64,000 nt of DNA from Galactobacter valiniphilus. GTDB lineage: Bacteria > Actinomycetota > Actinomycetes > Actinomycetales > Micrococcaceae. Location: contig NZ_QQXK01000013.1 of NCBI RefSeq assembly GCF_003575975.1, forward strand, positions 1 through 64,000, in the 5' to 3' direction. Position numbers and translations under genes: made by a program. Below the pieces are notes generated by a model. That model had not been told where the DNA came from and made no database searches. It saw only the letters and a program-made list of their open reading frames with translations. The stretch's first letter is position 1, and every line of letters starts with the position of its first letter. Of this stretch, positions 1 through 64,000 are shown one piece after another.

Positions 1-161
1 TCGACTTCGGTGACCAGCAGCGGGTCCGCTACCGCGGCCGCAACGTCGTCGAGCGGTGCTTCAACAAGCTCAAGCAATGGCGCGGGATCGCGATGCGCTC
101 AGACAAGACCGCCCGCAACTACCACGCCGGCCTCTGCCTCGCCGCGACACTCCACTGGCTC
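1..161 (+). mobile_element. 3' fragment of an IS5-type transposase gene
   Basis: The open frame beginning at base 3 encodes the end of a DDE transposase. It contains RGRNVVERCFNKLKQWRGIA, the block with the last catalytic Glu, followed by YHAGLCLAATLHWL, the usual C-terminal hydrophobic end of IS5/IS4-like transposases. The 5' part lies outside the window. No transposase stop codon or terminal inverted repeat follows. The frame instead continues straight into unrelated helicase-like sequence, so the right end of the element has been lost. The family is called from the motif only; the subgroup is not determined. Confidence 0.75.
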
Positions 162-506
162 ACCAGCACCTTTAGCAACACGCCCTACAACGTCTTCAAG
201 ATGAAGTACGCGGGCAAGGCCGGCGCCTGGGACAAGAGCACCATCAAATACAACGCGTTCATCACCGTCACCGGCATCCCGCTCGAGGCCCAGGAGTACA
301 TGCTCGGCTCACGTTCCGGCCTCGACTGGATCCTGGAGCGCTACCAGGTCAAGACCGACAAAGCATCTGGCATCGTCAACGACCCCAACGACTGGTCTCG
401 CGAACACGAACAACCCCGATACATCCTGGACCTCATCAGCCGCATCGTGACGCTCAGCCTGGAAACCAACCGCAGCGTCAACGATCTACCCGACCTGGCC
501 ATCTGA
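162..506 (+). pseudogene. C-terminal remnant of an ISP-type restriction-modification helicase (COG4889-like)
   Basis: About 115 residues in frame with the transposase fragment end at TGA 504-506. The text KYNAFITVTGIPLEAQEYML, then WILERYQVKTDK, SGIVNDPNDW and PRYILDLISRIVTLS, is the conserved C-terminal tail of the large single-chain helicase/methylase proteins annotated as predicted helicase or type ISP restriction enzyme. Those proteins exceed 1,000 residues, so this is only a tail. Its conservation suggests recent truncation. It is most likely non-functional and marks the site where a restriction locus was cut by an IS-mediated deletion. The family call is from memory of the motif. Confidence 0.65.
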
Positions 507-570
507 GCCCGAAGCTGTAGACGTGCGCCTGCGGGGACAACAGCCCACCCTCCGTTCCCGGCCACCTCTA

Positions 571-599
571 TTGACGCCCCTCCGGGCGCTTCGTAACGT
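571..599 (+). promoter_or_regulatory. Promoter of the small secreted protein, leaderless type
   Basis: TTGACG at 571-576 and TAACGT at 594-599 are separated by 17 bases, a near-consensus sigma-70-type promoter. The ATG at 606 lies six bases after the -10 box, where transcription would be expected to start. No Shine-Dalgarno sequence is present. The message is probably leaderless, as is common in Actinobacteria. Confidence 0.6.
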
Positions 600-605
600 A
601 ACGCC

Positions 606-851
606 ATGAGAAAACTACGCAAGCACCTCATGTCCCTCGCAACGGTCTCTGCTCTGGTCGGAGCCAGCGCCCTTGCGGCCGCAGGCCCAGCCCAGGCCTC
701 GAGCCACATGTACTGGTTCGGCACAAAAGCATCCTGTAACGCCGCCTTAGACAAGGCTCGACCCGGCTTCGGGTCCTTCGTCCGCCTCACTCAAGGATGT
801 GTCCGCAGCGGCAACGGCTACGCGTACACCGTCGCGTTGCGAGATCGCTGA
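606..851 (+). CDS. Small secreted protein of unknown function (81 aa)
   Basis: I do not recognise this protein. The N-terminus is a clear Sec signal peptide: a basic MRKLRK start, a hydrophobic alanine/valine core, and an AQA-S cleavage site after about residue 31. The mature peptide is only about 50 residues and holds two cysteines (about 44 and 65) that could form one disulfide. A tyrosine/tryptophan pair follows the cleavage site. It has its own strong promoter and a perfect terminator, so it is a monocistronic, expressed unit between a broken restriction gene and oleate hydratase. The layout resembles small exported peptides or bacteriocin-like proteins, but nothing in the sequence proves such a role. 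Confidence 0.65.
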   Translation: MRKLRKHLMSLATVSALVGASALAAAGPAQASSHMYWFGTKASCNAALDKARPGFGSFVRLTQGCVRSGNGYAYTVALRDR

Positions 852-1163
852 TCGACGCAACCGCCCACCTTTACAACGCAAGGGCGACAGTTCGAGATGA
901 ACTGTCGCCCTTGTCGTGGCCCGGATACGGTCGGTTCTCGGGCACCACCTTGACCGTCCCGTTTCCCGGTGCTCACACTCGCGTCGTGGGGCGAAGACTC
1001 ACGGATCAGCCACGGGTCGGATGAGCGCCTAGCACGTGACCTGCAAGAGTAAGACCATAACTCACGCACGTCACCTGAAGCGCCCGGATCTCATGTTCAC
1101 AACCGCTCTCGCAGGGGCTCTGTCAGATGCGGCAACGCCTCACAGCAAAGGAGTTAAATTGAT
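852..1163. other. Gap between the secreted protein and oleate hydratase
   Basis: It holds the terminator at 880-912. The remaining roughly 250 bases are less GC-rich than the surroundings and contain no convincing gene on either strand. No oleate hydratase terminator is obvious in the stretch just left of base 1164. Confidence 0.5.
880..912 (+). terminator. Intrinsic terminator of the small secreted protein
   Basis: A perfect 14-bp stem (880-893 with 899-912) with a 5-base loop lies 28 bases after the stop codon. The stem starts with AA and ends in TT. Confidence 0.8.
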
Positions 1164-2972
1164 TCAGGCGATCGCATCATCGTCGCGCGGTCGCGGCTTG
1201 GTACCGCCGTGCGGTGAAAAGAGACCAAAGTCGGTCAGCAACTCTCCCATCTGCGTGTTGTCGAGCTTGTCGTAAAGTCGACCCTTGAGGAAGTTCGGTC
1301 CGGGGATGTCGACCGTCTCGCCGTCGCGCAGCCGTGCGGTCGCCTTGAGGAGGTATCGGATGTCGTACGTGGAGTTGAACACTTCGGGCACGCCGCGTTC
1401 GACCCCAAGTAATTGATAGGTGGCTTCCATCGCTGTGCGGACGGAGTACTCAGTAGTGAAGATCGTGTCGCGGGTGGTCTCCGCGAACTGTCCGAGGAAC
1501 GCGAAGTTCACGCTGCCCTCGGGCACTACCTGAGGGCGGTCTCCCGCCCTGCGCGGCATGAAGAACGACGTCACATACGGCATCATCACGGGCACCGTCT
1601 TCGCAGCCGAGGAGGCGAGTTCGGGGATGTCCTCCACCGGGACACCGAGATGGTACAGCCACTCCTGGGCGATCTCCTCGCCTGTGCACTCCTGCATAGG
1701 CTTCTTGACGTAGTCGCCGGGCTTCTCGACAAACAGTCCATACACCCACACGACGATCTCATTGGGTTTCTGTGACTTGAAGTGAGGCTGACGGTTCACG
1801 GTCCAACTCATCAACCAGGCGGAGTCCTTGGCAGTGACAATCCCGCCTGTGACCACCTTCCCGCTGAACGGATCGCGTTTGCAGATCTTCTCGATGTACT
1901 TCGGGATACGCTCGTCGATCGTCGTGACGGTCGCTGATTCCCACTTGGTCTTATCGATGTCACTGCAGAACACCTCAGGACGGCCGAATTCGGGAGACTT
2001 CGCAGCGATCTTCTTCCACAGGTCCCACGCCGGAGCGGGCCCGGTCTTCAGTTCTGGGGCCGTGTGCTGATCGCCGTTGCCCGAGTTCTCGGTGAGCGAA
2101 CCGATCGTCGCCAAGCAGAGATCGTCCGGACCGAGATCGACGCCACCCGGCTTTCCGTCAGCGATCCAGTCGATGCGGGTCGCCTGGATCCGGCCGTCCT
2201 CGATATCGAACTGAACGTCGGTCACCGTGTGTCGGAACCGGAACTGCACGCCATGGTCGTCGAGGAACTTGCGCATCGGCATCACGAGCGACTCATACTG
2301 GTTGTATTTAGTGAACTTGAGTGCCGAGAGGTCGGGCAAACCACCGATGTGATGCATGAAACGATGCAGATACAACTTCATCTCGAGTGCGGAATGCCAC
2401 TCCTCGAACGCGAACATAGTCCGCCAGTAGAGCCAGAAGTTGCTCCCCAGGAAGTCCTTGCCGAAGACATCATCGATGCGCTTGCCCTCCATCTCCTCAC
2501 GAGTGGCGAGGATGACACCGACGATCTCCTTCTGCGCCTTCTCGGTGAGAGTGAAGAGCTTGTTCGTGTGCGCATCCTTCCCTTGTTTCTCTGTGACACG
2601 ACAGAGCGACGAGTTCGGATCGTCCTTGTTCAGCCAGTAGAACTCGTCAAGGACGCTGGCTCCTTCGATCTCAAGCGACGGGATCGAACGGAACATGTCC
2701 CACAGACACTCCATGTGGTCTTCGAGCTCCCGACCGCCGCGGATGACGAAGCCCTTCTCGGGGTACTTGATCCCGTCGAGAGCTCCACCCGGCAAACCGA
2801 GCTCTTCGAGGATAGTGATCTTCTCCCCGCAAACCTGACCATCTCGGATCATGAAGATCGCGGCGGCCATCGCTGCAAGACCACCGCCGACCAGCCACAC
2901 CGTCTTGTCGTCGGCGCCCTCCGGCTTGCGAGGTCGCGCGAATGCTTCGTAGTTGCCGTTGCTGCGGTACAT
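1164..2972 (-). CDS. ohyA: Oleate hydratase (FAD-dependent fatty-acid hydratase, MCRA family)
   Basis: The protein (602 aa) adds water to the cis-9 double bond of oleate or linoleate to give 10-hydroxy fatty acids, using FAD as a structural cofactor. The N-terminus MYRSNGNYEAFARPRKPEG is the family signature. It is followed by the dinucleotide-binding VGGGLAAMAAA (about residues 28-38) and the LPGGALDG and RGGRELEDHMEC motifs. A GTG at 2981 is possible, but AAAGGTGG lies five bases before the ATG at 2972 and family members begin MY, so that start is used. The gene sits between a truncated IS5/helicase scar and an intact IS3 element and has no functional neighbours, which suggests an acquired detoxification gene for host or environmental unsaturated fatty acids. 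Confidence 0.93.
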   Translation of the reverse strand: MYRSNGNYEAFARPRKPEGADDKTVWLVGGGLAAMAAAIFMIRDGQVCGEKITILEELGLPGGALDGIKYPEKGFVIRGGRELEDHMECLWDMFRSIPSLEIEGASVLDEFYWLNKDDPNSSLCRVTEKQGKDAHTNKLFTLTEKAQKEIVGVILATREEMEGKRIDDVFGKDFLGSNFWLYWRTMFAFEEWHSALEMKLYLHRFMHHIGGLPDLSALKFTKYNQYESLVMPMRKFLDDHGVQFRFRHTVTDVQFDIEDGRIQATRIDWIADGKPGGVDLGPDDLCLATIGSLTENSGNGDQHTAPELKTGPAPAWDLWKKIAAKSPEFGRPEVFCSDIDKTKWESATVTTIDERIPKYIEKICKRDPFSGKVVTGGIVTAKDSAWLMSWTVNRQPHFKSQKPNEIVVWVYGLFVEKPGDYVKKPMQECTGEEIAQEWLYHLGVPVEDIPELASSAAKTVPVMMPYVTSFFMPRRAGDRPQVVPEGSVNFAFLGQFAETTRDTIFTTEYSVRTAMEATYQLLGVERGVPEVFNSTYDIRYLLKATARLRDGETVDIPGPNFLKGRLYDKLDNTQMGELLTDFGLFSPHGGTKPRPRDDDAIA

Positions 2973-3131
2973 CTTTTCCACCTTTCAAGGCCACCATCTA
3001 AATACGGACATTCAAGTCGATCCGGACCTGGACCGGAAGACCTCCATACAGTCGACCAGCCTTTGCGATTCATGATCTCCCTGAATGTGGTGGTGTTCTC
3101 GGTCAGTCAAGCGTTCTTTGACGGCTCATAT

Positions 3132-3154
3132 TGAATCGCCCTGGGTTTCGTTCC
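3132..3154. repeat. Left terminal inverted repeat of the IS3 element
   Basis: The 23 bases starting TGAATCGCCCTGGG are the exact reverse complement of 4416-4438. Confidence 0.9.
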
Positions 3155-3178
3155 GTTCTTCAAGCAAGGATGGAATCG

Positions 3179-3484
3179 ATGAATCAGAAGTACTCGCCCG
3201 AGACGCGGGAGAAGGCGTTGCGGATGCTGGACGAGGCGAAGCCCTCGCATCCGAACCTGATGGCCGCGGTGCGTCATGTCGCCGGGCTTCTCGGTATGAG
3301 CGCGGAGACGTTGCGGGTGTGGCATCGTCGACGCGAGGTTGACGCGGGCCAGCGGCCCGGAGTCTCGACCGATGTTGCCGAGGAGAACCAGCGGCTGCGG
3401 CGTGAGAACGCTGAGCTGCGGAAGGCGAACGAGGTCCTCAAAGCCGCGAGCGTGTTTTTCGCGAAGGAACTCGACCGGCCCTGA
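3179..3484 (+). CDS. IS3 transposase OrfA (helix-turn-helix subunit)
   Basis: OrfA (101 aa) is the DNA-binding subunit that recognises the IS ends. Residues about 5-50 form the helix-turn-helix, with VRHVAGLLGMSAETLRVWHR. Residues about 62-85 form a leucine-zipper-like helix rich in Glu/Arg/Leu that contacts OrfB. The ATG at 3179 follows AAGGATGG and is preferred to an in-frame TTG at 3131 that would overlap the inverted repeat. The frame ends at TGA 3482. A T-run (GTTTTTC, near 3454) just before the end is a possible slippage site for making the OrfAB fusion by -1 frameshift, but it is not a textbook heptamer. Confidence 0.9.
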   Translation: MNQKYSPETREKALRMLDEAKPSHPNLMAAVRHVAGLLGMSAETLRVWHRRREVDAGQRPGVSTDVAEENQRLRRENAELRKANEVLKAASVFFAKELDRP

Positions 3485-3489
3485 CCGAC

Positions 3490-4416
3490 ATGATCCGCTT
3501 CATCGACGAGCATCGGGATCAGTTCGGAGTCGAGTTCCTCTGCCGTGTCCTCCGGGATGCGGTTCCAGGGTTTGTCACCTCCCGTGGGTATCGCGCTGCG
3601 AAGACGCGCGTGCCCTCTGCCCGGCAGTTGCGTGACGAGCTGCTCGTGCCGGAGATTCGCCGTCTCCATGAGGAGAACTACGGCGTGTACGGGGTGCGGA
3701 AGATGCATGCGCTGCTGCGACGGCAGGGGTGGGATGTCGGACGCGACCAGACCGCCCGCCTCATGGTGCTCGCGGGCGTGCGCGGGGTGGTGCGGTCGAA
3801 GAAGGTGTTCACCACGAAGTCCGATCCGACGATCCCGCAGCCGCAGGACCTCGTCAAACGCGACTTCACCGCCCCCGCGCCGCGGCGGCTGTGGATCGCC
3901 GACATCACGTATGTCGCGACGTGGGCGGGATTCGCATATGTCGCGTTCGTGATCGACGTGTTCTCCCGCATGATCGTCGGCTGGAATGTCGCGTCGACGT
4001 TGAAAGCCGACGTGCTGCCGCTGCAAGCGCTGAACATGGCCGCGTTCAACGCCGCGGGTCCGCTCGATGAGCTCGTTCATCACGCCGACCATGGGTCTAA
4101 CTACCTCTCCGTCGTCTACACGGATCGGATCGTCGAGATCGGCGCGAAACCGTCCACGGGAACCGTGGGCGACAGTTACGACAACGCCCTCGCCGAGGCG
4201 GTCAACGGGCTCTACAAGACCGAGCTCATCCGCTGCCGCGGCCCGTGGCGCACGGTCGAGCAGGTCGAGCTCGCGACACTCGAGTACGTGTGGTGGTGGA
4301 ACAACTCCCGTCTCCACGGCGAGCTCGGCTACCGCACGCCCGCTGAGGTCGAGGCCGCGTACTACGCTGACCAAGAATCACCCCAGCCCGCCACCGCCGG
4401 ACAGGGAACCCGATAG
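3490..4416 (+). CDS. IS3 transposase OrfB (DDE integrase-like catalytic subunit)
   Basis: OrfB (308 aa) catalyses strand cleavage and transfer. An N-terminal HTH_21-like region contains EENYGVYGVRKMHALLRRQG. The rve integrase core follows with DDE residues in LWIADITYV (Asp), HHADHGSNY (Asp) and NALAEAVNGLYKTELI (Glu). The C-terminal WWNNSRLHGELGYRTPAE is the usual IS3 ending. The ATG lies five bases after the orfA stop in the -1 frame, so OrfB may be made alone or as an OrfAB fusion. The stop codon shares its last base with the right inverted repeat, a compact and intact arrangement. Confidence 0.95.
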   Translation: MIRFIDEHRDQFGVEFLCRVLRDAVPGFVTSRGYRAAKTRVPSARQLRDELLVPEIRRLHEENYGVYGVRKMHALLRRQGWDVGRDQTARLMVLAGVRGVVRSKKVFTTKSDPTIPQPQDLVKRDFTAPAPRRLWIADITYVATWAGFAYVAFVIDVFSRMIVGWNVASTLKADVLPLQALNMAAFNAAGPLDELVHHADHGSNYLSVVYTDRIVEIGAKPSTGTVGDSYDNALAEAVNGLYKTELIRCRGPWRTVEQVELATLEYVWWWNNSRLHGELGYRTPAEVEAAYYADQESPQPATAGQGTR

Positions 4417-4438
4417 GAACGAAACCCAGGGCGATTCA
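4416..4438. repeat. Right terminal inverted repeat of the IS3 element
   Basis: The 23 bases are an exact inverted copy of 3132-3154 and end in CA. The first base is shared with the orfB stop codon. Confidence 0.9.
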
Positions 4439-4608
4439 CACTGAACGAACCCACCAAGGCATCGGCACCACACCCATCAAGCGAGTGTCACCAACGTCCT
4501 GACCAGGTACACCTAGCCGCCGGCCAGAAGAACAAGCATGTCTTTGCTGCCGAGCCGGTGCGCCTGAAGTTCAACAAGGAACTGTCGAACATCCTCGCCG
4601 CGAAGTAA
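4439..4608 (+). pseudogene. 3' end of an unidentified gene truncated by the IS3 element
   Basis: The frame ending at TAA 4606-4608 shows host-like codon use over its last thirty or so codons (NKHVFAAEPVRLKFNKEL then SNILAAK) and is followed 20 bases later by a very strong terminator. No start codon or ribosome site precedes it within the sequence right of the IS. The most economical reading is the C-terminus of a gene whose remainder was lost when the IS arrived or recombined. I do not recognise the parent protein. Confidence 0.5.
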
Positions 4609-4628
4609 CCCCTCCGCACGGACGCGGC

Positions 4629-4666
4629 AGCGACGCCCCACGACCTCCCGGTCGTGGGGCGTCGCT
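4629..4666 (+). terminator. Strong intrinsic terminator behind the truncated gene
   Basis: A perfect 16-bp GC-rich stem (4629-4644 with 4651-4666) has a six-base loop and is followed by TGTGT. It serves the orphan 3' end at 4608 and insulates the next gene from read-through. Confidence 0.85.
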
Positions 4667-4690
4667 GTGTCCCTGGGGCAGACTGTCCCC

Positions 4691-5326
4691 ATGTTCGTCC
4701 TCACCCTGACCCAACGCTACGCCGGGAGCCACGGCGATCGCGTCGATGAACTCCTCGCGGCCCTGGCCCCCCACCCGACCGCTCACCCCTTCCGCCGCTC
4801 GTGGGGGGACGAGGCCATCGGCGCGGTGTCCAACCCGGATGCCGCCGTCGCCGCGGCCCTCGTGGCCCTGCGCCAGGGCGGCAAGGAGGGTCGGCGCTTC
4901 AGTGTCGGCATCGGGGTGGGGCCGGTGACCGTGGCACCCGACGGCTCGCTCGTCGGTCAGGGGCCGGCGCGTTCCCGCCGCGCGGTGGAGCGCTGCTCGC
5001 GACAGGCGATCCCGCTGGGCGTCGAGGCGGGCCCCGCCGGTGTGGCCTTCGAGGGCATGCCCTCCGCCCCGGAGTCCGCGGCGGCGGCCGAGGCGGTCCT
5101 CCGCCTGCTCGGCGACCTCGTGGCCCGCCGCAGCGAGGCGGAGTGGGCCGTCATCGACCTGCTGATCCCCGGCGTGCGCGGCCAGCAGCGCGAGGTGGCC
5201 TCCGCTCTCGGCATCAGCGTGCAGGCCGTTTCCCAGGCCCTGGCGAGAGCCGGCTGGAGCCGCGAGTGGGAGGCCCGCCCCGCCGCCGCGCTGTTGCTGG
5301 GCCTCGCCGCCTTCGCCGTCGAGTAG
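4691..5326 (+). CDS. Putative DNA-binding protein with C-terminal helix-turn-helix (211 aa)
   Basis: The first two thirds (MFVLTLTQRYAGSHGDRVDE onward) show alternating alpha/beta text with VGIGVGPVTV near the middle. The last 50 residues contain GQQREVASALGISVQAVSQA, a clear helix-turn-helix that could bind DNA. The overall plan resembles the SatD-like regulators, but I cannot assign it firmly. The ATG at 4691 is chosen because it starts the compact conserved-looking region; a TTG 24 bases upstream sits in the tail of the preceding terminator. CAGACT six bases before the ATG could be the -10 of a leaderless promoter. It is the first non-mobile gene to the right of the IS region. Confidence 0.7.
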   Translation: MFVLTLTQRYAGSHGDRVDELLAALAPHPTAHPFRRSWGDEAIGAVSNPDAAVAAALVALRQGGKEGRRFSVGIGVGPVTVAPDGSLVGQGPARSRRAVERCSRQAIPLGVEAGPAGVAFEGMPSAPESAAAAEAVLRLLGDLVARRSEAEWAVIDLLIPGVRGQQREVASALGISVQAVSQALARAGWSREWEARPAAALLLGLAAFAVE

Positions 5327-5367
5327 CCCCCCGCACGCCAGCGGACCGCGAGCGGCTCGCCCCGACC

Positions 5368-6243
5368 TCAGCCCTGCGTGGCGTAGGCGTCCTGGGCCTT
5401 GCGGGGCACGAGCACCACCGGCACCGGCGAGTTCTTCACGATCTTGCCCGCCTGCGAGCCGAGCGAGACGCGCGCGAGCGGTCCGAAGCTGCTGGAACCC
5501 ACCATGAGCAACTCGCCGGGCAGCCACGCGGCGGACTCGAGCACCTCGGCCCAGCTGTAGCCCACCACGGCGTTGAACGCCGGCGGTGGCGCGTCCGGGT
5601 CCAGGCCCCGCACGCGCGCCGCCATGTCCTTTGACCACTCGCCCATGATGTCGCATTGCATGCGGGTTGAGATCCCGGCCACGGATCCGGGCGGATGAGT
5701 CACCCCGAAGGAGAGCACCCTAAAGTCGGCGCCCGAATCCTCGGCCACGACACGCGCGCCGAGCAGCAGCTGCCCGGCCGTCGCCGAACCGTCGTAGGCC
5801 GCCGTGACCCGTGGGACGCGCTCTGTCCGCCCCACGGAGGCCTCGCGCGGCACGAGCACCACGGGCAGCGGCGCGCTGTAGAGCAGGCTCATGGCCACCG
5901 AACCGAGCTCGATGCGCCCCGGCTCGGCGCGGTCGGACGATCCCACCACGAGCCGCTCGGCCTGCACCTCCCTGCACACATCGAGCAACACCTGCCTCAC
6001 GGACTCGCCCGAGCGCACCAGCACGCGGGCGCGGGTGCCGCGCGGCATCGAGGCGTCGGCCATGGCCAGCGCCTGGGTGAGGTCCTGCGCCCAACTGCCC
6101 GCCGCGGCGTCGTCCTCCCCGAACTGTTCAACGCTCACGGCCACGAGGTACAGCTCCAGGCCGTAGGAGCGCGCGAGCAGCGCGCCCACCTGCGCCGACG
6201 GCCCCGGATCGTGGCCGGGGGCCACCGCCACCACAACGCTCAT
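5368..6243 (-). CDS. Tandem-domain universal stress protein
   Basis: The protein (291 aa) carries two UspA domains, about residues 1-140 and 150-290. Each ends in the nucleotide-binding G-x2-G-x9-G-S pattern: VGSSDRAEPGRIELGS in the first and VGSSSFGPLARVSLGS in the second, followed by SPVPVVLVPR. Such tandem Usps bind ATP and accompany stress, hypoxia or stationary-phase survival. The start is the ATG at 6243 (MSVVVAVAPGHDPGPSAQ), preceded by AGCGAGG; longer in-frame extensions have no domain support. It is transcribed alone, convergent with the putative regulator at 4691-5326. Confidence 0.88.
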   Translation of the reverse strand: MSVVVAVAPGHDPGPSAQVGALLARSYGLELYLVAVSVEQFGEDDAAAGSWAQDLTQALAMADASMPRGTRARVLVRSGESVRQVLLDVCREVQAERLVVGSSDRAEPGRIELGSVAMSLLYSAPLPVVLVPREASVGRTERVPRVTAAYDGSATAGQLLLGARVVAEDSGADFRVLSFGVTHPPGSVAGISTRMQCDIMGEWSKDMAARVRGLDPDAPPPAFNAVVGYSWAEVLESAAWLPGELLMVGSSSFGPLARVSLGSQAGKIVKNSPVPVVLVPRKAQDAYATQG

Positions 6244-6344
6244 GCCTCGCCTCGCTCTGTCTCGGATGCTGGGCCCGCCGTGGTTCGGCGCCCTCGCCCA
6301 AGAGCACAAGTACCAGAGGCGCCCGCCGCAGGTCTAGAGAACGA

Positions 6345-6372
6345 CGGCGGCGCACCTTTCGGTGCGCCGCCG
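6345..6372 (-). terminator. Terminator of the HAD hydrolase gene
   Basis: A 12-bp perfect stem (6345-6356 with 6361-6372) with TTTC as the loop lies 35 bases beyond the stop codon at 6407. Confidence 0.75.
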
Positions 6373-6406
6373 CCGGTGGTCGCGGGCCGGGCCGGGTGGG
6401 CTCCGC

Positions 6407-7264
6407 TCAGGCGAGGAGCGAGCGCAGGACGGGCACGAGGCCGTCGTCGTCCACCCCGAGGGTCACCTCGTCGGCGGCGAGCTTCACCTCGTCCGGCGCC
6501 TGGCCCATCGCCACGCCGCGGTGGGCCCAGCCGAGCATCTCGATGTCGTTGCGGCCGTCGCCGACCGCCACTGTGGTGGAGCGATCCACCGCGAGGTGGG
6601 CGCGCAGGGCCTCGAGGCCGGAGGCCTTCGTGACGCCGCGCGCGGCGATGTCGAGCCACGCGGTCCAGCCCACCGAGTAGGTGACGCCGTGCAGGCCGAT
6701 GGACTCCACGGCCCGGCCGAAGGCCTCCGCGGTGTCGTCGGTGGAGAAGACCACGAGGCGCACGGCCTCGGCGATCATGAGCTCCTCGAAGGTCACGCCG
6801 CGGGCGGCGGCGCCGAAGCTCGCGTCCTGGAAGCGCTCGGTGGAGAGGAAGTCTCCGTTGACGGTCTCGACGGCGTACTTGGCCGCCGGCAGGACGTCGC
6901 GCAGGGCCATCAAGGCGGGGGCCGGGTCGAAGCGGCGGCGGTCGGTGACCTCGAAGCCGTCCGGCAGCGAGGCGTCGAGGCGGGCGGTCACGCCACCGTT
7001 GGCGCACACGATGTGGCCGCGGTCGATGCCGAGCGACTCGGCGATGGGCAGGGCCGCCCCGAGCGAGCGGCCAGTGGAGATCACCACGTTGTGGCCGGCG
7101 GCCACCACGTCGCGGGCCGCCTCGCGGACCGCGGGGGACATGGCCCCCATGTGATCCACGATCGTGCCGTCCACGTCGAGGCACACCATGTACTGCGTGT
7201 CGTTGATGGTCTTGTCCTTGTTCTCGAACCGGTCATCGTTGCCGGTCTGCATCATGATGGTCAT
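6407..7264 (-). CDS. HAD-superfamily phosphatase, Cof subfamily
   Basis: The protein (286 aa) has the four HAD motifs. DVDGTIVD at about residues 30-37 carries the nucleophile and acid/base Asp, followed by VISTGRS, a lysine before the cap end, and GDGRNDIEML with the metal-binding acidic pair. The large cap between motifs II and III makes it a Cof-type (class IIB) sugar-phosphate or nucleotide phosphatase; the substrate cannot be told. The ATG at 7264 (MTIMMQTG) is chosen over upstream in-frame codons that run through promoter-like sequence. It precedes serS but has its own terminator and serS has its own, so they are separate units. Confidence 0.88.
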   Translation of the reverse strand: MTIMMQTGNDDRFENKDKTINDTQYMVCLDVDGTIVDHMGAMSPAVREAARDVVAAGHNVVISTGRSLGAALPIAESLGIDRGHIVCANGGVTARLDASLPDGFEVTDRRRFDPAPALMALRDVLPAAKYAVETVNGDFLSTERFQDASFGAAARGVTFEELMIAEAVRLVVFSTDDTAEAFGRAVESIGLHGVTYSVGWTAWLDIAARGVTKASGLEALRAHLAVDRSTTVAVGDGRNDIEMLGWAHRGVAMGQAPDEVKLAADEVTLGVDDDGLVPVLRSLLA

Positions 7265-7409
7265 GTCCCCAGTGCACCACAAGCGCCCCACACTCACCAT
7301 GACCCGGGTCTCGCGGCGCGGTGAACACTCACCGAACTCCCCGTGAGCGCGCCGTGCGCGGCGCGCCGCGATCCGCGCCGCCTCCCTAGCCACGCCCTCC
7401 AGGCAACAA

Positions 7410-7449
7410 CGGCGGGCCGGGACGTCCGTGCGGACGTCCCGGCCCGCCG
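7410..7449 (-). terminator. Terminator of serS
   Basis: A perfect 19-bp stem (7410-7428 with 7431-7449) is centred on CGTGCG, 25 bases past the serS stop. The outer right arm runs into CGCCGTCGTGC, one copy of the recurring gap motif. Confidence 0.85.
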
Positions 7450-7474
7450 TCGTGCGTTCAGGCGTGAGGCGCGA

Positions 7475-8764
7475 TCAGGCGATCGGCTCGAAGCGCTCCT
7501 GGCCGCCCAGGTACGGGCGCAGGGCCTCCGGGATGGTCACGGAGCCGTCGGCGTTCTGGTGCGTCTCGAGGATCGCGACGATCCAGCGGGTCGTGGCCAG
7601 CGTGCCGTTGAGCGTGGCGACCGAACGGGTGCCTGAGGGCTTGCCCTCGGCGTCCAGCACGCGCTCGCGGATGTTCAGGCGGCGGGCCTGGAACGTGGTG
7701 CAGTTGGAGGTGGAGGTCAGCTCGCGGAAGGCGTCCTGCGTGGGGACCCAGGCCTCGCAATCGAACTTGCGAGCCGCTGACATGCCCAGGTCGCCGGCGG
7801 CCGTGTCGATGACGCGGTAGGCCAGGCCGAGCGACTGGAGCATCTGCTCTTCCCAGCCGAGCAGCTCCTGGTGCACGCGCTGGGCGTCCTCGGGCTTGGC
7901 GTAGACGAACATCTCCAGCTTGTTGAACTGGTGCACGCGGATGATGCCGCGTGTGTCCTTGCCGGCCGAGCCGGCCTCGCGGCGGTAGCAGGAGGAGTAG
8001 CCGGCGAACTTCTCCGGGCCCTTCTCCAGGTCGATGATCTCGTCTGCGTGGTAGCCGGCGAGTGCCACCTCGGAGGTGCCGACGAGGTAGAGGTCGTCGC
8101 GCTCCAGGCGGTAGATCTCGGCGTCGTGGGCCACGTCGAAGCCCGTGCCCTGCATGGTCTCGGGGCGCACCAGGGTGGGGGTGATGATCGGCGTGAAGCC
8201 GTTCTTCAGCGCGAGGTCCATGCCCATCTGGATGAGGGCCATCTCCAGGCGCGCGCCCACGCCCTTCAGGAAGTAGAAGCGGGAGCCGGAGACCTTGGCG
8301 CCGCGCTCCATGTCGATGGCGCCGAGGAGTTCGCCGAGCTCCAGGTGGTCCTTGGGCTCAAAGCCCTCGGCGGCAAAGTCGCGCGGGGTGCCCACGTGCT
8401 TGATCACCACGAAGTCGTCCTCGCCGCCAGCCGGGGCGTCGGCCTCGACCAGGTTGGGGAAGATGCGCAAGAGCTCGTCGCGGGAGGCCTTGGCCTCGCC
8501 GGCGGCGGCCTCGGTGGCCTTCACCTGGGCGGCGAGTTCCTTCACCTGCGCCAAGAGGGCATGCTTCTCCTCGCCCTTGGCTGCTGCCACCTGCTTGCCG
8601 AAGGCCTTCTGCTCGGCGCGCAGCTGCTCGAATGAGGTCAGCGCCGCGCGGTAGGCGCGGTCGGCCTCCAGCACGGAATCCACGAGAGACACCTCGGCTC
8701 CGCGGGCCTCCTGCGAGGCACGGTAGGCGTCTGGGTTCTCTGCAAGGTCCTTGAGGTCGATCAC
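7475..8764 (-). CDS. serS: Seryl-tRNA synthetase
   Basis: SerRS (429 aa, normal length) charges tRNA-Ser. The N-terminal coiled-coil tRNA-binding arm covers about residues 30-105 (Glu/Lys/Ala rich). The class II catalytic core follows, with motif 2 in the region [18 protein letters not shown] and motif 3 near [19 protein letters not shown]. The start is GTG (8764), giving [14 protein letters not shown], the standard SerRS N-terminus. No Shine-Dalgarno sequence is needed because a -10-like TAGGCT lies six bases upstream. It is divergent from the lipid kinase gene and sits near pheA, as in other Micrococcales. Confidence 0.97.
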
Positions 8765-8770
8765 ACCCCA

Positions 8771-8776
8771 AGCCTA
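8771..8776 (-). promoter_or_regulatory. -10 box of serS, leaderless arrangement
   Basis: On the minus strand TAGGCT is followed by exactly six bases and then the GTG start of serS. No good -35 box is visible. Confidence 0.45.
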
Positions 8777-8846
8777 ACGGGTGTCACTACGATGAGTCCG
8801 ATCAGCGAATCGCAGACCCATAGCAGTGACGGAACAGGGGAACCGT

Positions 8847-9887
8847 ATGCCGACGACAAACGTGGTGGCCGTGGTCATCAATCCGGTCAAGGGGGAAGCC
8901 AAGGAGGCCAGGGAACTGCTGGTGAGCGCCTGCGCCACCGCCGGTCTTCCAGCGCCGCTCTTCTTCGCGACCGCTGAGGACGACGCCGGCCACGCCATGA
9001 CGCGCGAGGCCCTGGCCGCCGGGGCCACGACCGTCGTCGCGTGCGGCGGCGACGGAACGGTGCGCGCCGTGGCGGAGGAGCTCATCGGCGCCGAGGGCGT
9101 CGCGCTCTCCATCCTGCCGCTCGGCACGGGCAACCTGCTGGCCCGCAACCTCGGGATCGACGTGGACGACCTCGAGGCGTGCGCCGCCGTGGCGGTCGGC
9201 GAGGAACTCGATCCGGTGGATGCCCTGCGCATCACCCTGCAGCGCCCCGACCGCAGCACGGAGAGCACCATCAGCGTGGTGGCCTCCGGGCTCGGCATCG
9301 ACGCCGAGGTGATGAACCAGACCTCGGAGGGAGTCAAGAAGGTCATCGGCCCGGCCGCCTACGCCGCGACCGGCGCCGCCAAGATGCTCGGCCTGCGCCG
9401 CCACCCGGTGCGCATCAGCGTCGATGAGGGCTCGTGGGAGACCGAGAACGCCCGCACGGTGATGCTGGTCAACGCCGGATACATCCAGGGCGGGCTGCAG
9501 TACGTTCCGGGGTCGCGGCACGACGACGGGGTGCAGGACGCCATCGTCATGTCGCCGCGCAGCCTGGCCGGTTGGACGGTGGTCGCCGCCAAGATGCTCC
9601 TGAGGTTGAAGCAGGACGTCCCCGTCATCAGCTATCGCTCCGGCACCAGCATGAGCGTGCACACCTTCTACCCCGTCGAGGCGCAGGTGGACGGCGACCC
9701 CGTGGGCACGGTGACGGCCATGGAGAGCCAGATCCTGCCGCACGCGCTGCGGGTGCACGTGCCGCGCGAGGAGGACCGGCTCCCGCCCGGCGGGGCACTG
9801 GCCAAGATCCTCCCCTCGGCGGTGAGCCCGCAGAAGCTGTGGCCGCGCGTCCAGGAGCGGGCGGCGTCGCTCCTCCCCGGCCGCTGA
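8847..9887 (+). CDS. Diacylglycerol kinase-family lipid kinase (DagK/YegS type)
   Basis: The protein (346 aa) phosphorylates diacylglycerol or a related lipid with ATP, recycling lipid for phosphatidic acid synthesis at the membrane face. The catalytic-domain signature VACGGDGTVRAVAEEL is at about residue 65, and LPLGTGNLLARNLGI at about 90 is the second nucleotide-binding loop. The C-terminal half holds the beta-rich second domain with VDGDPVGTV near the end. The ATG at 8847 follows AGGGGAA at four bases; a GTG at 8826 is less likely. It is divergent from serS. Confidence 0.9.
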   Translation: MPTTNVVAVVINPVKGEAKEARELLVSACATAGLPAPLFFATAEDDAGHAMTREALAAGATTVVACGGDGTVRAVAEELIGAEGVALSILPLGTGNLLARNLGIDVDDLEACAAVAVGEELDPVDALRITLQRPDRSTESTISVVASGLGIDAEVMNQTSEGVKKVIGPAAYAATGAAKMLGLRRHPVRISVDEGSWETENARTVMLVNAGYIQGGLQYVPGSRHDDGVQDAIVMSPRSLAGWTVVAAKMLLRLKQDVPVISYRSGTSMSVHTFYPVEAQVDGDPVGTVTAMESQILPHALRVHVPREEDRLPPGGALAKILPSAVSPQKLWPRVQERAASLLPGR

Positions 9888-9908
9888 GCGCTCAGCCCCC
9901 GCCCTCGG

Positions 9909-9936
9909 CCCCCAGCCCCCAGCCCCCAGCCCCCAG
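9909..9936. repeat. Tandem repeat, four copies of CCCCCAG
   Basis: Four perfect 7-base units lie head to tail just after the lipid kinase stop codon. Copy number of such short units is likely variable between strains. Confidence 0.85.
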
Positions 9937-9956
9937 CGGCACCTTCGCCTTCTCAT

Positions 9957-10012
9957 CCCGCATTTTTCGTTGAATCCCGCCCCTTTGCCCGGGATTCAAC
10001 GAAATGTGCGGG
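9957..10012. repeat. 23-bp near-perfect palindrome in the gap
   Basis: Arms 9957-9979 and 9990-10012 pair over 23 bases with two mismatches around a 10-base C/T-rich loop. The inner part (TCGTTGAATCCCG) is much richer in AT than surrounding DNA. It lies between the convergent lipid kinase and pheA genes and is separate from the pheA terminator. Confidence 0.7.
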
Positions 10013-10036
10013 AGCGGTGGGGTCGCCACACACGAC

Positions 10037-10079
10037 AGATGCCCGACGGCGGGTGGTCACCACCCGCCGTCGGGCATCT
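10037..10079 (-). terminator. Terminator of pheA, a copy of the recurring repeat
   Basis: A perfect 21-bp stem (10037-10057 with 10059-10079) contains GCCCGACGGCGGGTGGT. The same 18-bp arms recur behind trpG at 59685-59721. Confidence 0.85.
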
Positions 10080-10103
10080 CGCGTCTGGCGTGCGCCGGAG
10101 GCC

Positions 10104-11039
10104 TCAGGCCTCCGTGCGGCCCACGCGGCGCAGCCGCGCGATCCACTCGCCGGCGGCCGCGTAGGCCTGGGCGCTCGCGTGCGCCGGGACCGGCGAGACG
10201 AGCGGCGTGGCCGAGGGGTAGGACCCCAGGAAGCGGACGTCGGCGGACATGCGGTGCGCGCCGGCCAGGGCGTCGGCGACGCGCGGCTCGGAGAGGTGCC
10301 CCTCCAGGTCCACCGAGAAGAAGTACTGGCCCAGGCCGCCGCCAGTGGGGCGGGACTCGATGCGGGTCAGGTTGACGCCGCGCATAGCGAACTGGTCGAG
10401 CAGCTCGCGCAGGCCGCCCGGGTGATCGTCCGTCAGCGTGACGACGGCCGTGGTCTTGTCCGAACCCGTCGCGTCCGGGATGGCGCCGGGGCGGGTCACG
10501 AGGATGAATCGCGTAATGGCGCCCGCGTTGTCCTCGACGCCCTCGGCCAGGAGCGTGAGCCCGGCCTGGGTGTCCACGAGCGGGGAGCACAGGGCGGCGT
10601 CGTAGGGGCACTCGGGCTCGAGCAGGCCCATGGCGCCGGCCGCCGTGGAGGAGGCGGGGAGGAAGCGCACGCCGGGGATGTGCTTCTCGGCCCAGCCGCG
10701 GCACTGCGCCCACGCGTGGCCGTGCGTGGAGATGACCTTGATGTCCTCGAGGCGCTCGATGCCCGGGCGGACGGCCAGCTGGAACGTGACGGGGATGAGG
10801 ACCTCGGCCACGATCTGCAGGGCGTCGCCGTGGGCCACGGCGTCCAGCGTCGCGGAGACGCCGCCCTCCACCGAATTCTCGATCGGCACCATCGCGGCGT
10901 CGACCTCGCCGGCGCGCACGGCGGCGAGCGCCGTGTCGACGCTGACGGCCGGGACGCGCTCGGCATCGGCCGCGCCGTCGACCGTCAGGAGGGCCTGCTC
11001 GCAGAAGGTTCCGCTGGGGCCCAGGTAGGAATAGCTCAC
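10104..11039 (-). CDS. pheA: Prephenate dehydratase
   Basis: The enzyme (311 aa) converts prephenate to phenylpyruvate in phenylalanine synthesis. The N-terminal periplasmic-binding-like catalytic domain begins SYSYLGPSGTFCEQALL. It contains VPIENSVEGGV and, near residue 175, the VTRPG end of the catalytic domain. The C-terminal ACT domain (from TAVVTLTDDHPGGL, with NLTRIESRPTGGGLGQYFF) binds phenylalanine for feedback inhibition. The GTG start at 11039 overlaps the rhodanese stop as GTGA, implying translational coupling. No chorismate mutase domain is fused. Confidence 0.95.
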   Translation of the reverse strand: MSYSYLGPSGTFCEQALLTVDGAADAERVPAVSVDTALAAVRAGEVDAAMVPIENSVEGGVSATLDAVAHGDALQIVAEVLIPVTFQLAVRPGIERLEDIKVISTHGHAWAQCRGWAEKHIPGVRFLPASSTAAGAMGLLEPECPYDAALCSPLVDTQAGLTLLAEGVEDNAGAITRFILVTRPGAIPDATGSDKTTAVVTLTDDHPGGLRELLDQFAMRGVNLTRIESRPTGGGLGQYFFSVDLEGHLSEPRVADALAGAHRMSADVRFLGSYPSATPLVSPVPAHASAQAYAAAGEWIARLRRVGRTEA

Positions 11040-11362
11040 TTGATCACCGGGGCCTGACCGTTCTCGGAGACGATCTCCTTGCCGGCGTCGATCCACGCGC
11101 CGGAGCCGCCGGCCACATTGATGGCCGTGAAGCCCTGGGCGTTCAGCCAGAGCGCGGCCTGCGCGCTGCGTCCGCCCGTGCGGCAGATGACGTAGACGTC
11201 CTCGTCGGGGTCCAGCTCGGAGTACTGCAGCGGCAACTCGCCGAGCGGGATGTGGCGGGCGCCCGGGACGTGGCCGGCCTCGAACTCGTAGTCCTCGCGG
11301 ACGTCCAGGACAAAGGCGCCCTCAGGAACCTCGTTGACGCTGACCTGCTCGACGTTGCTCAT
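11036..11362 (-). CDS. Rhodanese-like sulfurtransferase domain protein
   Basis: A single-domain rhodanese (108 aa). VLDVREDYEFEAGHVPGARH is the N-terminal signature. The active loop CRTGGRS carries the catalytic Cys at about residue 60, which forms the persulfide. It acts in the cytosol as a sulfur carrier or thiosulfate:acceptor transferase. It is first in a two-gene unit with pheA, overlapping by four bases. The functional link to phenylalanine synthesis is not obvious. Confidence 0.93.
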   Translation of the reverse strand: MSNVEQVSVNEVPEGAFVLDVREDYEFEAGHVPGARHIPLGELPLQYSELDPDEDVYVICRTGGRSAQAALWLNAQGFTAINVAGGSGAWIDAGKEIVSENGQAPVIK

Positions 11363-11489
11363 GGCGCTGCCCTTCGTGAAAGTCCTGCCGCGGGCCTTCC
11401 TCGCGGCTCATCCAGCCTAATCCGTTGCGGCGCCGCGGGCGGTGCCCGTTGCGGACGGCGTTGGCCCCGCCCGCGCGGCAAGGTCCATG

Positions 11490-12971
11490 ATGGAAACCAT
11501 GAGCGCACCCCTGGCACCCACCCCCGGACCCGCCCGCAGCGTGGACGGCGGCCTGCCGCGCGCAGTCGAGCTGCGTGCGGCCCTCCTGGACGGCTCCCTC
11601 AGCGCGGCGGCGCTGCTGCGCCGCTGCTTCGAGCGCATCGACGCGCTCAACGGCGAGCTCGGCTCCTTCGTTTCGTTTGATCGCGAGGGTGCCAAGCGCG
11701 CCGCCGCGGAGGCCGACGCCGCCCTGGTCGCCTTCCGCGAGCACGGGGCCCCGGTGCCCCCGCTGACGGGCCTGCCCACGGCGTTCAAGGACCTCGTGGA
11801 CGTGGCCGGCCTGCCCACCACGTTTGGCACGGCCGCCTACGAGGCGGCGCCGGCCGCCGCCGACGCACCGCTCGCGGCCCGCGTGCGCGCCGCCGGCGCC
11901 GTCCTGGTCGGCAAGACCGCCGTCCCGGAATTCGGGCTCTCCTCCCACTCGGAGAACCTGATCCACCCGCCGGCCCGCAACCCGCTTGACCCCGCGACGT
12001 CCCCCGGCGGCTCCTCGGGCGGGGCCGCGGCGGCCGTCGCGGCCGGAATGTTGCCCCTGGCCCCCGGCAACGACGGCGGCGGCTCGGTGCGCATCCCCGC
12101 CGCCGCGTGCGGGCTGGTTGGCCTGAAGCCCGGGCTCGGCACCCTCCCGGAGGACGTGGCCGGCCTCGACGGCACCCCAGTCTACGTGGACCGCTGGGGA
12201 GCGCAGCGCCTGGGCGTCTCCGGCCCCATCGCGCGCGACGCCGAGGATGCCGCCCTGCTCTGGGACGGCCTGACCTTCGACGCCCAGCGCCCCGGCGCCA
12301 CCGACGCCCTGGACGCCGTCCGCGAGGCGCTGGCGGCCGGCGACGCCTTCGAGGGCCTGCGCGTGGGCTTCACGACGCGCAGCGCCTTCGACAACAACCT
12401 GCACCCCGTGCTCTCCCCCGAGGCGCTGGCAGCCTTCCAGCGCGGCCGCGCGCTCATCGAGGGCCTGGGCGCGGACACCGAGGAGGCCGCCTGGATCCTC
12501 CCTGACGACATCGCGGCGACGTTCCGCAAGGTGTGGACCGCCGGCCTCGCCGAGGGGACGCTGAGCGAGGAACAGCTGGGCCGGCTCGGCGCGCTCGCCC
12601 GCGACTTCCGTGAGGAGGCCCTCGCCCGCCCCGAGGACGTGCAACGCGCCGCCGGGGCCCGGATGCAGGAGATCGGCCAGACCCTCCGCGAGGGCTGGGG
12701 CGAATACGACGTCGTCCTCACCCCCGCGCTGGCCCAGACGCCGCGCCCCATCGGCTGGTACACCTCGCGCGACCCGCAGACCGACTACGACCTGCAGTGC
12801 CTCTACACGCCGTTCACCTCCATGGTGAACGTGGCCGGCCTGCCCGCCATCGTGGTGCCGGTGTTCTGGACCTCGGACGGCTTCTCCATGGGCGTGCAGC
12901 TCATCGGCCGCGCGGGCTCCGAGGTGCAGCTGCTCCAGCTCGCCGCGCTCCTGCAGCGCGCGGCCGGCTGA
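11490..12971 (+). CDS. Amidase (amidase-signature family)
   Basis: The protein (493 aa) hydrolyses a carboxylic amide. It has the Ser-cisSer-Lys triad: Lys in TAFKDLVDVAG at about residue 99, cis-Ser in SPGGSSGGAAAA at about 174, and the nucleophile Ser in GGGSVRIPAAACGL at about 197. Its substrate is unknown; no GatB or GatC gene is nearby, so a role in tRNA amidation is unlikely. Several ATGs cluster at 11487-11499. The ATG at 11490 has AAGG at six bases and is used. It is divergent from the rhodanese-pheA unit. Confidence 0.9.
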   Translation: METMSAPLAPTPGPARSVDGGLPRAVELRAALLDGSLSAAALLRRCFERIDALNGELGSFVSFDREGAKRAAAEADAALVAFREHGAPVPPLTGLPTAFKDLVDVAGLPTTFGTAAYEAAPAAADAPLAARVRAAGAVLVGKTAVPEFGLSSHSENLIHPPARNPLDPATSPGGSSGGAAAAVAAGMLPLAPGNDGGGSVRIPAAACGLVGLKPGLGTLPEDVAGLDGTPVYVDRWGAQRLGVSGPIARDAEDAALLWDGLTFDAQRPGATDALDAVREALAAGDAFEGLRVGFTTRSAFDNNLHPVLSPEALAAFQRGRALIEGLGADTEEAAWILPDDIAATFRKVWTAGLAEGTLSEEQLGRLGALARDFREEALARPEDVQRAAGARMQEIGQTLREGWGEYDVVLTPALAQTPRPIGWYTSRDPQTDYDLQCLYTPFTSMVNVAGLPAIVVPVFWTSDGFSMGVQLIGRAGSEVQLLQLAALLQRAAG

Positions 12972-13018
12972 GCCGGCCGCGGCCAGGCCCGCTCGCGCTT
13001 CCGGGTCCCTGAACGACG

Positions 13019-13050
13019 ACGACCCGTCCCCCACGTGGGGGACGGGTCGT
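13019..13050. terminator. Bidirectional terminator between amidase and FMN reductase
   Basis: A perfect 16-bp palindrome (13019-13034 with 13035-13050) lies 47 bases after the amidase stop and 17 bases from the reductase stop. It serves both converging genes. Confidence 0.8.
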
Positions 13051-13066
13051 TGCGTTGAGGGGGCAA

Positions 13067-13630
13067 TTAGGCCGGGACGACGGCGCCCTCGTGTGCGGCC
13101 ACGAGCGCACCGATGACCTTGGCCGCGCCCTCCACGACGTCCCGGTCCTCGCGCGGGTGCAGCTCGGCGTAGCGCTTCACGGAGCCGGGGACGGCCAGGA
13201 AGACCTCGTCCAGCACGGAGGCACCGGCGATCCCGAGCGCGCGGCGCGCGATCTCCTGCGCCCACACGCCGCCGTACTGACCCAAGGCCGTGCCGACCAC
13301 GGCCGAAGGCACGCCCTTCACGGCGCCGTTGCCGAAGGGGCGCGAGATCCAATCGATCGCGTTGGCCAGCACGGCCGGGAGCGCGCCGTTGTACTCGGGC
13401 GTGACGAGCAGCAGGGCGTCGGCCTCGGAGACGGCCGCGCGCAGCGCCTGAACGGAGGCGGGCGCACCGGCGGCCTCGAGGTCGTCGCTGTAGAAGGGCA
13501 GCTCGCCCAGGCCCTCGAAGACGCGCAGTGAGGCGCCCTCCGGCGCGTGCTCCACCAGCCCCTCGGCGAGCGAGCGGTTGGTCGAGGCGGCGCGCAGCGA
13601 GCCAACCAAAACGAGAACGGACGTGGTCAC
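13067..13630 (-). CDS. NADPH-dependent FMN reductase (flavodoxin fold)
   Basis: The protein (187 aa) has the flavodoxin-like fold of chromate/azo/quinone reductases. LVGSLRAASTNRSLAE binds the FMN phosphate, and LLVTPEYNGALPAVLANAID is the family signature. It transfers electrons from NAD(P)H to flavin or quinones. The GTG start at 13630 is set by AGGAG five bases upstream, which excludes a longer frame. It is monocistronic, between two hairpin-containing gaps. Confidence 0.92.
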   Translation of the reverse strand: MTTSVLVLVGSLRAASTNRSLAEGLVEHAPEGASLRVFEGLGELPFYSDDLEAAGAPASVQALRAAVSEADALLLVTPEYNGALPAVLANAIDWISRPFGNGAVKGVPSAVVGTALGQYGGVWAQEIARRALGIAGASVLDEVFLAVPGSVKRYAELHPREDRDVVEGAAKVIGALVAAHEGAVVPA

Positions 13631-13719
13631 GGGTACTCCTGGGGATGATGCTGATGCGGGCCGCGGGGGCGGCCCCTCCCCCACCGTGCCACGCACCCGA
13701 GGCGCGGCGCGCGCCGGCG

Positions 13720-13802
13720 CGTCACACGCCGTCGTGCATCGAAAAGAAGTCACGCCGCCGCGCCCAAGGCGCCAGGCGCCCCGTGCACGACGGCGTGTGG
13801 CG
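13720..13802. repeat. Inverted pair of the recurring gap motif
   Basis: Arms of 19 bases at 13720-13738 and 13784-13802 pair with one mismatch around 45 bases. Each arm contains GCACGACGGCG or its complement. It lies between the aldehyde dehydrogenase stop (right) and the FMN reductase start (left) and may act as the dehydrogenase terminator. Confidence 0.7.
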
Positions 13803-13816
13803 CGTGAGCGGGCCGG

Positions 13817-15256
13817 CTACAGGACGCGCTTGAGCAGCGCCGACTTGGCGGAACCGTACGGCGGGTAGACGACCTTCAAGGTGTCGAGGCGCGTGCCCTT
13901 GTTGAGGGTTGGACGCTGCTGGCTGAACGTGTCGAAGCCGGCCTTGCCGTGGTACGCGCCGATGCCGGAGGCCCCCACGCCGCCGAAGGGCAGCTCGGGC
14001 ACGGCCAGGTGGATGTTGGTCGCGTTGACTCCCACGGCGCCCGCGCGCACGCCCTCCTCGAAGGCGCGGATGACGCCGGAGCGCTCCGTGAAGACGTAGG
14101 CGGCGAGCGGGTCGGGGCGATCGCCGATGAAGCGCAGGGCATCGTCGAAGCTCGGCACGGAGAGAATCGGCAGGATGGGGCCGAAGATCTCCTCCTGCAT
14201 GACGGGCGAGTCGGAGTCCACGCCCGTGAGGATGGTGGGCGCCACGTAGCGATCGGCCTCGTCCACCTGGCCGCCGGCGAGGATGGTGCCCTCCTCCAGC
14301 AGCCCCGCGAGGCGCTGGACGTGGTTGACGTTGATGATCCGGCCGAAGTCCTTTGACTCCTGCGGGTTGGCCCCGTAGAACTCCTTGATGACCTTGCCGA
14401 GGGCCTTCGCCAGGCGCGGCCCAGTCTCCCCCACGGCGAGGACGTAGTCGGGGGCCACGCAGGTCTGCCCGGCGTTCATGAACTTGCCGTAGGCCAGGCG
14501 ACGGGCGACCGACATGATGTCGCCGTCGTTGACCACCACGGGGCACTTGCCGCCGAGCTCCAGCGTGACGGGGGTGAGCTGGCGGGCGGCGGCCTCGTAG
14601 ACGATCCGCCCCACCCGCTCGCCGCCCGTGTACAGGATGTGGTCGAACTTCTCCTGGAGCAGCTCCGTGGTCACCTCGGGGCCGCCCGTCACGATGCCCA
14701 CGGCGCGGTGATCGAGGAACTGCGGGATGATCCGCTCCAGCAGGGCCGAGGTGGCCGGGGCCAGCTCGCTGGGCTTGAGCACCACGGTGTTGCCGGCGGC
14801 GATGGCCTCCACGAGCGGGGCCAGCGTGAGGTTGATGGGGTAGTTCCACGGCGCGATGATCAGCACCATCCCGAGCGGCCGGGCCGTGACGGTGGTGGTG
14901 ACGGGGGCCAGCACAAAGGGGCTCGGGACGGAGCGGGTTCGCATCCAGTCCTCGAGGTGGCGCTTGGCGTGGTCGAGGCCCGTCTGCACGATCTGCAGCT
15001 CTGTGGCCTGCGACTCCACCTGGTTCTTGCCGAGGTCCGCGGCGAGCGCGGAGAAGATCTCCTCGCGGTGCACGCGCAGCATGCGGTCGAAGGCCTCCAG
15101 CTGCGCCATGCGGAAGCGGCGCGAGTGCGCCACGCGGCTGCGGGCACCCTCGCGCAGGTGTCGTGCCGTCTCGGCCGGCGAGCGCAGCGCCGCGGCACCC
15201 GGGTCGACGCGGACGCGGTCGGTGGGGACGGCGGGGGGAACCTGGCTGGCGCTCAT
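13817..15256 (-). CDS. Aldehyde dehydrogenase (class 3-like)
   Basis: The NAD(P)+-dependent enzyme (479 aa) oxidises aldehydes to acids. IIAPWNYPINLTLAPL is the cofactor-binding start. LELGGKCPVVV carries the general-base Glu at about residue 232, and NAGQTCVAPDYV has the catalytic Cys at about 265. EEIFGPILPI and PFGGVGASGIGAYHGKAGFD follow. Its length and the short N-terminus match the class 3 / fatty-aldehyde or coniferyl-aldehyde group. The ATG at 15256 gives MSASQVPPAV. It is monocistronic. Confidence 0.93.
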   Translation of the reverse strand: MSASQVPPAVPTDRVRVDPGAAALRSPAETARHLREGARSRVAHSRRFRMAQLEAFDRMLRVHREEIFSALAADLGKNQVESQATELQIVQTGLDHAKRHLEDWMRTRSVPSPFVLAPVTTTVTARPLGMVLIIAPWNYPINLTLAPLVEAIAAGNTVVLKPSELAPATSALLERIIPQFLDHRAVGIVTGGPEVTTELLQEKFDHILYTGGERVGRIVYEAAARQLTPVTLELGGKCPVVVNDGDIMSVARRLAYGKFMNAGQTCVAPDYVLAVGETGPRLAKALGKVIKEFYGANPQESKDFGRIINVNHVQRLAGLLEEGTILAGGQVDEADRYVAPTILTGVDSDSPVMQEEIFGPILPILSVPSFDDALRFIGDRPDPLAAYVFTERSGVIRAFEEGVRAGAVGVNATNIHLAVPELPFGGVGASGIGAYHGKAGFDTFSQQRPTLNKGTRLDTLKVVYPPYGSAKSALLKRVL

Positions 15257-15352
15257 GCGGCGACACTATCCCCCGAAGCGCAAAGAAGCCTCGATGAAAC
15301 GCGAGGCGTCGTCCGTCCGGCCCGGCGCCGGCCCCGCCCGGGACCGGGCCGC

Positions 15353-15724
15353 TCAGTCCTGGTGCGCGCCGAGCTCGCGCAGGATGAGGGCGTGGCGTTC
15401 GAGGAAGGCCCGCTCGTCGAGCTTCTTGCGGCGCAGCCAACCCGTCACCTCCGTGTTGTGCTTGCTCGCGTTGCAGGAGGCGCAGGCCGGCACCACGTTG
15501 CCGAGGGTGTAGCGCCCGCCGCGGGAGACCGGCATGACGCAGTCCTTATTGCAGGGCTGCACCCTGCCCCTGGCAGTACGCGCAGCCTCCCCAGGCGTTC
15601 ATGAGGGCGTGCCACTGCGCGTCCGGAGGTCGTTGTCCACCTTGGCGAGCCGGCCCCGGCGGCGCCTGGCGTAGCGCGCGCTCTGGGCGCTCGAGCGGCG
15701 GGAGGGGAACTGGCTGGGTGGCAC
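15353..15724 (-). pseudogene. HNH endonuclease gene broken by two compensating single-base indels
   Basis: Reading from GTG 15724 gives VPPSQFPSRRSSAQSARYAR and KVDNDLRTR, then runs into a stop. A base missing near 15617-15620 moves the coding sense to the next frame (WHALMNAWGGCAYC). One extra base (A at 15548 on the plus strand) returns it to the first frame, with KDCVMPVSRGGRYTLGN and VVPACASCNASKHN. Restoring both yields one 123-residue HNH nuclease with its Cys pairs and the His/Asn core. As sequenced it cannot be made. Total length stays a multiple of three. Either it is a decayed nuclease or the two indels are sequencing errors. Confidence 0.8.
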
Positions 15725-15862
15725 CGCTCCAATCTACGGCCGCCGCCCGCGACGGGCCCACACAAAGACACGGGGCCCGCTCGCGCGCGGGCGCGGCTAG
15801 GCTGAGGAGCACGGCCCCGTCCTCCGGCGGGGCTCACGCGTTGGAAGCACCCGGAAGGACCC

Positions 15863-16447
15863 ATGCCCAAGATCAGCGCCCCCTCGGTGGCGGAGCACCA
15901 CGCGGCCCAGGTCCGTGCCCTCCTCGACGCCACGCGGGAGCTGCTCAGGGAAAGCGGCAAGGCACCGAGCATGGCCGACGTCGCAGCCCGCGCCGGGCTC
16001 GCGCGCTCGAGCGTCTACCAGTACTTCTCCTCGCGCCAGGCGCTGCTCGAGGGCCTCGTCAAGGACGTCTTCCCGCGGTGGGCCGAGCGCATCACCTCCG
16101 CGATGGCGGCGGCGCCCACGCCGGCCGACGCCGTCCTGGCGTACGCGAGCTCCAACCTCGACCTTGTCGCCGACGGCGAGCACGCCGTGGGCGCGGCCCT
16201 CGCCACCCTGACCCCCGGCGAGGCGATGGGTGCCGAGGCGCACCAGATGCACCAGCAGATCAGCGAGCCGCTCGCCGAGGCGCTCAAGACCCTCGGGGTC
16301 GCCGATCCCGAGGCCGTGGCGGAGCTCATCAACGCCGTGGTGCACGCCGCCACCCGCCGCCTCGAGGCGGGGGCGAGCCGCGAGCAGGCCCAGGCGAGCG
16401 TCGCCGAGCTGCTCGGCCCCTTCGTCCGCGAGCACGGCGGGGCCTGA
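15863..16447 (+). CDS. TetR-family transcriptional regulator
   Basis: The protein (194 aa) has an N-terminal TetR DNA-binding domain: SMADVAARAGLARSSVYQYF (about residues 36-55) is the helix-turn-helix, followed by the usual SSRQALLEGL. The C-terminal ligand domain is poorly conserved and alanine-rich. GGAAGGA lies four bases before the ATG. TAGGCT at 15798-15803 may be its -10 box. It precedes the thiamine operon but is separated from it by a promoter and riboswitch, so a link is not implied. Target and ligand are unknown. Confidence 0.9.
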   Translation: MPKISAPSVAEHHAAQVRALLDATRELLRESGKAPSMADVAARAGLARSSVYQYFSSRQALLEGLVKDVFPRWAERITSAMAAAPTPADAVLAYASSNLDLVADGEHAVGAALATLTPGEAMGAEAHQMHQQISEPLAEALKTLGVADPEAVAELINAVVHAATRRLEAGASREQAQASVAELLGPFVREHGGA

Positions 16448-16605
16448 GCCCCCGGCCCGACTGCCGCACCGGACGCCGCCTCCCCGGCCGCCCCCACCCC
16501 GGCCACCGCGCCCGAGGCCCCGCAGTGGCCCGACCACGCGCCCCCGGCGCGTCGCACACGGACCCCAAGCACCCGACGTCGTGCGCTGGATCACGCCCCA
16601 GCCGC

Positions 16606-16611
16606 TAGGCT
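16606..16611 (+). promoter_or_regulatory. -10 box of the thiamine operon
   Basis: TAGGCT lies about 15 bases before the first riboswitch stem, placing transcription start near 16618. The -35 region is not recognisable. Confidence 0.4.
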
Positions 16612-16626
16612 GGCCGGACAACTAGC

Positions 16627-16707
16627 GGCACGGGGTGTCCGCCCCCGGATGGGGCGGACTGAGATCACACCCGTCGCACCTGATCTCGTTCACACGAGCG
16701 GAGGGAT
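16627..16707 (+). promoter_or_regulatory. TPP riboswitch (THI element)
   Basis: The conserved blocks of the thiamine-pyrophosphate aptamer appear in order: GGGGTG (16632 on), CTGAGA at 16659-16664, ACACCC, ACCTGATCT at 16678-16686, and the closing GAGCGGAGGGA at 16696-16706. The last block contains GGAGGG, which is also the Shine-Dalgarno sequence of thiM, seven bases before its ATG. TPP binding should therefore hide the ribosome site and shut down translation of the whole coupled operon. Confidence 0.93.
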
Positions 16708-16712
16708 GTCGC

Positions 16713-17807
16713 ATGGGTACTCACCCCTGCACCACCATTGACCCCCAGTGGCCCACCCCCGGGCAGGCCCTCGCGCGGCTGCGCAGCGCGCCGCCCCTCA
16801 TCCAGTGCCTGACCAACACCGTGGTCCAGCAGTTCACGGCCAATGTGCTCCTGGCGCTCGGCGCCTCCCCGGCCATGGACGACACCGAAGGCGAGGCCGG
16901 CGTCTTCGCCTCCATCGCCACGGGCGTCCTGGTCAACCTGGGCACGCCGCACGCCGAGGAGGCCCAGGCGATGCGCGAGGCCATCGCCTCCGCCAACGCC
17001 GCCGGCACCCCGTGGGTCCTGGACCCCGTGGCGATCGGCGCGCTGCCCGTGCGCACCTCCCTGGCCCACGAGTTCCGCGCCGCCCGCCCCACCGTGGTGC
17101 GCGGCAACGCCTCCGAGGTCGCGGCGCTGGCCGGGGCCGGCGCGGGCGGGCGCGGCACCGACACGACCGACAGCCCCGAGGCCGTCCTCGGCGCGGCGGC
17201 GGGGCTGGCCCGCGAGACGGGCGGCGGCGTGGCGATCTCCGGCCCCGCCGACCTCATCACCGACGGCGAGCGCGTGTGGCGCGTGGCCGGCGGCTCCGAG
17301 TGGCTCACGCGCGTGACGGGCGGCGGCTGTGCTTTGGGCTCGGTGGTCGCGGCGCTGGCCGGGGTCCTGATGCACGACGACGCGTGGCCGGCCGGGGTGC
17401 CCGGCGGCACCGAAGCGGGCGGCGACGCCGGTGAGGGCGCCCCGTTGGGCGCCGGCACCCGGGCGGCCTGGGCCGCCACCGTGGCCCACGCCCTGTACTC
17501 CGTGGCCGCCGAGCGCGCGGCCGCCGCCTCCCGCGGACCGGGCAGCTTTGCCGTGGCCTTCCTCGACGAGCTCTCGCTCCTGGATCCCGCCGATCCGGCG
17601 CTGGCCCACGGCGCGCGCATCACGGTGGCGCCGGTGGAGGACGCCGAGCACGCCGCCGAGGCCATTGCCGTTGACCCCCGCACCGCGGCAGGGAACCCCG
17701 CTCCGCACGAGATCCCCGCCAACCCGCTGCCCCACCACGGGCGCACGTACCGCCCGACCGGCGCGAGCAACGGCGCCGGCACCGACCCGTCCAAGGAGCT
17801 TCGATGA
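16713..17807 (+). CDS. thiM: Hydroxyethylthiazole kinase
   Basis: ThiM (364 aa) phosphorylates 4-methyl-5-(2-hydroxyethyl)thiazole for salvage into thiamine. Motifs are [20 protein letters not shown] near the start, ASPAM, the [14 protein letters not shown] stretch, [10 protein letters not shown] and the anion-hole [13 protein letters not shown]. The enzyme is longer than the usual 260-280 residues because of a Gly/Ala insertion near residue 235 and a C-terminal tail of about 60 residues. The ATG at 16713 is fixed by the SD inside the riboswitch. It overlaps thiE by four bases (ATGA). Confidence 0.94.
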
Positions 17808-18463
17808 GCCGCCCCACCCCCGATCTGCGCGTCTACACGGTCGTTGACACCTCCGTGTGCTCGCTCCAGGACGCCCCGGCCGTGGCCCTCGCGGCGGCGC
17901 TCGGCGGCGCCGGCATCATCCAGCTGCGCGCCAAGCACTCCCCCACGCGCGACGTCCTCGCGGCGTTCATCGCGATGGGCGAGGCGCTCGCGGGGCGGGC
18001 GGCCCTGGTGGTTGACGACCGCGTCGACGTCTTCCTCGCAGCCCGCGCCGCCACGGAACACGTCCACGGCGTGCACGTGGGCCAGTCGGACCTGCCGGCC
18101 GCCGCGGTGCGCGGGCTGATTGGTCCCGACGCGCTCCTGGGCCTCTCGGCCTCCACCGTGGAGCAGGCGGCCGCCGCCGAGGCGCTCGGCGCCGGCGTGG
18201 TGGACCACCTCGGCGTGGGCGCCGTCCACGCCACGCCCACCAAGCCGGACGCCCCCGAGCCGCTCGGCTACGCGGGCGTGGGCCTCGTGGCCGTCTCCAC
18301 GGCGCTGCCGTGCGTCGCGATCGGCGGGCTGGGCCTGCCCGACGCCGCCGGCGTGCGTTCCGCCGGCGCCGCCGGCCTGGCGGTGGTCAGGGCCGTGGCC
18401 GGCGCGCAGGATCCGCGCGCCGCCGCCGCCTCGCTCCTCGCGGCCTGGGAGGCGGCGGCGTGA
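17804..18463 (+). CDS. thiE: Thiamine-phosphate synthase
   Basis: ThiE (219 aa) joins HMP-pyrophosphate and thiazole phosphate to give thiamine phosphate. The TIM-barrel text is clear: [45 protein letters not shown], a phosphate-binding [10 protein letters not shown] in place of the usual TXTK stretch, and [10 protein letters not shown]. The ATG overlaps the thiM stop and the stop overlaps the thiD start (GTGA), so all three genes are translationally coupled behind the riboswitch. Confidence 0.94.
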
Positions 18464-19977
18464 GGGGCTCGCTTACCGGCCTGGGGAACCTCGGGCTTCC
18501 CGTCCTGTCCGTCGCCGGCTCCGACCCCTCGGGCGGGGCGGGCATCCAGGCCGACCTCAAGGCCATCGCCGCGTGCGGCGGCTACGGGATGAGCGTCGTC
18601 ACGGCGCTCACGGCGCAGAACACGCGCGGCGTGCAGGGCGTGCACGTGCCGCCCGTGGAGTTCCTGGTGCAGCAGCTACGCTCGGTGCTCTCCGATGTGC
18701 CGCCGGCCGCGATCAAGATCGGCATGCTCGGCTCGGCCGAGGTCATCCACGCCGTGGCCTCGGAGCTCTCGGCGCTCGAGGCGGCCGGGACCCGCCCGCC
18801 CGTGGTCCTCGACCCCGTCATGGTCGCCACGAGCGGCGACCGGCTGCTCACCCCCGAGGGCGAGGCGGCCATGTCCAGGCTCTTTGCCCACGTGGACATC
18901 GTGACGCCCAACGCCCCGGAGCTCGGCGCCCTCTTGGGCGACGACGCCGCGTCCTGCACCGCCGATCTGGTCACGCAGGCCCGCCGCCTGGCCCGCGAGC
19001 ACCGCGTGTGGGTGCTCGCCAAGGGTGGCCACGTCCCCGTCGAGGCGACGCCCTCCCCTGGTGGCGACGCCGCGGCGTCGGGCAGCGTGACGGATGTCTT
19101 GGTCTCGCCCGAGGGCGAGGTGAGCAGCCTCAGCCACCCGTTCCTGAACACCCGGAACACGCACGGCACGGGCTGCACACTCTCCTCCGCGCTCGCGACC
19201 TTCGCGGCGCGCGGGCTGGGCTGGCTCGCCGCGAGCCACGCCGCCACCGACTACCTCGCCGCCGCACTGGCCGGCGCGGACCGGCTCGCGATCGGATCCG
19301 GCCACGGGCCCGTCAACCACCTGGGCGAGCTGTGGGCGGGCGCCGGGGCGCCGGGCCTGGGGGCGGCGTCGGCCGCGTGGCTGCGGCTGGCCCCGCGCGC
19401 CGAGGCCACGTACTCCACGTCCGTCGTGGCGCAGCTGGCCTCGGGGCAGCCCGACGCCGGGCTCATGCACCGCTACCTGGGCCAGGACCTCGCGTATTTG
19501 GTCGACTATGCCGATCGGCTCGACGCCGCGGCGGGGCTCGCCGAGGCGCGCGGGGCGATCGAGGACGCCGCCTTCTGGGCCGCCTCCGCCACCGCGTGCC
19601 GCGAGGAGGAGCCCCAGCTGCACCTGCAGCTCGGGGCCGAGGTGCCGGCGCCGGACTCGGTGACTGCGGCGTACGCGCAGCATCTCGCGACGGCCGAGGC
19701 CGACGGCTACGAGGCCCTCGCCGCTGCGCTGCTTCCGTGCTTCGTGCTCTACGCCGAGGTGGGCGCGCGGCTCGCGCGCGTGCTGCCGGCCGAGGCCAAC
19801 GCGGAGGCGCGCGCGTGGGTCACGAGCTACGCCGATCCGGGCTTCGCCGCGTCCGCCGCGGAGGCGATGGACCGCGTGGACGCGATCGCGGCCGGCGCCG
19901 ATGAACCGACCGTGGCGCTCATGGAGGCGGCCATCGCCGAGTCGCTCGAGCGGGAGATCGCCTTCTTCGACCGCTGA
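18460..19977 (+). CDS. thiD: Fused HMP(-P) kinase ThiD and TenA/thiaminase II domain
   Basis: The protein is 505 aa. Residues about 1-280 are ThiD: SVAGSDPSGGAGIQADLKAI, VVLDPVMVATSGDRLL and NTHGTGCTLSSALATF with the catalytic Cys/Gly region. It phosphorylates HMP and HMP-P. Residues about 290-505 are a TenA/thiaminase II-like helical domain with HRYLGQDLAYLVDYADRL and AYAQHLATAEADGYEALAAA. TenA recycles pyrimidine from degraded thiamine, so the fusion would release HMP and pass it to the kinase. Similar fusions are known in some Actinobacteria and in yeast. GTG start overlaps thiE. Confidence 0.92.
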   Translation: MRGSLTGLGNLGLPVLSVAGSDPSGGAGIQADLKAIAACGGYGMSVVTALTAQNTRGVQGVHVPPVEFLVQQLRSVLSDVPPAAIKIGMLGSAEVIHAVASELSALEAAGTRPPVVLDPVMVATSGDRLLTPEGEAAMSRLFAHVDIVTPNAPELGALLGDDAASCTADLVTQARRLAREHRVWVLAKGGHVPVEATPSPGGDAAASGSVTDVLVSPEGEVSSLSHPFLNTRNTHGTGCTLSSALATFAARGLGWLAASHAATDYLAAALAGADRLAIGSGHGPVNHLGELWAGAGAPGLGAASAAWLRLAPRAEATYSTSVVAQLASGQPDAGLMHRYLGQDLAYLVDYADRLDAAAGLAEARGAIEDAAFWAASATACREEEPQLHLQLGAEVPAPDSVTAAYAQHLATAEADGYEALAAALLPCFVLYAEVGARLARVLPAEANAEARAWVTSYADPGFAASAAEAMDRVDAIAAGADEPTVALMEAAIAESLEREIAFFDR

Positions 19978-19984
19978 GCCCGGG

Positions 19985-20029
19985 GCCCGCCAGCACTCCC
20001 CCAGCGTCACGCCCGCCAGCACTCCCCCA
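19985..20029. repeat. 19-base direct repeat, two copies
   Basis: GCCCGCCAGCACTCCCCCA occurs at 19985-20003 and again at 20011-20029, seven bases apart, directly after the thiD/tenA stop. Confidence 0.8.
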
Positions 20030-20038
20030 CCTTCCCCG

Positions 20039-20096
20039 GATCGGAGTGCCACATGTCGCCTTTTTGGCCAAGAAAACGACATGTGGCACTCCGATC
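20039..20096. repeat. 20-bp perfect palindrome with A/T-rich centre
   Basis: Arms 20039-20058 and 20077-20096 are perfect inverted copies (GATCGGAGTGCCACATGTCG). The 18-base centre TTTTTGGCCAAGAAAA nearly continues the symmetry. It could act as a terminator for the thiamine operon, but the AT content and length are unlike the other terminators here and recall the element at 9957-10012. Confidence 0.75.
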
Positions 20097-20171
20097 TTGG
20101 GGTTGGTGGGCTCGCGCACGGGGGTTGAGGGTCGGGGAGGTCACGGGTGGGCGGGCGGCGGCCGGCCGCCG

Positions 20172-20272
20172 TAGAATGGAGCGATCGCCCGCGCCGGTCA
20201 GCGCGCCGGGGGATCGCTCACTCCCCCATTCCTGTGGGTGCCCCCCGCGCCCTCAGCGGCGAAAGGCACCCC
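20172..20272 (+). promoter_or_regulatory. Structured 5' leader of the nucleobase permease
   Basis: TAGAAT at 20172-20177 is a likely -10 box. Next is a hairpin with 8-bp outer stem (20179-20186 with 20212-20219) and GC-rich inner pairing. A second stem pairs GGGTGCC (20236-20242) with GGCACCC (20265-20271), which covers the last two bases of the AAAGG ribosome site and the bases up to the TTG start. This looks like a translational control leader, but it matches no riboswitch class that I recognise. Confidence 0.5.
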
Positions 20273-21601
20273 TTGAGCAACCCCTTGAACTTCGGCTGGA
20301 GCCTGCACGGCGACGGCCGCACCGTCGCCAAGGACGCCGTCGTGGCGCCCGGCGAGCGCCTCGGCTGGCCCCAGACCACGGGCATCGGCGTCCAGCACGT
20401 CATGGCCATGTTTGGCTCCACCGTGCTGGTCCCGGCCATCACCGGCTTCCCCGTGACCACGACCCTGCTCTTCACAGGCATCGGCACGCTGCTCTTCCTG
20501 GTCATCACGGCCAACCGCATCCCGTCCTACCTCGGCTCCTCCTTCGCGTTCATCGCCCCCGTGGTCGGCGCCAAGGCCTCGCACGGCATCGAGGGCGCGC
20601 TCGGCGGCATCATCATCGCCGGTGCCGCGCTGTTCATCGTTGGGCTCATCGTGCAGAAGACCGGCACGGGCTGGATCCACGCGCTCATGCCGCCCGCCGT
20701 CATGGGCACCATCGTGGCCCTCATCGGCCTGAACCTGGCCACCTCCACCTTCGCCGCGATGAAGGAGGTGCCGCTCACGACCTTCGGCACCATGCTCGCC
20801 GTCGTCATCTGCTCGGTGCTCTTCAAGGGCCTCATGGGCCGCCTCTCGATCCTGCTGGGCCTCGTCGTGGGCTACGGCCTCGCCGCCCTGCAGGGCCAGG
20901 TGGACTTCACGCCGATCGGTGAGGCCGGCCTCTTCGGTGTCCCGCAGTTCCACGCCCCGTCCTTCCACGTCGACACCTTCCTCGTCTTCCTGCCGGTGAT
21001 CTTCGTGCTCATCGCCGAGAACGTGGGCCACGTGAAGACCGTAGGCCTCATGACGGGGCAGAACCTGGACAAGCTCAACGGCCGCGCCCTCATGGCCGAC
21101 GGCGTCGCGACCATGGTGGCCGGCTCGGCCGGCGGCTCCGGCACCACCACCTACGCCGAGAACATCGGCGTCATGGCCTCCTCGCGCGTGTACTCCACGG
21201 CCGCGTACTGGGTCGCCGGCATCGTCGCGATCCTCCTGGCCTTCTTCCCCCTGTTCGGCGCCGTGGTGGGCTCCATCCCCTTCGGCGTCCTGGGCGGCGC
21301 CGGCATCGTGCTCTACGGCATGATCGGCGTCATGGGCGCCCGCATCTGGGTGCAGAACAAGGTGGACTTCTCCAACACCATCAACCTCATGACCGCCGGC
21401 GCCGGCCTCATCACGGCCCTCGCCGTGAACTCGGTGACGGGCGATCTGGTGTGGGGCCCCTTCTCGGTGGGCGGCATCGCCCTCGGCACCATCGTGACGC
21501 TCGTCGTGTACCACCTGATGCGTGGCATCGCGAAGTGGCGCGGCACGGAGCCGCAGGACTCCACGGAGCTCGACGTCGCGACGCCCGGCAAGCTGGTCTG
21601 A
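20273..21601 (+). CDS. NCS2-family uracil/xanthine permease
   Basis: The proton-coupled nucleobase transporter (442 aa) has about 14 membrane segments. GVQHVMAMFGSTVLVPAITG is the first helix signature. PSYLGSSFAFIAPVV and the substrate-site ENVGHVKTVGLMTGQNL and GSGTTTYAENIGVMASSRVY motifs match the UraA branch, so uracil is the most likely substrate. The TTG start at 20273 follows GAAAGG at six bases; a second TTG at 20285 is possible. It is monocistronic, with a structured leader and strong terminator. Confidence 0.92.
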   Translation: MSNPLNFGWSLHGDGRTVAKDAVVAPGERLGWPQTTGIGVQHVMAMFGSTVLVPAITGFPVTTTLLFTGIGTLLFLVITANRIPSYLGSSFAFIAPVVGAKASHGIEGALGGIIIAGAALFIVGLIVQKTGTGWIHALMPPAVMGTIVALIGLNLATSTFAAMKEVPLTTFGTMLAVVICSVLFKGLMGRLSILLGLVVGYGLAALQGQVDFTPIGEAGLFGVPQFHAPSFHVDTFLVFLPVIFVLIAENVGHVKTVGLMTGQNLDKLNGRALMADGVATMVAGSAGGSGTTTYAENIGVMASSRVYSTAAYWVAGIVAILLAFFPLFGAVVGSIPFGVLGGAGIVLYGMIGVMGARIWVQNKVDFSNTINLMTAGAGLITALAVNSVTGDLVWGPFSVGGIALGTIVTLVVYHLMRGIAKWRGTEPQDSTELDVATPGKLV

Positions 21602-21657
21602 GTCGCCAGACGCTGCATTTCAGGCCCGGTGGGCCGCTTGTGCGGCGAACACCACAG

Positions 21658-21708
21658 CGTCGGGGCCGCCCGGCCGCGCGGAATCCGCGCCGCCGGGCGG
21701 CCCCGACG
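21658..21708 (+). terminator. Terminator of the nucleobase permease
   Basis: A 16-bp perfect outer stem (21658-21673 with 21693-21708) continues into GCGCGGA/TCCGCGC, giving one long hairpin followed by TTTC. Confidence 0.85.
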
Positions 21709-21812
21709 TTTCAGCAGCCGAGACGGGCAAAGGCCACCTGATGAGATACTTCCGTCTCATCGAGTAGAGTTTTCCGCCCACGGGAGAGCAATCGCGAGTA
21801 GGATCGAGCGTT

Positions 21813-22916
21813 GTGGCGCACTGGATGAAGCAGTGGGAATCCGCGTCCTGGAACGCATCGGTCCAGGACTGGATTTCGCGCGTCCTGGAAGCCTATGACG
21901 TCGCCCAGGCCGGCCCGCTCGAGCGCGTGAGCCACGGCCTCGGCGCCATCGTGTTCTCCGTGCCCACCGAGGCCGGCCCCCTCTACTTCAAGACGGCGGC
22001 ACCCACGCGCACGCACGAGGCGGAGCTCGTCTCCCGCATCGCGCCGCATTCCAAGGGCCTCGTCCCCCAGCCGCTCGCGGTGGAGCTGGACGAGGGCTGG
22101 ATGCTCTCCCCCGGCCTTGGGGTCACCCTGGCCACGCAGACGGTCCCGCGCGATCCTGTTGGCTGGCGCCGCGTTTTCGGCGAGGCCGCCGCCCTGCAGA
22201 CCTCGCTCTCCGCCGCCGCCGACGAGCTCGCCGAGGGTGGCATGCCCGGCTTCCTGCCCTCCGCCGCCCCCGACTACCTCGACACCGCCCTCCTGCGCCA
22301 CGCGCAGCTGCCCGCCGGGAGCCCCCTGCACATCTCCGGCGAGGACGCCGAGCTACTCTCGCAGGGCCTGGCCACGGTGGAGGACGCCACGCGCCGCCTC
22401 GCCGCCGTGCCTGTGCCGTTCACGCTGCAGCAGGGAACCCTGGACCCCGAGCAGATCCTCGTCCCGGAGTCCGCTCGCGCCTCCCACCTCTTCATCGGCT
22501 GGGCCGATGCCCGCTGGTCGCACCCCTTCGGCCTGATCGGCGAGGCCGTCCAGCGCCTGTGCGAGGTGCACGGGGTGGAGCCCACGCAGGAGCCGGTCCG
22601 CTCCATGCTCCTGGCCTACCTCGAGCCCTTCAGCGACGCCGCGCCCGTGGCGGAGCTCGTGGAGCTCCTCGGCCCGGCCTCGCTCGTGGCCCAGGCTCAG
22701 CGCCACGAGGCGCTCATGGAACTGCTGCTCCTGGCCGATCCCGAGGACCAGGCCAAGCACGCCCCCGAGGCGCTGCGCCTCCTGGCCGGCGCGCTCGCCA
22801 CCCCCGGCCGCGCCTCGCGCCGCTCCGCCCGCGCGGGCAGTCGCGGCTCTGCGCGCCAGGGCTTGCGCACCCAGGCCTCGGCCCCGCCGAGCGCCGGCCG
22901 CCGCCGCGCCCGCTAG
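21813..22916 (+). CDS. Degenerate phosphotransferase-fold protein (aminoglycoside-phosphotransferase-like)
   Basis: The layout of 367 residues follows small-molecule kinases of the APH fold. An N-lobe has GAIVFSVPTEAGPLYFKTAA (Lys in the ATP site) and a following THEAELVSRIA (Glu). At the catalytic-loop position, where HGDxHPxN is expected, it reads LQQGTLDPEQILV. At the metal-binding loop, where D(W/F) is expected, it reads FIGWADARWSHPFGLI. His, the first Asp and Asn are thus changed. It may be a pseudokinase or a divergent enzyme. The C-terminus is a basic, Ser/Arg/Ala-rich disordered tail. GTG start; no close neighbours in the same unit. Confidence 0.6.
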   Translation: MAHWMKQWESASWNASVQDWISRVLEAYDVAQAGPLERVSHGLGAIVFSVPTEAGPLYFKTAAPTRTHEAELVSRIAPHSKGLVPQPLAVELDEGWMLSPGLGVTLATQTVPRDPVGWRRVFGEAAALQTSLSAAADELAEGGMPGFLPSAAPDYLDTALLRHAQLPAGSPLHISGEDAELLSQGLATVEDATRRLAAVPVPFTLQQGTLDPEQILVPESARASHLFIGWADARWSHPFGLIGEAVQRLCEVHGVEPTQEPVRSMLLAYLEPFSDAAPVAELVELLGPASLVAQAQRHEALMELLLLADPEDQAKHAPEALRLLAGALATPGRASRRSARAGSRGSARQGLRTQASAPPSAGRRRAR

Positions 22917-22977
22917 CCTCACCCACGCTCGGGCGGGCACACCTGCCCGACGCCGCGCCCGTCGCCGGACGCCGGGC

Positions 22978-23784
22978 TTAGGCCCGCTCCCCCTGCAGCT
23001 GGGGCCACTCGCCGCGCTCGCCCAGCACCGCGGCCAGAAGCACTGGCTCGTCCGTCATCAGCCCGTCGACCCCCAGGTCGATGAGCTCGCGCATCTGCTC
23101 CGGATCGTCCACGACCCACACGTGCGCCTGCACGCCCGCGGCGTGCAGGCGCCGCACCCAGGACTCGCGCACCACCCGGATGCCGTACTGTCGCACGGGC
23201 ACCTGCAGCGCCACGATGCCGCGGGCCCTGGCGCGCTGGAGCAGCGGCACGGCGAGCGGTCCCAGCAGCACCGAGGCAGCCACGAGCCACGGCCCGGCGC
23301 TCCCGGCCAGGCTCGGGAGCAGGGCCTGCGCGCGGCGCCGGTGGGCCGCCGCGAAGGAGGCCACCAGGACGCGGTCCTGCGCCCCCGCCTCGGCGACGAG
23401 GTGCACCAACTCGTCCGCCGCGCCGTCGGACTTCACATCAACGTTCCAGCGCGCGTGCGGCAGCTCCCGCAGGAGCGTCTCGAAGCGCGCCGGCGGCTCG
23501 CCGGCGGGGCCGTGCACCGTGAGGTCGTCCAGCTCGGCGGCGCTGAGCTCTGCCACGGCCCCGGTGCCGTTCGTGACCCGATCCACCGTGGCGTCGTGGA
23601 TCGCGTAGAGCACGCCGTCGCGGCTCAGGCGCACGTCCGTCTCGAGGTAGGCGAAGCCGTGGGCCGCCGCCGCGGTAAACGCCGCGAGGGTGTTCTCGTC
23701 GGCCCGCCCGCCGCCGCGGTGCGCAAAGCCGAGCGCGGCGCCGGCCAGCGGACCGCCCGGCGCGTTGAGCAGGTAACCGCTCAC
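22978..23784 (-). CDS. Glycerophosphodiester phosphodiesterase
   Basis: GDPD (268 aa) cleaves glycerophosphodiesters to glycerol-3-phosphate and an alcohol. FAHRGGGRADENTLAAF and YLETDVRLSRDG carry the catalytic His and metal-binding Glu/Asp. IHDATVDRVTNGTG has the second His. VWVVDDPEQM and GVDGLMTDEP close the barrel. No signal peptide is seen, so it acts inside the cell. GTG start overlaps the stop of the upstream HAD gene (GTGA), making it last gene of a three-gene overlapping operon. It converges with the phosphotransferase-like gene. Confidence 0.94.
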   Translation of the reverse strand: MSGYLLNAPGGPLAGAALGFAHRGGGRADENTLAAFTAAAAHGFAYLETDVRLSRDGVLYAIHDATVDRVTNGTGAVAELSAAELDDLTVHGPAGEPPARFETLLRELPHARWNVDVKSDGAADELVHLVAEAGAQDRVLVASFAAAHRRRAQALLPSLAGSAGPWLVAASVLLGPLAVPLLQRARARGIVALQVPVRQYGIRVVRESWVRRLHAAGVQAHVWVVDDPEQMRELIDLGVDGLMTDEPVLLAAVLGERGEWPQLQGERA

Positions 23785-24584
23785 GCCCGGTCCACCGCCA
23801 GGAGGGACTCGAGCACCCGAGCCACGGAGTCCTCCTCCACGGTGCCGATGACGTGATCCGCCGCGCGCACCACGCGCGGCTGGGAGTCGCCCACGGCGTA
23901 GCTGCGGCCGGCCCAGGAGAGCATCCCGACGTCGTTGGGCATGTCGCCAAACGCCACGACGTCCGCCGGATCCACGCCGAGGCGCGCCGCATGCCGCGCG
24001 AGCGTGACGGCCTTGTCCACGCCGGGCGCCGCCATCTCGATGAGCGGCACGCCGGGGGCCGAGTGGGTCAGCGCCACGAGACCGTCCAACGCCGGTGCCA
24101 CGAGCCGCTCAAACTCGGTGCAGGTGCCGCCCGGGCGTCGGGCCAGGAGCTTCACGACGCCCTCGGCGGCCAGCGCCTCGGCGTCGAAGGGCTCCTCGGC
24201 GAGGCCCTCGCGCTCCGCGCGGGAGGAGGCGAAGCCGCGCTCGAGGTGCAGCCCGGCCACCGTCTCCGCGGCAAAGACCGCGTCGGGGGCCAGCGTCAGG
24301 ACGCGCTCGCGCGCCGCGACGAGGTCGCCCACGGGCAGGACGCTCGCCTCCAACACCCGGCCGGCGTCGTCGTCGTACACCACGGCCCCGTTGGAGCAGA
24401 TGGCGGTGCCGAGGCTGCCGAGGGCCTCGCGCAGCCCGGCGAGCCAGCGCGTGGGGCGCCCGGTCACGAGGACCAAGGCCACGCCGGCCGCGCGGGCGTC
24501 GTTCAGGGCAGCGGCCGTGCGCGGCGAGACCGTGCCGTCGTGCCGGACGATCGTTCCATCCAGGTCGGTGGCGATGAGCCTCAT
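23781..24584 (-). CDS. HAD-superfamily phosphatase, Cof type
   Basis: The protein (267 aa) has MRLIATDLDGTIVRHDG at the start with the nucleophile Asp, LVTGRPTRW as motif II, GVDKAVTLARHAARLG with the motif III lysine, and AFGDMPNDVGMLSWAG as motif IV. The large cap marks a Cof-type phosphatase of small phosphorylated sugars. ATG overlaps the kinase stop (ATGA) and its own stop overlaps GDPD. The context, between a sugar kinase and GDPD, suggests sugar- or glycerol-phosphate turnover. Confidence 0.93.
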   Translation of the reverse strand: MRLIATDLDGTIVRHDGTVSPRTAAALNDARAAGVALVLVTGRPTRWLAGLREALGSLGTAICSNGAVVYDDDAGRVLEASVLPVGDLVAARERVLTLAPDAVFAAETVAGLHLERGFASSRAEREGLAEEPFDAEALAAEGVVKLLARRPGGTCTEFERLVAPALDGLVALTHSAPGVPLIEMAAPGVDKAVTLARHAARLGVDPADVVAFGDMPNDVGMLSWAGRSYAVGDSQPRVVRAADHVIGTVEEDSVARVLESLLAVDRA

Positions 24585-25504
24585 ACCCCGAGCTCCGCAC
24601 GCGTCGGCGGGTTGGCGCCGGCCCGGGACACGGTGATGGAGGAGGCCGTCGCGGCGAGCTCCATGATGCTGCGCAGCTCCTCCGCGCTGATCTCGCGCAG
24701 CGCCTCGCGGCGGCCCGGGCCCACGTAGCCACGCTCGGAGAGGCCCATGAGCACGGCGGCCATGGAGGAATCGCCGGCCCCCACGGTGTCCTCGACGTCC
24801 GCCTCGATCGCGGCGACGTGCACGTCCCCGTTGCGAGCGAAGCCGTGGGCGCCGCCGGCGCCCATCGTCAGGATCACCACGGAAGGTCCCGCGGCGAGCC
24901 AGGAGCGCGCCGTCTCGATCGGATCGCGATCGGGGTAGAGCCAGGCCAGATCGGAATCGGAGGCGCGCACCACGTCGGCGAGCGCGATGAAGCCCTCCAC
25001 CCGCGTGCGGGCGGCGGCGCGATCCGGCGTGAGGCGCGGGCGCACGTTCGGGTCGTAGCTGATGGTCGCGTGCGGGCGGGCCTCCTGCACGGCGCGGCGT
25101 ACCGTGCTGGCTCCGGGCTCCAGGGCCGCCCCGAGGGAGCCCACGTGCAGGGCCTCGGCGTCCTCGAGCGCGCGCTGGGCCAGGACGCCCGTGAAGCCCT
25201 CGAGGCTCCACTGCACCGTGTCGAACTCGTAGTCGGCGCTGCCGGCCGGGTCGAGGATGCCGTGGGCCGTGGCCGTGGGGTACTCATCGGCGCCGAGCAG
25301 CTCGGCCACGCCGTTGCGCTGCAGCGTCTCGTGCACCAGGGTCCCGTAGGCGTCGCGCCCGTAGCGGGTCACGAGGGTCACCGGCACGTCGAGGCGCGCG
25401 AGACCCACCGCCACGTTGAGTGGGCTGCCGCCCACGTGGGTGGTGGGGGGCTCGATGCCGCCCGAGATCACGTCGACGAGGGCTTCACCCATGACCAGGA
25501 ACAT
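24581..25504 (-). CDS. PfkB-family carbohydrate kinase, probable fructokinase
   Basis: The ATP-dependent sugar kinase (307 aa) has the N-terminal signature HVGGSPLNVAVGLARL and the C-terminal DTVGAGDSSMAAVLMGL, with the catalytic Asp and anion hole. MGEALVDVIS at the start and the absence of a nucleoside-type lid fit fructokinases, but ribokinase-like substrates cannot be excluded. The ATG at 25504 follows GGAAGGG at nine bases; longer in-frame sequence has no family support. It is first of the overlapping kinase-phosphatase-phosphodiesterase operon. Confidence 0.88.
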   Translation of the reverse strand: MFLVMGEALVDVISGGIEPPTTHVGGSPLNVAVGLARLDVPVTLVTRYGRDAYGTLVHETLQRNGVAELLGADEYPTATAHGILDPAGSADYEFDTVQWSLEGFTGVLAQRALEDAEALHVGSLGAALEPGASTVRRAVQEARPHATISYDPNVRPRLTPDRAAARTRVEGFIALADVVRASDSDLAWLYPDRDPIETARSWLAAGPSVVILTMGAGGAHGFARNGDVHVAAIEADVEDTVGAGDSSMAAVLMGLSERGYVGPGRREALREISAEELRSIMELAATASSITVSRAGANPPTRAELGV

Positions 25505-25649
25505 CCGCTTGATCCCTTCCGCTGCGGGCGCCGCGCGCGCCCAGCCTGCCTCCGCCCAGTCTAGGGCGCGGGCGGCTCCTGGGCGCCCCGGAAGGGGCGT
25601 CCGAGGTGCCGCGGGTGAGGCGCCGCGCACGCCACGGTTGAGGCGCGGC

Positions 25650-26459
25650 TCAGCGCCCGGGGAAGACGGCGGCGCGCTTGGAGACGAAGGCCTCGCGCCC
25701 CTCCACGGAGTCCTCCGTGAGGAAGGCGGCGCGGAAGGAATCGGACTCGACCTCGAGCGCCTCGGCCGTGGAGAGACCCACCATGGCCTCCATGGCGGCC
25801 TTGGCGTTGGCCACCGCGGTGGGCGCCTTGGTGGCGATCTCCTCGATCGTGGCCACGGCGGCGTCGAGCAGCGCCGCCTTGTCTTCGAGCACGCGGTTCA
25901 CGAGGCCGATGCGCAGCGCCTCGTCGGCCTTGACCTGGCGGCCCGTGAGGATGAGCTCGCGCGCGATGCCGGGCGAGACGCGCCGCGGCAGGCGCACGGC
26001 GCCGCCGAAGCCGGGGACGAGGCCGAGGTTGACCTCGGGCTGGCCGAAGCGCGCGTTCGCGCTCGCGTAGATCCAATCGCAGGCGAGCGCGAGCTCGCAT
26101 CCGCCGCCCAGGGCAAAACCGTTGACGGCGGCGATGACGGGGATCGGCAGGGCCTCGAGGCCCTGGGTCACGCGGTGCATGGCGCGGCCGTAGTCGGTGG
26201 CCGCCTGGGCGTTCATGGAGTTCATTTCCACGATGTCGGCGCCGGCCACGAAGGACTTCTCGCCGGCCCCCGTGATGATCACGCCGCGCACGGGCCACTC
26301 GCCGTCGCGACCGAGGGCCGCGAGCTTGCGCGTCAGGGACCCCAGGTCCTCCACCACGGCCGCCGCGAGCGCGTTGAGCGCCTCGGGGCGGTTGATCGTG
26401 ACGATGAGCGCTGCCCCGCGGGTCTCGAGCTCAAGGGTGGCGTACGTGCCCAGCTGCAT
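25650..26459 (-). CDS. Enoyl-CoA hydratase/isomerase (crotonase family)
   Basis: The protein (269 aa) hydrates 2-enoyl-CoA in fatty-acid or amino-acid breakdown. The oxyanion-hole segments are SFVAGADIVEM and NGFALGGGCELALACD. The two Glu positions used by hydratases are present in GGGCEL and FGQPEVNLGLVP. The end AFVSKRAAVFPGR is typical. The ATG at 26459 is set by GGAGGA at five bases. It is monocistronic; acyl-CoA partners are not in this window. Confidence 0.92.
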   Translation of the reverse strand: MQLGTYATLELETRGAALIVTINRPEALNALAAAVVEDLGSLTRKLAALGRDGEWPVRGVIITGAGEKSFVAGADIVEMNSMNAQAATDYGRAMHRVTQGLEALPIPVIAAVNGFALGGGCELALACDWIYASANARFGQPEVNLGLVPGFGGAVRLPRRVSPGIARELILTGRQVKADEALRIGLVNRVLEDKAALLDAAVATIEEIATKAPTAVANAKAAMEAMVGLSTAEALEVESDSFRAAFLTEDSVEGREAFVSKRAAVFPGR

Positions 26460-26583
26460 ACTTCCTCCGGATCTAGTGCGCCGCGGCCTCGGGTTCCCCC
26501 GGGGCCGGCGCGTGGCCTGCGTCACTGACCAGCATGCCAGAGGTGCACGACGGCGCGGGGCCGGGTCGAGCGCGCTGGCGCGC

Positions 26584-26623
26584 CTTTCCGGCTGGCTGGG
26601 CAGGGCTTTCCGGCTGGCTGGGC
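26584..26623. repeat. 18-base direct repeat, two copies
   Basis: CTTTCCGGCTGGCTGGGC occurs at 26584-26601 and 26606-26623. The gap lies between the crotonase start and the FCD regulator stop and also contains the gap motif at 26545-26555. Confidence 0.75.
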
Positions 26624-26650
26624 GGGCACCGCCCGCCGCCCGGGAGGCGG

Positions 26651-27439
26651 CTACTTGCCGAGCGCGCCGGCGGTCCGGCGGGCCGCCAGGATGTGCTCGC
26701 CCTCGCCCATGCCGGGCGTCTCGCCCACGGGATCCAGGCCGGTCGCGAGGGCGTCCCGCACCTCTCCGACCACCTCGCGGGCGAGGCGCTCCGCCTCCTC
26801 GGCGTCGCCGCCGGCGACGGCCGCGGCGAGGCCCGTGTGGGCCTCGAGCGAGCGCTCGGTGGCGGCGAAGGGCAGCACGCCGCCGCTCATGCGGCCGGCG
26901 AGGACCTCGCCGACGATCTCGTCGAGCGAGCCGAACATGGCGTTGCCGCTGGAGTTGAGGATGAGCGCGTGGAACTCGATGTCCGCGCGCAGGAAGGCGT
27001 CCGCGTCGCCGGCTCGGCCGTGCTCGTGGAGCTCCTGGGCCAGCTCGCGCAGGCGGATGCGGGCCGCGGCGTCGGCGCGGACGGCGGCGCAGGCGGCGGC
27101 GAGCGGCTCCACGGCGATGCGCAGCTCGGCCAGCTCGCGGTACTGGGTGGAGCGATGCTGGCCCTCGAGGCGCCAGCGAATGACGCGCGGGTGGTGCACG
27201 TTCCAGCGCCGCGACGCCTGGACGGAAAGCCCCACGCGGCGGCGGGACTCCACGAGGCCGAGCGATTCGAGCGAACGCATCGCGTCGCGAGCCACGGTCC
27301 GCGAGATTTCGAAGCGATCCTGAAGCCCCTCGAGCGTGTAGCGGTGCCCCGGAAGGACCTCACCATCCACGATCTCGCGACCCAGCGCGTCCACGACTCC
27401 CTCTTGGAGCACGGCCGCAGGGGCGGATTCCGATGCCAT
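26651..27439 (-). CDS. GntR-family regulator with FCD ligand domain
   Basis: The protein (262 aa) has an N-terminal winged helix (about residues 10-75) with YTLEGLQDRFEISRTVARDA and SLESLGLVESRRRVGLSV. An all-helical FCD domain follows, where ADIEFHALILNSSGN and HTGLAAAVAGGDAEEAERLA supply the metal- and acid-binding residues. FCD regulators commonly sense gluconate, lactate or other organic acids. ATG at 27439. The target genes are not adjacent. An upstream palindrome GACCC-TG-GGGTC at 27521-27532 could be its own operator. Confidence 0.9.
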   Translation of the reverse strand: MASESAPAAVLQEGVVDALGREIVDGEVLPGHRYTLEGLQDRFEISRTVARDAMRSLESLGLVESRRRVGLSVQASRRWNVHHPRVIRWRLEGQHRSTQYRELAELRIAVEPLAAACAAVRADAAARIRLRELAQELHEHGRAGDADAFLRADIEFHALILNSSGNAMFGSLDEIVGEVLAGRMSGGVLPFAATERSLEAHTGLAAAVAGGDAEEAERLAREVVGEVRDALATGLDPVGETPGMGEGEHILAARRTAGALGK

Positions 27440-27572
27440 GGCTTGCCTCTTCCGGCGCCCGCCACGCACGACGCGCCTGCCTCATCATGGCCTAAAAAAG
27501 TGGATCGCGTCACATCCTTTGACCCTGGGGTCGAAAAAGATCCGCGAACCACCTCCGGCCAAAAGGCGATAC

Positions 27573-28535
27573 CTAGCGCGCTCCGCGCCCCTTGCCGCCG
27601 CCCTTCGTGCCGCGCCGGGGCCGCTTGACCTTCGCCCTGGCCGACTTCGCCGCCGCCTTGGCCGCGGCCTTGGCGCCCTTGGTGCCGTGGCCCTGCTTGG
27701 CCTTGGCCCAGCCCTGGCGCTTGCTCGACGCAGCGGCGTCGTCCGTGCCCTCGGTGCCCTCTGCGGCCTCCGCGACCGGCTTGGCGGCCGGTTCCGAACG
27801 CACGGGGTACAGCTTGGCGGCGTGCGCCGCCTTGGCCTCCGCCGACTGCGAGGCGGCGCGATCCTTGCGGCGCTGGACGGCCTCGTCCTGCTCGCGCTCG
27901 CGCACGGAGGGCTGGCGGGAGCTTCCGGCCCGGCGCCCGCGGACCACGCCGATGAACTCCTCGAGCATCAGATCGGCGTTTGCCTCGAGCGCGAGGGGCT
28001 GCGCGTCGTCGGGCAGGGCGGGATCAACGCGCAGCCAGGCCAGGCCCACCTTGGTGGCTGGCTCGCCGGCCACCTCGCGCCACACCACGTCCTTGCGGGC
28101 GTGCAGGCGCGCGAGCGGCTGCGGCACGGGGGCCACGGCGCCGGCACCGGAGGCGACCACCTCGAGCATCATGGCCACGCCGCCCACCTCGGGCGGGTAA
28201 TCGGCGGGGTCGAGGCGCTGCCACGCGGCGGCGTCCTCGGCCGGGATCACGGCGTGCTCGTCGTAGTACTCCACCTCATGGTCCTTGGGCGCGCAGAGAC
28301 CAGCGCGCTCGGTGTAGAGCTCGATGACGTGCAGGCCGGGGCCGGCGGGGGAGGCATCTTCCGGGAAACGCAGCAGAACAACGCGCGCACGCCCGGCCGC
28401 AAGCTCCTCGAGGGGATCGATTCCCTCGGGCAGCGGCCGGGCGTGCAGCGTGTCTTCTTGATGCGTGTCCTTGAAGCGGTTGAGCCACTTGGCTGGCATG
28501 ACGCCGGGGGCGTACGCCAGGTTCAATTCGGACAC
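27573..28535 (-). CDS. Orphan LysR-type substrate-binding domain protein with basic C-terminal tail
   Basis: The protein (320 aa) starts LNLAYAPGVMPAKWLNRFKD, like the effector domain of LysR regulators, but no N-terminal helix-turn-helix exists. It continues with VIELYTERAGLCAPKDHEV and VAMMLEVVASGAG. From about residue 205 it becomes charged, and about residues 265-320 are Lys/Ala/Gly-rich, like a histone H1 tail, which could bind nucleic acid. GTG start lies 11 bases after the UspA gene, so the two form an operon. Such stand-alone domains occur in Micrococcales; their role is unknown to me. Confidence 0.7.
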   Translation of the reverse strand: MSELNLAYAPGVMPAKWLNRFKDTHQEDTLHARPLPEGIDPLEELAAGRARVVLLRFPEDASPAGPGLHVIELYTERAGLCAPKDHEVEYYDEHAVIPAEDAAAWQRLDPADYPPEVGGVAMMLEVVASGAGAVAPVPQPLARLHARKDVVWREVAGEPATKVGLAWLRVDPALPDDAQPLALEANADLMLEEFIGVVRGRRAGSSRQPSVREREQDEAVQRRKDRAASQSAEAKAAHAAKLYPVRSEPAAKPVAEAAEGTEGTDDAAASSKRQGWAKAKQGHGTKGAKAAAKAAAKSARAKVKRPRRGTKGGGKGRGAR

Positions 28536-28545
28536 GAGCTACCGA

Positions 28546-28974
28546 TCAGTCGACGGTGCGGACCACGTACACATCGCACGGGGCATTGTGGATGACGCCG
28601 GTGGCGACGGAACCCAGCACGCGGCCGAGGCCGTGGGTGCCGACGTTGCCGACGAAGATGACCTGGGCCGAGTTGTCCTTGGCGGCACCGATGAGGGCGT
28701 CGACCGGCTTGCCGAAGACGGCGCCCGACTCGATGGAGGCGGCGGGGTTCTCCTCGCGCAGGCGGACGGCGATGCGCTCGGCCAGCTTGCCGGCCTGATC
28801 GGCGTCGTCCAGGATCCAGGTGTCGGAACCGATGGTGACGACCTCGGTGTTGTCCTTGGAGTGAGCCGAAAGGACCAGCAGCTTGTCGCCGGTCTTGGCG
28901 GCGAGCTCAGCGGCGCGGCTGGCGGCCTTGAAGGCGGTCTCGGATCCGTCGACGCCGACGATGTAGGTGCTCAT
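28546..28974 (-). CDS. Universal stress protein UspA, single domain
   Basis: The protein (142 aa) has IVGVDGSETAFKA at the N-terminus and the ATP-binding end VGNVGTHGLGRVLGSVATG, then IHNAPCDVYVVRTV. The complete G-x2-G-x9-G-S motif indicates an ATP-binding Usp. GAAGGA six bases before the ATG gives a strong start. It is first gene of a two-gene unit with the LysR-like orphan domain protein. Confidence 0.93.
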   Translation of the reverse strand: MSTYIVGVDGSETAFKAASRAAELAAKTGDKLLVLSAHSKDNTEVVTIGSDTWILDDADQAGKLAERIAVRLREENPAASIESGAVFGKPVDALIGAAKDNSAQVIFVGNVGTHGLGRVLGSVATGVIHNAPCDVYVVRTVD

Positions 28975-29124
28975 GGAAGTCCTTCCAATCTGGTGAATCG
29001 CTGCGGCCTGCGGGATACCGGCGCGCCTGATGCTCTACTCCCCAGTGAGAATAGCGCGCCGAAGCCCTCCGGGCACGGGGTTTCACCTCAGCTGTGGCGC
29101 GACTCGCGCTGCGGGCTCCCCCGC

Positions 29125-29454
29125 TCAGGCGAGGGAACGCAGCGCCTCGAAGTCGCTCGCGTCCGGCGCGGAGGTGCGCTCGGCGACGTCGGGGTGGCGC
29201 TCGAGCCAGGACCGCACGTAGGGGCACACCGGCACCACGGCCAGGCCGGCGTCGAAGGTCTCGCGCAGCGCGGCGGCGACGAGGCGCGAGGCGAGCCCCT
29301 GCCCGTTGTACGCCTCGTCCACCACGGTGTGGTGGAAGATGCGGCGGCCATCGTGCTGCACGTAGGCGGCAAAGCCGATGACCTTGCCGCCCTCCTGCAG
29401 CTCAAAACGGCTCTGCGCCGGGTCGTCGACGATGCTGAACTCGGTCTCGCTCAT
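29125..29454 (-). CDS. GNAT-family N-acetyltransferase, YjdJ type
   Basis: A short one-domain acetyltransferase (109 aa). FHHTVVDEAYNGQGLASRLV is the acetyl-CoA-binding motif A. VPVCPYVRSWLERHPDV is the C-terminal hallmark of the YjdJ/GTT1-like subgroup. AGAGGG lies five bases before the ATG. It sits downstream of the pirin gene with a 54-base gap that contains one arm of the recurring gap motif. The substrate is unknown. Confidence 0.92.
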   Translation of the reverse strand: MSETEFSIVDDPAQSRFELQEGGKVIGFAAYVQHDGRRIFHHTVVDEAYNGQGLASRLVAAALRETFDAGLAVVPVCPYVRSWLERHPDVAERTSAPDASDFEALRSLA

Positions 29455-29508
29455 GGTGCCCTCTTCTGCTGTGGCGTGGGGATGAAGGCCCGACGGCGGG
29501 TGGTTGGC

Positions 29509-30504
29509 TCAGCCGCGCGGGCGCAGGCGGGTGGTCGGAAGGATCGGGGCCGGCAGCGGGTCCGGCTGACCGGCCGGCCAGGGGCCGAACAGCTCCGGCT
29601 TGCCAGCGTCGCGCGGATCGGCCGGCTCGAAGCCGAGCTCGGCCTGGTAGCGGCGGCGAAACTCCTCGATCTCCTCGTGGGTGCGCCCGATGAAGTTCCA
29701 CCACATGATGATCTGCTCGCCGAGCGGCACGCCGCCGAGGAGGATGACGCGCACGTCCTGCGCGCCCGCCTCGAGCACGACGGTGTCGGCGCCGGGCGGG
29801 GCATAGACGAGCTCGCGGTGCTTGGCGGGAGTTCCGTTGACCGTGACGGGGCCGTTCTCGGCGAGCGCACCGAGCTCGAAGTCCCGGCGCACCGGCACCT
29901 CGAGGCGGGTTCCGGCGCTCAGGAGGATCTCGGCGCCGAGCAGGTCTGGCGTGCGCGTGCGCACGGGGGAGGCGGAGCCGAGGGCCTCGCCGATGAAGAC
30001 GCGGGCCTCCCACCCGGCGCCGCGCACGGCCTCCGGCTCGTAGTGAACAAAGTCGTGCTCCCCGAAGCGCTCGTCCTCCGGCAGGGCAAACCACAGCTGG
30101 ACGCCGTGCAGCACCGTGGTCGCGTCGGTGCCGAGCTCCTGGTGCGTGATGCCGGCCCCGGCCAGCATGAGATTGAGCTGGCCGGGAAGCACGGCGGCGG
30201 CGTTGCCCGCCGAGTCGAGGTGGTTGATCTCGCCGCTGAAGAGCCACGACACCGTGGCGAGCCCCGTGTGGGGGTGACGAGGCACGGACATGCCGCCCGT
30301 GACGGCGACGTCGTCCGGTCCGTAGTGGTCAAGGAAGCACCACGCGCCGATGAGCGAACGCTGGCGCTGCGGGAGCGTGCGGTACACGGTCATGGCGCGG
30401 ATGCCTCCGAGCGGCACGGCGCGGGGCTCGAGCACCTCCACCGCGGTGCACGCCTGGCCGGCGTCCAGCGTGTCCCACTCGGGGCTGGCCTCAAGATTGC
30501 TCAC
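29509..30504 (-). CDS. Pirin-family cupin protein
   Basis: The protein (331 aa) has the cupin metal motif VPRHPHTGLATVSWLFSGE with its His pair, and GAGITHQELGTD downstream. It is the larger pirin type with extra C-terminal residues after MWWNFIGRTHEEIEEFR. Pirins act as quercetin 2,3-dioxygenases or redox-linked regulators. The GTG start (AAGGA at seven bases) overlaps the end of the AhpD-like gene by 14 bases, so they are co-translated. Confidence 0.92.
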   Translation of the reverse strand: MSNLEASPEWDTLDAGQACTAVEVLEPRAVPLGGIRAMTVYRTLPQRQRSLIGAWCFLDHYGPDDVAVTGGMSVPRHPHTGLATVSWLFSGEINHLDSAGNAAAVLPGQLNLMLAGAGITHQELGTDATTVLHGVQLWFALPEDERFGEHDFVHYEPEAVRGAGWEARVFIGEALGSASPVRTRTPDLLGAEILLSAGTRLEVPVRRDFELGALAENGPVTVNGTPAKHRELVYAPPGADTVVLEAGAQDVRVILLGGVPLGEQIIMWWNFIGRTHEEIEEFRRRYQAELGFEPADPRDAGKPELFGPWPAGQPDPLPAPILPTTRLRPRG

Positions 30505-30973
30505 GGAGGATCCTTCCGTCGGCGCCGCGGGGGCGCACCGGGTGTTCGCTCAAGATGGAGATGCGATTGAAGAGGTTGATCGTCGCCGAGACCCACTCGG
30601 CCGCCACGTAGGCCTCCTCGCCGAGTTCGGCGCGGGCGCCCTCGAGGTCGGCGGCGCTCTCCTCGTTGAGGGGCAGGCGCGTGGCGGCCTCGACGACCGC
30701 CAGGAGCGCGCGCTCGCGCTCCGAGTACAGGGAGGACTCGCGCCAGGCCGGGAGCAGGTCGAGCTTCTGCTGGGGGACCCCCACGGAGCGGGCCTCGCGA
30801 GAGTGCAGGTCCAGGCAGAACGCGCAGCCGTTGAGCTGGCTCGCGCGGACCTTGATGAGCTCCACGTCCTCGCCGCTGAGCCCCTGTTCCTTTGTCTGCT
30901 CCGCGACCGCGGCCGAGTACTCCTGGGCGGCCTTCCAGGCCTGCGGCAACACCTTGTCCATGTACGGACGCAC
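30491..30973 (-). CDS. AhpD/carboxymuconolactone-decarboxylase-like protein
   Basis: The protein (160 aa) contains the alkylhydroperoxidase signature CAFCLDLHSREAR (C-x2-C-x3-H) preceded by the helix VELIKVRASQLNG. Such proteins reduce peroxides through the Cys pair and usually work with a thioredoxin-like partner. The start is GTG at 30973, seven bases after GGAGGA. An in-frame GTG 15 bases upstream and an ATG four codons downstream are less well placed. Coupling to pirin suggests an oxidative-stress unit. Confidence 0.88.
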   Translation of the reverse strand: MRPYMDKVLPQAWKAAQEYSAAVAEQTKEQGLSGEDVELIKVRASQLNGCAFCLDLHSREARSVGVPQQKLDLLPAWRESSLYSERERALLAVVEAATRLPLNEESAADLEGARAELGEEAYVAAEWVSATINLFNRISILSEHPVRPRGADGRILREQS

Positions 30974-31046
30974 GATTCTCTCCTCCACCCGGCCACCGGT
31001 TGGCCTCTCCGGGTTCAACCCTGGGCCTCTACGCACCATTCCACAG

Positions 31047-31060
31047 CCATCGGCCGATGG
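31047..31060. repeat. 14-bp perfect palindrome, possible operator
   Basis: CCATCGGCCGATGG lies in the gap upstream of the AhpD-pirin unit and is flanked by CACCAT and TGG that extend partial symmetry. It could be a repressor site for that unit. Confidence 0.35.
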
Positions 31061-31141
31061 TGGTCCGGCCCAAGCGAGGCTTGCCCGGAGACGTGACAAC
31101 CATACGCGGAGCTGGCAGCGGGGAGGCGGTGCCCTGCGCTC

Positions 31142-32824
31142 TCAGGCGCGCGCCGTCGGGGCCTCCCCCGGGGCCGCCTCGCCCGTCGGAGCGGCATCCG
31201 GGCCGGACGCCTCGGGATTCACAGCGGGGTCGTCCTCGCCGTCGGCGACGGTGCTGAGGCCGCCGGCCGCCGCGATCTTCGCGTCAACCTCGGTCTCGAC
31301 ATCACGCAGCGACGGTACCTGCTCGAAAAGCTCGGCCATGTCCAGATCGGGGTTCTCCTCCTGGGTAGCCACCAGTTCTTCGGCCTCCTCGTCGCTCGCG
31401 ACGGAGGGGAGCGATCCGGGCAACGGACGACGCGCCGTTTCCTTGAGGAAGAACACCGCCACGAGCCCGGCGACAGATGTGCCGATGACCCAGAAGGCCG
31501 GGGCCAGGGCGGAACCGGTGAAGGTGACGAGAGCCTGCATGATGAACGGCGCGAAGCCACCGAAGATCGCCACGGCAAGGTTGTACGAAATGCCCATGCC
31601 TCCGTACCGCGAGGTCGTGGGGAAGATCGCGGGCAGCGAGGAGGACTGGATGCCGACGTACAGCACCACTGGAACGGCCAGCAGCAACAGGCCGAGCAGC
31701 GTGGACCAGATCTGGCCATGCATCATCAGCAGGAACGCCGGGACGGCCAGGACCAGCGCGGAAATGGCCGCCGAGAACATCACGCGGCGGCGTCCGAGCC
31801 GGTCGGAGAGCAAGCCAGCCAGCGGGATCGTCAGGGCAACCAGCACCAAGATCGGCAAGGTGAGCAGGTTGCCGTGCACCGGGTCGTAGTGCAGCGCCTC
31901 GGAGAGGTAGGTCGGCATGTAGCTCGTCAGGGCATACGAGGCCGTGTTGGCCGCCGCCACGAGGACAAAGGCGGTCAGGAGCTCGCGCCAGTAGCTACGC
32001 ACCAGGTCCTTGATCCCCTTAGGGGCGTCCGCGTCACGGGCGGCATCCGCGCCGGCGGCCTCGGCGGAGGCCTGCGCCTCCTTGAAGGCCGGCGTGTCCT
32101 CGATCTTGCTGCGGAACCACAAGGCAATGATGCCCAGTGGCAGGGCAACCAGGAACGGGATCCGCCAGGCGAAGCCCTCCATGGCGTCCTCACTCAAGGT
32201 GAGCTGCAGAACGGAGACAAAGGCGGCACCGACGGCGAAGCCCAGGTACGAGCCGAGGTCGAGGAGCGCTGTGTAGAAGCCGCGGCGCCGGTCCGGTGCG
32301 TACTCGGTAATGAACGTCGTGGCACCGGCGTACTCGCCGCCCGTGGAGAAGCCCTGGACGAGCTTGAGCACCACCAGCATGATCGGAGCAGCGACGCCCC
32401 ACACCGAATAATCGGGCAGCACGCCGATGCCGAAGGTGGCCAAGGCCATCATGAGCAGTGTAAAAACGAGGATCTTCTGGCGACCGATGCGGTCACCCAG
32501 CTGCCCGAGCACGATGCCGCCGAGCGGGCGGGCCACAAACGTCACGGCAAAGACGCCGAGGCTGAAGAGGGTCTGCACCGAGGGGTCAACGGTGTCCGGC
32601 ATGAAGAGCTTGCCGATGATGACGGCGAGGTAGCCGTAGACGCCGACGTCGTACCACTCCATGAGGTTGCCGACCACGGTGCCGCCGATGGCCCGGCGGA
32701 ACATGGGCCGGTCCACGACGTTGACGTCTTCAACGCGCAAGCGTGGGCGGCGTGGCGTGATGCGTTCGAGGATGCGTCGCTTGGCCTGGGCGGAGCCAGA
32801 GTTGTGCTGAGGATTCGTGTCCAT
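31142..32824 (-). CDS. MFS transporter, metabolite:H+ symporter (ProP/MHS-like)
   Basis: The protein (560 aa) has 12 predicted membrane segments. GNLMEWYDVGVYGYLAVIIG is the MHS first helix, GQLGDRIGRQKIL and SDRLGRRRVM are the two loop motifs, and FSTGGEYAGATTFITEYAP is the conserved helix 4-5 segment. Transported compounds in this family include proline/betaine, citrate, alpha-ketoglutarate and shikimate; this one is not assigned. The cytoplasmic C-terminus (about 90 residues, acidic and Ala/Pro-rich) is unusually long. ATG at 32824; a good ribosome site is not adjacent to it. Confidence 0.9.
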   Translation of the reverse strand: MDTNPQHNSGSAQAKRRILERITPRRPRLRVEDVNVVDRPMFRRAIGGTVVGNLMEWYDVGVYGYLAVIIGKLFMPDTVDPSVQTLFSLGVFAVTFVARPLGGIVLGQLGDRIGRQKILVFTLLMMALATFGIGVLPDYSVWGVAAPIMLVVLKLVQGFSTGGEYAGATTFITEYAPDRRRGFYTALLDLGSYLGFAVGAAFVSVLQLTLSEDAMEGFAWRIPFLVALPLGIIALWFRSKIEDTPAFKEAQASAEAAGADAARDADAPKGIKDLVRSYWRELLTAFVLVAAANTASYALTSYMPTYLSEALHYDPVHGNLLTLPILVLVALTIPLAGLLSDRLGRRRVMFSAAISALVLAVPAFLLMMHGQIWSTLLGLLLLAVPVVLYVGIQSSSLPAIFPTTSRYGGMGISYNLAVAIFGGFAPFIMQALVTFTGSALAPAFWVIGTSVAGLVAVFFLKETARRPLPGSLPSVASDEEAEELVATQEENPDLDMAELFEQVPSLRDVETEVDAKIAAAGGLSTVADGEDDPAVNPEASGPDAAPTGEAAPGEAPTARA

Positions 32825-33220
32825 GTGGGGCCGCGCGAGCGGCGCTCCCTTCTGGATGTACCGCAGCGCTCCCAGAGCGTCGTGCGGCCGCGATTCTCGC
32901 GTTCCGCCCGCATTTCCCCGCATCCTGCGGCACCCTCCGCGGGACGATCTCGCGGTCGGGCTGGGCGGCGGGCGCCGGGGGCATCCGGATCGGATGCTCA
33001 CGCTGCGGCGCCGTAGACAGGTGTTGAGGTTAGTCCGCTTGGCCTGGAATGTCGAATCCATACGCCGTCTGAAAACCATTCACCGCCCTCCTCGACGCCG
33101 CCCACCGGGGCGAGCGGGCGGCGTCGGGCTGGCGGGGCGGCCGGGAAACGCCGACGGAAACGCGCAGGGGCGCCGCGCGATGCGCGACGCCCCTGCGGGA
33201 AAGTGCTGCGAGCCGTTGGC
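32825..33220. other. Gap between the MFS transporter and rpf
   Basis: No gene is seen. The part next to the transporter includes a 7-3-7 hairpin or operator-like palindrome (GCATCCG-GAT-CGGATGC, 32981-32997). The part next to rpf holds its terminator at 33163-33197. The transporter frame stays open upstream to 33079 but lacks a start with a ribosome site. Confidence 0.5.
33163..33197 (-). terminator. Terminator of rpf
   Basis: A 16-bp stem with one mismatch (33163-33178 with 33182-33197) lies 23 bases past the rpf stop. Confidence 0.75.
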
Positions 33221-33922
33221 TCAGATGCGGGTCAGGCCGGCCTTGCGGCCGCAGTGCGGCCAGGCACCCGGGCCCTGGCCACGGACGACCTTTTCGGCGA
33301 TGGCGATCTGCTGCTCCTTGGTGGCGCGGTGGGCCATGGAGGCGTGCTTGCCGCCACCGTAGGCGCGCCAGGTGCTCGCGGAGAACTGCAGGCCACCGTA
33401 GTAGCCGTTGCCCGTGGAGATCTTCCAGTTGCCACCGGACTCGCACTTGGCGACCTTGGCCCAGACGCCGGCGCGGCTGGCCGAGATCTTGACGGCTGGA
33501 GCGGCCTTGGTCTTCACCGAGAAGCGGTTGGTCAGGTAGACGCTCTTAACCTTCTTGGTCTTGGGATCCCCGAACTTCACGTCCGTGCGGACGGTCCAGC
33601 GACCGACGCCCACGTTGTAGGACTTGACGCCCTTGACGGCCCAGCCGTACTTCTTGCCGGTCTTCTTCACCTTGATGGTGGTGGAGACGATCTTCAGGCC
33701 CTTGGTCGTGGTGCGACCGGCCGCCTTGATGCTGACCTTCTTGCCCTTGGCCACGCTCTTGTCGCCGACGGCGGCGATCTTGGGGGTCTTGGAGGTGAAG
33801 GACTTGCCGACCACCTTGGGAGCGGCGGAGGCGGCGGGCGCGGTGGCCAGGCCTGCGACACCGACGGCGGCGATGGCCGCAGTGGCGGCGCCGACCTTGA
33901 TCAGCTTGGTCGAGTTCTGCAT
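33221..33922 (-). CDS. rpf: Secreted resuscitation-promoting factor (Rpf-type muralytic enzyme)
   Basis: The protein is 233 aa. Signal peptide about residues 1-34 (ASA-A cleavage). A Lys/Val-rich beta-type middle region (about 35-150) matches no domain that I recognise. The C-terminal transglycosylase-like domain (about 153-225) has VWAKVAKCESGGNW with the catalytic Glu, YYGGLQFSASTWRAYGG, a Gln/Ala-rich helix (KEQQIAIAEKV) and PGAWPHC with the second Cys. It cleaves peptidoglycan and promotes regrowth of dormant cells. The long upstream gap carries a perfect CRP/GlxR-type site. Confidence 0.95.
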   Translation of the reverse strand: MQNSTKLIKVGAATAAIAAVGVAGLATAPAASAAPKVVGKSFTSKTPKIAAVGDKSVAKGKKVSIKAAGRTTTKGLKIVSTTIKVKKTGKKYGWAVKGVKSYNVGVGRWTVRTDVKFGDPKTKKVKSVYLTNRFSVKTKAAPAVKISASRAGVWAKVAKCESGGNWKISTGNGYYGGLQFSASTWRAYGGGKHASMAHRATKEQQIAIAEKVVRGQGPGAWPHCGRKAGLTRI

Positions 33923-34140
33923 GGGGGCGTTCTCCGTTTCAGGTCTGCCGCGCCGGCAGTTTCACCGGCGCGAACACCCCCTTTTGCACCGCGTTCGCAG
34001 GATTCTCTTCGGGAGATTCCGGCGGCGTCGGGGGACGAACTCCGAGAACGTTACCCCACCCGTGACCAATCCGTGATCTAAAAATCACGGCCTCAACACG
34101 GTGTGTGCAACGTTTTCCTTGCGATCACTGGGATGCGCGT

Positions 34141-34156
34141 TGTGAGTGAACTCACA
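34141..34156. promoter_or_regulatory. CRP/GlxR-type binding site upstream of rpf
   Basis: TGTGAGTGAACTCACA is a perfect 16-bp palindrome and an exact TGTGA-N6-TCACA consensus. It lies about 219 bases before the rpf start. In Mycobacterium and Corynebacterium, rpf genes are under CRP/GlxR control, which supports the assignment. Confidence 0.7.
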
Positions 34157-34217
34157 GAAAGACCTGGCGTGTCACGTCACGATCTCGAGATCTTTCGAGA
34201 GCAAGGAGACGCGCCGC

Positions 34218-34247
34218 GGGGTGGCTCCGCAAAGGCGGAACCACCCC
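34218..34247 (-). terminator. Terminator of the lipoprotein gene
   Basis: A 13-bp stem with one mismatch (34218-34230 with 34235-34247) and AAAG as the loop follows the stop codon at 34267 by about 20 bases. Confidence 0.75.
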
Positions 34248-34266
34248 CTCGGACAAGGCCCGGCGA

Positions 34267-34698
34267 CTACTTGAGCTTGCAAGCCTTGTCGATGTTCTCC
34301 GTGGCCTTCTTGAACTCATCGCCGTTCATCTTGGTGGAGAGCTCGGTGATCTTGGCGGCAGACTCGGTGGCCTTCGCGGGATCGGCCTTCACGTCGGCAA
34401 CCACAGCGCCGAGCTGCGAGAAGAGGTCGCCCACGGTGGCGAAGTCCTTCGCGACGTCGCCGGAGCCCTTCCCAATCTCGACCATCTTGTCGCCGACGGC
34501 CTTGAGCTTGGTCGGATCCTGGCCGAGCTCCTGGCCCGAGGCGTTGTCAAAGCTCTCGACGCCGTTCGCCTTCAAGACATCCTTGAAGGAATCGCAGGCG
34601 GCCTGGTTGGCATTGCCACCACCACAGGCGGTCAGCGTTGCGGCCAGGGCAAGGGTGGCGACGCCACCGGCAATCTTGGACAGGGTGTTCTTCTTCAA
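34267..34698 (-). CDS. Small secreted lipoprotein of unknown function
   Basis: The protein (143 aa) has a lipoprotein signal: MKKNTLSKIAGGVATLALAA followed by the lipobox LTAC, with the modified Cys at about residue 25, then GGGNANQ as a flexible linker. The mature part is helical and rich in Lys/Ala/Asp, with Cys at about 35 and 140 that may form a disulfide joining both ends. It is monocistronic and sits between rpf and alkaline phosphatase. I recognise no further family. It is anchored on the outside of the membrane. Confidence 0.8.
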   Translation of the reverse strand: MKKNTLSKIAGGVATLALAATLTACGGGNANQAACDSFKDVLKANGVESFDNASGQELGQDPTKLKAVGDKMVEIGKGSGDVAKDFATVGDLFSQLGAVVADVKADPAKATESAAKITELSTKMNGDEFKKATENIDKACKLK

Positions 34699-34769
34699 GG
34701 GAGGTCCCCCACTTTCCTGAAATGTCGAAGAGATGACAGCGTCAGCCTACGCGAGACATGTGTCGATGC

Positions 34770-36245
34770 CTATCGGAGCTCGCCGCCCGCCCCCAGCCCC
34801 AGCGCCCGCTGCACGGTAAAGAAGAGGTCGGTCTGGTCGCTCAGACCCACCACGTTGGCGGCCTGCGGGCCGTAGCCGGCGATGCGCACCTGGGAGCCGG
34901 TGTGCATCTGTGAGCCACCCTCGTCGGAGGTGCCGTAGGCGACCGTGAGCGGCGCACCCTCGTTGGTCGTGAGCGTGCGGGTCAGGCCCAGCGTGGTCTC
35001 GCCGGGGTAGACGATCTGCGAGGAGTGCGCGTGATCCGCCGTCACCACCACGAGCGTGTTCTTATCCTTCTTCGCGAACTCCAGGGCCACCTGGATGGCC
35101 TCGTCGATCTGCACGGTCTCCCCGATCTGACCGCACGGGTTCGCGGCGTGGTCTTCCTTATCGATCGAGGCCGACTCCACCTGCAGGAAGAAGCCCTTCT
35201 CGTTGTTCTTCTTGTTCAGCAGCGAGATGGCTTTGCTCGTCATGTCCTCGAGCCGCGGGGTCTTGCTCGTGAGGGCCGGATTGTCAGCACACCGCACGGC
35301 CGGCTCCTTGCCGCCCGTGCGCGTGGCCTTGGGGCCCTGCCAGTCCACGGGCATATTCCCCTGCGAGAAGAGCCCTAGCACCGGCTTGGACTGGTTGGCT
35401 TTGGAAACGCGGTTCAGCTGCGAGCGGTCGGTGACCACCTGGTAACCCTCGGCCGTGGCCTGCTCCAGGAGCGTCTTGCCCTTGTACTTGCCCGCCGTTG
35501 CGGTCTGGGCGAAGCTCTTGGCGCCCCCGCCCAGGGTCACGTCCGCGCGTGTGGCGATGAGCTGCTCGGTGATGGAGCCGCGGCCGCCGTTCTCGAGCGC
35601 GTTGGTGGGGCACTTGGCGGTGGTTTCCACGGGGCCGTAGCAAGAGCGAGCCGTGACGTGCGAGGCCTGGACGGCGGGGGTGGCGTCCTGCAGTTCGGCC
35701 GAGGAGACGTTGCCCGTGCGCAGTCCCTTCTCCTTGGCCAGCTCCAGGAGCGTCTTCTGCGCCTTGCCCTTGATGTCAACGGAAATGGCGTTGTTGTAGG
35801 TCTTGGTGCCCGTGGCCCAGCCGGAGCCGGAGGCCGCGGAGTCCGTCACGTAGTCGGGCTTGCCCGTGGCCTTATCCAGCGCGTAGGTCGTGTACTGGCC
35901 CGTCAGCGGCAGCGCGTCGAGGCCCGGGAAGCGCCCCGCGGCGCCGTACTGGTAGTTGCGCGCCACCGTGATCTCGGAGTCGCCCATGCCGTCGCCGATG
36001 ATGAGGATGACGTTCATGGCGGAGCTGCCGTCGATCGCCTTGCGCAGCTCCTTGCTGCGGTCACCGTCGTTGCGGGCGGCGCCGCCGTGCTGCGTGATGT
36101 CACTCGTGGTCGGCTGGACGTTTTTGGTGGCGGGGAGGGGAGCCGCGGTGGGCTGTCCGGTCGCCGCGGTCGCGGCGGCTGCACCACCGGCCAGGGCGGC
36201 CACGACAGCGGCCACCGTGAGCGTGCGGGAGAGCGTCTTGTTCAT
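34770..36245 (-). CDS. phoA: Secreted alkaline phosphatase
   Basis: The protein (491 aa) has a Sec signal peptide ending near residue 29 (ATA-A). The core shows [18 protein letters not shown] with the metal Asp. [20 protein letters not shown] carries the phosphorylated nucleophile Ser. [20 protein letters not shown] and [13 protein letters not shown] supply the zinc/magnesium Glu, Asp and His. It releases phosphate from organic esters outside the cell. The ATG at 36245 with GAAGGA upstream is preferred over GTG 36260. A PhoP box is not evident upstream, though GGTTCACAG is a possible half-site. Confidence 0.94.
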
Positions 36246-36522
36246 GACTGCGTCCTTCACCTCTTGAGCAGGAGCGGGCCGGGCCCGCGGATGACGCCCC
36301 CCACTGTGAACCCGCCCGGCAACATCCCCGCCCAGTCAAAGCAAACGACGTGTGAATTCACTCAGCGCCGACCTTGGCTCAGTGACCACCACCCCCATGT
36401 GCAAAGTGTCGATTCGATGCCGAAACTTCAGCGCAATGCCCATTTCTGAGGGTCGGTTCCTTGCTTAGCGTGGGAACCATCTCGCCCGGCGGCGCTGCCG
36501 CCTTGAACCCCCAGGAGGCCCC
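36246..36522. other. Divergent control region of phoA and the hydantoin-type operon
   Basis: The gap drives phoA leftward and the permease operon rightward. It contains a 10-bp perfect palindrome GTGAATTCAC (36352-36361) and one GGTTCACAG-like half-site on the minus strand, which may relate to PhoP or PucR control. No gene is seen. Confidence 0.4.
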
Positions 36523-37860
36523 ATGGCCCAGCTTGCCCACGCTGATGATGCCGCCCTCAGCCGCGTTGCCCCGCGCGATCAGAAGCATTGGTTCGGCATT
36601 GCCGTGCAACGCTTCGGCCAGGTCTCCGCGCTCTCCCAATTCCTGCTCGGCGCCACGCTCGGTTTCGGCATGACCTTCTGGCAGGCAGCGCTCGCGCTCC
36701 TGCTCGGCTCGGTCATCCTCGAGGTCCTCATGTGCATCGTGGGCATCATCGGCCAGCGCGAAGGACTCAACACTGCGCTGCTGGCGCGCTGGACCGGTTT
36801 CGGCGAGATCGGCGCCTCGCTCGTCGGTCTGGCCGTGGGTATCAGCCTCATCGGCTGGTTCGGCATCCAGTCGGCCATCTCTGCCCAGTCGCTCGACGCG
36901 ATGATGCCCGGCGTCATGCCCGTGTGGCTCTGGAGCTTGCTCTTCGGTCTGCTCGTCACCGCCATCGTCGCCTTCGGATTCAAGGGCATGCAGTGGCTCG
37001 CCAACGTCACGGTTCCGCTCTTCCTGGTGCTCGTCGGCTGGTCGGTCATCTCCGAGCTCAGCAAGCACTCGTTCTCCGAGCTGCTCTCCTCCCCTGCCCC
37101 CGGTCCGAGCATCAGCATCTGGGCCGGCACCGGCATCGTCGCGGGCGGCCTCATCGTTGGGGCGATCATCACCGCCGACATGACCCGCTACAACCGCTCC
37201 GCCGCCGACGTCGTCAAGCAGACGGTCGTGGGCGTCAGCTTGGGCGAGTTCGGCATTGGCCTGGCCGGTGTCCTCCTGGCTCACGCGGCCGCCAGCGGAG
37301 ACATCGTCGCCATCGTCACCTCATCCGTCGGCTTCGTCGGCCTGATCATCGTTATCACCGGCACACTGAAGATCAACGACTGGAACCTCTATTCCTCCTC
37401 CCTCGGCCTCGTGAATTTCATCGCCACGACCTTCCGCAAGCAGGTCAGCCGCGTGCCCTTCACGATCATCCTCGGCGTGGTGGGCTCGGTCCTCGCGGCG
37501 GCTGGCATCCTCGGAAAGTTCACCGACTTCCTCGTGGTGCTCAGCGTGGCCTTCCCGCCCATCGCGGGCATCATGGTCGCCGAGTACTTCATCGTGAAGC
37601 GCTGGCGCCCCGAGCTGGACGCCACGCGCGACTCCGGCGCCCTGCCGACCACCGCGCCGCGCGTCGTCCCGGCCACGCTGGTCATCTGGCTGATCTCGGC
37701 CGTGGTGGGCTACGTCGTCACGTGGGGAATCCCCTCGCTCTGGTCCCTCCTGCTCTCCATGCTGTTGTACATCGCGGCGGGCAAGCTCGGCCTGGTGTGC
37801 GGCGTGGGACAGGCGGCCACCGCCGACGCCACGACCACCGCCCCGATCGCCGCTCACTGA
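36523..37860 (+). CDS. NCS1-family permease (cytosine/hydantoin-type transporter)
   Basis: The protein (445 aa) has 12 membrane segments. DQKHWFGIAVQRFGQVSALS in the N-terminal region and GTGIVAGGLIVGAIITADMT with the TRYNRSAADVV loop are typical of the CodB branch. The NDWNLYSSSLGLVNF segment matches the substrate-coupling helix. The strong SD AGGAGG lies five bases before the ATG. It is first of six co-oriented genes: permease, HyuA-type hydrolase, three DUF917 proteins and a PucR regulator. Its cargo is therefore probably the operon substrate, a hydantoin-, purine- or pyrimidine-like ring. Confidence 0.92.
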   Translation: MAQLAHADDAALSRVAPRDQKHWFGIAVQRFGQVSALSQFLLGATLGFGMTFWQAALALLLGSVILEVLMCIVGIIGQREGLNTALLARWTGFGEIGASLVGLAVGISLIGWFGIQSAISAQSLDAMMPGVMPVWLWSLLFGLLVTAIVAFGFKGMQWLANVTVPLFLVLVGWSVISELSKHSFSELLSSPAPGPSISIWAGTGIVAGGLIVGAIITADMTRYNRSAADVVKQTVVGVSLGEFGIGLAGVLLAHAAASGDIVAIVTSSVGFVGLIIVITGTLKINDWNLYSSSLGLVNFIATTFRKQVSRVPFTIILGVVGSVLAAAGILGKFTDFLVVLSVAFPPIAGIMVAEYFIVKRWRPELDATRDSGALPTTAPRVVPATLVIWLISAVVGYVVTWGIPSLWSLLLSMLLYIAAGKLGLVCGVGQAATADATTTAPIAAH

Positions 37861-37905
37861 CCCCTCACCTCCCCTCCTCGTTTAGTTCAGCGAAAGAAGA
37901 AGCAC

Positions 37906-39465
37906 ATGCACATCGGCATCGACGTTGGCGGAACCAACACCGACGCGGTCCTCATGGACGGGCGCACCACGCTCGCGGGCGTGAAGAACTCCACCAGCTC
38001 CGACGTGACCAGCGGCATCGTGGCCGCCATCGAAGCGCTGCGCGGCGACCATGCCTTCGAAGGCCACGAGATCTCCGCCGTGATGATCGGCACCACGCAC
38101 TTCATCAACGCCCTCGTCGAGGCCAGGCGCCTGGCCCCCACGGCCGCCGTCCGGCTCGGCCTCCCGGCCACTGCTGCGCTGCCGCCGCTCGTCGACTGGC
38201 CGGACACGCTGCTCGAGGCGATCCATGCCAAGAGCTACCTCGCGCACGGCGGCTACGAGTTCGACGGTCGCCCCATCTCACCCCTGGATCCCGAGGAACT
38301 GCGCGGTATCGCCGCCGACATGGCGGCCAACGGCATCCGCTCCGTCGCCGTCTCCTCCGTCTTCAGCCCCGTCAACCACGACCTCGAGGTGCAGGCGGCC
38401 CAAATCCTCTCCGAGGTGCTCGGCGACGGCGTCGCCATCTCGCTCTCGCACGAGATCGGCCGCATCGGGATCCTGGAGCGCGAGAACGCCACGATCATCA
38501 ACGCGGCGTTGCGCGAATTGGCCGGCGAGATCGTCGACGGCCTGACCGCCGCGGTCCGCGCCCAGGGAATCGAGGCCCCCATCTTCCTGAGCCAGAACGA
38601 CGGCACGCTCATGGACGAGGACTACGTGCGCCAGTACCCGGTGGCCACCTTCGCCTCCGGCCCGACCAACTCGATGCGCGGCGCCGCCCAGACTTCGGGG
38701 CTGGCCACGTGCGCCGTCATCGACGTGGGAGGCACCACGGCCGACATCGGCCTGCTCATCAACGGCTTCCCCCGTGAGACCGCCAACGAGGTCAAGGTCG
38801 CTGGCATCCGCACCAACTTCCGCATGCCGGACGTGCTCTCGCTCGGCATCGGCGGCGGGTCCATCGTGAACCCCGACACCGCCGAGGTGGGGCCGGAGTC
38901 CGTGGGCTATCGCTTGAGCACCGAGGCGCTCGTGTTCGGCGGCTCCACTCTGACGGCGACCGACATCGCTGTGGCCGCCGGGCGCGCGAGCGTTGGCGAC
39001 GCGAGCAAGGTGGCCCACCTTGACCCCGAGCTCGTCCAGCGCGTCCTCGCCCGCATTGCCGAACGCGTCTCCGAAGCCGTGGACCGCATGCGCACCTCCC
39101 CCGAGCCGCTCCCCGTGGTCGCCGTGGGCGGCGGGTCCATCCTGCTGCCGGACGAGCTGCCGCTCTTCGGGACGGTGCACCGCCCCGAGAACTACGCCGT
39201 GGCCAACGCCATCGGCGCCTCGATCGCCCAGGTTGGCGGCGAGATCGACAAGGTCTACGCCGTGGAACCGGGGCGCCGCGAAGAGACGATCGCCGACGTC
39301 CGTGCCGAGGCAGTCAACAAGGCCATCGCCGCCGGCGCCGCGCCGGATTCCGTCGTCATCGTCGACTTCGACGAGGTGCCCATCCCTTATCTGCCTGGCA
39401 ACGCCACGCGCCTCCGTGTCAAGGCCGTGGGCGATCTCGACATGAACACGGGGGTGCAGGCATGA
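37906..39465 (+). CDS. Hydantoinase/oxoprolinase family protein (short HyuA type)
   Basis: The protein (519 aa) belongs to the actin/hexokinase-fold ATP-dependent amidohydrolases. The first phosphate loop is IGIDVGGTNTDAVLMDG at residues 3-19, the second is CAVIDVGGTTADIGL, and VVAVGGGSILLPDEL holds the adenosine motif. Full-size HyuA is near 690 residues and pairs with HyuB; this short form has no HyuB in the window and is instead overlapped by DUF917 genes. It likely opens a hydantoin ring with ATP. The stop overlaps the next start by ATGA. Confidence 0.9.
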   Translation: MHIGIDVGGTNTDAVLMDGRTTLAGVKNSTSSDVTSGIVAAIEALRGDHAFEGHEISAVMIGTTHFINALVEARRLAPTAAVRLGLPATAALPPLVDWPDTLLEAIHAKSYLAHGGYEFDGRPISPLDPEELRGIAADMAANGIRSVAVSSVFSPVNHDLEVQAAQILSEVLGDGVAISLSHEIGRIGILERENATIINAALRELAGEIVDGLTAAVRAQGIEAPIFLSQNDGTLMDEDYVRQYPVATFASGPTNSMRGAAQTSGLATCAVIDVGGTTADIGLLINGFPRETANEVKVAGIRTNFRMPDVLSLGIGGGSIVNPDTAEVGPESVGYRLSTEALVFGGSTLTATDIAVAAGRASVGDASKVAHLDPELVQRVLARIAERVSEAVDRMRTSPEPLPVVAVGGGSILLPDELPLFGTVHRPENYAVANAIGASIAQVGGEIDKVYAVEPGRREETIADVRAEAVNKAIAAGAAPDSVVIVDFDEVPIPYLPGNATRLRVKAVGDLDMNTGVQA

Positions 39466-40568
39466 GCTGGATCCTTGACGCCGGGCGCGTCGAAGACATC
39501 GCCCGCGGTGCGGCACTGCTCGGCACGGGCGGCGGCGGAGACCCCTACATCGGTGCCCTGCTCGCCCGCCAGGCGCTGGCCGAACACGGCCCCGTGACCG
39601 CGGTGACCCTCGAAGAGGTGCCCGACGACGCAGTCGTGCTCACCGTTGCCATGATGGGCGCCCCCACCGTGATGGTGGAGAAGCTGCCGAGCCTCAAGGA
39701 AGTCATGGCCCCCGTGCGCGCCGTGGGCGAGTACCTGGGTCGCCCTGTGACGCACGTGGCCTGCGCCGAGGTGGGCGGGGTGAACTCCACGATTCCCATC
39801 GCCGCCGCAGCAGCGCTGGGCCTGCCGCTCATCGACGCCGACGGCATGGGCCGCGCCTTCCCCGAGCTGCAAATGGTGCTCCCCACCCTCTACGGCGTCA
39901 CGGCCTCGCCCCTGGCCCTCGCCGATGAGAAGGGGAATGTCTCCGTCCTGAACACCGTGGACAACACCTGGACCGAGCGGATCGCCCGCGTAGCCTGCGT
40001 GGAGATGGGTTGCTCCGTCATAATCTCCGGCTTCCCCATGGATGGTGCCACGGCCAGGGCCGCCCTGGTTCCGGACTCCCTGAGCCACTGCGGCAACATC
40101 GGATCCGCGATCCTGGCCGCCCGAGAGGAGAAGCGCGACCCAGTCGGCGCCATCGTCGAGTTGGTGCGCGGCCGCGAACTCTTTGGCGGCAAGGTGGTCG
40201 ATGTCCAGCGCGGCACCACTGCCGGCTTCGCCCGCGGCCGGGCACGCATCGAGGCTGGGAGCGGCGCGGAGGCGAGCGCCCTCGAGCTCAACTTCCAGAA
40301 CGAGCACCTCGTGGCCCGCACCGACACCAAGGTGCTCGTCACTGCGCCGGATCTGATCATGGTGGTCGACCACGACTCCGGTGAACCGATCACCACGGAG
40401 GCGCTGCGCTACGGCCAGCGCGTGCGTGTCCTCGCGGCGCCGTCGGATCCGCGCTGGCACCAGCCGGAGGCCCTGGCCATGGTGGGGCCCCGCTACTTCG
40501 GCTACGAGATGCCATCGCACCGCTGGGACGGCAGTACCGATCCCGAGCCGGCGACGGTGGCCTCATGA
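39462..40568 (+). CDS. DUF917 protein 1 (S-methyl-thiohydantoin desulfurase family)
   Basis: The protein is 368 aa. The N-terminal signature ARGAALLGTGGGGDPYIGAL is followed by MMGAPTVMVEKLPS and LIDADGMGRAFPELQM, the conserved DUF917 blocks. A second domain starts near residue 165 and includes FGGKVVDVQRGTTAGFARGR, then a beta-rich end with PDLIMVVDHDSGEPITTEAL. The family name comes from S-methyl thiohydantoin desulfurase activity; the substrate of this member is unknown. The start overlaps the hydantoinase stop and its stop overlaps DUF917 protein 2. Confidence 0.9.
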   Translation: MSWILDAGRVEDIARGAALLGTGGGGDPYIGALLARQALAEHGPVTAVTLEEVPDDAVVLTVAMMGAPTVMVEKLPSLKEVMAPVRAVGEYLGRPVTHVACAEVGGVNSTIPIAAAAALGLPLIDADGMGRAFPELQMVLPTLYGVTASPLALADEKGNVSVLNTVDNTWTERIARVACVEMGCSVIISGFPMDGATARAALVPDSLSHCGNIGSAILAAREEKRDPVGAIVELVRGRELFGGKVVDVQRGTTAGFARGRARIEAGSGAEASALELNFQNEHLVARTDTKVLVTAPDLIMVVDHDSGEPITTEALRYGQRVRVLAAPSDPRWHQPEALAMVGPRYFGYEMPSHRWDGSTDPEPATVAS

Positions 40569-41647
40569 GCTGGCAGCTGCGCGCCGAGGACCTCCCCGAC
40601 CTGGCCCGCGGCGCCACCCTCCTCGGGACGGGCGGCGGCGGTGATCCGTACATCGGCCAAAAGCTCGTTGAGCGGGTGCTCGGCGAGCGCACCATCACGG
40701 TGTGGGATCCCGAGGATGTTCCGGCCGACGCCCTGGTCATTCCCACGGCGCAGATGGGTGCGCCGACCGTCATGGTGGAGAAGATCCCCGCGGGGACCGA
40801 GCCCACCTTGGCACTACGGATGCTCGAAGAGCACCTGGGACGCACGGCGCAGGCCACCATGCCGATCGAGTGCGGGGGCATCAACTCGATGATCCCGCTC
40901 ATCGTCGCGGCGGAGACGGGACTGCCCGTCGTCGATGCCGACGGCATGGGTCGGGCCTTCCCCGAGCTGTCGATGGAGACCTTTGCCGTCTACGGGGTCC
41001 ACGGATCCCCGCTGGCGCTGGCCGGCGAGCGTGGCGAGCGCGTCATCATCGACACCGGTGACGACGATCGGCAGATGGAGTGGCTTGCACGTGGGGTCAC
41101 CATCCGCCTGGGCGGTGTGGGCCACATCGCCGAGTACGCCATGACGGGCGAGCAAGTCCGCGCCACTGCGGTGCCACGCACGCTCTCCATGGCGCTGGCG
41201 CTCGGCCGGGCCATCCGGGAGGCGCGGGAGCGCCACGAGGATCCGTTCGAGGCGATCGCGGCGGCGTTGGCCCCCACGCTCTACAGCCACGTTCGCGAGC
41301 TCTTCCGCGGCAAGGTCGCCGATGTCGAACGGCGCACCACTGAGGGCTTCGCACGCGGCCGGGCGATCATCGAGGCGCCCGAGGGCCAGCAGATGGAGAT
41401 CGATTTTCAGAACGAAAACCTCGTGGCCCGTTGTGGCGGGGCGGTCGTAGCGATCGTGCCCGACCTCATCTGCGTTGTTGATGCGGAGACGGCCGAGCCC
41501 ATCACCACGGAGGGCCTGCGGTACGGCCAGCGCGTGCGCGTGCTCGGCATTTCCACGCCGGAAATCATGCGCACTCCGGAGGCGCTGGCCACGTTTGGCC
41601 CGGCGGCCTTCGGGCTGAGCGAGCCCTTCGTTCCCGTGGAGTCATAG
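40565..41647 (+). CDS. DUF917 protein 2 (S-methyl-thiohydantoin desulfurase family)
   Basis: The protein (360 aa) is closely similar to DUF917 protein 1: ARGATLLGTGGGGDPYIGQK, QMGAPTVMVEKIPAG, VVDADGMGRAFPELSM and FRGKVADVERRTTEGFARGR all match in order. The two therefore arose by tandem duplication but have diverged in the central 100 residues, which suggests a two-subunit complex or two substrates rather than simple gene dosage. ATGA overlap on the left; the 31-base gap on the right contains a possible internal promoter. Confidence 0.9.
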   Translation: MSWQLRAEDLPDLARGATLLGTGGGGDPYIGQKLVERVLGERTITVWDPEDVPADALVIPTAQMGAPTVMVEKIPAGTEPTLALRMLEEHLGRTAQATMPIECGGINSMIPLIVAAETGLPVVDADGMGRAFPELSMETFAVYGVHGSPLALAGERGERVIIDTGDDDRQMEWLARGVTIRLGGVGHIAEYAMTGEQVRATAVPRTLSMALALGRAIREARERHEDPFEAIAAALAPTLYSHVRELFRGKVADVERRTTEGFARGRAIIEAPEGQQMEIDFQNENLVARCGGAVVAIVPDLICVVDAETAEPITTEGLRYGQRVRVLGISTPEIMRTPEALATFGPAAFGLSEPFVPVES

Positions 41648-41666
41648 GCAGCGCTTGGCCGCCGCC

Positions 41667-41672
41667 TAAACT
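41667..41672 (+). promoter_or_regulatory. Possible internal leaderless promoter before DUF917 protein 3
   Basis: TAAACT is followed by six bases and the ATG at 41679. No ribosome site precedes that ATG, and no -35 box is clear. Confidence 0.4.
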
Positions 41673-41678
41673 GAAGCC

Positions 41679-42725
41679 ATGACGAGGACCCTCGGAGCCG
41701 AGCACCTTCCGGTGCTGGCCCGGGGGTTCTCGTGGTTGGGGGCGGGTGGTGGCGGGAACACGCTCACGCTCGAACTGATCCTGGGCCAGCGCAGGCCCTG
41801 GCCGCTCCAGGTTCACGGCGTCCACGAGCTGGACCCTGATACCCCAGCGGTGGCCGTCGGCTACGCGGGCTCCACCTACCTCATGACGGAACGCCTCCCC
41901 GATGCCGCCCTGTTCGCCCCGCTCCTGGCGGCGGCCGAACGCTGGACCGGTACCCCGGCGCGCGCCGTGTGCTCGATGGAGGGCGGCGGGATGAACGGCC
42001 TGACGCCGCTCCTCTTGGCGCCGGAGCTTGCTCTCATTGACGCCGACTTCACGGGCCGCGCCCTCCCCCGCTTCGACCAGATGACCATGTTTGTCGACGA
42101 GGTTCCCGGCCTGCTCGCCTGCGTCTCCACCGGTGCGGGCGGGGTGTGCGTCATCGAGGCGAGTCGCTCCGCGGATGTGGAGTCGCTCGTGCGCGCAGCA
42201 GTGGTCTGCGCCGGCGGGGTGGGCCCCGTGCTCATCGCCGGCTTTACGGTGGGGCAGCTGACCGACCATGCCATCACGGGCGGGATGGAGCGGGCCCTCA
42301 CCTTGGGCCGGGTGGATCTGGGCGGCCCCCCGCTGGAGGTGGCAGCCTCCGTGGGTGGGCGTTACGTGGGCGGCGGCCGCGTGGAGTCGGTGACGGCGGG
42401 CGTGGCGGACCCCTACACCTCCTCCGCGCTCATGGCGGGGGACGACGGCGCGGTCTTGCGTTTGGTCTCCCACACAGAATTCCTGGCGGTGCAGCGCGAC
42501 GGCGAGGCGGTCGCCAGCGCGCCGGAGGTGATCGTCTGCATCGATCCGAGCAGCAACGAGATCCTCGAGGTGCACGGCATTCATCCGGCCCGACGTGTGG
42601 AGATTTTCGCCTTGCCCGCCCCTGCGTGGTGGTCGGCGGCGCCGCACCGCCTGCGCCACGTCACCCCGGCCGCCTATGGCGTGCGGGGCCTGGATCAGGA
42701 CGGAGGATCATGCAGCACACCTTGA
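41679..42725 (+). CDS. DUF917 protein 3, divergent
   Basis: The protein (348 aa) is recognisable as DUF917 from ARGFSWLGAGGGGNTLTLEL at the glycine-rich block and LIDADFTGRALPRFDQM at the second block. The acidic GGGGDPY has become GGGGNTLT and GMGRAFPE has become FTGRALPR. The catalytic or metal-binding residues are thus probably altered, and the protein may be a partner subunit or have a new substrate. It overlaps the PucR gene by 16 bases. Confidence 0.85.
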   Translation: MTRTLGAEHLPVLARGFSWLGAGGGGNTLTLELILGQRRPWPLQVHGVHELDPDTPAVAVGYAGSTYLMTERLPDAALFAPLLAAAERWTGTPARAVCSMEGGGMNGLTPLLLAPELALIDADFTGRALPRFDQMTMFVDEVPGLLACVSTGAGGVCVIEASRSADVESLVRAAVVCAGGVGPVLIAGFTVGQLTDHAITGGMERALTLGRVDLGGPPLEVAASVGGRYVGGGRVESVTAGVADPYTSSALMAGDDGAVLRLVSHTEFLAVQRDGEAVASAPEVIVCIDPSSNEILEVHGIHPARRVEIFALPAPAWWSAAPHRLRHVTPAAYGVRGLDQDGGSCSTP

Positions 42726-44281
42726 ACTTGAGGGCTCTCGTGGCCCACCCCCGCAATGGGGGCCTGCGGTGGATCGAACCGGCCGAGAACGCTGACCTCT
42801 TGGATCCGGTAGATATCCCGTTGCACGACGTCGCTCTAGTCACCTCGGTCGAGGAGCTCCCCTCCCACGGGCCGGCGGAAGCCGTGGGGCCGGGCGCCCC
42901 CGGCCCCGTCGGATCGCTCGTCGTCTTCACCCAACCCCCGCCAGCGGAGCCATGGGAGGCCGACGCGCTCCTGCGCCGGGTGAAGTCGCGCGGGCACGTC
43001 GCCCTAGCCTTCAAGGAACCCGCTGACCTGGGGGCCGGGACTCTGGCCGTGGCCCGCCGCCTCGGCCTTCACGTCTTGGGGTCGGGTGCCCCACTCGCGC
43101 TCGCACGGGCCGCGTGGGAGCTGCAGGGAAATCAGGACGCCCTCACCTTGGGATACGTGCGCAAGGTGGCGCAGTCCGTCGAATACCACGCCGATCATGT
43201 GCAGGATCTGCTGCGCCATCTCGCGGCGAGCGTGGGGCACGGGGTGGCCCTCGTTGACCGCGAAGGCGTCTTGCTGGAGGCCGGTCAACACCTCTCCCCC
43301 GATCTGCACGCGGCCCTCTGCTCCGACGCATGGACTCAGGCGGCCCAGGCCGGGGATACCTCCGGTGCCTCGGTCAGGGTGGAGAGCCCCAGCCGGGAGG
43401 GACTGCGCCTCGTCTTCTTCGACGGAGGCCTGGCCGGCGCGCAGCTCTCGGCCCTCGCGGTGGCCGCCGAAATGGCCATGCCCGCCGTGGCCGCGCGCCT
43501 CCTCATCGACGAGGTGGCCTCAGTCAACAACGCGTCGATCGATTCCGGCCTCATTCGAGATTTCCTCGAGCAGCCGGGCGGCCCCGACTCCGACGTGCGC
43601 CGCCGCATGCACGAGCGCGGTTGGCGCACCTCCGGGGTGCACCTTGGCTTCCGCATTCAGGGGCTCAGCCGGCTCACTCCGCTGGAGCTCCTGCGCAGCG
43701 TTTCCCGTGAAACGGGGGCTTGGGACGTCGACACACACGTGAGCACGGCCGGCCTCGGCGTCATCGGCTGGCTCACCTTTCCCGAGCCGCCCTCCAGCCG
43801 CGAGCTGGAACGCCACACCGGGGCGCTGCGCGAGCTGCACCGGACGTTGCGCCGGTCATTCAACGTCTCCACCGGCGTGGGGACGCCCGAGGCGGGGGCC
43901 GAGGGGCTTGCCTCGAGCCTCGACGCCGCCGGCGAGGCGGCGCGCGTCGCCGCCCATCGCGAGCGCGGCGGGTATTTCCTGCGCATCGACGCCCTCGGCT
44001 TGGAGCAGCTTCTGCTCTCCCGCACGCGCAACGACATCTTTCTCCCCGCCGCGCGTTCGCTCCTACAGCCACTCATCGAGGCCGGCGGCGAGCTTCTTCC
44101 GACGCTCGGTGCCTATCTCGATCACGAGTCCTCCACAGCCGCCACGGCCCACGCGCTCGGGTTTCACCGCAACACGGTGAGCACCAGGATCGAGCGCATC
44201 AAGGACCTCTTGGGCTTGGACCTCGCCGATCCGGACACGCGCCTCGCCGTGCACCTGGCGTTGCGGGCACTGCAAGACTGA
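42710..44281 (+). CDS. PucR-family transcriptional regulator
   Basis: The protein is 523 aa. The N-terminal PucR-type sensor region covers about residues 1-140. A variable middle (about 150-460) resembles the GGDEF-like regulatory domain, with HVSTAGLGVIGWLTFPEPP. The C-terminal helix-turn-helix (about 475-515) has TAATAHALGFHRNTVSTRIE and RIKDLLGLDL. PucR proteins activate purine, allantoin or hydantoin catabolic genes. The ATG at 42710 follows GGAGGATC and lies inside the end of DUF917 protein 3, so it is translated with it. It is last in the operon and probably controls it. Confidence 0.92.
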   Translation: MQHTLNLRALVAHPRNGGLRWIEPAENADLLDPVDIPLHDVALVTSVEELPSHGPAEAVGPGAPGPVGSLVVFTQPPPAEPWEADALLRRVKSRGHVALAFKEPADLGAGTLAVARRLGLHVLGSGAPLALARAAWELQGNQDALTLGYVRKVAQSVEYHADHVQDLLRHLAASVGHGVALVDREGVLLEAGQHLSPDLHAALCSDAWTQAAQAGDTSGASVRVESPSREGLRLVFFDGGLAGAQLSALAVAAEMAMPAVAARLLIDEVASVNNASIDSGLIRDFLEQPGGPDSDVRRRMHERGWRTSGVHLGFRIQGLSRLTPLELLRSVSRETGAWDVDTHVSTAGLGVIGWLTFPEPPSSRELERHTGALRELHRTLRRSFNVSTGVGTPEAGAEGLASSLDAAGEAARVAAHRERGGYFLRIDALGLEQLLLSRTRNDIFLPAARSLLQPLIEAGGELLPTLGAYLDHESSTAATAHALGFHRNTVSTRIERIKDLLGLDLADPDTRLAVHLALRALQD

Positions 44282-44296
44282 GCCGCAGCACGACGG

Positions 44297-44324
44297 CGCC
44301 CTCCCGCCTCCCGGCGGGAGGGCG
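44297..44324 (+). terminator. Terminator of the hydantoin-type operon
   Basis: A perfect 12-bp stem (44297-44308 with 44313-44324) with loop TCCC lies 15 bases after the PucR stop. The left flank overlaps a copy of the gap motif (44288-44298). Confidence 0.8.
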
Positions 44325-44368
44325 TCGCGCGAGTCTCGCGTCGCCTCAGGCGACGCGCGGCTGGGTGC

Positions 44369-45872
44369 TTAGCCCACGCCGTCGAGCATGTCGGTCTCGG
44401 TGTTGCCGATCGCGGAGATCACCTGGGGGCGGCGGGCCCGCAGGAAGACGTACCAGGCCACGGCCACGAGCATCGTGACGAGGAAGAGGTACGGGATCAC
44501 GTTGACGGGGAACGCCGGGACGGGCCACACGTTCGCATAGAAGACGGAGGCCATGCTGACCACGGCGACCGTCGCGCAGATCCACACGAGCGCGTGTTCT
44601 TCATGCCCTCGCGGCGCGTGTAGACCACGCAGGCGATCGCAACGAGCGCGTAGGCCACCATGTACCCGTAGGTGCCGTAGGTGTCCACGTAGACCGTGAT
44701 GTCCATGGGCGCCGTGCCGATCAGCAGCAGGACGATGTCCAGGGCGATCGCGAGCGGGCCGGCGATGAGCAGCACGCGGTGCGGGGTCAGGTGGCGTTCA
44801 TGGGTGCGACCGAAGCTCTCGTGGATCACGCCCTCCTTGCCCATGACGTAAAGGATGCGGCCCACCACGTTGAGCGGGGCCACGACCACGGCGAAGAACG
44901 CGGCGCCGACACCGAAGGTCAGGATCGGGCCGAACCAGGCGGGCATGCGGATGGGCCGAGGTAGGTGCCCGTGACGTCGGAGAGCAGGGTCGCCGAGTGA
45001 TCGGAGGCGACGCCGGCCACGGTGGACTCGCCCACGGCGGTCACGAGGACCCAGCTGGACACGGCGTAGAACACGGCAACGCCGCGGAGGGCCACGTAGG
45101 TGGCGCGCGGGATGGTGCGGCTGGGGTCCTTGGTCTCGTCGCGGAAAACGGCAGTGACCTCGAAGCCCAGGAAGCTCAGGAGCGCGAAGAGAATGGCGAC
45201 TCCCGGGGCACCGGAGAAGATCTGGGAGGGCTGGAAGGCGGCGGTGGAGGGGCCCTCGGGGCCGGAACCGGAGGCGATGACGGCGACGTCGAGCACCACC
45301 ACGATGGCGACCTCGGCGATCAGCAGGATCGCGAGCACCTTCCCGGAGACCGCGATGTTCCCGTAGCCCAGCGCGGCCACGCCGGCGGCGACGAGCAGCG
45401 CCCAGGCCCACCACGGGAGGCTCGGGACGCCGTAGGAGGCCAGGAGCTCCTGGATGCCTGGGCCGATCAGCCCGTAGACGGCGGCCTCGAGCGTCAGGTA
45501 CGTGAGCAGGGCGGCGAAGCCCGTTCCCACGCCGGCTCCGGCGCCGAGGCCCTCGCGGACGTAGGAGGAGAACGCGCCGGCGCGGCGCACATGCGGGGTC
45601 ATGGCTGTGAAGCCCACCGCGAAGAGCGCGAGCACCAGGGCGGCAATCACGAAGGTGGCGGGGAAGGCCGCGCCGTTGCCGAGGGGAACCGGCCCGCCGA
45701 TGACGCCGAGCGGCGAGGCGGCGGCGACCACCATGAAGACGATGGACCATAGGCCGAGGCGGCCGCGCAGGCCGCTCCCGTGTCCGGTGCTTTCGGCGCC
45801 CTGCGGCGCGGGGCCAGCTGCGGCGGGCCGCTGGGCGGCGGTGGTGTGGGACGGAGCGCTCGGCTGAGCCAT
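44369..45872 (-). pseudogene. APC-family amino acid permease with two frameshifts
   Basis: The coding sense runs from MAQPSAPSHTTAAQR (ATG 45872) through about ten membrane helices, but changes frame twice. A base is missing in the G-run 44953-44955, so TYLG is followed out of frame by RMPAWFGPILTFG. Another is missing near 44591-44600, so EGMKNT is followed by LVWICATVAVVSMASVFYAN. Adding one base at each site restores a single 501-residue permease ending NTETDMLDGVG. As sequenced only the N-terminal 310 or so residues are made. Either it is a real loss of function or a pair of homopolymer/GC sequencing errors. Confidence 0.85.
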
Positions 45873-45993
45873 GATTCTCCTCGGCGTGGGTGCGGCCGGG
45901 CCCGATGCCCGGCCCGCTCACGCTACGAAGCGGGCGCCCCGGGCGGAGAACACGTGTTCCCCCACGTCCCCGCGTGACGCTTCCGCGACGCGC

Positions 45994-46010
45994 CCGCCGG
46001 GCCCCGGCGG
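45994..46010 (-). terminator. Weak hairpin after the flavin monooxygenase gene
   Basis: A 7-bp GC stem (45994-46000 with 46004-46010) lies four bases beyond the stop codon. No T-run follows. Confidence 0.35.
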
Positions 46011-46014
46011 CCCT

Positions 46015-47109
46015 TCATGACGCCGCGCGACGCCAGCGAAACCGTGATGCGTCGCCGCGTGACGCCGAGGCACCCGACCGCGCGGGCGCGGTGCGGGGCT
46101 GCCAGCCGAGCGCCGGGCCCACGCGCGTGGCCAGCTGCGTGAGCAGGTGCCGCCAATCGGCGGGCTCGAGTTCGATGGGCAGCTCGAAGAGCACCTCGTC
46201 GGCGAGCGCGAAGGACGGGTCGGCGCGGTAGACCTCAACGATCTCGTCGAGCGAGCCGATGATGTCGCGCGCAATGATCGTCTTCTCCCCCACGATCCCC
46301 TCGGTGCGCGGGTTCCGCGCCTCCGCGTAGGCGCGGTAGCGCGCCTCCTGCTCCGGCGTGGTTCCCTCCACCGGCACGACGACGCGCGCATGGGCCACGT
46401 TGCCCAGCCCGGCCGGGTGGGCGGCAGCGTAGGCGGCCCGGTAGGCGCCGATCTGCGCGGCCTGGGCCGTCCCCACGGTGCTGTTGCCCTCCTCGGCCGA
46501 GGAGATGTTGGAGAGCAGGAGCCCCAGCCCGGCGGACCCGGCCCACGTGGCCGAGCGCAGGGATCCGGCCCCGTAGTTGAGGCGGTCGGCGAGCCCCACG
46601 CCGAGCGGCTGGACCGTTTCGGTGTCGAGGTCCCCACCCAGCCCCTTGTACGGGGGCACCTCCCGCAGCTTCTTGCCGCGCAGGATCTCCCGCAGCTCTT
46701 CGATGCGCCCGTAGCCGTAGTCGCCGGCCTCCCAGCCGGCCCCGAAAACGGCGGCGTTGAAGGCCGCGTCACCACGCGGCGGGTGCACGCTCAGGCCGGG
46801 GCGCAGGCGCCCGCCGGAGAGCGCGTCGGCGGTCGCGAGGTCCTCGGCGAGGCGGAAGGGGTTCTCGTGCTCCAGCGGGATCACGGCGTTGCCGAGCTCG
46901 AGGCGCTCTGTGGCCACGGCGAGCGCGCCGAGGATGACCCCGGGGGCGCCTGCCGCCTTCTGCAGGTGCCGCGTGCGCACCCACCCGGAGTCGAAGCCGA
47001 GCTCCTCCGCGAAACGGAAGAGGTCGAGGGCGTCCCGGAGCCCCGTGCCCGGATCGGCGGGATCGAAAGGAACGATGTGCAGGAAGCCGAGGCGCAGTCG
47101 AGAGCTCAT
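46015..47109 (-). CDS. LLM-class flavin-dependent oxidoreductase (luciferase-like)
   Basis: The protein (364 aa) has the TIM-barrel of bacterial luciferase-like monooxygenases: LGFLHIVPFDPADPGTGLRD, DLFRFAEELGFDSGWVRTRH and AVATERLELGNAVIPLEHEN. It uses reduced FMN or F420. The C-terminal 25 or so residues (after LGWQPRTAP) are Arg/Ser/Ala-rich and look like read-through beyond the normal family end. The ATG at 47109 has no SD but TAGCGT lies seven bases upstream, so it may be leaderless. It is divergent from the SDR gene. Confidence 0.87.
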   Translation of the reverse strand: MSSRLRLGFLHIVPFDPADPGTGLRDALDLFRFAEELGFDSGWVRTRHLQKAAGAPGVILGALAVATERLELGNAVIPLEHENPFRLAEDLATADALSGGRLRPGLSVHPPRGDAAFNAAVFGAGWEAGDYGYGRIEELREILRGKKLREVPPYKGLGGDLDTETVQPLGVGLADRLNYGAGSLRSATWAGSAGLGLLLSNISSAEEGNSTVGTAQAAQIGAYRAAYAAAHPAGLGNVAHARVVVPVEGTTPEQEARYRAYAEARNPRTEGIVGEKTIIARDIIGSLDEIVEVYRADPSFALADEVLFELPIELEPADWRHLLTQLATRVGPALGWQPRTAPARSGASASRGDASRFRWRRAAS

Positions 47110-47174
47110 GCCCGGCACGCTAGGTCCGCCGCGCACGGGCCAAAAAACTCACCGTCCCGAGGCGTCGCCCCGCG

Positions 47175-47180
47175 TAACCT
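47175..47180 (+). promoter_or_regulatory. -10 box of the SDR gene, leaderless arrangement
   Basis: TAACCT is followed by GACGCC and then the ATG at 47187. No ribosome site is present. The divergent monooxygenase has a similar set-up on the other strand. Confidence 0.45.
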
Positions 47181-47186
47181 GACGCC

Positions 47187-47981
47187 ATGCCCACGCGCCA
47201 CCCGACCCCGCCCCGGCTCGCGTTCCTCATCGGAGGCAGCGAGGGAATCGGCCTCGCCACGGCCCGCGCCCTGGCCGCCCGGGGCACGAGCGTGGTGCTC
47301 TTCGGGCGTTCCCCCGCCAAACTCGAGGCGGCGCTCTCCTCCCTCGGGACCGCAGGCGCGCGGCACGCGGCCCACGCCCTCGACGTCCGCGACCGTGCAG
47401 GCACCGAGGCGGTCCTCGGCGAGGCCCTGGCGCTCCACGGCACCCCGCAGCTCGTCCTCGTGACGGCGGGCTTCGCGCGCGCCGCCTGGTTCGGCGAGGA
47501 CGAAGTGGGACTGGCGGAGGACATCATCGCCGTCAATCTGCTCGGCTCCATGAACGTGGCGCGGGCGCTCCTGCCCGCCCTGCGCACGGCGGGCACTGGG
47601 CGGCTGATCCTCACGAGCTCGCTCGCCGGGCTCGTGGCCGTGCCCGGCTACACGGCGTACTCGGCCGCCAAGTTCGGCGTCCTCGGCTTCGCGGACGCCC
47701 TGCGGCGCGAGATCCACCGCGACGGCCTCCGCGTGAGCGTGCTGTGCCCTCCCAACACCCGCACGCCGGGGTTCGCCGCCGAGAACGTGGACAAGCCGGC
47801 CGAGGTGCTCGCGAGCGAGGAGAAGGTCCGCACGCTCTCGGCCGAGGACGTCGCCGAAGCGATGCTGCGCGCACTCCCCCGCCCGCCGCGGCTCATCGTG
47901 CCGGGAGCCGACTCACGGCTCGCCGCGCTCGCGGTGCGCCTGTTCCCTGCACTCGGGGACGCGATCCTGCGCCGAAAGTGA
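47187..47981 (+). CDS. Short-chain dehydrogenase/reductase
   Basis: The NAD(P)-dependent SDR (264 aa) has the cofactor loop LIGGSEGIGLATARALAARG, LVTAGFA at the position of NNAG, a catalytic Ser in LILTSSLAGLVA and YSAAKFGVLGFADALRRE with the Tyr/Lys pair. The arrangement and RVSVLCPPNTRTPGFAAEN resemble 3-ketodihydrosphingosine reductase-like SDRs. The actual substrate is not known. It has a leaderless-type start and no operon partner. Confidence 0.9.
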   Translation: MPTRHPTPPRLAFLIGGSEGIGLATARALAARGTSVVLFGRSPAKLEAALSSLGTAGARHAAHALDVRDRAGTEAVLGEALALHGTPQLVLVTAGFARAAWFGEDEVGLAEDIIAVNLLGSMNVARALLPALRTAGTGRLILTSSLAGLVAVPGYTAYSAAKFGVLGFADALRREIHRDGLRVSVLCPPNTRTPGFAAENVDKPAEVLASEEKVRTLSAEDVAEAMLRALPRPPRLIVPGADSRLAALAVRLFPALGDAILRRK

Positions 47982-48055
47982 GCCCGCGCCAGGGGCCGGC
48001 CGCCCCGGAAGCGGACACGCGCCGTCGTGCACTTCCGATGGACCCAGGCGGGCGC

Positions 48056-48580
48056 TCAGCGCTCGATGATCCGCGCGAAGTGTTCGATGTCCTGGGCGCT
48101 CAGGAAGGCTTCCTCGCCCGGCTCGGCAAGGTCGGCGTGATGGCTCGCGCCGTCGCCGGCCAGCAGCGCGAGGCGCGCGAGCACCGGGTTGCCCAGGAAG
48201 TCCTCGAGCACGTCGAGCCACGCGGCGTGGGCCTCGGCGAGCGCCGCGCGGGCCTCCGCGTTGCCGGCCTGCGCCAGGCGCGAGGCCGCGACGACGGCGC
48301 GTTCGAGCGGTGCCTCGGTGTCGAGGGAGGAGGTCAGGTAGTAGCGCACGGGCCCGCCCTCGGCCGCGCGCATGAGCCGCAGGTCCTCCGTGAGCAGGGT
48401 GCGCAGGCGGGCCACGAGGGCGTCGTCAAGCTCGGAGCGTGAGCGGAAATAGTGCAGCAACCCGGCCTTGGAGAGGCCGCAGGCCTTCGCGACGGCGTCG
48501 ATCGTGGCCGTGCGCACCCCGGCCTCGACGAGCAGCGACACGTAGGTGTCGACGATGCCCTCGGCCTTGTTGTTTTCCAC
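48056..48580 (-). CDS. TetR-family transcriptional regulator
   Basis: The protein (174 aa) has a TetR helix-turn-helix in TATIDAVAKACGLSKAGLLH followed by YFRSRSELDDAL. The ligand domain is helical and Ala-rich, with DVLEDFLGNPVLARLALLAGDG. GTG at 48580 follows GGGAG at four bases. It converges on the SDR gene and could control it, though no operator is seen in front of that gene. Confidence 0.9.
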   Translation of the reverse strand: MENNKAEGIVDTYVSLLVEAGVRTATIDAVAKACGLSKAGLLHYFRSRSELDDALVARLRTLLTEDLRLMRAAEGGPVRYYLTSSLDTEAPLERAVVAASRLAQAGNAEARAALAEAHAAWLDVLEDFLGNPVLARLALLAGDGASHHADLAEPGEEAFLSAQDIEHFARIIER

Positions 48581-48680
48581 GCTGCTCCCGCCGTGCCGTC
48601 CGTGCGCCTCCGGCCCCGCGCGGCGGCGTGGGCCGGGCGCTCGCCCTTCGCCCGCGACGATACCGCAGGGGCCTCGCGCT

Positions 48681-48718
48681 CCCGGTGCCGGCGGGGCAGG
48701 GGCCCCTCCGGCACCGGG
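48681..48718 (-). terminator. Terminator of the secreted 168-aa protein
   Basis: An 11-bp outer stem (48681-48691 with 48708-48718) encloses further GGGGC/GCCCC pairing. It begins 10 bases beyond the stop codon. Confidence 0.75.
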
Positions 48719-48727
48719 CCAAGGGGG

Positions 48728-49234
48728 CTAGCGGGCGCTCATCCAGAGCGTCAGGGCCGTGGGCTTTCCGGAAGCGTCGAAGCGCGTGTAGACCACGAGC
48801 GAGAGCTTGCTGAGCCGCTTCGAGGAGAACTTCTTGAGCGCCCCGGAGGACTTCATCGCCGCGAGCGTCGAGGCCTCGAGCGCCTGAGCCTCTGCCGGGG
48901 TGCGCTTCTTGAGCTTCACCGTGATCTTGAAGGAGGCCGGTTGCTTGGCCAGATAGGCCGTGTCCTTCTTGGCGTAGGCGCGCATGAGCGCGGCGGTGCC
49001 GGCGACGTCCTTCGCGAGCGGCTTCGCCCCCGCCTTCTTGCTGGCGCCCTGGGTGCCGGTGAGCACCTTCGTCAGATAGGTGGAGGTGACGGACTTCCAG
49101 CTCGGGTCTGGCGTGACCGTCGTGCGCAGCACCGTGGCGGCGGCTGGCGATGGGGCGGCGGAGGCCGCGGCGACGGGGCTCGCGAGGAGGGCCGCGCTCA
49201 GGGCGGCGGCGAGGAATACGGCTCGACGACGCAT
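48728..49234 (-). CDS. Secreted protein of unknown function (168 aa)
   Basis: Signal peptide about residues 1-26 (hydrophobic Ala/Leu core, cleavage at ASA-A). The mature protein is basic, Lys/Ala/Ser-rich, with SFKITVKLKKRTPAEAQALE and LSLVVYTRFDASGKPTAL, the last looking like a beta hairpin end. I recognise no domain. It is monocistronic with its own terminator. It may be surface or cell-wall associated given the high Lys content, but this is inference. Confidence 0.75.
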   Translation of the reverse strand: MRRRAVFLAAALSAALLASPVAAASAAPSPAAATVLRTTVTPDPSWKSVTSTYLTKVLTGTQGASKKAGAKPLAKDVAGTAALMRAYAKKDTAYLAKQPASFKITVKLKKRTPAEAQALEASTLAAMKSSGALKKFSSKRLSKLSLVVYTRFDASGKPTALTLWMSAR

Positions 49235-49360
49235 GCTGGCTCCTTGAATGACAGGTGGGGGCCGGACAGCGCGAAGCCTACGCCGGGCCGCCTCGGGCCC
49301 CTAGGACCACGGAAAGACACTTCTCGGGCCGGGTCCACGGACCCCGGGGCTTCCCCGCCC

Positions 49361-49402
49361 GACGGCGCGCGGCCTGGTCCGCGGAGCCGGCCACGCGCCG
49401 TC
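49361..49402. repeat. Imperfect inverted pair of the CGACGGCG gap motif
   Basis: GACGGCGCGCGGCC at 49361-49374 and its inverted copy at 49389-49402 differ at one base. The pair lies between the secreted protein start and the tRNA gene. Confidence 0.6.
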
Positions 49403-49464
49403 GTAGCCCGTGGCTCAGCCTCCGGAGCAAGCCCGAGTCCGCTCATCACCGTCCGGGCAAAACA

Positions 49465-49493
49465 AAAGACCCGGTCCGATGGACCGGGTCTTT
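49465..49493 (-). terminator. Terminator of tRNA-Leu
   Basis: A 13-bp perfect stem (49465-49477 with 49481-49493) begins six bases after the mature tRNA end on the minus strand. Confidence 0.85.
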
Positions 49494-49499
49494 CCTTTG

Positions 49500-49583
<84 letters not shown>

Positions 49584-49966
49584 AGAGTAGCTGCACCTGG
49601 TGCGGCCGTGGGGGCCGCATTCGGAGCGAGATTAAGCTTACAGGCCTCTCCGCGAGATTCCTAATCGGGCCGTCCCCGCCCACTCGACACGGCCCGCGCC
49701 CCGGTGTCCGGCGGCGGAAAACCCGGCCGCGCGCCGTCGTCGTGTCCTCTTCGCAACCCCTTTCACAGCGCGCTATCACGGGGATTCCGCCCTCCTCGCA
49801 GTCGTGTTGGGTAGCATCGAGGCCGGACACCGGTGTCGGTGATCACCCCGGCGTGCCCTCGTGCGGCCCGCCGGTCGCCCCTCGCGGGACGCATGGTGAC
49901 ACCGCCAACGAGTCCGGTCGGCGCATGCGCGCCGGCATTCCCCCAGTTTGAGGAAAGGAGGCCACG
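49584..49966. other. Divergent control region between tRNA-Leu and fhaA
   Basis: No gene is seen. TAGCAT at 49812-49817 may be the -10 box for the fhaA operon. Two perfect palindromes follow directly: GACACCGGTGTC (49826-49837) and GGTGATCACC (49838-49847). They would lie at or just after transcription start, where a repressor could act. The fhaA SD is AAAGGAGG, seven bases from the ATG. Confidence 0.45.
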
Positions 49967-50755
49967 ATGGGCATCGTTAAGGGACTCGAGCGCGGCCTCG
50001 AGAGATTGGTGGCCAAGGCCTTCCGGGGCGCGGCCAACGACGGCGTCAAGCCGGTCGAGATCGCCAATCGACTCCGCAACGTCATGGACGACGAGGCCTT
50101 CGCACTGTCGGAGGGCCGCACCGTCGCGCCCCACTCCTTCACCGTTCGCCTGGGCGACGAGGACTACGAGAAGGCGCGCGGCTGGGGACAGCCCCTCGCG
50201 CAGGAACTTGCCGACGTCGCCCTGGAGCACGCCCAGGCGCAGGACTACACGCTGCGCGACGCCGTGAGCGTCACGTTCCGCCACGACCCCTCGCTCGGTC
50301 GCGGCCACCTCGAGGTCGATTCCTCCCTCGGTGGCCCGCAGGCGGCACCCCCGCGCCCCTCCCGCCCGGCACCCGCCGCGGCGCCGGCGCCCGCCCCGGA
50401 GATCCCGCGCGGCGCCACGACCCGCATCGCTCCCCCGCCGCCGCGCCCGCAGGCACCCACCCCCGTCATCGAGGTCGAGGGCCGCCGCTACGGGATCAAC
50501 GCGGAAGAGATCACCATCGGGCGCTCGTCCGAGGCCGACATCCAGGTGGACGACACCGGCGTGTCCCGCAAGCACACCGCGATCGTGCGCCGCGGGGACC
50601 GGGTCTACGCCCGCGACCTCGGCTCGACCAACGGCACCTTCGTGAACGGCACCCGGATCACGGGAGACACCGAACTTCTCGACGGAACGGTGGTGGCGCT
50701 GGGACACACCCGCATCACCTTCCGCCTTGAGGCCAACCCCCAAGGGGTGAAGTAG
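49967..50755 (+). CDS. fhaA: FhaA: DUF3662 and FHA-domain protein
   Basis: The protein is 262 aa. The N-terminal DUF3662 (about residues 1-120) starts MGIVKGLERGLERLVAKAFR. A Pro/Ala-rich linker (about 125-165) follows, then an FHA domain (about 168-258) with ITIGRSSEADIQVDDTGVSR, KHTAI and DLGSTNGTFVNGTRI, the phospho-threonine-binding loops. FhaA is a PknB substrate that binds lipid II flippase MurJ in mycobacteria and limits peptidoglycan synthesis. It is first of the seven-gene operon through pknB. Strong SD. Confidence 0.95.
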   Translation: MGIVKGLERGLERLVAKAFRGAANDGVKPVEIANRLRNVMDDEAFALSEGRTVAPHSFTVRLGDEDYEKARGWGQPLAQELADVALEHAQAQDYTLRDAVSVTFRHDPSLGRGHLEVDSSLGGPQAAPPRPSRPAPAAAPAPAPEIPRGATTRIAPPPPRPQAPTPVIEVEGRRYGINAEEITIGRSSEADIQVDDTGVSRKHTAIVRRGDRVYARDLGSTNGTFVNGTRITGDTELLDGTVVALGHTRITFRLEANPQGVK

Positions 50756-50759
50756 CCCA

Positions 50760-51254
50760 GTGGCACCACTCGTCCTGACCCTTCTGCGCTTCGGCTTCCT
50801 GGCCTTGGTGTGGATCCTCGTTCTCGTGGTCATCCTGGCCCTGCGCCGCGATCTCGGAGTGGGCCAGCGCACCCGCGTGGCCGCGGCCGGCGCCGAACGC
50901 CGCGGCCTCAAGGCGCCGGCCCCCGAGACACCCCTCGCCCCGCCCGTCGAGGAAGCTCCGCGCCCGGCGAGTGAGCTCGTGGTGCTCGCGGGCAGCCGGG
51001 CCGGCACCGTCCTCCCCCTCGGCGCCAGCCCGCTGTTGCTCGGCCGCGCCCAGGAGGCCAACCTCGTGCTCGACGACGACTACTCCTCGGGCCGCCACGC
51101 GCGCCTGTTCCCGCAGGGCAGCCGCTGGTTCCTCGAGGACCTTGGCTCGACCAACGGCACCTTCATCGATGACGCGCCGCTCACGCGCGCCCAGCCGGTG
51201 GAGCCCGGCCAGCGCATCCGCATCGGCAAGACCGTGATGGAGTTGAGGCCGTAG
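50760..51254 (+). CDS. fhaB: FhaB (FipA-interacting FHA protein), membrane-anchored
   Basis: The protein is 164 aa. One membrane helix at about residues 5-28 (LLRFGFLALVWILVLVVILA) anchors a cytoplasmic tail. A Pro-rich linker contains a Thr-Pro, and a C-terminal FHA domain (about 78-160) has LLLGRAQEANLVLDDDYSSG, RHARL and DLGSTNGTFIDD. FhaB links kinase signalling to septal proteins. GTG start lies four bases after fhaA, and it is separated by one base from pstP. Confidence 0.94.
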   Translation: MAPLVLTLLRFGFLALVWILVLVVILALRRDLGVGQRTRVAAAGAERRGLKAPAPETPLAPPVEEAPRPASELVVLAGSRAGTVLPLGASPLLLGRAQEANLVLDDDYSSGRHARLFPQGSRWFLEDLGSTNGTFIDDAPLTRAQPVEPGQRIRIGKTVMELRP

Positions 51255-51255
51255 C

Positions 51256-52683
51256 ATGGCGCTCTATCTCGACTTCGCGGCCGCCTCCGACGTGGGACGC
51301 GTCCGCAAGAAGAACGACGATTCCGGCTACGCCGGGCGCTACCTTGCCGTCGTCGCCGACGGCATGGGAGGCCACGTGGGCGGCGATGTCGCCTCGGCAT
51401 CCACCGTCCTCGATCTGGTGCACCTGGATCACCCCGACGTGGCCCACCCGGCCACGACGCTCGCGGATGAGATCCAGAGCGCCAACATCATCCTCAACGA
51501 GCTCGTCGACGCCAATCCCAAGCTCTCCGGCATGGGCACCACGGTGACGGCACTGCTGCTCACGGGCGATCGCTTCCGCTTCGCCCACATCGGCGATTCC
51601 CGCGCCTACCGCCTCAAGGACGGCGTGTGGGAGCAGATCTCGCGCGATCACACCTTCGTGGAGAAGCTGCTCGAGGAGGGCCGCATCACGCCCGAAGAGG
51701 CGAAGGTGCACCCCCACCGCAACGTGATCATGCGCGTGCTCGGAGATTCCGATGCCTCCCCCGAGCTCGATCTGCAGGAGTTCCCCGTGGAACCCGGCGA
51801 GGTCTGGATGCTCTGCTCCGACGGCATCAACGCCGTGGTTCCCGAGGAGGAGACCGAGCGCATCGTGCGCCTGTCAGGCTCCGTCGAGGACGCGGCGAAC
51901 GCCCTGGTCCAGCGCACGCTGGAGCTGGGGAGCCCGGATAACGTCACCGCCGTGGTGGTCCAGGTGCTCGACGACGCGGCGACGCCGCCTTCGCTTCCCC
52001 GCACCCCCGCCGAGGCGGCCGATGATCCCTCGCCGGACACCGGCCAGCTGCGCGTGGCGGCCGACGGCGACCTTGCCGCCAACCAGGCGATCCTGCGCCA
52101 CGAGATGGCCAATCGCCCGCACTCCCTCGTGGGCGCCGCCCTGCTCGCGACCGAGTCCGGGCAGATTCCGATCGTCACGCAGCGCTCCGGTGAGCGCCGC
52201 GCCGCCGCCCTGCTCAACCACAAGTCGGCCCAGGCCGAGGCGGATGCGCTGGCCCCCGAGGCCGAGCTGCTCACCGATGAGCCGCGCCGTCGCCGCGGTT
52301 GGGTGCTCCCGGGCATCCTTGTGGTGTGCATCGGCCTGCTCGCCTCGGTGCTGTACTTCGGGTACACGTGGACGCAGACCCGTTACTTCGCCGGCCTGGA
52401 CAACGGCAAGGTCGCCGTCTTCCAGGGCGTCTCCCAGGACATCGGCCCGCTCAAGCTCTCCCACGTGGACACCACCACGCAGGTGCCGGTCGACGTGCTG
52501 CCCAAGTTCTGGCAGGACAAGCTCAGCGCCGGCATCCCGGCCGAAAATCGCCAGGAGGCCATGGACACCCTGCGCCTCATCGTGCTCAAGGCCAAGGAGC
52601 AATGCACCGTCGTGGCACCCGGCGCCGGCGGCTCGGTGAGCAGCGAGGCCCCGGCCTTCTGCACCGAGGAGGTGCCCCAGTGA
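51256..52683 (+). CDS. pstP: PstP/PP2C-type serine/threonine phosphatase
   Basis: The protein is 475 aa. The catalytic PP2C domain (about residues 1-240) has RKKNDDSGYAGRYLAVVADG, DGMGGHVGGDVAS, HIGDSRAYRL, SDGINAVV and PDNVTAVVVQVL with all metal-binding Asp residues. One membrane helix follows at about 350-372, then an extracellular stretch of about 100 residues ending in TEEVPQ. It reverses PknA/PknB phosphorylation. The stop codon overlaps the GTG of rodA. Confidence 0.96.
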   Translation: MALYLDFAAASDVGRVRKKNDDSGYAGRYLAVVADGMGGHVGGDVASASTVLDLVHLDHPDVAHPATTLADEIQSANIILNELVDANPKLSGMGTTVTALLLTGDRFRFAHIGDSRAYRLKDGVWEQISRDHTFVEKLLEEGRITPEEAKVHPHRNVIMRVLGDSDASPELDLQEFPVEPGEVWMLCSDGINAVVPEEETERIVRLSGSVEDAANALVQRTLELGSPDNVTAVVVQVLDDAATPPSLPRTPAEAADDPSPDTGQLRVAADGDLAANQAILRHEMANRPHSLVGAALLATESGQIPIVTQRSGERRAAALLNHKSAQAEADALAPEAELLTDEPRRRRGWVLPGILVVCIGLLASVLYFGYTWTQTRYFAGLDNGKVAVFQGVSQDIGPLKLSHVDTTTQVPVDVLPKFWQDKLSAGIPAENRQEAMDTLRLIVLKAKEQCTVVAPGAGGSVSSEAPAFCTEEVPQ

Positions 52684-54173
52684 GCGCCCCCGTTGTTGAT
52701 GCTACAAGCGGCATGAAGGCGAAACGACAGCGCCCGCAGCCCACGCGCCGCACCCTCGAGCTCTTCCTGCTCCTGCTCGCGCTGGGCGTCACCGCCCTGG
52801 CCGACTTCCTCGTCTCCTCCAGCGTCGGGGCCTCGAGCAACGACACCTCCTGGATCACCCACGTGGTCGTCCTCGGCCTGCTGGGGTTCGGCGTGAACGT
52901 TTCTCTGCGCCTGTGGGCAAAATATGCCGATCCGTTCATTCTTCCGGTCGTTGTGGCCCTGAACGGCATCGGCCTGGCCATGATCCACCGCCTCGATCTG
53001 GCCTCAAGCGCGGCGGCGGGCAGCAATGCAGCCACGAGCCAGTTGTTATATACCGGACTAGGCATGATCTGCGCAGTGGTGGTCATGTGGATCATCCGCG
53101 ACCACCGCGTGCTGCGCCGCTTCACCTACGTGTGGCTCGCCGCCTCCGTGGTCCTCTTACTCCTGCCGCTCGTTCCGGGCCTCGGCGCCGGCACCATCAA
53201 CGGCGCCAACATCTGGATCCGCGTGGGTTCCTTCTCGCTCCAGCCGGGTGAGTTCGCCAAGATCACGCTCGCGCTGTTCTTCGCGTCCTACCTCGGCTCC
53301 AAGCGGGATCTCATCCTGTTGGCCGGGCGCAAGATCGGCCCGCTCCAGCTGCCCCGCGCCCGCGATCTCGGCCCCATGCTCGTCGCCTGGGCCGTGGCCC
53401 TCGGCGTCCTGGTCTTCCAGCGCGATCTGGGCTCGGCCATCATGTTCTTCGGCCTCTTCATGGTGATGATCTACGTGGCGACGGGCCGCGTCTCCTGGAT
53501 CGTCATCGGCCTGGGCCTCATGGTGCTCGGCGGCGCCGCCGCCATGATGTTCATGGGCCACGTCCAGCGCCGCGTCAACGTCTGGCTGAACGCCTTCGAC
53601 CCGAACGTCTACGAGGCCAAGGGCGGAAGCCTGCAGATCGTCCAAGGCCTCTTTGCCATGGCCAACGGCGGCATGGTGGGTACGGGCCTCGGCGGCGGAC
53701 AGCCGTACCGCATCCCCGTGGCCAAGTCCGACATGATCTATGCCTCCCTCGGCGAGGAACTCGGCCTCATCGGCATGCTGGCGATCGTCTGCCTCTTCCT
53801 CATCCTCATCAGCCGCGGCATCCGCGCGGCCCTCGGCGCCCGCGACAGCTTCGGCAAGCTGCTGGGCACGGGCCTGAGCTTCATCCTCGCGCTGCAGTTC
53901 TTTGTGGTGACGGCCGGCGTCCTGCGCGTCATGCCGCTCACCGGCCTCGCCACGCCCTTCCTCGCCGCGGGCGGTTCCGCCCTGCTGGCCAACTGGATCC
54001 TGGTGTCCCTCTTGCTCCTGATCTCCCACAACGCCAGGCGCCCCTCCACGGGCGGCGGCACCCTCTCGACCACCGAGCAGGGCCTCATCGACCGCAAGGT
54101 CGAGGCCAAGCGCGCGCAGGAGGCCAGCGAGACCGGCCCCGGCGCGCCGCTCGCGGGGGGTGAGGACGCGTGA
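52680..54173 (+). CDS. rodA: RodA/FtsW-family peptidoglycan glycosyltransferase
   Basis: This SEDS protein (497 aa) has about ten or more membrane helices and polymerises lipid II. The hallmark motifs are GANIWIRVGSFSLQPGEFAKI and FQRDLGSAIMFFGLF, then GLGGGQPYRIPVAKSDMIYA and SLGEELGLIGMLA. It works with the adjacent class B PBP (PbpA). The GTG at 52680 follows GAGGAGGTG and overlaps the pstP stop. A basic N-terminus (about 30 residues) precedes the first helix and could be a phosphorylation region. Confidence 0.95.
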   Translation: MSAPVVDATSGMKAKRQRPQPTRRTLELFLLLLALGVTALADFLVSSSVGASSNDTSWITHVVVLGLLGFGVNVSLRLWAKYADPFILPVVVALNGIGLAMIHRLDLASSAAAGSNAATSQLLYTGLGMICAVVVMWIIRDHRVLRRFTYVWLAASVVLLLLPLVPGLGAGTINGANIWIRVGSFSLQPGEFAKITLALFFASYLGSKRDLILLAGRKIGPLQLPRARDLGPMLVAWAVALGVLVFQRDLGSAIMFFGLFMVMIYVATGRVSWIVIGLGLMVLGGAAAMMFMGHVQRRVNVWLNAFDPNVYEAKGGSLQIVQGLFAMANGGMVGTGLGGGQPYRIPVAKSDMIYASLGEELGLIGMLAIVCLFLILISRGIRAALGARDSFGKLLGTGLSFILALQFFVVTAGVLRVMPLTGLATPFLAAGGSALLANWILVSLLLLISHNARRPSTGGGTLSTTEQGLIDRKVEAKRAQEASETGPGAPLAGGEDA

Positions 54174-55639
54174 ACCAGGCCATCAGGCGCACCTGGGTCG
54201 CCATCGTCGCGCTCCTGGCGATCATCATGGGTGCCACGACCTACGTGCAGTTCTTCGCCGCCGACGCGATCAACAACGATGCGCTGAACACCTCGCGCAA
54301 GCTCGACGCCGCCAACTCCTCCCCGCGTGGGACGATCCTGGCCGGAGGCGAGGCGATCGCCGAGTCGGTCAAGAACCCCGAGGGCAGCACCTACGCCTAC
54401 AAGCGGGTCTACAACGACGCCAAGCTGTACTCGGGCCTCACTGGCTACTTCAGCCTGGACGCCGGCGTGACCCAGCTCGAGTCTTCCCAGAACCAGACGC
54501 TCATGGGCAGCTCGGACGATCAGTTCTTCGACCGCATCGCGAACCTGTTCACGGGCACGGAGGATCAGGGCGCCAACATCGAGCTCACGATCGACCCGAA
54601 GATCCAGAAGGCGGCCTACGACGCGCTGCCCGATGACTTCAAGGGTTCGGTCGTCGTCCTGAACCCCAAGACCGGCGAGATCCTGGCCATGGTGTCCAAG
54701 CCCAGCTTCGACACCAACCTGCTCGCCGTGCAGTCGACCTCGAAGGCCGCCGCCAACCGCGCGGAGCTCTCGAAGAACAAGAACATCCGGCTCTACTGGA
54801 ATCCGGCCGTTCAGGACCGCGTGTCCCCCGGTTCCACGTTCAAGGTCCTCGACCTCGTGGCCGGCATGGAGACGGGCTACTTCAAGCTCGACGGGGAGTA
54901 CGACAACTCCCTGAAGTGGACCCCGCCCGGAACCAGCACGCCGCTCGGCAACTTCGACGGCGGCAATTGCTCGCAGCAGCCCGACAAGGCCTCGCTGCGC
55001 TTCATCGTGGCCCAGTCCTGCAACACCCCCTTCGGCCAGGCGATCCAGGAGATCGGCCAGGACAAGATGAAGGAGGTGACCGAGCGCTTCGGCTTCAACT
55101 CGAAGCCGGATTGGCTGGGTCTCTCCCCGACGGCCGCCTCGGTGTGGCCCACGGACAAGATGTCCCCCGGCAACCTCGCCTCGGCCTCGATCGGTCAGTA
55201 CGACGTGCAGACCACGGTCCTGCAGATGGCCATGGTCTCCGCCGGCATCGCGAACGACGGCGTGCTGATGAAGCCCCAGCTCATCAAGCAGGTCACGGGC
55301 TCCGACCTCAAGGTCCTGCAGGACTTCAAGGCCGAGAAGTACTCCACCGTGACGACGCCGCAGATTGCCAACGACGTCACCGAGCTCATGCGCGGCCCGG
55401 TGCAGTCGGGCACGGCGAGGCGGGCGGCCGTTCCCGGCCTCGACATCGCCGCCAAGACCGGCACGGCGCAGATCGGCACGGGGACCGGCAAGGTCAACGC
55501 GTGGATCACGGGGTTCGCCCCGGCCGATGATCCCGAGGTCGCCATCGCGGTGAACGTCGAGAACATCACCTACGACCAGAGCCACGGGCTCACCAGCACG
55601 ATTATGAAGAACGTACTCAAGGCGGTGTTCAACAAGTGA
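54170..55639 (+). CDS. pbpA: Penicillin-binding protein A (class B transpeptidase)
   Basis: PbpA (489 aa) has a single N-terminal membrane helix (about residues 9-28) and an extracellular transpeptidase domain. The active-site motifs are STFK (about residue 222), SCN (about 282) and KTGTAQ (about 428). The NFDGGNC segment is typical of the actinobacterial PbpA. It cross-links peptidoglycan made by RodA. GTG start overlaps rodA (GTGA) and the stop overlaps pknA in the same way. Beta-lactams inhibit this family. Confidence 0.95.
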
Positions 55640-57300
55640 GACCCACCAGCGGCATCTCCCTCGGCGGCCGATACAGGCTGACCGACCGGATCGCCATCGG
55701 GGGCATGGGCGAGGTCTGGAAGGCCCTCGACGACGTCCTCGGGCGCGTCGTGGCCATCAAGATCCTCAAGGAGGAATACACGGGCGATCCCGGCTTCCTT
55801 GAGCGCTTCCGCGCGGAGGCCCGGCACACTGCCCTGCTGAACAACGATGGCATCGCGAACGTGTTCGACTACGGCGAGGCCGACGGCTCGGCCTACCTCG
55901 TGATGGAGCTCGTGCCGGGGGAGCCCCTCTCCACGATCATCGAGCGCGAGCGGGTCCTGACGCCCGACTTCACGCTCTCCGTCATCGCGCAGACGGCGCG
56001 GGCGCTCTCCGCCGCGCACGCGCGCGGGCTGGTGCACCGCGACGTCAAGCCGGGCAATCTGCTCATCATGCCCAACGGCAAGGTGAAGATCACCGACTTC
56101 GGCATCGCCCGCCTGGCCGACCAGGTGCCGCTGACCGCCACGGGCCAGGTCATGGGCACGGCCCAATACCTGGCGCCGGAGCAGGCCACGGGCCAGACGG
56201 CCACGGGCCAATCTGACCTCTATTCGCTCGGCGTCATTGGCTACGAGTGCCTGGCCGGTCGCCGCCCGTTCACGGGCGAATCGCAGATCGCCATTGCCCT
56301 GGCGCAGGTCAACGACCGCCCTCCGGCGTTGCCCGAAACGCTGCCGCTACCGCTGCGCGCCCTCATCCTCTCGATGCTGGCCAAGGACCCGGCGGACCGC
56401 CCCGCCAACGCGTCCCAGCTGGCCATCGCCGCCGACGCGCTGCGCGCCGGCCGCACCGAGGCCGCCGTGGCGGCCGTGCCGGGCATGGCCGCGTTCCTGG
56501 GGGCCGGCGACGCCGCCACCCAGGCCATGACGAGCCCGCTCGAGGCGACCACGCAGGCCACCCAGGCGATCTCCGCCCAGGCCACCCCCGCCACGAGCGC
56601 CCTGCCCACGCTTCCCACGCCCGCGGACGAGATCGCGGCGACGGCCTCGCCCACCCAGCCCGCGGCGTCGGGCGGGACCCAGCAGGAGCCGGCCGACGAC
56701 GAGCTCGACCCGGCCGCCCGGCCGGCCTCCGGCTCCCGCAAGGGCCTGATCTGGGGCATCGTCGGCGCCGTGGTGGTGGCGCTGATCGTGCTCGGCATCA
56801 TCTTCGGTTCCCAGCTCTTCGGGGGAGGGTCGGAGGCCACCACGGCGCCGCCGAGCACCTCGGCCTCCGCCTCCACCACGGAGTCGAGCAACCCCACCAC
56901 CGAGTCGAGCCAGCCGACGGAGACCACGGAGTCAACCGAGTCGACGCCCTCCACCTCGTCAACCGCCACGTATCTGGACAAGTCGCAGTTCATCGGCATG
57001 CAGGTCGACGAGGCCGAGGCCCAGCTGCGTTCGCTCGGATACACGAGCATCAGGCAGAGCCCGCGCGAGGCCACGGCCGAGGAATCCAGCGTCGTGGACA
57101 TGTCCCCGGCCAACGACTACGTCTCGTTCGACAAGCGGATCACGCTCTACTTCGCGGTCCCGCCGGCCCAGACGGATCCTCCGGAGAGCACCGAGACCAC
57201 GCCGGAGTCCTCGAGCAATCCGCCGGAGACCTCGCAGAGCGTGCAGAGCACGCCCGCGAGCACGCCGGCCAGCACCACCCCGTCCGCCAAGAGCAGCTGA
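55636..57300 (+). CDS. pknA: Ser/Thr protein kinase PknA-like, with one C-terminal PASTA domain
   Basis: The protein is 554 aa. The kinase domain (about residues 8-270) has [26 protein letters not shown] (Lys), [10 protein letters not shown] (about 133), DFGIARL (about 153), and APEQ. A Thr/Ala/Pro-rich juxtamembrane part (about 290-365) precedes one helix (about 370-395). Outside the cell are a Thr/Ser/Glu-rich linker and one PASTA domain ([20 protein letters not shown]). Mycobacterial PknA lacks PASTA repeats, so this version can sense wall fragments directly. GTG start overlaps pbpA. Confidence 0.93.
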
Positions 57301-57353
57301 GTTCCCGATTCCTTCGCGAACCGCACCCACTACAGACCTCCAGGAGGTGACCC

Positions 57354-59609
57354 GTGACTGATCAGTCCAGGGGCGCCCATTCGTCCCCCCAAGACCCGTC
57401 CGGGTCCGCCGCGACCCCCAAGCAGCGCGTGCTCAACGACCGCTACGAGCTCGGTGCCCTGATCGGCCGCGGGGGCATGGCGGACGTCTGGAAGGGCCGC
57501 GATCTGCTGCTCGGCCGCGATGTGGCCGTGAAGATCCTGCGGTCGGATTTGGCCCGTGACCCCGTGTTCCAGGCCCGCTTCCGCCGCGAAGCCAAGGCCG
57601 TGGCCGGACTCAACGATCCCTCGATCGTTGCCGTCTACGACACGGGTGACACCGATGTGCAGGTGCCGGGGGAGCACGCCTCCCTCAAGGTGCCCTTCAT
57701 CGTCATGGAGTACGTGAGCGGCCACACGCTCAAGGAACGGCTCTCCGGCGGCCCGCTGCCCGTGCAAGACGCGGGCAACGCGACGCTCGGTGTCCTCGCC
57801 GCGCTGACCTCGAGCCACGCGCAGTCGATCGTGCACCGTGACATCAAGCCGGCCAACGTGATGATCACGGACGCCGGCGCGGTCAAGGTCATGGACTTCG
57901 GCATCGCCCGCGCGCTGGCGGATTCCGCCGCCACGATGACGCAGACGCAGGCCGTCGTGGGCACCGCCCAGTACCTCTCGCCAGAGCAGGCCCGCGGCGA
58001 GTCCGTGGACGAGCGCTCGGACCTGTACTCGGCCGGGTGCCTGCTCTTCGAGCTGCTGACGGGCCGCCCGCCGTTCCTCGGCGACAGCCCGGTCTCCGTG
58101 GCGTACCAGCACGTGGGGGAGCAGCCCCCCGTGGCCTCGACCCTGAACCCGCAGGTCACGCCGGCCCTGGACGCCGTGCTGGCCACGGCCCTGGCCAAGG
58201 ACCGCGAGGAGCGCTTCCAAAGCGCCTCGGACTTCTCCACAGCGCTGCGCCAGGCGCTGCGCGGGGAGATGCCCGCCCTCACGCAGGCCACCACGGTCAT
58301 CCCGGCTGAGTCTGACGACGCCACGCGCATCGTGTCCGCCGTGCCGGCCGGCGCTGCCTACGCGGCCGGCCTGCCGGGCGAGCCGGCCCCGACCACGGGC
58401 CGCCTGGACACCGTGCTGGGCGATCCGGAGCAGGACGGCTCCGGCTTCTTTGGCGATGCCTCCGATCCGGCGCACGTCCGCGAGAACTCCAAGCGCAAGG
58501 GCATCATCTGGGCCGTGTCACTCGTGCTCGTCGCGCTCATCGGCGTGGGCGGCTTCTTCGTCTGGAACTGGATGAAGGACGAGGCCGAGAAGAACGCCCG
58601 CGTGGCGGTGCCGACGGTTGCGAGCAAGACGGTGGAGCAGGCCTCGGCCGAGCTCACGGCCGCCGGCTTCACCGATCTCTCCCAGGAGGAGGTCTTCAGC
58701 GACGAGGTGCCCAAGGGGCAGGTCGTGGAGACGGACCCCGGCGCCGGCGTGCCCACGCTGAAGAGCACGCGCATCATCATGAAGGTCTCCAAGGGTCCGG
58801 ACACCGTCGCGATCCCCAAGAACCTGGCAGGCATGAGCGTCGAGGAGGTCACGGCCGCCCTCAAGGCCCTGGGCCTCGAGGTGAACGCGAAGACGCAGGA
58901 AGTCGAGGGCAAGGACATCGAGCGCGGCAAGGTGGTCAACACCAATCCGGCCATGGGCAAGAACGCCCAGGTGGGCAGCGCCGTGACCCTGCTGGTCTCC
59001 AAGGGTGAGGTCGAGATCCCCAAGGACATCAAGGGCATGAGCGAGGACGAGGCGCGCACCGCGCTGACCCAGCTCGGCTTCACGGTGGCGCAGACCTCGC
59101 GCCAGGTGGATGGCGGCGACACGGTGGAGAGCGGCAAGGTCGTCTCCACCGATCCGCAGCCGGGCAGCAAGCAGCCCTATGGCACCCAGGTGACGCTGCT
59201 CATGGCCAAGACCAAGCTGGAGATCCCGAGCACGCTCGTGGGCCAGAACGAGGCCTCGGTGCAGTCCATCCTGAAGGACAAGGGCTTCACGAAGGTCACG
59301 AGCGTCCCGAAGGAATCCTCGCAGCCTGTCGGCACGGTGGTGGAGGTGTCCCCGGCCCCGGGCTCCAAGGTCACGCCCGACACCGAGATCCGCGTGTTCG
59401 TCTCCAACGCCGTGCTCAAGCTGGTTCCCAGCGTCATGGGTCAGGACGTCGCCACCGCCACGCAGACCCTGCAGGCCGCCGGCTTTGTGGTCCGCGTAAA
59501 CCAGGTCGAGGTGGAGGACGGCGCCCAGGGCACCGTCGCCAAGCAGTCGCTCGCGCCGAACTCCGAGGCGAAGCCCGGCACGGAGATCGTGCTGGACGTC
59601 ATCGAGTAA
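57354..59609 (+). CDS. pknB: Ser/Thr protein kinase PknB with five PASTA domains
   Basis: The protein is 751 aa. The kinase domain (about residues 25-290) shows GRGGMADVWKGRDLLLGRDV, HRDIKPANVM (about 160), DFGIARAL (about 180) and SPEQARGESVDERSDLYS. A membrane helix follows at about 383-405 and then five PASTA units, each opening with an IP/VP pair (about 415-750). Four is the usual number for actinobacterial PknB. PASTA domains bind muropeptides or lipid II, and the kinase phosphorylates FhaA, FhaB, RodA and division proteins. The start is fixed by AGGAGGTGA before GTG 57354. Confidence 0.96.
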   Translation: MTDQSRGAHSSPQDPSGSAATPKQRVLNDRYELGALIGRGGMADVWKGRDLLLGRDVAVKILRSDLARDPVFQARFRREAKAVAGLNDPSIVAVYDTGDTDVQVPGEHASLKVPFIVMEYVSGHTLKERLSGGPLPVQDAGNATLGVLAALTSSHAQSIVHRDIKPANVMITDAGAVKVMDFGIARALADSAATMTQTQAVVGTAQYLSPEQARGESVDERSDLYSAGCLLFELLTGRPPFLGDSPVSVAYQHVGEQPPVASTLNPQVTPALDAVLATALAKDREERFQSASDFSTALRQALRGEMPALTQATTVIPAESDDATRIVSAVPAGAAYAAGLPGEPAPTTGRLDTVLGDPEQDGSGFFGDASDPAHVRENSKRKGIIWAVSLVLVALIGVGGFFVWNWMKDEAEKNARVAVPTVASKTVEQASAELTAAGFTDLSQEEVFSDEVPKGQVVETDPGAGVPTLKSTRIIMKVSKGPDTVAIPKNLAGMSVEEVTAALKALGLEVNAKTQEVEGKDIERGKVVNTNPAMGKNAQVGSAVTLLVSKGEVEIPKDIKGMSEDEARTALTQLGFTVAQTSRQVDGGDTVESGKVVSTDPQPGSKQPYGTQVTLLMAKTKLEIPSTLVGQNEASVQSILKDKGFTKVTSVPKESSQPVGTVVEVSPAPGSKVTPDTEIRVFVSNAVLKLVPSVMGQDVATATQTLQAAGFVVRVNQVEVEDGAQGTVAKQSLAPNSEAKPGTEIVLDVIE

Positions 59610-59621
59610 GGCCCGGACCGG

Positions 59622-59663
59622 AACGGCGCCGGCGGCACCCGTAAGGGTGCCGCCGGCGCCGTT
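59622..59663 (+). terminator. Terminator of the fhaA-pknB operon
   Basis: A perfect 19-bp stem (59622-59640 with 59645-59663) with GTAA loop lies 12 bases after the pknB stop and is followed by GTCTTGT. Confidence 0.9.
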
Positions 59664-59684
59664 GTCTTGTCTCCAGCGCGCCGG

Positions 59685-59721
59685 TGCCCGACGGCGGGTG
59701 GTGACCACCCGCCGTCGGGCA
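59685..59721 (-). terminator. Terminator of trpG, second copy of the pheA-type repeat hairpin
   Basis: A perfect 18-bp stem (59685-59702 with 59704-59721). Both arms are identical to those of the pheA terminator at 10040-10076. Confidence 0.85.
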
Positions 59722-59725
59722 GGGC

Positions 59726-60364
59726 TTAGCGCGTGATGAGCGGGGAGAGGCCGGCCGCCTTGGCGGCCGCGCCCTCGAGGCCGAGGGACTCGAGCCAGTT
59801 GCCGAGCATCTGGTAGCCGCCCTCGGTGAGGACGGACTCGGGGTGGAACTGCACACCCCACAGCGGCGCCGTGCGGTGGCTCAGGCCCATGATGACGCCG
59901 CCGGCGGTCTGAGCCGTGACCTCGAGCTGCTCGGGCACGGTGGCCGGCTCCACGGCGAGGGAGTGGTAGCGCGTCGCGGTGAAGGTCTCGGGGAGGCCGG
60001 CGAAGAGCGCGTGGCCCTCCTGGCTCACGCGGGAGGTCTTGCCGTGCATGAGCTCCTCGGCGTGCGAAACGACGCCGCCGAAGGCCTCCGCGAGCGCCTG
60101 GTGCCCCAGGCACACGCCGAGCATGGGAGTGGAGGTCTCGCCGCACCAACGGATGACGTCGAGGCAGACGCCCGCGCCGGCCGGGTTGCCGGGGCCGGGG
60201 GAGACGAGGACCCCGTCGGCCGCCTCGGCCAGCCGCAGGACCTCCTCGAGCGGGAGGTCGTCGTTGCGAATCACGGTCGTCTCGGCCCCGAGCTCGCGCA
60301 GGTAGCCGACGAGCGTGAAGACGAAGCTGTCGTAGTTGTCGATCACCAGGACGGAGGTGCTCAT
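59726..60364 (-). CDS. trpG: Anthranilate/aminodeoxychorismate synthase glutamine amidotransferase subunit
   Basis: A class I glutamine amidotransferase (212 aa). IDNYDSFVFTLVGYL opens the protein, GVLVSPGPGNPAGAG follows, GVCLGHQALAEAFGG has the catalytic Cys, and WGVQFHPESVLTE the His/Glu. It supplies ammonia to chorismate-using enzymes; here, near the sortase and crgA, it is usually annotated as trpG or pabA (folate). The partner PabB/TrpE is outside the window. It is last gene of a three-gene set with the sortase. Confidence 0.92.
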   Translation of the reverse strand: MSTSVLVIDNYDSFVFTLVGYLRELGAETTVIRNDDLPLEEVLRLAEAADGVLVSPGPGNPAGAGVCLDVIRWCGETSTPMLGVCLGHQALAEAFGGVVSHAEELMHGKTSRVSQEGHALFAGLPETFTATRYHSLAVEPATVPEQLEVTAQTAGGVIMGLSHRTAPLWGVQFHPESVLTEGGYQMLGNWLESLGLEGAAAKAAGLSPLITR

Positions 60365-60383
60365 GCGCTGGTCACGCTTTCTT

Positions 60384-60566
60384 CTACAGGACTGCGGGGG
60401 AGAGGGCGGCGGCGCCCACCGTGGAATCGGTCCACGGCGAGTACTGGCTGGCCCAGGGGAAGACGTAGTTCATGAGGATCAGCACCACGAGCGCCACGAG
60501 CAGCAGCGTCTGGATGATGCGGATCCACAGGGGTCCGGGCAGGTGGCGGAAGAGCCAGGCGTACAT
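60384..60566 (-). CDS. Small conserved membrane protein (60 aa)
   Basis: MYAWLFRHLPGPLWIRIIQT and a strongly hydrophobic helix (about residues 18-36, LLLVALVVLILMNYVFPWAS) with an external-looking tail. Short proteins with this LPGP and FPW pattern are found next to sortase E and pabA in many Actinobacteria, so it is a real gene despite its size. Its function is not known to me. It starts four bases after the sortase stop. Confidence 0.8.
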   Translation of the reverse strand: MYAWLFRHLPGPLWIRIIQTLLLVALVVLILMNYVFPWASQYSPWTDSTVGAAALSPAVL

Positions 60567-60570
60567 GGTG

Positions 60571-61314
60571 TCAGCCCTTTCCTACATCGGTGGTCTTCTT
60601 GACGAGCTCGCGAATCTCCTCGGGGAACGGCTTGTCCGCGGGGGTGAAGGCGGTCTCCTCGAGGTGAACGATCATGCGCAGATCCGTCGTGAACGGCGGG
60701 TGGCACGTGGTCAGCGTCAGGAGCTTCTCGGTGGCCTTGGTTCCCGCCTCGCCCGGGACGGGGAAGAGCACGTCGCCGCGGTCGGGTGCCACGATCTCGG
60801 TGGAGCGGTAGGTGTAGGTGTACAGGCCGGCGGCCGTCTGCACGTAGGCCTTGTCGCCGGCCTTCAGCTTGTCCATGTCCCAGAAGACCTGGCCGTGGGT
60901 CTGGCGGTGGCCGGCGAGCGCGACGTTGCCGACCTGGCCGGGCATCTGCGTGGTGGGGTAGTGCCCCACGCCCACGGTGTCCAGCACGTCCATGCCGACA
61001 CCCTCCGCGATGGGCTTGGCATAGGCGTCGCCGAAGGCCGGGACGTAGAGCACGCCCCAGACCTTGCCCTCGATGGGGTGCTTGGGCACGGCGGGCGGCT
61101 TCTCACCGGCCTGGGCGGGCTTGAAGTCCTGCGAGATCGCCTTGAGGGCGGAGTTCTGCGTGTTGTCGGCCTCGAGGTTGGTCCACCAGAGCTGCCACAC
61201 GACAAAGAGCAGGAGGACGACGCCGAGGGTCAGGAGGATCTCGCCGAGCCCACCCACGAGCATCGAGATGACACCACGTCGCGGCGCGACTCGCCGCGGC
61301 TGATTCCGTGCCAC
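60571..61314 (-). CDS. srtE: Class E sortase
   Basis: SrtE (247 aa) is a membrane-bound transpeptidase that attaches LAxTG-type proteins to peptidoglycan. A basic N-terminus (NQPRRVAPRRG) and a membrane helix (about residues 20-42) are followed by a beta-barrel with catalytic His (VALAGHRQTHG), Cys (LLTLTTCHPP) and Arg (TDLRMIVHL). AAGGAG five bases before the GTG fixes the start. It is divergent from crgA, and first of the sortase-small protein-trpG operon. Confidence 0.94.
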   Translation of the reverse strand: MARNQPRRVAPRRGVISMLVGGLGEILLTLGVVLLLFVVWQLWWTNLEADNTQNSALKAISQDFKPAQAGEKPPAVPKHPIEGKVWGVLYVPAFGDAYAKPIAEGVGMDVLDTVGVGHYPTTQMPGQVGNVALAGHRQTHGQVFWDMDKLKAGDKAYVQTAAGLYTYTYRSTEIVAPDRGDVLFPVPGEAGTKATEKLLTLTTCHPPFTTDLRMIVHLEETAFTPADKPFPEEIRELVKKTTDVGKG

Positions 61315-61435
61315 TTGGCTCCTTCCCCGTTGCCGGAGCGTTGAACAGTTAGGATGTTGCCGACCCGCGCGTGCGCGTAGGGTCGGTCCAGCCTATCGCC
61401 CGTCGGCCCCATCACAGGGGTCGCAGGAGGAAACC

Positions 61436-61762
61436 GTGCCAGAGTCCACCTCGCCCCGAAAGTCCGAGTCGATCGACAAGGACATCGCCAAGATCGGCAA
61501 CCCGGAGAAGCGTGCTGCCGCCGAGGCGCAGCGCGAGGCCAAGCGGGAGCGACAGGCGCGCGAGTTCAAGCCGGTTCCGACCTGGTACAAGGCCATCATG
61601 TTTGGCCTCATGATCGTGGGCCTGCTGTGGATCGTGACCTACTACATTGCGGCGATGGTGGGCGTCGGGCTGCCGATCCCCGGCATCAACAACTGGAACA
61701 TCATGATCGGTTTCGGCCTGGCCCTCGTCGGCTTCATCATGATGATGGGCTGGCGCGACTAG
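61436..61762 (+). CDS. crgA: Cell division protein CrgA
   Basis: CrgA (108 aa) is an inner-membrane adapter of the actinobacterial divisome that binds FtsZ, FtsQ and PbpA. The N-terminus (about residues 1-50) is charged and helical with RREAKRE-like repeats. Two membrane helices lie at about 52-72 and 88-106, separated by the signature GVGLPIPGINNWNIMIG. The SD AGGAGG six bases before the GTG is strong. It is monocistronic. Confidence 0.95.
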   Translation: MPESTSPRKSESIDKDIAKIGNPEKRAAAEAQREAKRERQAREFKPVPTWYKAIMFGLMIVGLLWIVTYYIAAMVGVGLPIPGINNWNIMIGFGLALVGFIMMMGWRD

Positions 61763-61793
61763 CCCCCTGTGACGTTCGCGGCCTGCCCGCGGG

Positions 61794-61830
61794 AACGGCC
61801 CGGATCGCCTCAACGGCGGCCCGGGCCGTT
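61794..61830 (+). terminator. Terminator of crgA
   Basis: AACGGCCCGG at 61794-61803 pairs with CCGGGCCGTT at 61821-61830 and is followed by CGTTTCG. Confidence 0.75.
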
Positions 61831-61843
61831 CGTTTCGTCCGGC

Positions 61844-61849
61844 TATACT
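61844..61849 (+). promoter_or_regulatory. -10 box of the DUF3817 gene
   Basis: TATACT, in the context GGCTATACTT, lies 55 bases before the ATG at 61904. A -35 box is not clear. Confidence 0.45.
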
Positions 61850-61903
61850 TCTTTACCGACGCATTGTCGATAAGAATTCGTGACGACCGATCCGGGGATC
61901 AGC

Positions 61904-62416
61904 ATGAGCACGCCCGCCCAGAACACTCCCGCCACCGGCTCCGCAGAGCCAGAGGGGCGCTTCTCGCCCCGCCGCCTCTACGGCGCGCTCGCCCTGGGCG
62001 AGATGATCACGTGGGCGTTGCTCCTCTTCGGCATGGCCCTCAAGTACACCGACATGACGCCGGCCGTGGTGCCGGTGGCCGGCATGCTGCACGGCATCGT
62101 CTTCGTCTCCTACTGCGTGGTGACGGTCTTCGTGTGGGTGGACGGACGCTGGAGCGCGGGCCGCGGCGCGCTGGGCCTGCTGAGCGCCATCATCCCGTTC
62201 TGCACCTACCCGTTCGAGCGCAATACCCTCAAGGCCGGCCTGCTGGGCACCAGCTGGCGCCTGGGCGCGGGCGGCGAGGAGCCCTCCGGCCCCCTCGAGC
62301 GTCTGCAGGCGTGGTGCCTGCGCCACACGGCCCTCGCGATCGTGCTTGGCGTGGTCTTTGTGGGCGTCGTCGTCACCGTGCTGCTCATCCTGGGCCCACC
62401 CATCCCCAAGGGCTGA
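61904..62416 (+). CDS. DUF3817-domain membrane protein
   Basis: The protein (170 aa) has a variable 22-residue head, then RRLYGALALGEMITWALLLF and KYTDMTPAVVPVAGMLHGIV, the DUF3817 signature with two of the three or four membrane helices. SAIIPFCTYPFERNTLK closes the domain. An extra helix follows at the C-terminus. Function unknown; such proteins are common in Actinobacteria and sometimes adjoin transport genes. GGGGAT precedes ATG 61904; a GTG 24 bases upstream is possible. Confidence 0.85.
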   Translation: MSTPAQNTPATGSAEPEGRFSPRRLYGALALGEMITWALLLFGMALKYTDMTPAVVPVAGMLHGIVFVSYCVVTVFVWVDGRWSAGRGALGLLSAIIPFCTYPFERNTLKAGLLGTSWRLGAGGEEPSGPLERLQAWCLRHTALAIVLGVVFVGVVVTVLLILGPPIPKG

Positions 62417-62433
62417 TCGCCGCTCGGGCTCGC

Positions 62434-62967
62434 TCAGGAGCGCTTGGCCCGCACGTAGACCTGCTTGCGATAGCGGGCCACCACGGCTCCCTGCGCGTCC
62501 TTGACCTCGGCCTCGAACCACTCGAGGACCTTGTCGCCGCCCGCGGCCGCCTCCTTGATCGCGGCGATGCGTTCGTCGCTCACCTCGAAGCGCGCCCGCA
62601 CCGCGGTGCGCCCGGGCGAGACGAATTCGATGTCCCCGCGGCGGTCCCAGACCACATAGCCGAGCCCCATGCGGCGCAGCACGAGCAGCATGAACCAGGG
62701 ATCGCACATGGAGAAGAGGCTGCCGCCGAACTGCGTTCCCACGTAGTTGGCGTTGAGCGGGGAGCGGCGCAGGCGCACCTGCGCACTGCGCCACTCCCTG
62801 TCGAGCTCCTCGACCACCACGCCGGCCCCCAGGAAGGGGGGCCAGAGGCTCATGCCCCGCCGCAGCACGGCGGGATTGGCCATGCCGCGCGAGACGACGC
62901 GGCCGGGGGCGCCCAGAAGGCGCTTCACGGCGGGGAGCGGTGCACGACGGCGGGTGGTGGCGTTCAT
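62434..62967 (-). CDS. DUF4442 hotdog-fold (putative thioesterase) protein
   Basis: The protein (177 aa) has the family signature NANYVGTQFGGSLFSMCDPW followed by MLLVLRRMGLGYVVWD and VSPGRTAVRARFEVSD. It is thought to be a thioesterase-like hotdog protein; the substrate is unknown. The N-terminal codons (NATTRRRAP) are encoded by a copy of the recurring gap motif at 62942-62952. Its -10 box is six bases before the ATG, so it is probably leaderless. Confidence 0.88.
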   Translation of the reverse strand: MNATTRRRAPLPAVKRLLGAPGRVVSRGMANPAVLRRGMSLWPPFLGAGVVVEELDREWRSAQVRLRRSPLNANYVGTQFGGSLFSMCDPWFMLLVLRRMGLGYVVWDRRGDIEFVSPGRTAVRARFEVSDERIAAIKEAAAGGDKVLEWFEAEVKDAQGAVVARYRKQVYVRAKRS

Positions 62968-62973
62968 GGGGCC

Positions 62974-63001
62974 ACCTTAGGTGAAGTTACCCTTTAGTAA
63001 C
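62974..63001 (-). promoter_or_regulatory. Leaderless promoter and GTTAC operator of the DUF4442 gene
   Basis: On the minus strand TAAGGT (62974-62979) lies six bases before the ATG. Just upstream, GTTAC-N6-GTAAC (62986-63001) is an inverted repeat placed where a repressor could block the -35 region. Confidence 0.5.
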
Positions 63002-63031
63002 TAGGGGCTGCGCCGAGTGTTTCGTCGCCGG

Positions 63032-63988
63032 CTAGCGCGCCGGGAGGTCCATCGTCACCCCCGTGCGCACGAGCTTGAAGCCCGCGCGCTCGTACACGCC
63101 GTTGGCGCCCGTGGGGCTCGCGGCGTCCACGCCCAGCTCCGCCTTGCTCAGCCCAGCCGCGCGACCGGCCTCGAGCACACCACCCAGCAGCACGGAGGCG
63201 AGCCGCCGACCGCGCGCCGCGCGGCGCGTCCCGACGAGCGAGACGTACTGCTCGCCCTCCACCCAGACCTCGCTGAGGACATAGGCCAACACCTCGCCCG
63301 TGGCAGCATCCACGGCGATCCTGGAGAGCTCGGGGCGGAAGACGCGCTTGCGCCACATCTCGCCCCAGCGCTGAGCCGTCTGGTGGCTCGAACCCCAGTG
63401 GTCCTCGAAGGCCTCGTTGTGCGCCAGGCGCACCGCCTCCTCGTCCTCGACGCCGGGCTGGCGAATCAGCACCGAGCCAGGCTCCCCGAGCGGCTCCACG
63501 GCCTCCGCGCCCGCCCAGCCGGCGAACTCGACGCGCATATCGGAAAAGTACCGCGCCGGGGCGAAGCCAGCCGAGCGCAGGAGCTGCGCGGAATCCGAGG
63601 ACTCCTCGCGCCCCCAGCCGAAGACGACGACGCTGACACCGGGGTGCAGCGCGGCGGCCTTCGCAGCCGCCCGCTCGCTCACCCAGGCCAGCAACGCCGT
63701 GCCGATCCCCTCGGCCCTCCGCTCGGGCGCGACGCCCCCGCCGGCATAGGCACGAATGGCGCCGTCACGCGGGGACGAGCTCACGCCCGCCTCGGCCCAG
63801 CCGACGATCGACCCCTCCTCCGCCACGGCGAGCACCACGTCCCGCTCAGGATCGAAGTCGGCGCGGCGCCACTCCTCGGCGTGGTCCTCCAACTCGACGA
63901 GCTCGTCGGTGTCATCGGCCACGGCCACGCGATTGGTGAGGGCATTGAGCTCCTCGAGGTCTTCCCAGGTGGCCGCGCGGAAGTGCAC
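63032..63988 (-). CDS. Tandem GNAT acetyltransferase (MshD-like architecture)
   Basis: The protein (318 aa) has two GNAT domains. The first (about residues 1-155) has GVAPERRAEGIGTALLAWVS as motif A. The second (about 165-315) has VGTRRAARGRRLASVLLGGV and ends NGVYERAGFKLVRTG. Two-domain GNATs of this size include mycothiol synthase, but key MshD sequence is not clear here, so a general assignment is safer. GTG 63988 is near the window edge; the upstream region is not visible. Confidence 0.85.
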   Translation of the reverse strand: MHFRAATWEDLEELNALTNRVAVADDTDELVELEDHAEEWRRADFDPERDVVLAVAEEGSIVGWAEAGVSSSPRDGAIRAYAGGGVAPERRAEGIGTALLAWVSERAAAKAAALHPGVSVVVFGWGREESSDSAQLLRSAGFAPARYFSDMRVEFAGWAGAEAVEPLGEPGSVLIRQPGVEDEEAVRLAHNEAFEDHWGSSHQTAQRWGEMWRKRVFRPELSRIAVDAATGEVLAYVLSEVWVEGEQYVSLVGTRRAARGRRLASVLLGGVLEAGRAAGLSKAELGVDAASPTGANGVYERAGFKLVRTGVTMDLPAR

Positions 63989-64000
63989 GCGCGGCGCGGT

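Follow-up and report, generated by a model that had tools for sequence, protein, structure and literature searches.

Described systems closest to the operon

The closest described systems are caprolactamase (CapAB), 5-oxoprolinase and the N-methylhydantoinase HyuA/HyuB. The accessible part of PMC8453981 defines, for caprolactamase, the phosphate-binding motifs P1 and P2 and an adenosine motif, GxxPGP, and gives the HyuB/CapB metal site as Asp-His-Asp-His. DUF917 as a ring hydrolase is already in print: in the passages concerned of PMC11055893, hydrolysis of hydantoin-like rings is suggested for these proteins from sequence and structure comparison, without experiment. A permease, a DUF917 protein and a HyuA also occur together in Clostridium difficile (CDR20291_1615-1617) and Lactobacillus rhamnosus, their adjacency being taken from consecutive gene numbers in the excerpts of PMC12915319 and PMC7513527, and, by annotation, on plasmids of L. 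plantarum, L. reuteri and L. innocua, each with one DUF917 and one HyuA. The literature covered, mostly outside subscription journals, contained nothing joining hydantoinase, cytosine permease and PucR and nothing on a racemase-oxoprolinase-permease operon; DUF917 is seldom named in it, and in the portions available a hydantoinase role is suggested once and assayed nowhere. The operon described below probably serves the PucR-controlled catabolism of a small cyclic imide or lactam, in which HyuA and two DUF917 proteins, D1 and D2, would open the ring, with DUF917 replacing HyuB.

Organization of the six-gene operon

The window, a stretch of 64,000 nt from Galactobacter valiniphilus (contig NZ_QQXK01000013.1), carries the following genes and 3′ hairpin.

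36523..37860, + strand: NCS1/cytosine-permease-like transporter, 445 aa, PF02133
37906..39465, + strand: short HyuA, ATP-binding subunit, 519 aa, Hydant_A_N and Hydantoinase_A
39462..40568, + strand: DUF917 protein D1, 368 aa, S-Me-THD_N and S-Me-THD_C
40565..41647, + strand: DUF917 protein D2, 360 aa, S-Me-THD_N and S-Me-THD_C
41679..42725, + strand: DUF917 protein D3, divergent and fast-evolving, 348 aa, S-Me-THD_N/C with lower scores
42710..44281, + strand: PucR-family regulator, 523 aa, HTH_30 and GGDEF_2, overlapping D3 by 16 bases
about 44295..44326, + strand: terminator-like hairpin without a T-run, G+C-rich, strong fold

All six ORFs of the initial annotation were recovered in one orientation. 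The junctions also agree with it: the permease and HyuA genes are 45 bases apart, HyuA-D1 and D1-D2 each overlap by 4 bases (ATGA), 31 bases separate D2 from D3, and D3 overlaps PucR by 16. The single terminator that it had placed at the end is a strong G+C-rich hairpin (-42.8 kcal/mol over 64 nt, z -3.71, equalled by 1 of 200 shuffles) that lacks a T-run, and a simple promoter and terminator scan returned neither a consensus promoter nor a T-run terminator. No RNA element, riboswitches included, reached the gathering threshold between positions 34000 and 46000. The permease scored 80.3 bits with PF02133 (Pfam cut-off 23.5), which places it among NCS1 permeases, and its best match among solved chains was the cytosine permease 7qoa (E 1.6e-21), followed by the hydantoin permease Mhp1 (E 4e-8). 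The regulator possessed a C-terminal HTH_30 domain of the PucR/CdaR type (75.7 bits, Pfam cut-off 27), and D1, D2 and D3 all exceeded the Pfam gathering scores of PF06032 and PF20906, which assigns them to the DUF917/S-Me-THD superfamily.

Conservation of gene order

The operon was compared with the 80 named loci that are closest by HyuA among 568. The six genes occurred in identical order in 51 of these 80, so the layout is far beyond chance, and D1 or D2 followed HyuA in all 80. Gene order is thus widely kept across genomes, the point on which the initial annotation had wanted a search; its remark that three tandem DUF917 copies are unusual applies to prevalence, whereas among close relatives of this HyuA the arrangement is the normal one. 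Of 297 genomes representing the order, 10 had the complete operon; a sample of 149 from the family gave four, and among 396 genomes of the phylum it was found in its own genome only. Named matches among the operon loci were Microbacteriaceae and Brevibacterium. Of 17 hand-picked annotated plasmid regions, 16, from Actinomycetota, Bacillota and Proteobacteria, had HyuA adjoining DUF917, and six of these, five from Bacillota and one from Sodalis, showed a minimal permease-DUF917-HyuA unit.

A short HyuA without HyuB

DxGGTxTD and a second DxGGT, corresponding to P1 and P2, were kept in 90 of 92 HyuA homologues, whereas GxxPGP was found in none of the 92, all of which are shorter than 560 aa. None of 16 genomes carrying HyuA of this type had HyuB (PF02538) on the operon contig, and in eight of the 16 it was absent from the whole genome; seven of these eight have the full operon, and one of the eight, G064, is only 85% complete. 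The DUF917 proteins, the obvious substitutes for HyuB, are probably the partners of HyuA, with which they may form a complex. Stop-to-stop frames above 860 aa were considered as HyuA-DUF917 fusions and rejected, because HyuA of the annotated loci sat in another, overlapping frame. MSMEI_3879 was likewise set aside as a member of the same system, being a shortened form of the long HyuA type according to the part of PMC10433963 that treats it.

Three DUF917 paralogues

D1, D2 and D3 formed three separate clades in the tree, each grouped by operon position across genera; recent tandem duplication was therefore rejected, and the three are old paralogues that have been separately maintained. Among 188 HyuA-linked proteins (D1, D2 and single DUF917 proteins), 45 positions were common at 93% or more, including E73, E103, N108, D127, R131, E172, R176, K244, D247, R250 and E281, each kept in 96–100%. 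No His or Cys was conserved across all DUF917 groups, so DUF917 does not visibly copy the HyuB/CapB metal site, while H98 in D1 (86/86) and C104 in D2 (74/74) are subfamily-specific. The predicted models of D1 and D3 had pLDDT values of 91.9 and 90.8, respectively; the closest solved fold to D1 was 2o3i (Z 41.0, rmsd 2.1 over 336 residues, 28% identity), which was again the sole strong match for D3, and no HyuB-like fold was among the matches listed in either search.

D3 differs from its two paralogues. It evolves faster in the tree. Of the positions that D1, D2 and the single HyuA-linked proteins conserve, it has lost 13 of the 18 that start at residue 244 in D1 numbering, K244, D247, R250, T312 and R320 among them, versus 6 of the 27 before. 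Wherever both were called, D3 lay directly upstream of PucR, a position held by D1 or D2 only in a few loci without D3. Its clade neighbours 11 other DUF917 proteins, at least five of which are directly followed by PucR. A role for D3 in ligand binding or regulation, as a subunit acting with PucR, is thus likelier than one as a third catalyst. That all three are instead catalytic in one HyuA-D1-D2-D3 complex, each for a step or a substrate variant and D3 without regulatory function, is a possible reading but a rather unlikely one: it would agree with the maintenance of three distinct clades in one operon, with the different His and Cys residues of D1 and D2 and with the retention by D3 of eight conserved residues (E71, E101, N106, D123, R127, E168, R172 and E267) at 91–100%, while the C-terminal losses, the faster evolution and the position next to PucR speak against it.

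Putative operator

Upstream of the permease, an operator-like motif with the consensus TGTGCA-N3-TGCACA occurs in two copies spaced 30/31 bp apart.

36398..36412, unstranded: putative operator half-site 1, degenerate palindrome TGTGCAAAGTGTCGA, 9/12 consensus bases
36428..36442, unstranded: putative operator half-site 2, degenerate palindrome TCAGCGCAATGCCCA, 8/12 consensus bases, 30 bp from site 1
36466..36471, + strand: possible -10 element TAGCGT, in a region where the scan gave no consensus promoter

The window's own copy is weak, with 9 and 8 of 12 bases; even so, it is the only pair in the 64 kb scoring at least 17 of 24 at 30/31-bp spacing. Of 81 regions upstream of the permease, 64 had the pair, against a mean of 0.07 in shuffles. 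The motif itself was derived from these regions, and the independent evidence therefore consists of the window-wide scan and of 404 other promoters, only three of which carried it, those of two racemase genes and one molybdenum-hydroxylase gene. The TA of the candidate -10 element was invariant in the displayed alignment of 13 upstream regions. At the threshold of 17, 10 of 70 PucR-containing loci were without the pair, but at least two of these (L182 and L187) do have a pair, scoring 20, and a miscalled permease start. L194, which has no PucR in view and does not lie at the end of a contig, carries the pair. Of 38 genomes, 15 gave a match to the strict double pattern. It was found on both strands in ten and on one strand in an eleventh (G819), in all eleven at the operon's own promoter, and the remaining matches were one-stranded, elsewhere and as rare as the control. 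Single palindrome sites were no commoner than those of a reversed-pattern control (26 of 27 genomes match; 0–5 versus 0–8 sites). A wider PucR regulon was rejected, as no further target emerged. The paired palindrome is the likely operator to which PucR would bind.

Linked genes and the substrate

Both racemase genes behind an operator-like pair belong to the Asp/Glu/hydantoin family, which suggests that the substrate is a chiral hydantoin-like ring. At L216 the operator may serve HyuA alone, because the racemase there is divergent from HyuA. Racemase linkage is a minority trait among the operon loci: PF01177-type racemases were found in at least 5 of the 80 closest named loci (one partial), and among the plasmid regions in 4 of 7 centred on HyuA and 1 of 10 centred on DUF917. 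Import and ATP-driven ring opening under a dedicated regulator, as first proposed for this operon, are backed by the gene order, by the HyuA motifs and by these racemases.

Other substrate classes were weighed against a hydantoin-like ring. A cyclic dipeptide (diketopiperazine) or a similar cyclic peptide-like lactam is doubtful. Two HyuA-DUF917 pairs on an Alloyangia plasmid are accompanied by ABC transport, isoaspartyl peptidase and dipeptidase genes, an AroM gene adjoins DUF917-HyuA in Ketogulonicigenium, and the relevant passages of PMC11055893 report that genes for DUF917, hydantoin racemase and AroM are enriched in the neighbourhood of cyclodipeptide-oxidase-like genes. An M20-peptidase-like gene, recognised by eye, was also seen in the fetched region of 4 of 96 loci, beyond the operon at a distance of about 5–6 kb from HyuA. 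However, no peptidase was seen within the actinobacterial operons, whose permease is of the CodB/Mhp1 type, with solved relatives named as cytosine and hydantoin transporters.

A role in histidine or purine breakdown, for example the ring opening of a hydantoin or imidazolone by-product, is similarly improbable. hutH-, hutU- and hutI-like genes lie divergently beside the permease in 5 of the 80 closest named loci, and in L214 and L215 HyuA-D2 is flanked by molybdenum-hydroxylase genes, in L214 together with an operator-like pair scoring 17. All five hut loci, however, are from Microbacterium and may reflect one insertion, and no histidine or purine gene was found among the 10 neighbouring frames scanned beside the window's operon.

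The desulfurase-like steps and the thiohydantoin or ergothioneine substrate of the initial annotation, by which DUF917 desulfurases would yield hydantoin and H2S before HyuA opens the hydantoin, are very unlikely, since D1, D2 and D3 scored only 115, 91 and 37 bits with the model for S-methyl thiohydantoin desulfurase, which has a cut-off of 450, and 78, 75 and 26 bits with that for thiohydantoin desulfurase, which has one of 440, despite the Pfam domains that DUF917 has in common with the former. Standalone DUF917 proteins (five sequences) differ from the HyuA-linked type at many conserved positions, E73, E103, N108, D127, M129, G130, F133 and D247 among them, and the three of them scanned, from relatives, lie near the thiohydantoin desulfurase model, at 230–358 bits, below its cut-off. 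The genome encodes one urocanase, HutU (865 bits against a cut-off of 375), which falls under the cut-offs of two (methyl)thiourocanate-hydratase models (669 and 613 bits against 880 and 930), and the hut genes beside the Microbacterium operons look canonical, with hutH, hutU and hutI of L184 passing the canonical models when scanned; L145 has a weak hutG-like match. In one relative, genes for an OsmC protein and for a protein resembling L-cysteine desulfhydrase (572 bits against a cut-off of 600) lie between those of D1 and D3, which makes sulfur chemistry possible in that branch.

Proposed mechanism

In the favoured scheme of ring opening by HyuA with D1 and D2, the compound imported by the CodB-like permease would be a small cyclic imide or lactam, with a hydantoin-like ring substituted at position 5 as the most likely candidate. 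The short HyuA would use ATP to activate the ring carbonyl, by way of a phosphorylated lactim like the one put forward for caprolactamase and oxoprolinase, and D1 and D2, in the place of HyuB as partners of HyuA, would hydrolyse the activated ring. D3 would act with PucR as a ligand-binding or regulatory subunit, and PucR would bind the paired palindrome in front of the permease gene. More broadly, and tentatively, short HyuA with DUF917 may constitute a second class of ATP-dependent cyclic-amide hydrolase across Actinomycetota, Bacillota and Proteobacteria. In its actinobacterial version the DUF917 role would be divided, with D1 and D2 as the catalytic subunits and D3 as a pseudo-enzyme that acts as a sensor for PucR.

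If DUF917 replaces HyuB, a large unassigned family gains a function and the desulfurase names given to its HyuA-linked members can be corrected; HyuA-DUF917 pairs are found on chromosomes and plasmids in three phyla. The operon suits a clean test, with eight HyuA genomes in which HyuB is undetectable, and given the defined putative operator, an inducer would reveal the substrate.

Comparison with known systems

The Bacillota cassettes have one DUF917 protein versus three here and no D3, and PucR lies upstream of them (L245 and L246) or was not seen (L244). CV_3147 of Chromobacterium violaceum (PDB 2o3i) has the same fold as D1, and its entry is titled only as a structural-genomics protein. For the DUF917 set of PMC11055893, the passages concerned are silent on HyuA, HyuB replacement, three paralogues and PucR control. 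The S-methyl thiohydantoin and thiohydantoin desulfurases (NF058532 and NF058529) have the same two Pfam domains as D1–D3, but the latter score far below the equivalog cut-offs, have other conserved residues and are tied to HyuA in every one of the 80 named loci closest among the 568. The ATP-binding A subunit of the operon is homologous to those of CapAB, 5-oxoprolinase and HyuA/HyuB and has the DxGGTxTD and DxGGT motifs; activation of a ring amide by ATP is likely another common feature. Unlike in those systems, the A subunit has 519 aa, matches only Hydant_A_N and part of Hydantoinase_A and lacks GxxPGP, and the B subunit is missing from the operon and often from the genome, its place being taken by DUF917 proteins.

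Organization of the operon and conservation of gene order

The six genes of the operon were confirmed on the window sequence at the positions and on the strand assigned by the initial annotation, with the junctions it had described (ATGA overlaps, a 16-base overlap and gaps of 45 bases or less), and Pfam matches bore out its domain assignments for all six proteins.

36523-44281, plus strand, operon encoding an NCS1 (CodB-like) permease, short HyuA (519 aa), D1, D2, D3 and PucR
39462-40568, plus strand, D1 (DUF917 protein)
40565-41647, plus strand, D2 (DUF917 protein)
41679-42725, plus strand, D3 (DUF917 protein)

D3 scored 96 and 69 bits against its two Pfam models, and D1 and D2 scored higher (193 to 224 bits). 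The 3' end of the operon carried a strong hairpin without a T-run.

PF06032 was present in 3 of the 4 genomes of the genus, and in 8/149, 35/297 and 18/396 genomes of the family, order and phylum samples, respectively. Neighbourhoods were annotated with the window proteins in all genomes with a match, except two with weak single matches (G670 and G779). The complete six-gene operon was found in 4/149 genomes of the family sample and 10/297 of the order sample; in the phylum sample (396 genomes) it occurred in the own genome only. When named genomes were scanned with an alignment of 12 HyuA sequences, at least 568 relatives emerged, and since the best 80 by HyuA were kept, these loci lean towards the HyuA type of the window. 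The order permease-HyuA-D1-D2-D3-PucR described by the initial annotation recurred in 51 of these best 80, and D1 or D2 followed HyuA in all 80. In these counts, split pieces of one gene were taken as one (D or PucR genes were in pieces in loci L158, L166, L169 and L188), and two contigs carry two handles each (L113 = L193; L112 = L185). The loci include those of Microbacterium, Leifsonia, Kribbella, Amycolatopsis, Saccharopolyspora, Curtobacterium, Brevibacterium and Microlunatus. Variants lacked D2 with D3 and PucR present (8 loci: L179, L193, L195, L200, L203, L207, L208 and L218), D1 (L202, L205, L211, L214 and L215), or D3 with PucR kept (L209, L213 and L219); several remaining loci without all six genes end at contig ends.

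Paired palindrome upstream of the permease

A repeated palindrome was seen in the aligned upstream regions of the permease genes, where two copies of TGTGCA-N3-TGCACA at 30 or 31 bp stood out among spacings of 16 to 59. A pair score of at least 17 of 24 was reached in 64 of the 81 permease upstream regions, versus a mean of 0.07 over 30 dinucleotide-shuffle rounds. Of 404 other promoters in these loci, 3 reached it, namely those of the racemase genes of L208 and L216 and of a molybdenum-hydroxylase gene of L214. In L208, the racemase gene lies just before the permease gene with no pair between the two; in L216 it is divergent from HyuA, such that the site could serve either. All 40 pairs scoring at least 19 in 1.38 Mb of named loci were located just upstream of the permease gene or of the permease-preceding racemase gene of L208, and the sole pair scoring at least 17 across the 64-kb window was that at 36398/36428. 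The pair tracked PucR, being present in 60 of 70 loci with PucR versus 4 of 11 without (p 0.001; the loci are related and the counts not independent); three of these four PucR-less loci (L155, L162 and L186) end at contig ends and L194 does not. Genome searches with single-site and double patterns found no further operator target beyond the operon.

HyuA without HyuB

HyuB (PF02538), the usual partner subunit of HyuA, was sought in 16 genomes with the window-type HyuA, 13 of which have the full operon. It was found on the operon contig in none of the 16 and was absent from the whole genome in eight, seven of them with the full operon and one (G064) just 85% complete. In the own genome, HyuB was present solely at another locus on a different contig (C88), where PucR, a long HyuA and HyuB come after a second, distant DUF917 gene (L066); therefore, a HyuA/HyuB cluster containing DUF917 is also present in this genome.

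Seventeen plasmid regions were picked by hand, 7 from 40 HyuA matches listed (of 826 records) and 10 from 60 D2 matches listed (of 134). HyuA stood beside DUF917 in 16 of them, with a small frame between the two in L237; the exception, Sulfitobacter L251, had DUF917 and no HyuA in view. The unit permease-DUF917-HyuA was observed in Sodalis pSG2, L. plantarum, L. reuteri, L. innocua, Planococcus and Peribacillus. The tsetse symbiont Sodalis glossinidius keeps it on the 27-kb plasmid pSG2 (L248), and a DUF917 match also occurred on Arsenophonus plasmids among the matches listed. Mainly because HyuB is missing from the operon contigs and HyuA adjoins DUF917 on plasmids, DUF917 is proposed as the partner of HyuA.

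DUF917 paralogues and shared residues

When 107 DUF917 proteins were placed in a maximum-likelihood tree, D1, D2 and D3 each formed a clade (17, 14 and 16 rows, with supports of 100/99, 100/97 and 100/98, respectively). The D3 clade adjoins one of 11 other DUF917 proteins (support 98/88), at least five of which are directly followed by PucR (L062, L063, L064, L066 and L136); the inner branching and placement of D3 are uncertain because of long branches in and around it.

Among 188 HyuA-linked DUF917 proteins (86 D1, 74 D2 and 28 single), 45 positions were common to the three groups at 93% or more in each, including E73, E103, N108, D127, R131, E172, R176, K244, D247, R250 and E281 (D1 numbering). 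No His or Cys was conserved across these groups; His98, Cys101, Cys184, His282 and His333 were specific to D1, and Cys104 and Cys300 to D2. D3 retained 21 of the 27 shared positions that precede residue 244, but just 5 of the 18 at residue 244 and beyond. Five standalone DUF917 proteins, a small set in a distant alignment, differed from the HyuA-linked proteins at E73, E103, N108, D127, M129, G130, F133, D247 and others. The three of them that were scanned (L065, L138 and L137, without HyuA in view) scored 230 to 358 bits against the thiohydantoin desulfurase model (cut-off 440), far nearer to this desulfurase than the operon proteins and still below the cut-off.

Neighbouring genes and possible substrate

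Genes for Asp/Glu/hydantoin-family racemases were found in at least five of the 80 named loci (L193, L208, L216, L218 and L198), PF01177 being confirmed in the first four and the last being a piece at a contig edge adjoining HyuA; they also occurred in 4 of the 7 HyuA-centred plasmid regions, all from Alphaproteobacteria, and in 1 of the 10 DUF917-centred ones. In L214 and L215, HyuA-D2 has molybdenum-hydroxylase genes next to it, and in six loci of Amycolatopsis/Actinocrispum (L177 being the one scanned) D2 and D3 are separated by a short-chain dehydrogenase gene. Genes similar to hutH, hutU and hutI stood beside the operon in five Microbacterium loci, those of L184 passing canonical models. 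Upstream of the hut genes of L154 (376-2713, plus strand), two frames resemble 5-oxoprolinase PxpA and PxpB/C by eye, which would be another ring-opening enzyme near the operon.

In L235, on a plasmid of Streptomycetaceae NBC_01309, D1 and D3 are separated by OsmC and a gene resembling L-cysteine desulfhydrase, a hint that one branch may involve sulfur chemistry. In the Alloyangia pacifica plasmid locus L241, HyuA-DUF917 pairs occur twice, together with genes for ABC transport, an isoaspartyl peptidase and a dipeptidase, which suggests a cyclic-peptide substrate there. In the window, the operon is neighboured by genes for an alkaline phosphatase, an amino-acid permease, a luciferase-like monooxygenase, a dehydrogenase and TetR, which add nothing on the substrate; the amino-acid permease gene (44497-45921, minus strand), with a partial AA_permease_2 match, is split over three reading frames and looks frameshifted, as a pseudogene or through sequence errors. 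The best common denominator that we infer is a ring compound, an imide or lactam, that has a stereocentre, for example a 5-substituted hydantoin. Of the initial interpretation, the ring-opening operon is supported, whereas desulfuration and ergothioneine as a source are not.

Proposed mechanism and comparison with caprolactamase

For caprolactamase, it has been proposed (PMC8453981) that the A subunit activates the lactim, phosphorylation being the simplest route, and that the B subunit, CapB, hydrolyses it at a metal held in an Asp-His-Asp-His site. By analogy, HyuA would carry out an ATP-driven ring activation like that proposed for the A subunit, and DUF917 may take the B-subunit role in hydrolysis, which it would perform without a conserved His or Cys; because none is shared across the groups, no equivalent of the CapB metal site is visible. 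A hydantoinase role for DUF917 proteins had earlier been put forward in a survey, on non-experimental grounds (PMC11055893); new here are the genome-level pairing of HyuA with DUF917 in place of HyuB, the division of DUF917 into three clades and the putative operator.
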